Shown piece after piece: positions 1 to 36,918 of a DNA stretch of 36,918 nucleotides; position 1 is the first letter of the stretch, and each line of letters begins with the position of its first letter. Where the stretch lies: the NCBI GenBank assembly GCA_019313825.1, contig JAFDAM010000016.1, positions 1 through 36,918 on the forward strand. The letters run 5' to 3'. Below the pieces are notes generated by a model that made no database searches, was not told the origin of the DNA, and saw nothing but the letters and a program-made list of their open reading frames with translations. Origin of the DNA: Deltaproteobacteria bacterium (GTDB lineage: Bacteria; Desulfobacterota; DSM-4660; Desulfatiglandales; HGW-15). A program made the position numbers and the translations under genes.

Positions 1-553
1 CATGGATTGGATCAGTTCTCTGACCGAACTAAAAATACCTTGGATGAATAATCGGTTTCTTCAATACGACTTTGAATAAAATAGTATTTATTAGTTCCTG
101 TGATAATCCCTGTTTAAAGGAATGGTATGCTCTGCATGGAGATCAAATAGAAGAAGGAGTGCATTTTATCCCATAACGGGAAGCCTGCCCGACCTGAGAA
201 ATAGTAATCCTATAAGCAGTAGAGATTTCTATTCTCTTTGTTATCATTTATGTCATCAATGGGGTTGTAATGATAAGGCTGATCACGATATCTATGAAAA
301 AATAAGATCTAATGAAAAATTCAATACTAAAGGAAAAACGGTCTTTAATCTCAAGGTCCTGAAAAAGAAAGACACGGTTCCCTAACGATGTCAACAGGTC
401 TTAGCCATCTTTCATTTTGCGATATTTGTTTCGGATCACAGGTCTGATCGATCCTGTGATAATGAGAATATAGTATCTTTTTATTGTCGTCATTTATTCA
501 AGCCAGAAAAGAAAGACGGGTTGGAAATAGGGGTAGGAAAAATATTTTTAGCG

Positions 554-590
554 AAAAAAAAGGGTCTCGAAAAACGCTGAAACCCTTGAC
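554..590 (-). terminator. Intrinsic terminator downstream of tRNA-Arg
   Basis: Minus strand reads AAGGGT-TTCAGCGTTTTTCGAG-ACCCTTTTTTTT: stem followed by a U-tract just after the tRNA. Confidence 0.75.
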
Positions 591-596
591 TGTCAA

Positions 597-673
597 TGGC
601 GGGCGATGCGCGACTCGAACGCGCGACCTCTGGTTCCGGAGACCAACGCTCTATCCAACTGAGCTAATCGCCC
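597..673 (-). tRNA. tRNA-Arg, anticodon CCG, CCA apparently encoded
   Basis: Reverse complement GGGCGATTAGCTCAGTTGGATAGAGCGTTGGTCTCCGGAACCAGAGGTCGCGCGTTCGAGTCGCGCATCGCCCGCCA: 7-bp acceptor stem GGGCGAT/ATCGCCC, D-arm, anticodon loop CTCCGGA, T-loop TTCGAGT. Confidence 0.97.
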
Positions 674-901
674 AACTTTGATTGATATTTTTATCACCTT
701 TTTTTAATATGGTCAATATGGTAATTCCCGGTTACGGATCAGATTTGATTTTCACTTCCCCCAACTTTGGCGGACATTGCCCAATATCCTGAAAACGTTT
801 TGAAAACGCCTTGACAGTCCATTGCCCTTTATGCTACAGAACCACTATATATAGACTAAATATGGGAAGCTAAACGTCCATTTATTGATGGGGGTCCTGT
901 T

Positions 902-1960
902 ATGGATAAAGAGGACGAATTGTTGGGAGAACAGATAGATGAAGAAGAAGATTTACTCGATTTCGATCTAGATGACCTCTCGCCAGAGGGTATTGATCAG
1001 GAGATTTCAGAAGAAGGATCAGAAGAAGAGACCATAGAACTAGTGGATCTTGTCAAAAAGGGCGAGAAGGCTGAAGACGAGGGCGATGAAGGGATAGCAA
1101 AACTGTTGGAAGAAGACAAACCCCCAGAAGGACAGGAGGATGTTGAGACTCAGGAAGAGGAGATATTGGACAGTGAAGATGTGTCAGATGAAATAGGGGT
1201 TCTTGATGATTCGATGTCAGATCTGGATCTTGCCGACATATCTCTGGAATCGGACCTTCCCATTGAAGAGGCCCCGGAACCCGAAGAAGAGTTAAGGGAA
1301 GGAGATATCTCCCAAAGTGATCTTGAGAAGATGCTTGAGGAGGAACCTGACGCAGAGATGGACGTAACATTAGAGGGCTCCATTCAGCCTGAAGAATCCC
1401 TTGAAGACCTTATTAAGGAAGCAGATATCGAAGAGTCTCTCATGACCGAGGCTCCGGAGCCCGAAGAAGAGACAGGTGAGAAAGATATCGCTGAAAGTGA
1501 TCTTGATGAGATACTGGAAGAAGCGCCTATCGGGGAGATGGATCAGACCGTTCGAAGTCCCCTAATTCTCGAGGAAGCAGCTATTGAAGAGCCACCCGAA
1601 ACCGAGGCCCCGGAAATTGAAGAAGGGATAGGTGAGGAAGATATCTCTGAAAGTGATCTTGAAGACATACTTGAGGAAGAACCTGTCGCAGAGGTGGAGG
1701 CAGAGCCTTTGATGGAAGAGGTAAGCGAGGAAATTGCTCTGCAACAGGATGAAGTGCCGGGACAGGAGGAGATACCTTCTGAGCCTGTAGATAAAGCGCT
1801 GGTAGGTATATCTGAAGAAAAAATTGAGGCCATCGTAACCAGAGTAGTACAGGATGTGGTAGAAAGGGTTGTCAGAGAGACTATGGCCAATGTGGCAGAA
1901 AAGGTCATAACGGAGGCTATCGATGCCCTGAAGCAGAGCCTTGAATCCGATTCAGATTAG
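902..1960 (+). CDS. Highly acidic, repetitive (Glu/Asp/Pro-rich) hypothetical protein with C-terminal amphipathic helical segment
   Basis: Long ORF; recurring EAPEPEEE..G(E/D)I(S/A)(Q/E)SDLE(K/D)(M/I)LEE units; C-terminus EEKIEAIVTRVVQDVVERVVRETMANVAEKVITEAIDALKQSL. Confidence 0.85.
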   Translation: MDKEDELLGEQIDEEEDLLDFDLDDLSPEGIDQEISEEGSEEETIELVDLVKKGEKAEDEGDEGIAKLLEEDKPPEGQEDVETQEEEILDSEDVSDEIGVLDDSMSDLDLADISLESDLPIEEAPEPEEELREGDISQSDLEKMLEEEPDAEMDVTLEGSIQPEESLEDLIKEADIEESLMTEAPEPEEETGEKDIAESDLDEILEEAPIGEMDQTVRSPLILEEAAIEEPPETEAPEIEEGIGEEDISESDLEDILEEEPVAEVEAEPLMEEVSEEIALQQDEVPGQEEIPSEPVDKALVGISEEKIEAIVTRVVQDVVERVVRETMANVAEKVITEAIDALKQSLESDSD

Positions 1961-2011
1961 AGTAAAGTTGTAGAAATAACTTTAAAATCTTAGGGATTTA
2001 TGTTCAATTAA

Positions 2012-2041
2012 GGGGTTACCTCATCTTGTAACCCTTTTTTA
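2012..2041 (+). terminator. Rho-independent terminator after the acidic protein gene
   Basis: GGGTTAC-ctcatctt-GTAACCC followed by TTTTTT. Confidence 0.85.
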
Positions 2042-2094
2042 TTCTAACGTTTAAGACCTCCGTTTTACGGTGGGTAAGATAAAATTGGCTCTGG

Positions 2095-2230
2095 CTGAAA
2101 AGGGAAATCTATCCGGCCATGCATATTAATAGGGTTCAAGGTTCAAAGTTCAAAGGTTCCCCGATAAACCGGGACCTTCTTTGATAGACATAGCCCTGTG
2201 GGGCGTAAACAATGCCACGCCCTTCTTCCC
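2095..2230. repeat. Dispersed intergenic repeat, copy 1
   Basis: Near-identical to 6001-6137, including GCATATTAATA.GGTTCA.GGTTCAAAGTTCAAAGGTTCCCCGATAAACCGGGACCT and ATGCCACG.CCTTCTTCCC. Confidence 0.85.
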
Positions 2231-2268
2231 CCCTGGATGCATATAGTGGTAAAGTTCAGGAGTATTTG

Positions 2269-4923
2269 AAGATGCAGATAGAGATGATGAACAAAGGATA
2301 TGAACCAAAAGATGTGGAAGATAAGTGGTACAAGCATTGGGAAGATAACGGTTTTTTCAAGGCAGAGGTGAAATCGGATAAAGAACCATTCTGTATTGTG
2401 ATTCCTCCTCCCAATGTGACCGGTTCCCTGCACATGGGTCACGCGCTTAATAATACCCTTCAGGATATCCTGTGCAGATATAAAAGGATGAAGGGTTACA
2501 ATGTACTGTGGCAGCCGGGTACGGACCATGCGGGTATTGCCACGCAGAATGTGGTTGAAAGAGATCTTGTCGCAAAAGGAACAGATCGTGACCAGGTCGG
2601 CCGGGATAAATTTATTGAGTTGGTCTGGGAGTGGCGTGAGAAGTATGGCGGTGTGATTATCAATCAGCTTAAAAAACTCGGAAGTTCCTGTGACTGGAGT
2701 CGAGAGCGATTTACAATGGATGAGGGGCTTTCCAGGGCTGTAAAGGAAGTGTTCGTGCGTCTCTATGAAGAGGATCTGATCTACCTGGGAGATTATATTA
2801 TTAACTGGTGTCCCAGGTGCCATACTGCCCTGGCAGACCTTGAGGTAGAGCATGAAGAGAAGGACAGCTTTCTATATTATATCCGTTATCAGTTTGAAAA
2901 CAGGGATGGCCATCTGACCGTGGCCACGACCAGGCCTGAGACACTCTTAGGTGATACGGCCGTGGCTGTGAACCCGGAGGATGGCCGTTACAAAGACATG
3001 TCAGACTCTCACGTCCTTTTACCAATACTAAACAGGCCCTTACAGGTCATCTTTGATAGATACGTGGATACGGAATTCGGCACGGGTGCATTGAAAATAA
3101 CTCCGGCCCATGATCCCCATGATTTTGAGATTGGAAACACACATCAGCTTGAACGAATTAAGGTTATTGACGAAGACGGCAGGATGAATGAGCTGGCCGG
3201 GCCGTACAAGGATATGGACAGGTTTGAATGCCGTGAAAAGATCCTGGGTGATCTGAAAGATGCAGGGCTGTTGGAAAAGATCGAGCCCTACCGCCATTCA
3301 GTCGGACATTGCTATCGCTGCAAGACCATGATCGAACCTCTTCTCTCCAAACAATGGTTTGTCCGGGTAGGCCCCCTGGCTGAGAAGGCCATTGCCGCCG
3401 TAAAAGACGGCAGGACAAGGATTGTGCCCTCAAACTGGGAGAAGGTCTATTACGAATGGATGGATAATATCAAGGATTGGTGTATCTCCAGGCAGATATG
3501 GTGGGGTCATCGCATACCCGCATGGTATTGTGATGAATGCGGAGAGGTGATAGTGGCAAAGGAGGAGCCCAAAGAATGCCCTTCCTGTAAAAACAAAGAT
3601 CTCCGGCGTGAAACGGATGTGCTGGATACCTGGTTCAGTTCGGCCCTCTGGCCGTTTTCCACGTTAGGCTGGCCTGATAAAACGGATGAACTGAAGATCT
3701 TTTATCCCACATCGGTGCTGGTGACCGGTTTTGATATCCTCTTTTTCTGGATTGCGCGAATGATGATGATGGGGCTCCATTTTATGGAAGAAGTTCCCTT
3801 TGGAGATGTCTATATCCATGCCCTTGTGAGAGACATGGATGGTAAAAAGATGAGCAAATCCAAGGGGAATGTCATTGATCCCCTTGAGGTTATAGAGAAA
3901 TTCGGGACTGATTCCTTTCGCTTTACACTCGCGGCCTTTGCTGCGCAGGGGAGAGACATCAGGCTTTCTGAAGAGAGGATCGAAGGGTACCGACATTTCG
4001 TGAACAAGATATGGAACTCTGCGCGCCTCGTCCTGATGAATCTTGATGGAGATATCGATCTTGAACCGGAGGATATCGTTTATACCTTACCGGATCGCTG
4101 GATACTGATGCGGTTGGGCCAGGTAAGCGAAGAGATGACCAGGGCCCTGGATGAGTATCGCTTTAACGACGCCGCAAGCAGCAGTTACCAGTTTGTATGG
4201 CACGAATTCTGTGACTGGTATCTGGAGATGGCCAAGCAAGGGCTATACGGGCAGGATGAGACCATGAAGCAGTCTGCGAGGTATATCCTGCAAGAGGTGT
4301 TAATGGCGGTTTTGAGGCTTCTTCATCCATTTATGCCCTTTATTTCAGAGGAGATCTGGCAGAGGCTTCCGGGTGCGCACGGAAGCATCATGAGGGCTGA
4401 GTTTCCCGAGGCCTCAGACTTTCGTACTGATGAGCAGGCATTAAATGAGATGGACCTGGTTATGGGGGTTATCACGGGAGTACGTAATATCCGCGGTGAG
4501 ATGAATATCTCTCCTTCTAAAAAGGTCGATATCCTGATTGAGATGCCGGACAAGAAAGATGTTGAAGTTGTTCGCAGTAATATTGTACATATTAAGAATC
4601 TTGCAAAGGTTGATTCCCTGGATATTGATACGGCGGTATCCAAACCGGAGGCGTCTGCGACCGCAGTGTTTGGCCGGAACCAGGTGCATGTCCTTCTTAA
4701 GGGGCTTTTAGACTTTGAGGAAGAAAAGAGAAGACTGAGAAAAGCGATAAAGAAGGTTCAGAAGGATATGGAGGTTTCAAACAAAAAACTCTCTAACAAG
4801 GGATTCATGGAGAAGGCCCCTGACGAGATCGTGGATAAGGTCCGCGAGAAGGTCGCTTCCATGAAAGTTAAGTTGGATAAACTTGATAAAAACCTAATTT
4901 TCTTTGAGTCTATCAATGATTGA
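2269..4923 (+). CDS. valS: Valyl-tRNA synthetase (class Ia); exact start uncertain, probably downstream of the ORF-track start 2212
   Basis: PPPNVTGSLHMGHA (HIGH-type) and KMSKSKGN (KMSKS) motifs, full-length ValS-like sequence; bases up to about 2230 belong to a dispersed repeat. Confidence 0.96.
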   Translation, partial: KMQIEMMNKGYEPKDVEDKWYKHWEDNGFFKAEVKSDKEPFCIVIPPPNVTGSLHMGHALNNTLQDILCRYKRMKGYNVLWQPGTDHAGIATQNVVERDLVAKGTDRDQVGRDKFIELVWEWREKYGGVIINQLKKLGSSCDWSRERFTMDEGLSRAVKEVFVRLYEEDLIYLGDYIINWCPRCHTALADLEVEHEEKDSFLYYIRYQFENRDGHLTVATTRPETLLGDTAVAVNPEDGRYKDMSDSHVLLPILNRPLQVIFDRYVDTEFGTGALKITPAHDPHDFEIGNTHQLERIKVIDEDGRMNELAGPYKDMDRFECREKILGDLKDAGLLEKIEPYRHSVGHCYRCKTMIEPLLSKQWFVRVGPLAEKAIAAVKDGRTRIVPSNWEKVYYEWMDNIKDWCISRQIWWGHRIPAWYCDECGEVIVAKEEPKECPSCKNKDLRRETDVLDTWFSSALWPFSTLGWPDKTDELKIFYPTSVLVTGFDILFFWIARMMMMGLHFMEEVPFGDVYIHALVRDMDGKKMSKSKGNVIDPLEVIEKFGTDSFRFTLAAFAAQGRDIRLSEERIEGYRHFVNKIWNSARLVLMNLDGDIDLEPEDIVYTLPDRWILMRLGQVSEEMTRALDEYRFNDAASSSYQFVWHEFCDWYLEMAKQGLYGQDETMKQSARYILQEVLMAVLRLLHPFMPFISEEIWQRLPGAHGSIMRAEFPEASDFRTDEQALNEMDLVMGVITGVRNIRGEMNISPSKKVDILIEMPDKKDVEVVRSNIVHIKNLAKVDSLDIDTAVSKPEASATAVFGRNQVHVLLKGLLDFEEEKRRLRKAIKKVQKDMEVSNKKLSNKGFMEKAPDEIVDKVREKVASMKVKLDKLDKNLIFFESIND

Positions 4924-5755
4924 GAATCAGATCTGGCTGGACAAGATCGTCCGTATGGCCCTTGAAGAGGACCTGGGGGCAGGGGACCTGACCTCTGATG
5001 CCATTGTTGACCCTCAGATCAGAGGCAGGGCCGTGCTTGAGGCCCGTGAGCAGATGGTCCTGGCGGGCCTCCCTGTTTTCAAGCGGGTTTTCAGGCTTCT
5101 CAGTTCAGGGATCGAATTTGAGTGTTATTTTGCGGATGGCCGGCCTGTGCCTGCCGGGGAGAAGATCTGCACCCTGTCCGGTTCTTTGTCTGCTATACTT
5201 AAGGCCGAACGCACGGCCCTTAACTTTATGCAGAGGATGAGCGGGATTGCCACCCTTACAAGGGAATATGTGGATAAGGCAGGCTCCGGGAAGACCAGGA
5301 TCCTGGATACAAGAAAGACCGCACCGGGACTCAGGCTCCTTGATAAGTATGCCGTTCGTATGGGCGGAGGATTCAACCACCGGCTTGGATTATCTGATGG
5401 CATCCTGATCAAAGACAATCATATTGCAGCGGTTGGTTCTATTGACAGGGCAGTGGCCCTTGCCAGGGAAAACGCACCTCATACCATCAAGATAGAGGTA
5501 GAAGTGGAAAACCTGACCGGAGTTGAGGAGGCCATTACGGCGGGCGCTGATGTCATCCTTCTTGATAATATGACGCCTGATGAGATCATAAAGGCCGTAG
5601 ACCTGGCAGACGGCAGGGTTACAATCGAGGCGTCAGGCGGAATCAATCTTGATAATATAAGGGAGATTGCACAGACCGGCGTGGATCTTATATCGGTCGG
5701 AGCCCTTACGCACTCTGCCCGTGCAGTGGATATAAGCCTTGAAGTAATTCCATGA
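4916..5755 (+). CDS. nadC: Nicotinate-nucleotide pyrophosphorylase (carboxylating)
   Basis: RTALNFMQRMSGIAT, TRKTAPGLRLLDKYAVRMGGGFNHR, ILIKDNH, IEVEVENL motifs; overlaps the 3' end of valS. Confidence 0.95.
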   Translation: MIENQIWLDKIVRMALEEDLGAGDLTSDAIVDPQIRGRAVLEAREQMVLAGLPVFKRVFRLLSSGIEFECYFADGRPVPAGEKICTLSGSLSAILKAERTALNFMQRMSGIATLTREYVDKAGSGKTRILDTRKTAPGLRLLDKYAVRMGGGFNHRLGLSDGILIKDNHIAAVGSIDRAVALARENAPHTIKIEVEVENLTGVEEAITAGADVILLDNMTPDEIIKAVDLADGRVTIEASGGINLDNIREIAQTGVDLISVGALTHSARAVDISLEVIP

Positions 5756-5800
5756 AAAGATTATAATTTTTGAAAAAGAATTGGATAACAGGAGCAGTTA

Positions 5801-5926
5801 ATGGCAAGACATAAAAAGATCGAAAGACGTCGTGAGATAGATCGCAGACGTCGACGCAGGAAAAAGAGGTTGAAACAGAGAGAACAAGAGAGACTTGCAC
5901 AAAATCCGGGTGAGCTAAAAAAATAG
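5801..5926 (+). CDS. Small Arg/Lys-rich basic protein (41 aa), not in the supplied ORF track
   Basis: ATG..TAG ORF preceded by ggagcag; MARHKKIERRREIDRRRRRRKKRLKQREQERLAQNPGELKK. Confidence 0.7.
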   Translation: MARHKKIERRREIDRRRRRRKKRLKQREQERLAQNPGELKK

Positions 5927-6000
5927 ATTTCCTTTCCCGTCGTCCATTATTGTGTTGACCTTCCATTGTAGATAATCTGCCAGGAAAGTCCATAATCTAC

Positions 6001-6168
6001 CTGAAAAGGACAGTATAGTCCGGCAATGCATATTAATAAGGTTCAGGGTTCAAAGTTCAAAGGTTCCCCGATAAACCGGGACCTCCTTAGATAGACGTAC
6101 CCCTTTGGGGTGCATATAATGCCACGTCCTTCTTCCCGTTCTACGGGAAATCTTCGATGGACGTGGAT
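6001..6168. repeat. Dispersed intergenic repeat, copy 2, with terminal hairpin
   Basis: Matches 2095-2230; 3' part forms CCACGTCC..(TTCCCG-TTCTA-CGGGAA)..GGACGTGG. Confidence 0.85.
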
Positions 6169-6370
6169 TGTTTACTCAATGAAAAAGATGGAGATTATTA
6201 GCCAAAACAGTCATTATTGCCTCCTTGACATTTATAGAGTCAGAAAGTAATAACAGGTACCCAACTCAAGTTTCGAATCTATAATAATGATGGATATCCT
6301 TTTATAGTCAATACTTGAGAGTCATATTAGGGGTAATAAATTCTTTATAACACTGTTTCTTCGAAGTTTG

Positions 6371-6512
6371 AGGAGCGGCGCATTGCGCCTTTAGGAGCAT
6401 CCCTGCGGAATTTGAAGAGCGGCCCTACGGGCCTTGAGGGATTTGCCTCAAGCGTAGCGCTCCTTAAGTGAAACACTCCTCAAACAAAGTGCTCCTAAGT
6501 GAAGCACTCTTT
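6371..6512. repeat. Array of short hairpins with 3-nt loops and different self-complementary stems
   Basis: GGCGC-att-GCGCC (6377), GGCCC-tac-GGGCC (6421), AGCG-tag-CGCT (6451), AGTG-aaa-CACT (6467), AGTG-aag-CACT (6498), with AGGAG/CTCCT-like linkers. Confidence 0.75.
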
Positions 6513-6630
6513 GCAAAATGATTTACACGGCTCCGTACCAAGCAATAAATATGATATGCTTGTCTGTATGTGAGATATAAGGGTGCGAAACTTGAGTGCC
6601 CAATTTTTATAAAACGAAAGGTAAACAGAT

Positions 6631-6771
6631 ATGGGATCCACAGCAAAGAAGACAAAGGTGATTCGAAGCCGAAAGGCAAGGCCCAACAAGGCCAATCAAA
6701 AGGCCGATAGGAAGCGGAATCAAAAGAATATCGAGATATTGAGAGATCTGGCAGCCAAGGATAAGACCTGA
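6631..6771 (+). CDS. Small basic protein (46 aa), not in the supplied ORF track
   Basis: ATG..TGA ORF: MGSTAKKTKVIRSRKARPNKANQKADRKRNQKNIEILRDLAAKDKT; weak upstream aaaggtaaacag. Confidence 0.6.
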   Translation: MGSTAKKTKVIRSRKARPNKANQKADRKRNQKNIEILRDLAAKDKT

Positions 6772-6867
6772 TTTTATTAATGAATAATCTTATTGACTTA
6801 TCAGTTATTTCCCACCTTTCTTTTGAGAAAGTCTTTTTCACAGATAGGGCGTGAAGGAAAAATATTT

Positions 6868-8571
6868 ATGGCCGGGACTGTTTCCAGACCTGCGACTGAT
6901 TTTATTCGCAGCATTATTGCTGAAGACCTAAAGGCAGGCAAGAACCAAGGCCGTGTCGTGACCCGATTCCCTCCTGAGCCGAACGGCTTTCTGCATATCG
7001 GACATGCCAAATCCATCTGCCTCAATTTTGGTATCGCCGCAGAAAACGAAGGTGGTATATGCCATCTTCGTTTTGATGACACCAATCCGAGCAAGGAAGA
7101 GGCTGAATACGCGGAATCGATCATGGCAGACATTCGATGGCTTGGATTTGATTGGGCTGATCACCTGTACTATGCGTCTGACTATTTTGAGAAGCTGTAC
7201 CAGTACGCTGTGCGGTTGATAAAAGACGGCAAGGCCTATGTGTGCGATCTGAATGCGGATGAGATCAGAGAGTGCCGTGGCACCCTGACTGAGCCCGGCA
7301 AGGAAAGTCCTTTTCGCACACGTTCAGTTGAAGAGAACCTGGACCTGTTCGAGCGCATGCGGGCGGGTGAATACGAAGACGGCTCCCGCGTGCTTCGCGC
7401 GAAGATCGATATGGCCTCTCCCAATATGAATATGCGGGACCCGGTCATCTACCGTATTCTGCATGTACCGCATCACAGGACCGGAGATAAGTGGTGCATC
7501 TATCCGATGTATGATTTTACACACTGTCTTTCGGACTCTATCGAAGGTATCACACATTCTCTCTGTTCTCTGGAATTTGAGGATCATCGCCCCTTATACG
7601 ACTGGGTGCTGGATGAATTGAATGTGGATTGTCATCCGCAGCAGATCGAATTCGCTCGCCTCAATCTCACCTATACCGTGATGAGCAAAAGAAAACTCCT
7701 GGAACTGGTGGAACAAGGTCTCGTTAAAGGATGGGATGATCCACGGATGTCCACAATATCGGGTTTGCGAAGACGCGGCTATACGCCTGAATCAATACGC
7801 AACTTTTGTGAGCGTATCGGGGTGGCCAAGAGGGACAGTATGGTCGATATGGCATTGCTCGAACACTGTGTAAGGGAAGATCTGAATAAACGGGCGCCGC
7901 GTGTGATGGGGGTGTTGCGTCCTCTCAAGGTGGTTATAGACAACTATCCGGAAGACCTGGTGGAAGAGCTGGAAGCCATAAACAACCCGGAAGATCCTGG
8001 GATGGGGACGCGGAAGGTTCCTTTTTCACGAGTCCTTTACATCGAACAAGAGGATTTTCGTGAAGACCCGCCGAAAAAGTTCTTCCGCCTGGCCCCGGGT
8101 CGTGAGGTGCGACTTCGTTACGCCTATTTTATCAGGTGTGTGGATGTGGTTAAGGACGAACAGACAGGAGAGATAGTCGAGCTTCATTGCACATATGATC
8201 CGGAGACAAAAGGCGGTTCCGCCCCGGACGGGCGCAAGGTCAAGGCAACATTGCACTGGGTTTCTGCTCCCCACTCGATCCGGGCAGAAGCTCGCTTATA
8301 TGATCATCTCCTTGTAAAAGCGGACCCAAGCGATGAAAAAGATGACGCTGATTTTAAGGCCTGTTTGAACTCCAATTCATTAGAGGTATTGAAAACATGC
8401 CGTGTCGAGCCAAGTCTAAAAAATGCAGAGCCGGGGAGTAGATACCAGTTCGAGCGGCTGGGTTATTTCTGTGTCGATTCCGTTGATTCTTTTGAAGAAT
8501 CATTAGTATTTAATCGGACGGTATCATTGCGTGATACATGGGCCAGGATCGAGAAAGCCCTGAAGAAGTAG
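6868..8571 (+). CDS. glnS: Glutaminyl-tRNA synthetase
   Basis: [43 protein letters not shown] motifs; likely start at [12 protein letters not shown]. Confidence 0.95.
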
Positions 8572-8580
8572 ACAATAGTG

Positions 8581-8868
8581 TTATTGCTCTCTGTTTACCT
8601 TGTCCTCCAGAACCGGCGAACATTTGAAGGTAACAATCCTATTTGATCCCAGCGACTGATTATCCCCTGCGCGGGGGCTTCGGCCCCTCCGATCACTATT
8701 GTTTTTTACACAAAATTTCCCAAATCCACTTATGAGCATATCCTCTCCGTTTTCCAGCGTCTTTTTGATAATCTCCAGAAAGGATTCAATCAGTTTGGCG
8801 GATTTTTCTTTGGTAAGGTTAAGCTCTTTGTAGATGGAACGTACGAAGTATTCTTTGGTAAGGGTCAT
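8581..8868 (-). CDS. Integration host factor alpha-like / HU-family DNA-binding protein
   Basis: MTLTKEYFVRSIYKELNLTKEKSAKLIESFLEIIKKTLENGEDMLISGFGKF..GRSPRAG..IVTFK; start set at MTLTKEY. Confidence 0.88.
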   Translation of the reverse strand: MTLTKEYFVRSIYKELNLTKEKSAKLIESFLEIIKKTLENGEDMLISGFGKFCVKNNSDRRGRSPRAGDNQSLGSNRIVTFKCSPVLEDKVNREQ

Positions 8869-9075
8869 GAATTTGAACTCCAGACAGGAAAGGTTCACGG
8901 ATAAAGAAGATGCATTCATGTTACCAGGTTGGAAGCTACTTTTATATTTTCATGTTGTCAAGGAATAATCAGAGATTCATGAAGAAAGATCTTCACATCA
9001 CTTGTATGACCCATATGCATATAGAAGAATTACACCTCGGAATTGTTTTTCATCTGTTATGTACATAAAAATCAC

Positions 9076-9103
9076 TTGACTGTTTAGCTGAATATAATAT
9101 AAT
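9076..9103 (+). promoter_or_regulatory. Candidate sigma70-type promoter
   Basis: TTGACT - 16 nt - TATAAT. Confidence 0.4.
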
Positions 9104-9235
9104 TTAATTAACTTTAGTAATGTGCTGTAAGAGGCTTTCATAAGTATGAGTTGGATAACATGTTGCATTGAGAGCAAGAAAAGTCCTGGGGCTACTTATC
9201 ATTGAAACGTGGATCTTTCTGCTTCATGATTATTA

Positions 9236-9411
9236 CCTGAATTTTACACCAAGTATCGTAGCGAGGCGCCGAAAGCTTTGTGTTTAAGGCGAAGTTGGAG
9301 TGATTTTGACCCGCAGACATATTATCCATATGGTGAGGATCAAAATCATGAAACGAGCTTTTAAAGATAAGGCGCTTCAAGCCACAGTAGATAGTTGGTG
9401 CAAAATTCAGG
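9236..9411. mobile_element. MITE-like palindromic element (176 bp) with possible 5-bp target duplication TATTA
   Basis: TIRs CCTGAATTTTACACCAAGTATC and CCTGAATTTTGCACCAACTATC (inverted); TATTA directly repeated at 9231-9235 and 9412-9416; inner arms gattttgaccc / gaggatcaaaatc. Confidence 0.75.
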
Positions 9412-9429
9412 TATTAGCCTTCCTGAATA

Positions 9430-9825
9430 ATGAGAGATCTCAGGTTTTTAATATTATGGCTGTCATTGGGTTGGATACAGGTTGGTCTCGTGATCTATTT
9501 TTCACTAGTGCCATCGCCACCCAGGATCCCGGTTTTCCCGGGAGGAGATAAATTGATCCATCTTTTTACCTATGCTATAATGATGCTGTGGTTCGGGCTC
9601 TGCTATCTGCCGGGCAGGACATATCGCAATTTGGGCATTGCTTTGATCCTGATGGGAATTATCCTGGAACTTATTCAAAATGAAATAGGCCATAGATCCA
9701 TGAGCTATCTTGATATGCTCGCAAATTGCCTTGGCGTTTCACTCGGCTGGCTCCTGGCAAGAACTCGTTTATCTTTGGCGCTGATTCACATGGAAAGCAG
9801 ATCGGGTATCAGGTCAACAGGCTAA
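9430..9825 (+). CDS. VanZ-like family membrane protein
   Basis: Hydrophobic ORF with PGGDKLIHLFTYAIMMLWFG and SYLDMLANCLGVSLGWLL, typical of VanZ-like proteins. Confidence 0.8.
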   Translation: MRDLRFLILWLSLGWIQVGLVIYFSLVPSPPRIPVFPGGDKLIHLFTYAIMMLWFGLCYLPGRTYRNLGIALILMGIILELIQNEIGHRSMSYLDMLANCLGVSLGWLLARTRLSLALIHMESRSGIRSTG

Positions 9826-9884
9826 GACACTAATAGCCATGAACATAAATGCTAAACAGTAATTTGAAAAGGAGGTATAAAAAG

Positions 9885-10103
9885 ATGAGGAGATTATTTC
9901 TGTGTCTAATAGTTTTTATGGTACTGTTTCTTTCAGGATGTGCGGCAATTAAAGAATCAGAATTTTACAAGCATGATACACATTATAAAACTTTTAATCA
10001 TATGATATACAGTTGGTGGGGCCATGAAAATCCTACCGAGGAGACATTAAAGAAATCCCAGGAACAGGGATGGTGGGGTATGCCGGTAAAGCCTGCCCCT
10101 TGA
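9885..10103 (+). CDS. Small lipoprotein
   Basis: GGAGGT RBS; signal peptide with lipobox LSGC: MRRLFLCLIVFMVLFLSGCAAIKESEFYKHDTHYKTFNHMIYSWWGHENPTEETLKKSQEQGWWGMPVKPAP. Confidence 0.85.
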   Translation: MRRLFLCLIVFMVLFLSGCAAIKESEFYKHDTHYKTFNHMIYSWWGHENPTEETLKKSQEQGWWGMPVKPAP

Positions 10104-10312
10104 CAGATTCCCGGGTGCAGACTGCAGATGATGTGATAGGAAATCACTAATGGGTTTGATAAGTTTCCGAATGTTGGGTTTTATCGGGCTATGCACTGTA
10201 TTATGCTTGAAAGCAAGGTGAATAAATCGAGATGAAAACCAACTGAACCTGTAAACCGGGAACCATTGAACCCGTGAACCTATTCAGCATATAGAAATGA
10301 TAGGGGCAGTCC

Positions 10313-11635
10313 TTGAACATTCAAAAGATCATCGTTTTTCTGAGACAGGGTTTATGGCAAATCCGTCTTAACGAGCTCTCCCGTAAAAAGTCGTTTCTTA
10401 TCAGACAGCTCAGGATCGTTATCCTCGCATTCCGCGGTTTTGATGAAGACAAGTGCGCCTTAAGGGCATCCGCCCTGACATTATACACACTGCTTTTGAT
10501 TGTCCCGGCTGCTGCGATGGCCTTTGGGGTGGCAAAGGGATTTGGCCTGCAAAAGCTCCTTGAAAAAGAGCTTTACGCAAAGATGCAGGGCCAGGAAGAG
10601 GCGGTAACAAGGATCGTCGGCTTTGCGAATTCAATGCTCGAAAATACCAAGGGCGGTCTGATCGCTGGCATTGGAGTGGCAATTCTGTTCTATCTTATTA
10701 TAAAGCTATTGGGAAACATCGAAAAATCATTTAACGAAATCTGGGGGATACCTCACCCAAGGACTTTAAGCAGGAAGTTGAGCGACTATCTTGCGATCAT
10801 GCTCGTCTGCCCTGTCCTGTTGGTCATGTCCAGCAGTATTACGGTATTTATCACCACCCAAATCACGCTTATTACCCAGAGGATTGATCTCCTAGGTCCT
10901 ATCAGTCCCATAGTATTATTGATATTAAAGGCCTTGCCATACTGTGTTATCTGGCTGCTTTTCACGTTTGTATATATCTTTCTGCCGAATACAAAGGTCT
11001 ATATTCGATCAGGACTCTTGGGCGGCATTGTCGCTGGTACGATCTATGAGCTTGTGCAGTGGATTTATATAAACTTCCAGATCGGAGTTTCAAGCTACGG
11101 CGCAATCTATGGCAGTTTTGCCGCATTGCCGCTTTTTATGGTCTGGCTGCAGGTAAGCTGGCTTATTGTCCTCTTCGGCGCTGAGATCTCTTTTGCGCAC
11201 CAGAATGTGGAGACATATGAGTTTGAGCCGGATTCCCTGCATGTGAGTCCTTCCTTCAAGAGGTTACTTGCATTGAAGATAGCATACGTGTGTGTAAAGA
11301 CTTTTTGTAATGGGGAAAAGCCCTGGAGTGCAGGTCAGATCTCCAATGCCCTGGAGATTCCTATCAGACTTGTCAACCAGATACTTTTTGAACTGGAACA
11401 GTGTCGTATTTTGTCTGAGGTCAATGATATAGACCAAAGCGAACAAAGGTACCAGCCGGCCCGCAGCGTAGATACCTTGAGTATCAATTTTGTCCTTCAG
11501 GCCATTGATAGTCTTGGAAGCCAGAATATACCTATTGCCCGGTCAAAAGAACTGACCAAGATCTCAGATTGTCTGCAAGAGTTTGCATCTATTGCCAATA
11601 ATTCAGAGGCTAATATCCTTTTGAAAAACATCTGA
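10313..11635 (+). CDS. YihY/BrkB family inner-membrane protein with C-terminal winged-helix-like extension
   Basis: ASALTLYTLLLIVPAAAMAFGVAKG, multiple TM segments, NIEKSFNEIWGI; TTG start. Confidence 0.9.
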   Translation: MNIQKIIVFLRQGLWQIRLNELSRKKSFLIRQLRIVILAFRGFDEDKCALRASALTLYTLLLIVPAAAMAFGVAKGFGLQKLLEKELYAKMQGQEEAVTRIVGFANSMLENTKGGLIAGIGVAILFYLIIKLLGNIEKSFNEIWGIPHPRTLSRKLSDYLAIMLVCPVLLVMSSSITVFITTQITLITQRIDLLGPISPIVLLILKALPYCVIWLLFTFVYIFLPNTKVYIRSGLLGGIVAGTIYELVQWIYINFQIGVSSYGAIYGSFAALPLFMVWLQVSWLIVLFGAEISFAHQNVETYEFEPDSLHVSPSFKRLLALKIAYVCVKTFCNGEKPWSAGQISNALEIPIRLVNQILFELEQCRILSEVNDIDQSEQRYQPARSVDTLSINFVLQAIDSLGSQNIPIARSKELTKISDCLQEFASIANNSEANILLKNI

Positions 11636-11734
11636 TTGTTTTAAAAGAACGTGATTTATAGGGTCTTGAACTGTTGCCCCATGAAAGATCTCAAAGTTGG
11701 AAAAAATGCGGATATAACGGGAGGTAAAGGGGTA

Positions 11735-12484
11735 ATGAATAAAAACGGGCTGTTTCTAAAAAGTGTCCTGTGTGCGACAGCGTTCTCTGTCTTGACGGGT
11801 CTTTTTATCGCTGACCATGCGATATCATATGAGTTTTATGACTGGGGACATGGGGCAATAGGGTACGAACTCGCTGTTATGGATGCGGAAGAAGACAAGA
11901 AACCCTTGATACTCTATTTTTATTTGGATTCCGATGAATGGAGCGAGAAGATGAACAACGACTATCTCGCTGTCTATGAAGTAGAGGCTTTTTTAATCGG
12001 TATCCCAAAAGTGGAGATTAATCCGGGCAAGGGTGGCCAGGAAAAGTCAATTGCTGTCAAATATGGAGTGGATAGATGTCCTGCATTTTTTGTGTCAATA
12101 CCCTCGTTTGGTAGTAAGCCTCAAAGGATACATCCCTTTTCAAAAGATCATAACTTGACCGTTGATGAGTTTATAAAGGAGCTTAAAGGGGTAATTGTCT
12201 ATCAATATAATGAAAAAGCGTATCAACACTATGAAAAAAAGGAATATGAAGAGGCTCTTAAGTATTTTGAAATGGCCCGCGATTTTGATCCAGGGAAAGC
12301 CTATACATATTATGCAATAGGGACTGTCTATCATTCTATTGGTTTCGAGAAAAACGATCCGGAATATCTGGAAAAGGCAGAAGAGAATTATGTAGAGGCC
12401 CTGGAAATAGATCCCGACAACAAGGAGACCAAAGAGGAGTTGAAAAAACTTCGGGAAGGTATGGAGAAATTAGGAGTCAAATAG
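11735..12484 (+). CDS. Exported thioredoxin-fold-like plus tetratricopeptide-repeat protein
   Basis: gaggtaaagg RBS; signal-like N-terminus; LILYFYLDSDEWSEKM..VDRCPAFFV (thioredoxin-like order, no CxxC) then TPR-like AYTYYAIGTVYHSIG..YVEALEIDPDNKE. Confidence 0.75.
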   Translation: MNKNGLFLKSVLCATAFSVLTGLFIADHAISYEFYDWGHGAIGYELAVMDAEEDKKPLILYFYLDSDEWSEKMNNDYLAVYEVEAFLIGIPKVEINPGKGGQEKSIAVKYGVDRCPAFFVSIPSFGSKPQRIHPFSKDHNLTVDEFIKELKGVIVYQYNEKAYQHYEKKEYEEALKYFEMARDFDPGKAYTYYAIGTVYHSIGFEKNDPEYLEKAEENYVEALEIDPDNKETKEELKKLREGMEKLGVK

Positions 12485-12488
12485 GGAT

Positions 12489-12605
12489 TGGCTTTACGTG
12501 AAAAAGCCAGAATGCCCCGTGCTTTGCACGGGGATGAATGGCCTTATCCGCAAGGCTCAAATATTTACTATGCATTAAAGCTTTCCGCCTGGGTAGCGGA
12601 AGGTT
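12489..12605. repeat. Series of consecutive hairpins in the intergenic region
   Basis: TGGCTTT/AAAGCCA, CCCCGTGC-TTT-GCACGGGG, GCCTT/AAGGC, TTCCGC/GCGGAA in succession. Confidence 0.65.
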
Positions 12606-12654
12606 ATAGTCAGTGGGTTATGCACGAAAATTGCAAAGCTATCCGGTAATGCGA

Positions 12655-12819
12655 TCTCTTTAAGGCGATATCTACCTTCTTGTGAGTACGTGGGCAAATA
12701 TTTAGGGTGTTGTAAAGTTTATAGCGGCAATTAAAGGTTCGAGGCATACACCCCAAATGTTTGGCCACTGTCCCGCCATGGCGGGATGGAATTCCCCAAA
12801 AGATATCGCCTTAAAGAGA
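12655..12819. repeat. Long nested inverted-repeat element
   Basis: Perfect 19-bp IR TCTCTTTAAGGCGATATCT / AGATATCGCCTTAAAGAGA; nested imperfect IR gtgggcaaatatttagggtgt / acaccccaaatgtttggccac; plus CCCGCCATGGCGGG. Confidence 0.75.
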
Positions 12820-12860
12820 CAGCCATCACCTCCTTTTGATATCAATTGGGTGAGGGCAAA

Positions 12861-12912
12861 GCCGAATTCTTCCACGCAATTCGGGATCTTCGATGGGCGT
12901 GGATTATTTACG
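12861..12912. repeat. Partial copy of the 6120-6170 repeat module
   Basis: CCACGC..CGGGATCTTCGATGGGCGTGGATTATTTAC versus CCACGTCC..CGGGAAATCTTCGATGGACGTGGATTGTTTAC. Confidence 0.65.
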
Positions 12913-13055
12913 GGTTATCAGAATAGGAGCTCAAGAGATTGGGCCCCTTCTTCGATAAGGTCAATAAGGATGGAGATAGGTATTGCAGACGGACAACTCG
13001 CACTGAGTCAACGAATCATTCGAAAATAACTAAACAACTACAAAAGAGAGCGATT

Positions 13056-14237
13056 ATGAAATTGCACGAATACCAGGCAAAGGAGATATTCAGGAGGTTC
13101 GGGGTCCCTGTCCCGGATGGATCAGTAGCTACATCGGCTGATGAAGCCTGCATGACTGCCGAAACATTAAACGGACCGCCATGGGTAATCAAAGCACAGG
13201 TCCACGCGGGTGGCAGGGGAAAGGGCGGAGGCGTTCGCGTGGTCGATTCCCATGATGAGGTAAAAACAGCGACAGAGGCTATCCTGGGACAGCCTTTAAT
13301 CACAAAACAGACAGGTTCTGAAGGGAGAAAGGTCCACAAGGTTCTTGTGGAACAGGGGGTGAAGATAGACCAAGAGCTCTATCTGGCCATGGCTATGGAT
13401 AGGGACGCTGCCAGGCCTGTCATGATCTTCAGCCAGTCAGGCGGTGTGGATATCGAGGAGGTGGCGGAAAGGTCCCCGGAACTGGTCCTCAGGGAGTCAG
13501 TGGATCTGGAGACCGGATGGATGCCTTATCAGGGCAGAAGCCTTGCATACAGTCTTGACCCGCTTCCAGTACCAGAGACACTGAAGAATTTGATGTCAGT
13601 CATGGACAGATTATATAAGGTCTTCATGAGTCTTGATTGCTCCCTTGCAGAGATTAATCCTCTGGTCATTACCAAGGATGGAAAGGTTATGGCGCTGGAT
13701 GCCAAGATAGACGTCGATGATAATGCCCTTTTCAGACAGAAGGAGATAAGTGCTCTATATGATCCGATGGAGAAGGACCCTCTCGAACGCGAAGCAGAGA
13801 GAAATAACATCAACTATATTCGCCTTGACGGCAATATAGGGGCCATGGTCAATGGCGCCGGGCTGGCCATGGCAACCATGGACGTCATCAAAATGGCCGG
13901 CGGTGAACCGGCAAATTTTCTTGACGTGGGCGGTGGTGCCAGCGAAGAGATGATCACCAAAGGTTTTGAGATTATCCTGGGAGATGAGAAGGTAAAAGCG
14001 ATACTAATAAATATCTTTGGCGGAATATTAAGGTGTGATGTCCTGGCCAGGGGAGTCCTGGCCGCTGCGGAGAAAGTGGGGGTCAGGGTTCCCGTCATTA
14101 TCAGGCTGGAGGGGACCAATGTAGAGGAAGGCAGGAAGATACTTGAAGAATCTAATCTGGAATTCATGGTAGCCGGTGATATGGCTGAGGCGGCAGACCT
14201 GGTAACTCGACAGATATCACAGAGGATTCAATCATGA
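13056..14237 (+). CDS. sucC: Succinyl-CoA synthetase (ADP-forming) beta subunit
   Basis: [22 protein letters not shown].., [47 protein letters not shown]. Confidence 0.96.
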
Positions 14238-15103
14238 GTATACTTGTAGACAAGGAAACGCGTGTTGTTGTGCAGGGTACCACCGGCAGGGAAGGAACTT
14301 TTCACACAAAGCAGATGCTGGATTACGGGACAGTCGTGGCCGCTGGAGTTACGCCCGGAAAAGGCGGCCGGATAGTTGAAGGAGTGCCTGTCTTTAACAC
14401 CATCAATGAGGCAATGGAAAAAGAGGGAATCAATGTCTCCTGCATCTTCGTTCCACCTCCCTTTGCGGCAGACGCTATAATGGAGGCTGCATCCTCGGGC
14501 ATAGCAGTGATCGTATGCATTACGGAAGGAATACCTACACTTGATATGGTCAAGGTGACTGCCTTTTTGAAGGATAGAGAGGCCGTACTTATCGGTCCAA
14601 ATTGTCCCGGGATAATAACTCCCGGTGAGACAAAGGTAGGCATTATGCCCGGGCCGATACACAAGACCGGTCATATCGGGGTGATCTCAAGGAGCGGGAC
14701 CCTCACCTATGAGGTGGTGGATCAATTGACCAGGGCCGGCCTCGGGCAATCCACATGCATTGGGATCGGGGGTGATCCCATTGGGGGCACCACATTTATA
14801 GATCATCTCAAGAGGTTTAAAGAGGACCCTCAGACAGCCGGGGTGGTCCTCATAGGCGAGATAGGCGGTTCTGCCGAAGAGGAGGCGGCAGAATATGTGC
14901 GGAACGAATTTGAAAAGCCGGTAATAGCCTTTATTGCAGGACAGACAGCGCCTCAGGGAAAGAGGATGGGCCATGCGGGGGCCATTATTTCAGGGGGTAA
15001 GGGAAAGGCCGAAGACAAGATAATGGCTCTTGAAAAAGCAGGAATAACAGTGGCGCATAATCTCGGAAGACTGGGAAAGACAGCCCTGGAGGTTTTTAAA
15101 TAG
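14234..15103 (+). CDS. sucD: Succinyl-CoA synthetase alpha subunit
   Basis: [58 protein letters not shown]. Confidence 0.97.
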
Positions 15104-15211
15104 ATGGTGGATCAGGGCCGGCACCATAACTTGACTTGGACATATATTAGTGATAGCGTGTTCCTATAAAAATTATCAGGCCCGTAACCTCTGAAATCAA
15201 GAGTTGAGATA

Positions 15212-15610
15212 ATGAAAAAGATTGTAGATCTACAAGAAAGAATCGAAGGTAAGAGGCAAAAGAGACAACAGGAGCAGTACCAGGAGAAAATTGAGACAAT
15301 TCAAAGGGTAACCCAATGCTCATCATGCCATTTCAAATGTGCCATGTGCGGTCAATATCTGAATGAAACAGATCCTTCCTATAGCTCTGATTCATCCGGG
15401 TATGAATATACATTTTGTGATAGCTGCAGATGGGAGTTTGAAGATTTTTTATCTGTTTCCAGAGGCGAGAAATACTCTGGAGTCTTCTGGCATAACAAGG
15501 AGTGGGAAAAGATGTGGTTGGCCTGGTTGGATTACCAGCAGGCAATCGCCGGGTTTATGAATTCTCCTGAATTTGATTTACTGCTGGAGGAACTTGATTT
15601 AGAGCCATAA
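15212..15610 (+). CDS. Conserved-looking hypothetical with Cys-rich (zinc-ribbon-like) centre
   Basis: [26 protein letters not shown], coiled N-terminus, Trp-rich C-terminal half. Confidence 0.7.
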
Positions 15611-15624
15611 AAGCGGAGGTAAAG

Positions 15625-15819
15625 ATGTTTGGGATAGGTATGCCGGAACTTATTATCATCCTGATAATAATTCTGATTATATTCGGCGCGGGCAAACTCC
15701 CTGAGATCGGTAGCGGGATAGGAAAAGGGATAAGAAATTTTAAAAAGGCCGCCGATGAAAAACCGGAAAAGATAACCTCGTCAAAAGAGGACAATGATAA
15801 TCTTGAAGATGAGGCCTAG
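15625..15819 (+). CDS. tatA: Twin-arginine translocase TatA/TatE family subunit
   Basis: [42 protein letters not shown]; upstream GGAGGT. Confidence 0.93.
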
Positions 15820-15863
15820 AACCGGAGGCTTTGATCACGGCGTCCTTTGAATCCCCACAGACC

Positions 15864-16280
15864 CTAAAAGGGTATATCGTCATCAGGGATTGATATGGGT
15901 TCCTCAACCGGATGACGTTCTTCCATTGATTGTGCCGTCCCTTCTTTTATTGCGGACCCCAACATCTGCATTGCCTGAGCTACTATCTCTGTGGTGTAGC
16001 GCTTATTGCCGTCACGGTCCTCCCAGGACCGTGTCTGTATTCTTCCCTCAATATAAACCTGACTCCCTTTGCGCAGATACTCCCCGCATATCTCCCCCAG
16101 ACGCGCCCATGCAACAATCCTGTGCCATTCGGTTTTTTCTTCCTTTTCCCCATCCTTATTGGTCCATTGCTCATGAGTGGCAAGATTGAAATTAGCCACT
16201 GCCGTCCCTGCGGGGGTATATCTTACTTCAGGATCCGCACCCAGGTTTCCTAATAAGATCGCCTTATTCACGCTTGCCAT
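15864..16280 (-). CDS. ssb: Single-stranded DNA-binding protein
   Basis: [35 protein letters not shown]..., acidic C-terminal tip PDDDIPF. Confidence 0.96.
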
Positions 16281-16313
16281 GCATTAATCTCCTTTGATTG
16301 TTATGGGTGATTG

Positions 16314-16481
16314 GAGACTTTTGAAAAACGCCCCCTTTTGCCCAATCTCTGTGTCAATCTCAAATTTTAATCCTCGAAATACTTAATGTATGCCTGTGGT
16401 AAAAATCCTCGCCTTCCCCCGCTAAAAGTCCGGGATCTTCGACTTGATCTTGGGCAAAATTGAACATTTTTCAAAGGTCTC
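16314..16481. mobile_element. MITE-like palindromic element (168 bp) flanked by 5-bp direct repeat GATTG
   Basis: TIRs GAGACTTTTGAAAAACG..TTTTGCCCAA and (inverted) GAGACCTTTGAAAAATG..TTTTGCCCAA; GATTG at 16309-16313 and 16482-16486. Confidence 0.82.
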
Positions 16482-16773
16482 GATTGATGAATTGAGATTA
16501 TAAAGGGTCTATAGCCTATAATTTCAATAGATCGACAAATTTAAGATGTAAGTAAGCTAACATAATAATCACATTCAGATCAAGACAATAACATGACAAA
16601 TATGGCAAATGATACTATTTTTCCTTTATGCCCCAGTGACCTCCGATCCTTTGCCTTGGGGTATTCCATATTTTCAGGCAGTGTATATGGTTGTCGCTGC
16701 TCAGGAAAAGGACCATTTCCGTATTGACTCACGGCTTAGGAAGATTTAAGCTGTTGTTATTCAAAATAATTTA

Positions 16774-18435
16774 TTGAGAGAAATAATGCTGAAGATGATT
16801 CCCCTTGGTGGGTTGGGTGAGATTGGCCTTAATATAATGGCCGTGGAATATGACGACTATATCCTGGTTATCGACGCGGGCCTGATGTTCCCTGAGGAGT
16901 ATATGCCCGGTGTGGACGTTGTCATACCGGATTTTCACTATCTTAAGGAGAACAGGGAGAAGGTCGGATCCATCATCCTTACCCATGGTCATGAAGATCA
17001 TATCGGCGCCATGCCTTTTTTCCTGAGAGAGTTAAGTATACCTGTTTTCGGGACAAATTTTACCGTTGAATTGCTAAAGGAGAAGCTCAGGGAACACGAT
17101 CTCATAGAAGACACAACCCTTAAGAAGATAGCTGCAGGGGATGTGACCGAATTTGGCCCTTTTAGAGTCGAATACATCAGGGTCAAACACAGTATTGTTG
17201 ACGGAGTGGGCCTGGCCATTAATACCCCTGAAGGTATTATTATTCATTCAGGTGATTTTAAGATCGACCATACACCTGTTGATGGTCAGTTTACAGACCT
17301 TGGCAGATTTGCGTATTACGGAGACCAGGGTGTCCTGGCCCTGTTTTCAGACTCCACCAATGTGGAGAAAGAAGGATTTACTCTCAGCGAAAGCGAGGTG
17401 AGAAAGGCCTTAGAGGAATTGTTTCAGCACTGTAACGGGCGGCTGATAGTAGCGGTTTTTGCGTCGAATATCTCCAGGATTCAGCAGATAATAAACCTGG
17501 CAGTAAAATATGAACGAAAGATTGCTTTGAGCGGGAAAAGCATGAAAACCAACGTCAGGATAGCCATGGACCAGGGCTTTATAAGCATCCCCGAAGACGT
17601 TGAGATTGGAGAGAAGGCGATCAGCAAACTGCCGGACGATAAGGTTACGATTATCACCACGGGCAGTCAGGGAGAACCCATGTCCGCCCTCACCCGGATG
17701 GCCCAGAACAGGCATAAACACATAAAGGTAAAAAATGGGGACACCGTAATACTGTCTTCACGTTTTATCCCAGGTAATGAGAAGGCCATCACTTCGATCA
17801 TAAACAGTCTCTACCGTCTGGGGGCTGAGGTCGTTTATGAAAAAGTGTCTGATATCCATTCCTCCGGGCATGCATACAGGGAAGAACTCAAGCTGATGCT
17901 GAACCTGGTGAAGCCAAAATATTTTATCCCCATCCATGGCGAATACAGACATCTTGTGAAGCATATCCAGATGGCTAAGGAGACCGGGATATCTCCTGAA
18001 AGCACCCTTCTTGTTGAGGACGGGGACGTCATATGCTTTGAAGGAGGGAGATGTGAGATCGGTGAAAAGGTTCAAAACGGAAGGATACTTGTGGATGGAA
18101 AAGGCGTGGGTGATGTGGGTGAACTGGTCCTGAGAGATCGAAGAAAACTTTCCGGGGATGGTGTGGTTATAGCCTTCCTGGCGGTTGATGAGCAGACAGG
18201 GGAGGTTGTCTATGGTCCGGATATTATCTCCAAGGGATTTGTGTTTGAAGATCAGAAAGGGTTCATCCTGGAAGACGCCAAGTGTATTGTGCTGGAAGTA
18301 TTGGACGAGATTGAAAACCCGGCCCATATTGATTGGACCGAGGTAGCGCCGGATATCAAAAGAAGGTTGAAACGTTTCTTTTTTCAGGTTATTGAAAGGA
18401 GTCCTCTTATTTTACCGATCATTATTCCCGTATAA
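16774..18435 (+). CDS. rnj: Ribonuclease J (metallo-beta-lactamase / beta-CASP); start may be 16786
   Basis: LGGLGEIGLNIM, LTHGHEDHIGAMPFFL, HSIVDGVGLAI, SGDFKIDHTPVDG, HSSGHA, IPIHGEYRHL. Confidence 0.95.
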   Translation: MREIMLKMIPLGGLGEIGLNIMAVEYDDYILVIDAGLMFPEEYMPGVDVVIPDFHYLKENREKVGSIILTHGHEDHIGAMPFFLRELSIPVFGTNFTVELLKEKLREHDLIEDTTLKKIAAGDVTEFGPFRVEYIRVKHSIVDGVGLAINTPEGIIIHSGDFKIDHTPVDGQFTDLGRFAYYGDQGVLALFSDSTNVEKEGFTLSESEVRKALEELFQHCNGRLIVAVFASNISRIQQIINLAVKYERKIALSGKSMKTNVRIAMDQGFISIPEDVEIGEKAISKLPDDKVTIITTGSQGEPMSALTRMAQNRHKHIKVKNGDTVILSSRFIPGNEKAITSIINSLYRLGAEVVYEKVSDIHSSGHAYREELKLMLNLVKPKYFIPIHGEYRHLVKHIQMAKETGISPESTLLVEDGDVICFEGGRCEIGEKVQNGRILVDGKGVGDVGELVLRDRRKLSGDGVVIAFLAVDEQTGEVVYGPDIISKGFVFEDQKGFILEDAKCIVLEVLDEIENPAHIDWTEVAPDIKRRLKRFFFQVIERSPLILPIIIPV

Positions 18436-18469
18436 AAACCATGCAATTTAATAGGAATGTGAGGATTTA

Positions 18470-20677
18470 TTGAGTCCACAAGCAAAAGGAAAAAAGGGTT
18501 CAAAGAAGGATACAGCGCCCATCAGAAAGGAGATAAAGGCTATCATCTTTTTTCTTGTTGCCTTTATCCTGGGTGTAAGTCTCTTCACATACCATCCTGA
18601 TGATAAGCTGTTCTGGAACGTCACAGGTCATATCGGAAATGTCCATAATCTTTTCGGCACGGTGGGTTCCCATCTTGCAGGCGGTATATTCTTTCTTTTG
18701 GGATTTTCCTCCTTCTGGCTGGTTGTCATCTTTTTTATCATGGCAATCCTCTCCTTTAGAGGCCGGACCCTCTTGCCTCCCATCAGGAGTGTTATAGCCA
18801 TCCTGTGCCTGGTTGTCTCTTTTTCCGGGCTTATTCATATTCATCTGCAACTACCGGAGACGGTCACCTACCGGGGGGGAAGTGTTATAGGCGGCGGCCT
18901 GGTGGGACTTCATGTCTCGGTCTTTATGAAAGGGTTTCTGAACTATTTTGGGGCTTATGTGTTTCTTCTGGCAATATTTATCATCTGCTTTATGATCTGC
19001 ACCCACATCACTTTAGGGCAGGTCTTTTCCAGGATCTTGTTATGGTTTTCAGGTATTACGAGACGCGTAAGGGAATTTTACACTAAAAAAAGGGAAAAGA
19101 GACGGAAGGGTAGGGTCAGGAAAAAGGCCCTAAAAACAGAGAGGCTAAAACGGAAACGAAAGGTCACAATCGTTGAACCACGCAAGGAGCCCACAAAAAA
19201 GCCGGAACAGGAATCTTTCGCGTTCATGCACGTTGAGGGTGATTTTAAGCTCCCACCCTTAGATCTGCTGGATGAACCTCCGGAGGAGAAATGGGCGGAG
19301 ATCCAGAGGGAGAGTCTGGAGATGAATGCCAGGCGTCTGGAGAAGAAACTTGGTGACTTCGGTGTGGATGGAGAGGTGACTGAGATCCTGCCGGGCCCGG
19401 TCATCACCATGTATGAGTTCAAGCCCGCGCCCGGCATTAAGATAAGCAAGGTGGCCGGTCTGTCAGACGATCTCACTTTGGCCCTGAGGGCGCCCAGTGT
19501 CCGCATTGTAGCTCCTATTCCCGGAAAAGCGGCCATAGGTATAGAGATAGCCAATAACAAGAGGGAGCACGTGTACCTTCAGGAGGTCCTTTCTAGCCAG
19601 GACTATAGTGATTCCAAATATAATATGACCATAGCGTTAGGCAAGGATATTACTGGAGCGCCCGTCATTGCGGACCTGACAAAGATGCCCCATCTGTTGG
19701 TGGCAGGCGCCACAGGGACAGGGAAGAGTGTTTTACTGAACGCCATGATCAACAGCATCCTGTTTAAGGTCTCGCCCGATATAGTCCGGTTTGTGATGAT
19801 CGATCCCAAAAGGATAGAGCTTTCCGCTTATAAGGATATCCCGCATCTGCTTCATCCGGTTGTAACAGAGCCCAAGGAGGCAACAAGGGCGCTACGGTGG
19901 GCCGTGGAGGAGATGGAGAGGCGTTATATGCTCTTATCGGACAGGGGGGTCAGAAATATCGAGGCGTATAACCGCAAAGTGATGAAAGAGAAAAAAGCGG
20001 CGGATGATGATAACCCGGACGTTATTGGTAAAAGCCTCCCCTATATCATACTCATCATTGATGAGCTGGCTGACCTGATGATGCTGTCCTCCAGAGGTGT
20101 GGAAGAGGCCATCACCCGTCTGGCCCAGATGGCCCGGGCCGCGGGTATCCATCTCATCATCGCCACACAGCGGCCTTCCGTGGACGTGCTTACCGGAATA
20201 ATCAAGGCCAATTTCCCGACCCGAATATCCTTTCAGGTCTCGTCAAAGGTCGATTCAAGAACTATCCTGGATGCTATGGGCGCGGAACAGCTCCTAGGGG
20301 AAGGGGACATGCTCTTCATGCCGCCGGGCGTCAGCCGGCTGACGAGGATCCATGGGGCCTATATATCCGAGGAAGAGGTAAAAAAGGTGACTGATTTCCT
20401 TCGCGGGCAGATGAAACCGGACTATGATACCGCCATATTGGACGAGATAGCAAAGGATGATGAACTGGAAGAAGATGAAATCGAAATGGACGAGAAATAT
20501 GATAAGGCCGTGGATCTGGTCATTCAGACCGGTCAGGCGTCCATCTCCATGTTACAGCGAAGGCTGAGGGTAGGGTATAACAGGGCGGCTCGTATGATCG
20601 AAGTCATGGAGAAAGAGGGGATAGTAGGCCCCTCCGATGGTGTCAGAGCCAGGGAGGTGCTGGGGAGAAGGCAGTGA
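18470..20677 (+). CDS. ftsK: DNA translocase FtsK/SpoIIIE
   Basis: N-terminal TM segments; AGATGTGKSVLLNAMI (Walker A), IIDELADLMM (Walker B), C-terminal gamma winged helix ASISMLQRRLRVGYNRAARMIEVMEKEG. Confidence 0.96.
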   Translation: MSPQAKGKKGSKKDTAPIRKEIKAIIFFLVAFILGVSLFTYHPDDKLFWNVTGHIGNVHNLFGTVGSHLAGGIFFLLGFSSFWLVVIFFIMAILSFRGRTLLPPIRSVIAILCLVVSFSGLIHIHLQLPETVTYRGGSVIGGGLVGLHVSVFMKGFLNYFGAYVFLLAIFIICFMICTHITLGQVFSRILLWFSGITRRVREFYTKKREKRRKGRVRKKALKTERLKRKRKVTIVEPRKEPTKKPEQESFAFMHVEGDFKLPPLDLLDEPPEEKWAEIQRESLEMNARRLEKKLGDFGVDGEVTEILPGPVITMYEFKPAPGIKISKVAGLSDDLTLALRAPSVRIVAPIPGKAAIGIEIANNKREHVYLQEVLSSQDYSDSKYNMTIALGKDITGAPVIADLTKMPHLLVAGATGTGKSVLLNAMINSILFKVSPDIVRFVMIDPKRIELSAYKDIPHLLHPVVTEPKEATRALRWAVEEMERRYMLLSDRGVRNIEAYNRKVMKEKKAADDDNPDVIGKSLPYIILIIDELADLMMLSSRGVEEAITRLAQMARAAGIHLIIATQRPSVDVLTGIIKANFPTRISFQVSSKVDSRTILDAMGAEQLLGEGDMLFMPPGVSRLTRIHGAYISEEEVKKVTDFLRGQMKPDYDTAILDEIAKDDELEEDEIEMDEKYDKAVDLVIQTGQASISMLQRRLRVGYNRAARMIEVMEKEGIVGPSDGVRAREVLGRRQ

Positions 20678-20742
20678 TTCCACTTCTATTCTGACTTCTG
20701 TCTTCTCTTGTTACCATCAGAAATAACTCGAGAACAAAGGAG

Positions 20743-21429
20743 TTGCAGTATATCATGTTTAGGCCTGTATGTATCTTTTTCCTATGGTTATTTTTATTTC
20801 AATCCGGCCCTGTCCTGGCCGGTGACCAATTGTCGGAGATACTTAACGGCATCCGGGAGAGATATGGCAACTTACCGGGGCTTACCGTCACATATGACCG
20901 CGAGATCATAACCAGGTCCATGGCATTGCTTGGCGATCAGATGAAGACGGATCTGGCGACAGGAAGGATCAATTTCAAACCTCCTTATTATCTAATGATA
21001 CAACAGGAAACGCCAAAGCCGGAGACTGTCACCACGGACGGGGACACACTCTGGTGGTATATCCCTCAAAAGGGACTGGTCTACCGATACCCTTCAAATA
21101 GATTGGGAAAGGAATTACGGCTGCTGAGCGACATCTTTCGTGGACTAAGCGAGGTCGGAGACAGTTTTGATGTCATGCAGTCAACCCTTGATGTTAAACA
21201 GGGCTATCGACTTAAATTGATTCCCAATCCCCCATGGCAGGAGATAGATCATATCAATCTCTCTGTGGCCCGTGATAATTTTAGTATCCGGGTCGTGGAG
21301 ATCCATAACTATCTTGGAGGTATAACCAGATTCACGTTCGGGGATTTTTCCATGAAAGATGGATTCACGGACCGGTTTTTCAGGTTTGTGGTCCCTGACG
21401 GGGTCAGGGTTATAGAGGAAAACGGATAG
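20743..21429 (+). CDS. LolA-like outer-membrane lipoprotein carrier
   Basis: Signal peptide; LSEILNGIRERYGNLPGLTVTYDREI..., DTLWWYIPQKGLVYRYP, LKLIPNPPWQEIDHINLSV. Confidence 0.85.
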   Translation: MQYIMFRPVCIFFLWLFLFQSGPVLAGDQLSEILNGIRERYGNLPGLTVTYDREIITRSMALLGDQMKTDLATGRINFKPPYYLMIQQETPKPETVTTDGDTLWWYIPQKGLVYRYPSNRLGKELRLLSDIFRGLSEVGDSFDVMQSTLDVKQGYRLKLIPNPPWQEIDHINLSVARDNFSIRVVEIHNYLGGITRFTFGDFSMKDGFTDRFFRFVVPDGVRVIEENG

Positions 21430-21706
21430 CTTCTCCTAAATCCACCATCTAATTCCCACACCATCAATGTGGACAAAGGATTTTGGTCTGTCCCAGGGCA
21501 CCAGCAAGGAGATGTCTGCAAGTTGAGCCCGCGAAATCCCGCTCAAAAGCGGGGGCGCCTATCGAAGATCCCGCTGACTTGTGCGGGGGGAGCGATGACT
21601 GAGGCGTCAGCTCCTTTCAGTCGCGCATAGCGCATAGCGTCTTTATGTTTTACTCTATGCTCCATGCTCCACGCGGTTTTACACATACGCCGCAGGGAGG
21701 AGCCAT

Positions 21707-21760
21707 CGAAGGCAATCCCGCCAGGAGCGGGACAGATGATGCCTTGATGGTGAATCAGGG
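21707..21760. repeat. Dispersed repeat family B, copy 1
   Basis: CGAAGGCAATCCCGCCAGGAGCGGGACAGATGATGCCTTGATGGTGAATCAGGG matches 29519-29573. Confidence 0.8.
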
Positions 21761-21800
21761 CCAATGTCCTGTATTTCATTCCGGCCGATAATATAGGATA

Positions 21801-22028
21801 CTAGCCGCCCGTTTCGTCTCGTGGAGCGCCGTTTTCCAGCGCTGTAAAACTTTAGCTCTTTAAAACTGCAGGTGCTCAGCAATCTCTTTCCAGGGACGAA
21901 AAGCCTTATGAGTAGAGCGATAATTAAGTGCCACTCAGTCGGGCGGTTAGGCGTATATGTAGAGCAGAATTCTCCTTCCGGCACATTATTATGTCGGCTA
22001 GCCGCCCGACGGGCTCTGCAGACACGCC
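21801..22028. repeat. Complex inverted-repeat cluster in lolA / biotin-carrier intergenic region
   Basis: CTAGCCGCCCG (21801), GTCGGGCGGTTAG (21938), CTAGCCGCCCGAC (21998); GGCGTATATGTAGAGC (21950) / GCTCTGCAGACACGCC (22013). Confidence 0.65.
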
Positions 22029-22278
22029 GAATAAGGATCACTGAATCAAGTTCGTCCCTTCCAAGAGATCCCCGAGCACCTTCCTATGCATTTATATTTT
22101 CAAAGGATAGAATATTACCCAGCGATTAAACAAGTTCGACCCTTCAAATACCGCTTCAGCGGGACACGCCCCTTTCCAATCGTAATCTTGGGTTAATATA
22201 CCGTCTAAAAAAAATCGATTTTGGACAAGAGCGCCGGGAAATGTCTTAATGTCCAGGTCGTGGGGATCCCGAATAGTA

Positions 22279-22593
22279 TCAATCGACGATCCGCGCCAGC
22301 AGCTGGTCTTTTCGCACGCTGTCACCTATGGAGACGTTGATCTCTTCGATTCTGCCATCGATCTCGGCCTCCACTTCGATTAACATCTTCATGGCCTCGA
22401 GGACAAGGATCACCTGTCCGGTCGAAACTCGCTGACCCTTACGCACATTCACCTTGACTATGGCGCCGGAGATGATCGCCCGGGCCTCACACGGATCCGG
22501 TATCCCCTGAAAGCGTCTATCAGGATATCCCTCGGGAACCTCGGTCTCATAGAACGTGTCGTCTATGATGAGTTCTTGAAGTTTTGTTTGCAT
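22279..22593 (-). CDS. Biotin/lipoyl-attachment domain protein (biotin carboxyl carrier)
   Basis: Biotinylation motif VLEAMKM; C-terminal IEEINVSIGDSVRKDQLLARI. Confidence 0.9.
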   Translation of the reverse strand: MQTKLQELIIDDTFYETEVPEGYPDRRFQGIPDPCEARAIISGAIVKVNVRKGQRVSTGQVILVLEAMKMLIEVEAEIDGRIEEINVSIGDSVRKDQLLARIVD

Positions 22594-22602
22594 ATGCTTT
22601 CC

Positions 22603-24150
22603 CTAAACCGGCATATTGCCGTGGCGGCGTTTTATAACATTTGTCTTATAGTTCTTTGCCAATCTGAGGGCGGTTATCAATGTCTCCCTGGTCTCGCTTG
22701 GTTCAATGATCTGGTCCACATAACCCCGTGAAGCCGCGATATAGGGATTCGCGAATTTGTCCTCATACTTCTGAACCATCTTTTTCTTCATGGACTCTGG
22801 GTCATCACTTTCCGAGATCTCTTTTTTGAAAATGATACTGGCTGCTCCCTCCGGTCCCATCACCGCAATCTCCGTCGAGGGCCAGGCAATAACGAAATTG
22901 GCGCCCAGATGCCTGCTGCACATGGCTACGTATGCGCCTCCATATGCCTTACGCATGACTACCGTGAGCTTCGGCACGGTCGCCTCGCTATAGGCGTAGA
23001 GGAGCTTTGCCCCGTGTCTGATAATGCCTGAATGCTCCTGATCAATACCCGGAAGGTAGCCTGGAGTATCCACAAGCGTGAGAAGAGGGATATTAAAGGC
23101 GTCGCAGAATCTGATAAACCTCGCCGCCTTGTCCGACGCGTTTACGTCCAGCACCCCGGCAAGGAATTGAGGCTGGTTCGCGATGATCCCGACGGTTTTG
23201 CCGTCTATCCGCCCGAACCCGATCACGATGTTCCTGGCGTAGCGCTCCTGGACCTCGAGAAAATCGGATCCGTCTATTATACCCTTTATGATTCCCTTTA
23301 CGCAGTATGGCTTGGTGCGATCCGCCGGTATTACATCGGTGGAGTTGAGAGCATTTTTCGGTGGGATTATATCCTCCATCACCGGAGGCTTCTCCGAGCA
23401 GCTTAACGGCAGGAACGAAAGAAGCTTCCTGATCTGCTGAAAGGCCTCCTGTTCTGTCATGACATAAAAGTGCGCGTTACCCGTAATGCCGGAGTGGGTC
23501 TTGGCGCCGCCAAGCTCTTCAGCGCTGATCTCTTCGTCAAGGACGGTCTTTATCACCTGCGGGCCGGTGATGAACATATTCGATATCTTGTCCACCACGA
23601 ACACAAAGTCGGTGAGGGCAGGGGAATACACCGCACCGCCCGCGCAGGGTCCGAGTATTACCGAGATCTGTGGGACAACGCCGCTGAGCCGGGTGTTCCT
23701 GAAGAATATGTCGCCATAGCCGCAAAGTGAATCGACCCCTTCCTGGATCCTGGCACCCCCTGAATCGTTTATCCCTATGAGTGGCATGCCCATCTCTCCG
23801 GCGGAATCCATGGTCTTGACGATCTTGTCCGCGTGAGCTTTGCCCAGGGAACCTCCCACAACGGTAAAGTCCTGCGCATAAACCGCGACCGATCGACCGT
23901 TGACACGGCCGAAACCGGTTACAACGCCGTCACCCGCAAGCTGTTTGCCCTTCATGCCAAAGTCCTTTGCCGTATGTTCCACGAAAAGGTCGATCTCAAA
24001 GAATGAATCCCCGTCCAGGAGCGCATCAAGCCTTTCCCGGGCGTTCATCTTCCCTCTTTTCTTCTGTTTCTCAAGGGAGGCCTCTCCGCCGCCCTTCATG
24101 AGCCTTGAGGTCCGTGACAGGAACTCATTTATCTTTTCAATGATCGTCAT
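22603..24150 (-). CDS. Carboxyltransferase subunit (methylmalonyl-CoA decarboxylase alpha / transcarboxylase 12S / propionyl-CoA carboxylase beta type)
   Basis: SGGARIQEGVDSLCGYGDIFFRN, GPCAGGAVYSPALTDF, LVDTPGYLPGIDQEHSGIIRHGAKLLYAYSEATVPK, AYGGAYVAMCSRHL. Confidence 0.92.
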   Translation of the reverse strand: MTIIEKINEFLSRTSRLMKGGGEASLEKQKKRGKMNARERLDALLDGDSFFEIDLFVEHTAKDFGMKGKQLAGDGVVTGFGRVNGRSVAVYAQDFTVVGGSLGKAHADKIVKTMDSAGEMGMPLIGINDSGGARIQEGVDSLCGYGDIFFRNTRLSGVVPQISVILGPCAGGAVYSPALTDFVFVVDKISNMFITGPQVIKTVLDEEISAEELGGAKTHSGITGNAHFYVMTEQEAFQQIRKLLSFLPLSCSEKPPVMEDIIPPKNALNSTDVIPADRTKPYCVKGIIKGIIDGSDFLEVQERYARNIVIGFGRIDGKTVGIIANQPQFLAGVLDVNASDKAARFIRFCDAFNIPLLTLVDTPGYLPGIDQEHSGIIRHGAKLLYAYSEATVPKLTVVMRKAYGGAYVAMCSRHLGANFVIAWPSTEIAVMGPEGAASIIFKKEISESDDPESMKKKMVQKYEDKFANPYIAASRGYVDQIIEPSETRETLITALRLAKNYKTNVIKRRHGNMPV

Positions 24151-24249
24151 CCACGATTTCCTTTCGCAAATTTTTTAAAGGCGTGCGATGATAAAGAATA
24201 ATCTGTTAAATATCAAGAAAAAAGGTGGATTCCTCGTTTCTCCGGGGGA

Positions 24250-24822
24250 TTATCTCAATTCCACATTAAGGACATCCTGAGCCATTCTATTCGCAACTTC
24301 ATTAGTGTTTTTTTCGAAATCAGGCCTGAAGGAGAATGGGACAATGTATTTCCCGACAATAGTACATTGATTATAATTACCAACCTTGTCAAAAACACCC
24401 TTAAGATGGTCAGCATTTTCTTCATCCGGACCTCCGCATGTTGCAAGAAGTGCAATGTGTTTACCGTTAAGAAAAGATTTTCGTTCTTTAGGCGCTTGAC
24501 CCTTTGTCAGGCAATACTGTCGGTCAATTAGCGTCTTCATTTGAGATGAAAAATTCCAGAAGTAAAGGGGAGTGGCATAGACAATGACATCAGAAGCGAA
24601 CATCTTATCAAAAATAACAAGTGAGTCATCTTTTTGGACGCATGCAGGCTCCTCCATTACTTTTTTACATGAGCCACAGCCCAAACATCCATTGATCTCA
24701 TAGTCCGTGATATTTATGTGTTCAACCTCACAACTTTCACTAACCAGCTTCTCAAACAGTTTAAGTGCCTTTGAGGTGTTACCCTCTTTCCTGGGGCTGC
24801 CTAAAAGTGTCAGAATCTTCAT
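24250..24822 (-). CDS. Flavodoxin-fold NAD(P)H-dependent / iron-sulfur-flavoprotein-like oxidoreductase
   Basis: MKILTLLGSPRKEGNTSKAL, CLGCGSCKK, ATPLYFWNFSSQMKTLIDR. Confidence 0.88.
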   Translation of the reverse strand: MKILTLLGSPRKEGNTSKALKLFEKLVSESCEVEHINITDYEINGCLGCGSCKKVMEEPACVQKDDSLVIFDKMFASDVIVYATPLYFWNFSSQMKTLIDRQYCLTKGQAPKERKSFLNGKHIALLATCGGPDEENADHLKGVFDKVGNYNQCTIVGKYIVPFSFRPDFEKNTNEVANRMAQDVLNVELR

Positions 24823-24956
24823 ATTCTATCTCCTTTGTCGATAGGTTGTTGGCATTAATTGCAAAGTAAAAAAAATAATGAATGAAAAAATTTCAGACCT
24901 TACAGATCTAAGGTTTAGATCTATCCGACGGATTGCAGGCAAGTTTGCGGTAAACC

Positions 24957-24986
24957 CACAAACCCTGAACCCTGAACCCTGAACCA
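24957..24986. repeat. Short tandem CCCTGAA repeat
   Basis: aaaccctgaaccctgaaccctgaacc. Confidence 0.85.
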
Positions 24987-25297
24987 ATGAACGGTTACTG
25001 GAAGTATAGAGAAGCAAGTCTTGTGTGTCAAGCCCTTAGACGCTACAACATATAGCGGTTTTAGATTATTGTATGGTTTACGGATAAGGGGTAGGGCAAT
25101 GGAATGGGTATGTTCTTTGGAGTGTGTCAAAACTCATTTTTCAATGCCTGTTTTATATATAAATTATGGCATTTGTGGACATATATCTCATGTGATATAC
25201 TGTAAATATTCTATTTTGCCTTGATCTATAGAAATAACCCGGGACTATCATGCCTCTTGCGGTCTACGAGTCCGGCATTTAAGGAGGTCAACTATAT

Positions 25298-26413
25298 ATG
25301 GACTTGCAGGAAATCACTAATTCTCCAAATTTTCCGGTCGAGATCTTATCAAGTATCCAGCATCCTGTTATTGTGACTGACCTTGAAGGAGAGATCCTCT
25401 TTGCCAACCCCGTTATCCATAAAGTGTTGGGATATGATCCTGACGAACTAAAAGGCAAAAGCCTTTCCTTCCTTTTCACACCCGAGGACCTGACCTATCT
25501 CTACCCCAACCTACTTTTTCTGGCCCGGCAGAATAAGTCCTTTGAGGGCGAACTCATGCTAATGCGCAAAGACGGCAGCCGGTTTTTTGCATTCATGGTA
25601 CTTAGAGCCTGTGCTGATAAGGACCAGGGCAGGACTACAATTGTTTTCAGCATTCATGATATTGACAAATTGAAACAGATCGAAAAGGCATTCAGGGTAA
25701 ACAGCTTTGAAGATCTGGCAAAGGTAGCCGATGGCATAGCCCATGAAATTAGGAACCCGTTGGTTGGAATAGGCGGATTAGTAAACAGGCTTTACAAGTC
25801 ATGCAATGCCTTGCACGAACATGGAAAATATTATGACTTCATCATTGATAATCTCAACAGGATAGAGACACTGATAAAGAAGGTCGAATTCTTTGCCAGG
25901 CTTCCACAACCCCGCTTCAAAGTTGTGCCCATCAGGGAACTGATCAATAGCGCTGTGGAGCCATACCTTGGGCAGATAGAAAAGCGAAACGTTGATTTGA
26001 AAATCAGTATAGAAAAAAGCACCCTGTGCGTGGATGCAAGTCTTGTTGCCAGGGCTGTTTCGATTATTATTGAAAACACCTTGGACGCGCTTAGCGAAGG
26101 GGGGAGAATCAAGATCCACAGCGAGATGAAGGAGAACCAGTGCATAATATACATACGCGATACCGGCTCCGGGATTAAGCCTGAAGACATCCCATATATC
26201 TTCAATCCATTCTTCAGCACCAAGGCAGACGGGACAGGAATCGATCTTGCAGTGGTGAAGCGGATTTTGGAGAGTCATGGCGGCCACGTAGAAGTGAGAT
26301 CAGAACCTGGCAAAGGCACTACATTCTTTTTGACCTTTCCCTTGGAACGACGCCGCGCCATTCGCATATCTCGCCTGGAAGATGCGGTACAAGGGATGGC
26401 GACTAGTAAATAA
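25298..26413 (+). CDS. PAS-domain sensor histidine kinase
   Basis: aaggaggt RBS; PAS (IQHPVIVTDLEGEILFANPVIHKVLGYDPDELKGKSL), H-box GIAHEIRNPLVGIGG, HATPase IRDTGSGIKPEDIPYIFNPFFSTK. Confidence 0.93.
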   Translation: MDLQEITNSPNFPVEILSSIQHPVIVTDLEGEILFANPVIHKVLGYDPDELKGKSLSFLFTPEDLTYLYPNLLFLARQNKSFEGELMLMRKDGSRFFAFMVLRACADKDQGRTTIVFSIHDIDKLKQIEKAFRVNSFEDLAKVADGIAHEIRNPLVGIGGLVNRLYKSCNALHEHGKYYDFIIDNLNRIETLIKKVEFFARLPQPRFKVVPIRELINSAVEPYLGQIEKRNVDLKISIEKSTLCVDASLVARAVSIIIENTLDALSEGGRIKIHSEMKENQCIIYIRDTGSGIKPEDIPYIFNPFFSTKADGTGIDLAVVKRILESHGGHVEVRSEPGKGTTFFLTFPLERRRAIRISRLEDAVQGMATSK

Positions 26414-26497
26414 AGGGCCTTCAAATCACCTGTCTCGAACACCTTATGATTACAGTACTCGACATATAGATTGAGGAAAGGGCCTATCACCGCAGTC

Positions 26498-26519
26498 AGC
26501 ATTCAGCGGTCAGCGATCA
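26498..26519. repeat. Dispersed 22-bp repeat family C, copy 1
   Basis: AGCATTCAGCGGTCAGCGATCA; inverted near-copy at 33227-33248. Confidence 0.6.
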
Positions 26520-26623
26520 ACCAACCCCCTTGTAATTAAAAGTCTTTTGTCCCGCTTTAGCGGGACTGAAAGATGATAGCAGATAGGATGAATCCAAAAC
26601 AGGTATTTCTGGATAAACACTAA

Positions 26624-28798
26624 TTAGGCCTTGCTGTTCTTTATCGCCTCCTTTATCCTCTCCGGAGTCATGGGCAGTTGGAACAGCCTCACACCGATCG
26701 CATCATATATGGCGTTGGCGATTACAGCTCCCATACAGACAATGGCAGGCTCTCCTCCGCCATGGGGGGGAGAATCCTGCGCGTCAATCAGCACGGTTTC
26801 TATCTCAGGCATCCAGGAGAAGCGTGGTATCTCATAGGTCTCAAAATTGAGGTCAAAGATCTCACCATCCTTGAAATGGATCTCTTCTGTGAGAGCATAA
26901 CCCAACCCCATGTTGATACAGCCTTCTATCTGTTTTTTCGCCCCATCAGGATTGACCACCTGGCCCATGTCCTGGGCATGGGCAACACGCTTGACCTGTA
27001 CCTTGCCTGTCTCTTTATCGACATCAATCTCAGCCATTATTGCCACATAGCTCCCTGATCGGATGCTGCACGCCACACCACAGCCCCTGGCGCTTGGTGT
27101 CTTCGACGGGGTCCAGCCGAACTTCTCTGCAGCGGCCTTCAGAACTCTACGCATCTTTTTATCACTCAGATTTTGTAAACGGAATTCCACCGGATCTTTC
27201 CCTGCCTTTGAAGCCATAATATCGATATGGGACTCCCTGGCAAAGGTGTTGTTGCTGGTTGCAGGCGCACGCCATGGCCCTATGGAAAAAGGGTGTGAAC
27301 CCGGAAGGGCGCGCATCCATCCACCCCGGGAAAGCACTTGATGATGGGGCACCTCATAAAATAGAAGAGAACCGTCCTCCCCTGCAAAAAAGACATCATA
27401 ATCCCAGAGCATAATTTTGCCCGCGTCATTGAGCCCCGATCTAATCTTGACTACCGCTGCAGGGCGGAAGGAATCATAGAAAATATCTTCTGCGCGATTA
27501 CGGGCAACCTGAACGGGTTTACCCGTGAGTTTTGCCAGGCGGGCTGCCTCGACTGCTTCGGGATTATTCCCTTTTCCTCCAAATCCGCCCCCCACAGGAG
27601 GAGTGATAACTCGAACATTTTTGGGCTTCATACCCAGCGCGCTTGCCACATTTGCCTGGCAGCCAAAGGGCATCTGGGTGGCTGCCCATACTGTCACCCT
27701 ATCACCCTCAAGCCTTGCCACAGCAGTATGTGTCTCCATGGTGGCATGTGTAACATAGCCGCTAAGGTATGTCTCCTCAAACAAATGGGATGAAAGGCCT
27801 TCTCCTTTTTTGAGATCCCCTTCTTTGGAGACTTTTCTGCCTTTCGGCGCGACCAGGACAAGATGGTCAAATACGTTTTTATCGTCCAGTCCTGTCTTTG
27901 GCAGTTCAAACCGGGCCTTAACCATTTCCAGGGCCTTATCCGCCTCATCGGGGTATCTATGAAGAACGGCAATCAGATCCCCGTCCTTAACAACCTGAGC
28001 ACCCTTTATGTTGACGCCGGATGTGTCCACTTCCTTCAATGTGGCGCCGTGGGCAGGAGGCATTAAGATCCGCGCATACAGCATGCCGGGCAAACGGATA
28101 TCCCCTGCATACTCTGCTTTTCCTGTGACCTTCTCCAAAGCATCCCTTTGCGGAAATGATTTGCCTACTATCTTATACTCTGACACTTTTTTTAATACAG
28201 GCGATCCCTTCAATTGTCTTTCAATACTCTTACCTTTGGCAAGCTGCGCATAGGTAACGCGATTCTCCTTTCGGGCACTGTCAAATATGACACCATCCCT
28301 GGTCTTCAGCCGTTCTTTCGGCACCTTGAGAGACTCGGCGGCAAGCTCTATCAAGACCGCCCTTGCTTCGGCAGCGGCCTCCCTGAAAACCGGCCCGGCG
28401 CTGCGAATGGTCAGTGATCCCCAGGTCCCCATATCCCACGGGCATAGATCTGTGTCCCCCATGACCATATCAACGGAATCATAGGGCAGATCCAGCTCTT
28501 CGGCCATTATCTGTGCCACTGAAGTAATAATGCCCTGCCCCATCTCTATCTTGCCGGTAAATAAAGTGGCCCTGCCGTCCTCTCCTATCCTGAGAAAGGC
28601 ATTAAAATCAGTTGGCGTTCTGGCAAAGAGGGGACCCCTTCTCTTGGTTATTGCCAGAGACGAGGGGTCTCCGAGAGAGAAATAGACCACGATCCCTCCG
28701 CCCAGTATACCCATGCCTTTGAGAAACTCCCTGCGGTTCATGGGCAAGGAGGACAGCGCGTTTTTTTGACCGGAATCTACATATCGATCTTTTGTCAT
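26624..28798 (-). CDS. Molybdopterin-binding subunit, xanthine dehydrogenase family (isoquinoline-1-oxidoreductase beta / aldehyde dehydrogenase type), Tat-exported
   Basis: NRREFLKGMGILGGG twin-arginine signal; GKIEMGQGIITSVAQIMAEEL, PPVGGGFGGKGNNPEAVEAARLAKLTGKPVQVARNRAED, GGGEPAI; strong RBS aggagg. Confidence 0.93.
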   Translation of the reverse strand: MTKDRYVDSGQKNALSSLPMNRREFLKGMGILGGGIVVYFSLGDPSSLAITKRRGPLFARTPTDFNAFLRIGEDGRATLFTGKIEMGQGIITSVAQIMAEELDLPYDSVDMVMGDTDLCPWDMGTWGSLTIRSAGPVFREAAAEARAVLIELAAESLKVPKERLKTRDGVIFDSARKENRVTYAQLAKGKSIERQLKGSPVLKKVSEYKIVGKSFPQRDALEKVTGKAEYAGDIRLPGMLYARILMPPAHGATLKEVDTSGVNIKGAQVVKDGDLIAVLHRYPDEADKALEMVKARFELPKTGLDDKNVFDHLVLVAPKGRKVSKEGDLKKGEGLSSHLFEETYLSGYVTHATMETHTAVARLEGDRVTVWAATQMPFGCQANVASALGMKPKNVRVITPPVGGGFGGKGNNPEAVEAARLAKLTGKPVQVARNRAEDIFYDSFRPAAVVKIRSGLNDAGKIMLWDYDVFFAGEDGSLLFYEVPHHQVLSRGGWMRALPGSHPFSIGPWRAPATSNNTFARESHIDIMASKAGKDPVEFRLQNLSDKKMRRVLKAAAEKFGWTPSKTPSARGCGVACSIRSGSYVAIMAEIDVDKETGKVQVKRVAHAQDMGQVVNPDGAKKQIEGCINMGLGYALTEEIHFKDGEIFDLNFETYEIPRFSWMPEIETVLIDAQDSPPHGGGEPAIVCMGAVIANAIYDAIGVRLFQLPMTPERIKEAIKNSKA

Positions 28799-28814
28799 GA
28801 CCTTTCTCCTCCTC

Positions 28815-29276
28815 TTATGTGCCTGCCGCGGCCTGAATCGCCTCGACTACACGGTTGTATGTCCCACAGCGGCACAGATTGTTATCCATGCCACTTATGA
28901 TCTCCGACCTGGTGGGCTTGGGATTTTGATGTAACAGCCCGTATGCGTTAAGGATCATCCCCGGAGTACAGAATCCGCACTGAAGAGCGTCACGTTCCAT
29001 GAACTCCTTCTGGAGGGGATGCAGGTTCCCGTCTTTGGCCAACCCTTCAATAGTTATGACCTCTTTCCCATTGATGTCCTTTACAGAAAACTGGCATGAC
29101 CTGACAGGCTCTTTGTCCACGAGGACGGTGCATGTACCGCAATGTTCTTCACCGCATCCGTATTTTGCACCTGTAAGACCTAGATCAGTGCGCAACACCC
29201 ATAAGAGCATTCGCTCACCATCCACGGTCAAGCGCGTTGGTCTGCCGTTAAGGTTGAATTTGATGGTTTCACTCAT
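28815..29276 (-). CDS. (2Fe-2S)-binding small subunit of xanthine dehydrogenase family
   Basis: GAKYGCGEEHCGTCTVLVD, CGFCTPGMILNAYGLL, LCRCGTYNRV; RBS aaggagg. Confidence 0.95.
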   Translation of the reverse strand: MSETIKFNLNGRPTRLTVDGERMLLWVLRTDLGLTGAKYGCGEEHCGTCTVLVDKEPVRSCQFSVKDINGKEVITIEGLAKDGNLHPLQKEFMERDALQCGFCTPGMILNAYGLLHQNPKPTRSEIISGMDNNLCRCGTYNRVVEAIQAAAGT

Positions 29277-29518
29277 GGCAATCCTCCTTATACGTTAGTA
29301 GTTGAGTAATACTTGGCATTCCGAAAAGATGTGTTAATAAACTTATATCTGATGATATTGCTGTCCAAAAATAGAATGAAAACAGTGTTTTTTCTCATAT
29401 AAGTGCCGAAATTTACAATGGCACAGTAATGTCCGGTTAGGATTTTGCAATGCCGGCATATGGAAGCTAATGGCCGGTGGGGGTCTCTTTTCCGGGTCGA
29501 AAGCCTATGGGCTACAGT

Positions 29519-29573
29519 TCGAAGGCAATCACGCTATGAGCGGGACAGATGATGCCCTGATGGTGGATCAGGG
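29519..29573. repeat. Dispersed repeat family B, copy 2
   Basis: TCGAAGGCAATCACGCTATGAGCGGGACAGATGATGCCCTGATGGTGGATCAGGG matches 21707-21760. Confidence 0.8.
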
Positions 29574-29846
29574 TATGCCTTGCGCTCTTTGCCATCGCCT
29601 TCTATGATTTTAGGGTGCAGACAAAGCCGAATTTTTAATATATTATATCATAACGGCCGGGGAAGTCTAAAACAGATAATGTAAAAACTTATATCCCGCG
29701 GATAAGGATCGGAACATTGATGAAAACACTTTTGCATTTAAAGGATGATGAGTCAAACAAGGGTTGGCAAAAACACGGAACTCAAGTGAGAAATGTGTTA
29801 TAATATATTCTATTAACCAAATTAATACCAAAAAAAAGGTCTGAAA

Positions 29847-32252
29847 ATGGCAAATGAGACACGTGATACATTAAATAATGAAGTAAAAGAAGTAGTGCTG
29901 GCATCCGAATCATTACCCGATGTCCTGCCGCTTCTCCCACTGACACATGGACCGGCTTTTCCGGGAATGTTGCTGCCCATTGTTCTGCCTGCGGGTCCTT
30001 TTGCCGATGCTGCAGATGCCGCCGTCTCATCAGTACATAGCGCAGTAGGGCTTGTGTTTGTCAAAAATCCCCCCTCTGACGGATCGTTGCCGGAATCCCC
30101 CGATCTCTACAGCTTTGGGACAGCCGCAAAGATTCTAAAGGCACAGCGTTCGGAAAAGGGGGAAATCCAGCTTATGTTGAGTTTCCTTAAGCGGTTCAGG
30201 GTCCGAAAATTGCTGAAGGAAGCGCCCCATTTAATTGCGGTAGTTCAGTACTATGACGAACCCAAGCCCAAGGACGACCAGGAAACTAAGGCCCTTGTAC
30301 TCGCCATCCTGAGTGAAATAAAGCATATCGCAAATAAGAGTCCTCTATTTTCCGAAGAGATGAAGCTACTTCTTACACAGACCTCCATGAATGATCCGGG
30401 TCGTCTTTCCGACATGGCAGCTGCGATCACGAGTTCTGATCGCAAGATGGCCCAGAAGATCCTTGAGACAGTGGAGATTCGGCCCCGTATGAGGATCGCT
30501 TTGACTCTGCTGAAAAAAGAACGCGCCATTGTGGACCTCCAGGATAAGATCAGCAGGCAGATTGAGGAGAAGGTCAGTAAACAGCAGCGCGAATTCTTCC
30601 TCCGTGAACAGCTCAAGGCCATCAAGAAGGAACTCGGACTGGAACAGGATGAAAAAAGCGCTGAAGTGTCAAAGTTCAAGAAGAGGATCGAAGAGCTTGA
30701 TATGAATGAACAGGCGCAGCGCCAGGTAAAAGCTGAACTGGACAAGTTGTCGCTACTTGAGGTCCATTCGCCTGAATTCGGCGTGAGTCGGAACTACCTT
30801 GAATGGCTTACAACACTGCCGTGGGGCCGCGGCACCGTGGACAGCCTTGATATAGAGCTTGCCAGAAAGGTGCTGGACAGGAGTCACGCCGGGCTGGATG
30901 ATATAAAGGAACGTATCATAGAGTTTATTGCCGTAGGGATGCTCCGCAAAAAGATAACAGGATCGATTCTATGTTTTGTCGGTCCGCCTGGGGTGGGGAA
31001 AACGTCCCTTGGTCGAGCGGTTGCAGAGGGCCTTGGCCGTGAATTCTATCGATTTTCCCTCGGAGGAATACGTGATGAGGCTGAGATAAAAGGACATCGC
31101 CGGACCTATATAGGCGCCCTGCCAGGGAAGATAATTCAGGCCCTCAAGTCCGTACGGAGCCATAATCCCGTGGTCATGCTCGACGAGGTGGACAAGATAG
31201 GAAGCAGTTATCAGGGGGATCCGGCGTCTGCCCTGCTTGAAGTGCTGGACCCTGAACAGAACTCTTCTTTTGTTGACCATTACCTCGATGTCCCCTATGA
31301 CCTCTCCCAGGTCTTTTTTATATGTACCGCGAACATCATGGATACTATCCCGGCTCCACTGCTAGACCGCATGGAGGTTATCCGGCTGCCCGGATACATT
31401 ATGGAGGAAAAAGTAAGCATCGGTAAGCGTTTCCTGCTGCCCAGGCAGCTTGAAAAGAGCGGCCTGACCAGAAAGGATGTAAAGATCGGCGTCCCCGCCA
31501 TCAGGCGGGTGATAAATGATTATGCTCGTGAGGCAGGGGTCCGTGGAATTGAAAAATCCCTTGGTAAAATATTACGGAAGATCGCAACCCGGGTTGCAAA
31601 CGGTGAGAGAGGACCGTTCAGGATTTCACCTGATGATATTGTCTCTTACCTGGGACGCCCGGTCTTCACAGAGGACCTTCTTTTAAAGACGATGGTGCCG
31701 GGCGTGACCAACGGACTGGCATGGACTGCCATGGGCGGCTCTGTCCTCACAATAGAGGCCATGACCGTTGGCGAGGAAAAGGCCGGTATCCTTCAGACCG
31801 GGAAACTGGGAGAAGTAATGGTGGAGTCGTCGAGAATCGCATACAGTTACATCATAGGCAATCTCGACAGGTATATGCCTGAATCGGCTTTTTATAATCA
31901 GGCAATTCACCTCCATGTCCCTGCCGGGGCAACTCCGAAGGACGGACCTTCAGCAGGCATAACAATGGCAACAAGCCTCCTGTCCCTGGCCATTGGGAAG
32001 ACGGTCCGTAGAAAGCTGGCAATGACAGGGGAACTGACACTCACAGGCCGTGTTCTGCCGGTCGGCGGGATACGCGAAAAGATTACCGCTGCAAAGCGTA
32101 TGGGGATCCGCGAAGTGATCATCCCAAAGGCAAATGAAGCTGATCTCGACGAAATTCCGGCAACAGTGCGGAGAGGAATTAAGCTTCATCCTGCAGAGTG
32201 GTTTGACGACGTTGTGCGGATTGCCTTTTCCGGAAAAATTAAGGTGTTGTAA
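29847..32252 (+). CDS. lon: ATP-dependent protease Lon
   Basis: N-terminal LON domain, GPPGVGKTSLGRAVAEGLGREF, protease PKDGPSAGITMATSLLSL, LTGRVLPVGGIREK. Confidence 0.97.
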   Translation: MANETRDTLNNEVKEVVLASESLPDVLPLLPLTHGPAFPGMLLPIVLPAGPFADAADAAVSSVHSAVGLVFVKNPPSDGSLPESPDLYSFGTAAKILKAQRSEKGEIQLMLSFLKRFRVRKLLKEAPHLIAVVQYYDEPKPKDDQETKALVLAILSEIKHIANKSPLFSEEMKLLLTQTSMNDPGRLSDMAAAITSSDRKMAQKILETVEIRPRMRIALTLLKKERAIVDLQDKISRQIEEKVSKQQREFFLREQLKAIKKELGLEQDEKSAEVSKFKKRIEELDMNEQAQRQVKAELDKLSLLEVHSPEFGVSRNYLEWLTTLPWGRGTVDSLDIELARKVLDRSHAGLDDIKERIIEFIAVGMLRKKITGSILCFVGPPGVGKTSLGRAVAEGLGREFYRFSLGGIRDEAEIKGHRRTYIGALPGKIIQALKSVRSHNPVVMLDEVDKIGSSYQGDPASALLEVLDPEQNSSFVDHYLDVPYDLSQVFFICTANIMDTIPAPLLDRMEVIRLPGYIMEEKVSIGKRFLLPRQLEKSGLTRKDVKIGVPAIRRVINDYAREAGVRGIEKSLGKILRKIATRVANGERGPFRISPDDIVSYLGRPVFTEDLLLKTMVPGVTNGLAWTAMGGSVLTIEAMTVGEEKAGILQTGKLGEVMVESSRIAYSYIIGNLDRYMPESAFYNQAIHLHVPAGATPKDGPSAGITMATSLLSLAIGKTVRRKLAMTGELTLTGRVLPVGGIREKITAAKRMGIREVIIPKANEADLDEIPATVRRGIKLHPAEWFDDVVRIAFSGKIKVL

Positions 32253-32298
32253 AAAGCCATGATCCTATCCTGCATATCATACATGGCCTGACCCAATC

Positions 32299-32898
32299 CT
32301 ATATATTGATTACCTTATCAGCCAACTGCAGGGATGTTACGATATCCAGCATATTGGTGGTCTCACCCACCTGTTTTTTATCCAGCAGGTCGAAATGGCT
32401 GAGGCACGTACCGCAGACCAGGATGTGTGTGCCGTCTTTATCCAGTTCCTTGAGGTCTGAAAGTACCCCGGAGCCTTCTATGGTGAGTTTTACACCGTTG
32501 TTTACAAACACGAGACGCCAAAGCTCCTTGCCCATCTCCTTTAAAGTCTTCAGGAAGCTTGCCATCAGCTTTGAACCCAGTTCATCATCCCCATGTCCGA
32601 TACGGTCAGTTGCCACCATGACCATGATCTTCTTCTGTTCGGCTGAAGGACCAGCATCCGGCATGATCTCACAGGAGGAGGAACTCTCGTCTTTCTTTCC
32701 GGTTATCTCATAATCATTGTTTTCCTGGGTGTAGGAGACCACAAAGCCCTGAGATCCAAGAAAACGGCTGACATTCTCTTTAGCCGCCGCATTATCCACA
32801 AGAACACAAAGTTCCTTGAATCCCTCCTGCTCAATGGCCTTTTTGACGGCAAGCACCGGGGCAGGGCAGGCAAGCCCTTTACAGTCTATTGTTTTCAT
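32299..32898 (-). CDS. yedF: TusA-like plus DsrE-like fusion, selenium metabolism protein YedF type
   Basis: MKTIDCKGLACPAPVLAVKKAIEQEG (TusA CPxP) fused to DsrE-like GDDELGSKLMASFLKTL..HILVCGTCLSHFDL. Confidence 0.85.
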   Translation of the reverse strand: MKTIDCKGLACPAPVLAVKKAIEQEGFKELCVLVDNAAAKENVSRFLGSQGFVVSYTQENNDYEITGKKDESSSSCEIMPDAGPSAEQKKIMVMVATDRIGHGDDELGSKLMASFLKTLKEMGKELWRLVFVNNGVKLTIEGSGVLSDLKELDKDGTHILVCGTCLSHFDLLDKKQVGETTNMLDIVTSLQLADKVINI

Positions 32899-33226
32899 CC
32901 TCATTTCCTCCGTAAATCATGAGTTTCCATGCATTGATAATTATCAGCTGCGCACTGGCCCGAGATGAGAGAGTTTTCGTTTAATGGGAACGTTAAGTGT
33001 GGGTGCAAGATAAGTTCGGCCCGGACCTGTGCCTACCAATCCCGGGTAGGATTGAATAAGTTCGCTCAGGTGAAGCCAAAAGATCGGTGCATGGATGTAT
33101 TCCTTTTATAGATATCTGGATTTTGCTTCACGAGGGTAGGGGATATGAACCGATATGTCAAATGGGAAAAACCGATAAGTAAGAAGGTGTTTTACGGATT
33201 AGCCGATAGCAACTAAAGCTAAATGC

Positions 33227-33248
33227 TGATGGCTGATCGCTGAATGCT
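33227..33248. repeat. Dispersed 22-bp repeat family C, copy 2 (inverted)
   Basis: TGATGGCTGATCGCTGAATGCT is 20/22 identical to the reverse complement of 26498-26519. Confidence 0.6.
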
Positions 33249-33406
33249 TGTGCATGCTATAATTCTAAGGTGGAGCCAAATATCTCTTTCCTATGCTTTT
33301 TGGCAGAAAGAACTTTTTTGGCACTTGAACTATGGAGGTTAAATTAATTAGCATGAATTCAAAAACGGGTGTTTTTGGATGAACAATAATTAATGTTTTA
33401 ATTGGT

Positions 33407-35143
33407 TCAGGATGTAAAAGGGATTCTCCAGGTCTGCTCTTTCAGCCCCTTTGAGGTTGAGAATTCATAATTATCAGAATCGACCTGCAAAACAACCTTT
33501 TCTCCCTCAATATCTATAAATACCGGGATTTCAGGTCTCCTGTTGTGCAGGACATTGGCCATCAGCAGAGCTTTTTCAATTCCGTCTCCTCTTCTGTAGT
33601 TCCAGACTTCATCCGGTTGCGCAAGTCTTCCCACGCCATCGTAAATTGAAGAATCAGGCATCCGGTCAAGCTCCTTTTTAATCTCCCGGATCTCCATGCC
33701 AAGGGAGCCTTCAAAGGAAACCGGATTTCTTTCAATTGCCGCAAGAACAAAGGGCTCGGCTTCAGTATGTCTCAGATCCCGGTATGCATAGAATGCCATT
33801 TTGGCCATGTCATTTTTGTCCCTGATATTTTCGAGACGCTGTATTATATCGTCGCGATCCATATCATTGTCGATTTCTAACGGTTCCTCAGACGATATGA
33901 ACGAGACAGAAGACGGGTCAGGAAGCCTTGGATTCACACTTGAGAAATTAATAATTGCATCTATTATTGACGGGGTATCCTCGCACCCGGGCATAAATTG
34001 AGCTTGTAATCGTTTCTTGTCTTCCGGGTTTGTCAGATCCAAAGAATTATTTTGTACATAATCTTCCAGGTTGTTAAGAACCATTCTCCCAGGAAGTATT
34101 CCCTGTTTGAATTCGGACATCTCGATCTCATCAAGAAGCTTGTCTCTTGTATTGTCATTCATGCGGTATGGATTGCCGTGTTCGTATGAATAAACCGTTT
34201 CGAGCCCGATGAACCTGTCCTGACCGTGAACCTTTCGTCGAAGCTGGAAGCATTTCTGGAGACTGCGTGTGTGGCGAAAAAAATTGCTGAGAAGCTCTAT
34301 TGACAATGGTCGGCTAAGATAATTTCGAAGTTTTTTACAGAATGCTTTGTATAATTCGGGGTCTATGGTTGACTCATTATAAACAGTATGAATGTATCCT
34401 GTTTCATGGGCTACGATAGTGACTTTTTCGTTTTCAAGGGCCCTACGCGCCTGGGCGGACAGCGCGGTACCGTTGAACCACATGTTCTTGGTGACAAGCC
34501 GTCTATTGTTAGTCAGGAGGCCGTCATCAACATCGATATAATTCTGTGAGTGCAGAGGTGTTGCCATGAGATAGATCTCTTTTAAGGGAATACGCGCAAC
34601 TATAAAAAGGGCGGCTGCATATAATGTAGCCAGTGAAACACACTCGCCCGCTCCTGTCGAATATTTGGGTTTGAACGAGAATGCATCCATGGCTTCGACT
34701 GTTTCCGTTTTCCAGTAGGGAATTACGTCATTATCGTAGTCCTGCAGGCCAAAATGTGTCCTTATATCAACGTCAAAATAGTACTTGTCACCGGCATATC
34801 CGAAAAGGGCGTTTGATTCTGCCAGAGTAGATTGGTCGATAAATCTGTCGAATCGGGCCATTTCTTTTTCCTTGGTGGTCAGGCCCCATGTCTCCAGATC
34901 TAGGTTAAAGACATAATTGTTCATTATGTACTGTTTTAGACGGGTTATTCGCCGGTAGGGCTTCAAGCTTTCTATCCCTTTAAACCAGGGATCATCACGC
35001 CAGCGCCATATATTGGGTGACATGATGTTTGCCAGGACCAGGCTGAACATCAATTCCGGGAATATGAAGACCTCCATGTCTGATAAAGTAACAGCGGAAG
35101 ATTTTTTTTCAAAGTCTCTTTCCTTTTCTATTATATTGGTCAT
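33407..35143 (-). CDS. Uncharacterised 578-aa protein with transglutaminase-like Cys/His/Asp arrangement
   Basis: STGAGECVSLATLYAAALFIVARIP..MATPLHSQNYIDVDDGLLTNNRRLVT; C-terminal LAQPDEVWNYRRGDGIEKALLMANVL. Confidence 0.6.
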   Translation of the reverse strand: MTNIIEKERDFEKKSSAVTLSDMEVFIFPELMFSLVLANIMSPNIWRWRDDPWFKGIESLKPYRRITRLKQYIMNNYVFNLDLETWGLTTKEKEMARFDRFIDQSTLAESNALFGYAGDKYYFDVDIRTHFGLQDYDNDVIPYWKTETVEAMDAFSFKPKYSTGAGECVSLATLYAAALFIVARIPLKEIYLMATPLHSQNYIDVDDGLLTNNRRLVTKNMWFNGTALSAQARRALENEKVTIVAHETGYIHTVYNESTIDPELYKAFCKKLRNYLSRPLSIELLSNFFRHTRSLQKCFQLRRKVHGQDRFIGLETVYSYEHGNPYRMNDNTRDKLLDEIEMSEFKQGILPGRMVLNNLEDYVQNNSLDLTNPEDKKRLQAQFMPGCEDTPSIIDAIINFSSVNPRLPDPSSVSFISSEEPLEIDNDMDRDDIIQRLENIRDKNDMAKMAFYAYRDLRHTEAEPFVLAAIERNPVSFEGSLGMEIREIKKELDRMPDSSIYDGVGRLAQPDEVWNYRRGDGIEKALLMANVLHNRRPEIPVFIDIEGEKVVLQVDSDNYEFSTSKGLKEQTWRIPFTS

Positions 35144-35404
35144 TTTCTATTGAATCCGATAATCAAAATATTAATAAAAACAGGGCCCTGCATGGTCTGA
35201 TGCAGGTTTAGCTTCTCCCCGCATACTATTGGAAAAAATTAGATGCCATATAAGTTAGGACTTAAATTCTGCTTTTCAAGAAATTTTTTCTCCTGTCAGG
35301 CAGGTATATCGAGGCATGTATCATGATATAAATGGGGTCATGGGAAAATGCTTAATAATCAATAGAATGATCAAATACGCCCGGCGAGGTTGAAAATATT
35401 TACC

Positions 35405-36918
35405 CTAAAACATACCCAGAGGCGGCGCTTCATCCGGATCAACATAGACATCCAGTAGAGTCGGGCCATTGCGGCTGCACAGAGCATGATAGTCGATCTG
35501 TTCAAAATCCTTAGGGTAACGGATCGTGTGGGCATTGACCCCCATTGCCTTGGCCATCATGTTGAAATCAACCGGTGGAATGGAAAAATCGACCTGTTCG
35601 GCGCCCATTATATTATGCGCATGCCTGATCATCCCGAACGACTGGTCATTCAAGACAACGTAAATTACCGGCAGCCCTTCTTTTACCGCCACAGTGATCT
35701 CCTGCCCGTTCATCAAAAAGGAGCCATCGCCGGTAAAACATACCACGGGCGTGCCTCGTTTGCCCAAGGCCATTCCGACCGCTGCGCCTATGGCCCAGCC
35801 CATAGAGGCAAACCCTATGGGCAAATGATAGTTTTCAGGATGCCGATGAAAAAAATAGTGGATCGTCCAGGGTACACTGTTGCAATTATCGATGAGGAAA
35901 CGAGTCTCAGGCGGAAAACGCTGTATGATTTCACGGATCAGTCGTTGCGGCTTGATGAGCGGTGAATCGTTCTCATGGTTGAATCTGTCCGGTGCCTGGA
36001 CTTCAATTTGAGCCGGCACGTAGACAGACCCATCCTGATTGTCCGCATGGGATCGCGTTGACGTCTCATGTTCTTTTTCGCTGCCTGTCACAGGTATTTT
36101 GCCCTCCCGCAACCGGGAGACAAGTTCTTCAAAGATAGCGCTGATTGTCCCGTAGACGTGCAGGCGTGCCATGGGAGAGCGGGTAAAGTACGTTGTAGCA
36201 TTATGGATATGTACCAGTTTCTCATTCAATAGGGCGGGATCCCATCCGGCTGTTGACCACTCGCCCAGGTTGGTGCCTACTGCCAGTATCAGGCCAACGG
36301 ATTCATCAATCAACGCCTTGCGGGCCGTGTCGTGTCCGGCAAAACCGAATACGCCTCGAGCCAGGGGATGATATGGATTGATCCATGATTTACCACGCTG
36401 TGTCGTAATAATCAGTGACCCGGTAAGTTCGGCAAAATCCATGATATCTTTTGTTGCTCCGTTGCAATCATGGCCTATCAATAACACCACTTGACGGTCT
36501 TGGCTTAAGACATTGCGCAACTCTTGAAATAGCTTTTCCAATTTAGCGGAATCCAGTACCGACTCAGTTCCTGTCAATAAGTGTTGCAGGTTGGGGAAAG
36601 CCGCCTGGCCGTAAGCTGGAGATAGCAGGATATCAGCCGGTACACTCAGATGCGCAGGCCCTTTTGGTGATTGCAGGGCTTTCGTAAGAGCGGCAGTCAG
36701 TTTTTTCTCTAATTGGTTGGGATGTGTAACAAGTGAGTTATAACGGGTGCAGTGATCGAACATGCCCACTATATCAATGACATCCGCGCTGGATTCCTGA
36801 AATGCCCCTAGTGTCACGTCAAGTAACAAGTGACGGATAAAGACGAGACAATTTAATCCGGGCGTCATTTCCTGTGAACTGCCAATTAACGGTCGAATTT
36901 TTATTATTTCGGTATTCT
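35405..36918 (-). CDS. Thiamine-diphosphate-dependent enzyme, acetolactate-synthase-like; N-terminus beyond window edge
   Basis: GAFQESSADVIDIVGMFDHCTRYN, ThDP motif GDGSFLMNGQEITVAVKEGLPVIYVVLND; frame stays open upstream of the ORF-track ATG to the window edge. Confidence 0.88.
   Translation of the reverse strand, partial: NTEIIKIRPLIGSSQEMTPGLNCLVFIRHLLLDVTLGAFQESSADVIDIVGMFDHCTRYNSLVTHPNQLEKKLTAALTKALQSPKGPAHLSVPADILLSPAYGQAAFPNLQHLLTGTESVLDSAKLEKLFQELRNVLSQDRQVVLLIGHDCNGATKDIMDFAELTGSLIITTQRGKSWINPYHPLARGVFGFAGHDTARKALIDESVGLILAVGTNLGEWSTAGWDPALLNEKLVHIHNATTYFTRSPMARLHVYGTISAIFEELVSRLREGKIPVTGSEKEHETSTRSHADNQDGSVYVPAQIEVQAPDRFNHENDSPLIKPQRLIREIIQRFPPETRFLIDNCNSVPWTIHYFFHRHPENYHLPIGFASMGWAIGAAVGMALGKRGTPVVCFTGDGSFLMNGQEITVAVKEGLPVIYVVLNDQSFGMIRHAHNIMGAEQVDFSIPPVDFNMMAKAMGVNAHTIRYPKDFEQIDYHALCSRNGPTLLDVYVDPDEAPPLGMF

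Follow-up and report, generated by a model that had tools for sequence, protein, structure and literature searches.

The DNA analysed here, called the window, is a 36.9 kb stretch that constitutes contig C28 of a desulfobacterial genome (2.27 Mb in 158 contigs, 65% complete). Between a quinolinate phosphoribosyltransferase gene and a Glx-tRNA synthetase gene, at positions 6371–6512, it carries a row of hairpins. An earlier note, made from the letters alone, took these hairpins for a structure that is conserved while its sequence varies. What kind of element is this row, and what is conserved in it?

Anatomy and setting of the window array

The sequence confirmed a row of hairpins, arranged as two halves around a central hairpin. 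All five stem-loops that the earlier note had listed, with 3-nt loops and differing stems, are present: GGCGC-ATT-GCGCC (6377–6389), GGCCC-TAC-GGGCC (6421–6433), AGCG-TAG-CGCT (6451–6461), AGTG-AAA-CACT and AGTG-AAG-CACT. The list had overlooked, however, a sixth, imperfect stem-loop (ATCCC-TGC-GGAAT, 6399–6411), the central 6-bp hairpin (6434–6451) and a switch in orientation. Each unit consists of a fixed 9-nt linker, TTGAGGAGC, followed by a palindrome of changing sequence. Three long units with 13-nt cores make up the left half on the plus strand (6368–6433), and four short units with 7-nt cores the right half on the minus strand (6452–6514). Linker polarity flips at the centre, with TTGAGGAGC before it (plus strand up to 6433) and GCTCCTCAA after it (minus strand from 6452). 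The features are as follows.

6264–6343, plus strand: 80-nt repeat abutting the array on the left
6264–6275, plus strand: left arm of the outer inverted repeat, ACTCAAGTTTCG
6368–6376, plus strand: linker (tag) 1, TTGAGGAGC; from the sequence and a covariance-model match at 6367–6398
6377–6389, plus strand: palindrome module 1, GGCGC ATT GCGCC; from the sequence and the covariance model
6390–6398, plus strand: linker 2, TTTAGGAGC; from the sequence
6399–6411, plus strand: palindrome module 2, imperfect, ATCCC TGC GGAAT
6412–6420, plus strand: linker 3, TTGAAGAGC; from the sequence
6421–6433, plus strand: palindrome module 3, GGCCC TAC GGGCC; evidence includes the covariance model
6434–6451, no strand: array centre, TTGAGGGATTTGCCTCAA, a 6-bp hairpin like the centre in 18 other arrays
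6452–6467, minus strand: short unit, core GCTACGC and linker TTAAGGAGC (read on the minus strand)
6468–6483, minus strand: short unit, core GTTTCAC and linker TTGAGGAGT (read on the minus strand); evidence includes the covariance model
6484–6498, minus strand: short unit, core ACTTTGT and linker TTAGGAGC (read on the minus strand)
6499–6514, minus strand: outermost short unit, core GCTTCAC and degenerate linker GCAAAGAGT (read on the minus strand); from the sequence
6586–6597, minus strand: right arm of the outer inverted repeat

The outer inverted repeat around the array is 12 nt long. On both strands, a 351-nt region folded better than 100/100 shuffles (z −3.8 and −4.7). The covariance model R1, built on the unit, gave E 2.3e-9 and E 7.3e-9 for two units of the window, both of them members of its training set, and E 0.006 for a third unit of the array; the rest of the window held no match better than E 0.49. 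Rfam returned only a chance snoRNA match (E 0.3) and no rRNA match for the window region. A coding origin was rejected, since unit lengths (16, 20–24 and 27 nt) are mostly not multiples of three and most arrays are intergenic.

Several other features lie nearby. Two very small basic proteins of 41 and 46 aa flank the repeat region (5801–5926 and 6631–6771), and neither had a match in Pfam. The 80-nt repeat, which forms the left border of the array, recurs at L002 (from 1501) and L003 (1501–1580): in genome G000, contig C108 holds a 75%-identical copy that bears a related array, and contig C132 a 95%-identical copy adjoining a truncated S23 gene with heptamer-type flanks. Window 6019–6075 and L002 (1193–1245) have a second intergenic repeat in common, in which degenerate GGTTCA heptamers come after CCGGCRATGCATATTAATAAGGTTCA. 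Blocks resembling a hairpin-rich block at window 6085–6180 (CCCCTTTGGGG, CCCGTTCTACGGG, CCACGTCC...GGACGTGG) are present on C108 (L002, about 60–140 and 1380–1460).

A dispersed family of palindromic repeats

The pattern TTGAGGAGC-N6-30-TTGAGGA recovered palindromic arrays in several genera of the order, and its reversed control gave seven scattered matches in 85 genomes; some matches to the true pattern in other genera are not palindromic and look like chance or coding sequence. With a covariance model of the long unit (E ≤ 0.05), matches numbered at least 37 in G007, 28 in G015, 13 in G012, 10 in G047, 8 in G040, 7 in G028 and 4 in G000, counts that are lower bounds with 84 or 18 candidates scored per genome. 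Most other genomes searched with this model had no matches. In a sample of 395 genomes from the phylum, matches at E ≤ 1e-4 appeared in 12 additional genomes, mostly members of families f13, f15 and f25, and arrays are visible in genomes added from this sample. Among the contig matches listed, true arrays were recognised only in Desulfobacterota/Deltaproteobacteria (L051, L080, L102, L110 and L166). The array of G012, a genome from the same family as the window genome, also occurs in JAQYVK010000209, from a Desulfatiglandales bacterium (Desulfobacterota). The earlier note had set a genome-wide search for its units as a test in advance, and units do occur elsewhere, dozens of them in related Desulfobacterota. 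The window hairpins belong to a real, dispersed bacterial repeat family.

Two further repeats accompany these arrays. In G007 and G015, a dispersed repeat of about 200–250 nt (ggcgggtatgggtgccat...cccccatagataagtc...) adjoins many arrays (L228 about 835–1040, L230, L233, L239, L243, L244 and L253). Several arrays of G012 (L260, L264, L267 and L270) contain, between the usual linkers, a longer palindrome as a recurring module (GGCCGGTTGT..ATTAAGCATTAACAACCGGCAC).

We then compared the two arms of each palindrome. In an alignment of 22 long units, 92.7% of cells pair, and 23 cells have changed on both sides (6.0 in shuffles) against none on one side only. Because these 22 units had partly been picked by eye as palindromes, we gathered spacers by their flanking linkers, blind to palindromy, as distinct inter-linker sequences of 11–24 nt. 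At the outer four positions, 85.8% of pairs were Watson-Crick in 88 spacers (30.5% in shuffles), and 86.1% in the set later enlarged to 117 (30.7% in shuffles). All four positions paired perfectly in 79 of the 117 spacers, many of which are mutually related and do not count as independent events; shuffles gave a mean of 1.1 and a maximum of 4. The 79 perfect spacers comprise 20 different outer stems. The second part of the earlier note's test, an excess of compensatory changes over chance, thus also spoke for the observation. Many stems, however, are whole alternative modules that have been swapped, and not helices covarying point by point.

Selection on an RNA favours G·U on one strand, and a palindrome kept at the level of DNA has no such bias. 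In otherwise paired stems, G·T mismatches were no commoner than A·C (5 vs 6 in 117 spacers and 9 vs 8 in 88), numbers small enough to serve as an indication only. The stems therefore seem to be constrained as palindromes in DNA and not as paired RNA. Such strand-neutral palindromy argues against a function as RNA and is compatible with, though no proof of, action on DNA. The claim that structure is kept and stem sequence is not holds for complementarity; of selection on RNA pairing there is no sign.

The arrays are mosaics with a fixed polarity. Units run head to tail within a string, and two strings face each other around a centre, TTGAGG...CCTCAA or a near variant; in two-half arrays the linkers point inward in 19 of 19 cases and outward in none. 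Most arrays are intergenic and follow closely on stop codons, at the 3' ends of genes. By simple ORF calling, 60 arrays had both neighbours called, 23 of them convergent, 35 codirectional and 2 divergent; in codirectional gaps the array lay, by median, about 20 nt behind the upstream stop and about 70 nt ahead of the following start. At the window, over 400 nt separate the array from the nearest small ORF upstream (5801–5926), and this copy is therefore atypical in this respect.

Module order is reshuffled between related species at orthologous sites. G007 and G015, from one genus, share a common module set in differing order. At one gene end, L232 reads [gcaccagg-GAAC-ctggtgc][gcttcgc][gttccgc..gcggaac][gctgcgc..gcgcagc] and L257 reads [ggcgctgaagcgcc][gctgcgc..gcgcagc][acttcgt][gcaccagg-TTCC-ctggtgc][gggctgcaagcagccc]. 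The first module of L232, gcaccagg-GAAC-ctggtgc, stands at the orthologous locus in opposite orientation, as its reverse complement. Under a stricter search, no module turned up in both orientations.

Could the arrays instead be kept for work as RNA, as 3'-UTR terminators, RNase III sites or binding sites for a protein such as a CsrA-like GGA binder? Their place behind stop codons, the unpaired GGA motif that the linker offers between stems and the strong folding of both strands are all in keeping with this. It is nevertheless improbable, given the lack of any excess of G·T over A·C on the tagged strand, the opposite polarity of the halves, the dispersal of dozens of copies whose modules are reshuffled and whose presence between genera is patchy, and the absence of any Rfam family. 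A sponge RNA of the CsrB/RsmZ type, an sRNA gene made of GGA stem-loops at one locus or a few, was rejected on account of the many dispersed loci per genome and, again, Rfam.

S23 genes between the arrays

The organising unit of these arrays is larger than the row of hairpins described in the earlier note: an inward-facing repeat of two halves that sometimes encloses a gene. At L350 (G007), L354 (G015) and L367 (G220, from another family), a gene of PF05635 (S23, the 23S rRNA intervening-sequence, four-helix-bundle family) lies between an array and an inverted array; the L367 protein matches the Pfam model at E 2.6e-26. In G220 the right-hand array starts immediately behind a stop codon (TAG-AGGAGC). 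The enclosed genes are of one subtype, 'FPFEKLxVWxLAVDLAD', with the L350 protein lacking the N-terminal part that carries this motif. Homologues of at least 83% identity numbered four in the 395 genomes, the query included, and all four are enclosed (L389–L392); they count as one event because the four species share one locus. None of 26 inspected S23 homologues of at most 48% identity had GGAG arrays on its flanks, a set in which one has a single isolated match inside the gene and two end at contig ends.

Decayed forms also occur. In the window genome, contig C112 (L271) holds an array, an internally deleted S23 gene of the same subtype and a remnant in inverse orientation; at this site the form in G015 is intact (L253/L354). 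G040 has truncated S23 genes of this subtype beside arrays (L384, L288). Independent S23-bearing loci number three besides decayed ones. Most arrays have no S23 gene, and in the array-bearing genomes G277 and G254 no array-enclosed S23 gene was found among those inspected. We hold with moderate confidence that the GGAG repeat family is linked with S23 genes. The window copy contains no S23 remnant, and its own link to S23 would run through its architecture and the related locus on C112 rather than through anything left at the site.

For the S23-bearing form, presence and absence could be compared at an orthologous site. Where G220 holds 562 nt, G091 of the same genus has about 29 nt between matching flanking genes. 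No target-site duplication was recognisable at this single near-empty site. The inverted halves and, at the window, the 12-nt outer inverted repeat could correspond to the terminal inverted repeats of a MITE.

These observations also bear on whether the palindromes arise as a side effect of replication or repair, made and corrected between identical linkers by hairpin template switching with no dedicated enzyme. Perfect Watson-Crick arms, changes on both sides and the module that is its own reverse complement at orthologous loci would all follow from such a process. It leaves unexplained, however, how the units reached many loci, why the halves always face inward (19/19), the tie to one S23 subtype and the near-empty site, and the stricter search turned up no module that runs both ways; we consider it very improbable.

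The two-half repeats that enclose S23 genes suggest a little-known kind of mobile element. We lean towards reading the window feature as one copy, lacking the gene, of a dispersed repeat of REP/BIME-like kind, derived from a mobile S23 element by internal deletion in the manner of a MITE. The mobile element would be represented more fully by the S23-bearing form, with the window copy as its deletion derivative, although an array could equally have captured the gene. The anatomy fits a mobile element that ends in hairpins and may or may not carry a cargo gene; its gene-less copies would be deletion products. BIMEs and MITEs are generally regarded as such products too. Recognition would be through the linker and the shape of the hairpin, so that stem sequence is free to vary while it stays palindromic; it would act on single-stranded DNA or, less likely, on a transcript. 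New modules may spread by recombination or template switching between identical linkers. Transcribed hairpins would lie in 3' UTRs and, like REPs, may have a further role in the protection or processing of mRNA ends. We know of no mobilising activity of S23 proteins, and no nuclease or reverse transcriptase was found tied to the putative element. Avd, the accessory protein of diversity-generating retroelements, is a member of the S23 family, so an RNA-based route is conceivable. With only linker and palindromic shape kept, GGAG arrays offer a clean natural case for DNA-shape recognition.

Relation to known repeats and to other S23 genes

The repeat family resembles REP/BIME and 23S rRNA IVS elements. 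A REP family normally has one stem type with subfamilies. Like REP elements and the BIMEs/REPINs associated with RAYT transposases (PMC2817692; PMC3733652; PMC6006769), GGAG arrays bring short palindromes together in dispersed intergenic clusters, with a conserved tag at the 5' foot of each and with compensatory stem changes; they too are mosaics and can flank a gene as inverted pairs. They differ in the tag, which is TTGAGGAGC or a close variant, and GT[AG]G at the 5' foot of the hairpin was not found in a collection that, being made pattern-first, could miss GTRG-tagged relatives. They differ also in their strict head-to-tail halves, whose units share the 9-nt linker while their stems are unrelated, and in enclosing S23 where REP/RAYT encloses a Y1 transposase; beside the units themselves no Y1 gene was found.

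By analogy, RAYT transposases would be the obvious candidate mobilisers. A RAYT (Y1 tyrosine transposase) whose gene lies elsewhere in the genome could then act in trans on the arrays, which would form a new REP/BIME family with S23 genes as passengers between them. Several traits recall BIMEs, namely the tag joined to a hairpin, the position at 3' ends, the mosaic build of the arrays and their inverted pairing, and proteins of PF01797 were found in 14/14 genomes searched. Bracketing of rayt genes by inverted REPs and capture of rayt 3' ends in BIMEs are also known (PMC2817692). Yet at 12 Y1 loci inspected in array-bearing genomes no palindromic GGAG unit adjoined the gene, and several had hairpins of their own; Y1 genes are equally present in array-free genomes, the tag is not GT[AG]G, and stems vary inside one array. 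This reading seems to us rather unlikely. The Y1 (RAYT-like) genes at L170, L175 and L185 have hairpins unlike GGAG units, with CCACGGGC-gtaa-GCCCGTGG on both sides of the gene at L175.

The 23S rRNA IVS with an S23 ORF, as in Coxiella burnetii, has complementary borders and has been described as a selfish genetic element (PMC4990558). An S23 ORF with complementary borders is likewise present at L350, L354, L367 and L389–L392 and decayed at L271, and the window copy has no S23 ORF. GGAG arrays lie between protein genes, however, and not in rRNA helices, and GGAG or heptamer borders are arrays of hairpins or of 7–8-nt repeats, whereas the IVS border is one 28-bp stem. By the tests run, the repeat family works like REP/BIME, yet lies outside both the GTAG REP/RAYT families and the rRNA IVS, failing a defining test of each.

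S23 genes in several phyla often lie inside inverted arrays of degenerate 7–8-nt tandem repeats (L319–L348, L349–L388 and L555–L584), for example of GGATTAG, AAAGCTCA or GGTCATG. STRR/SDR repeats of cyanobacteria are short intergenic heptamer arrays. The TAACTGA repeats of Beggiatoaceae are a further case (PMC4679880). Like many S23 flanks, both are dispersed intergenic 7-nt tandem repeats; heptamer arrays as such do not form hairpins, whereas GGAG arrays do. A term search of the TAACTGA paper found no mention of S23 or intervening sequences, and we found no literature tying S23 genes to flanking repeat arrays in a search that covered few subscription journals.

To score enclosure, we aligned the upstream flank locally with the reverse-complemented downstream flank, at a cut-off of ≥32. 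This score was reached by 14 of 28 S23 genes in one set and by 18 of 25 in genomes reached via records of other groups (Flavobacterium, Parapedobacter, Leptolyngbyaceae, Planctomycetales, Gallionella, Geobacter and others), sets that overlap in some loci and are not to be summed. A first set of 38 S23 genes behaved similarly. Among controls, none of 150 random small ORFs and none of 42 genes with gaps on both sides reached it; under the identical strict gap filter, 5 of 12 S23 genes did. Half or more of the S23 genes in the tested sets are bordered by inverted repeat arrays, and the controls are not.

S23/four-helix-bundle genes occur in many bacterial phyla, and we know of no function for them outside retroelements. 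Tentatively, we propose that non-rRNA S23 genes may form a widespread class of small mobile elements bordered by inverted short-repeat arrays, the repeat differing with the S23 subtype and GGAG hairpin arrays bordering one of them, with S23 helping their spread or upkeep. If S23 elements end in hairpin and heptamer arrays, puzzling intergenic repeats and an orphan protein family would explain each other, and the role of S23 would become testable with defined substrates.
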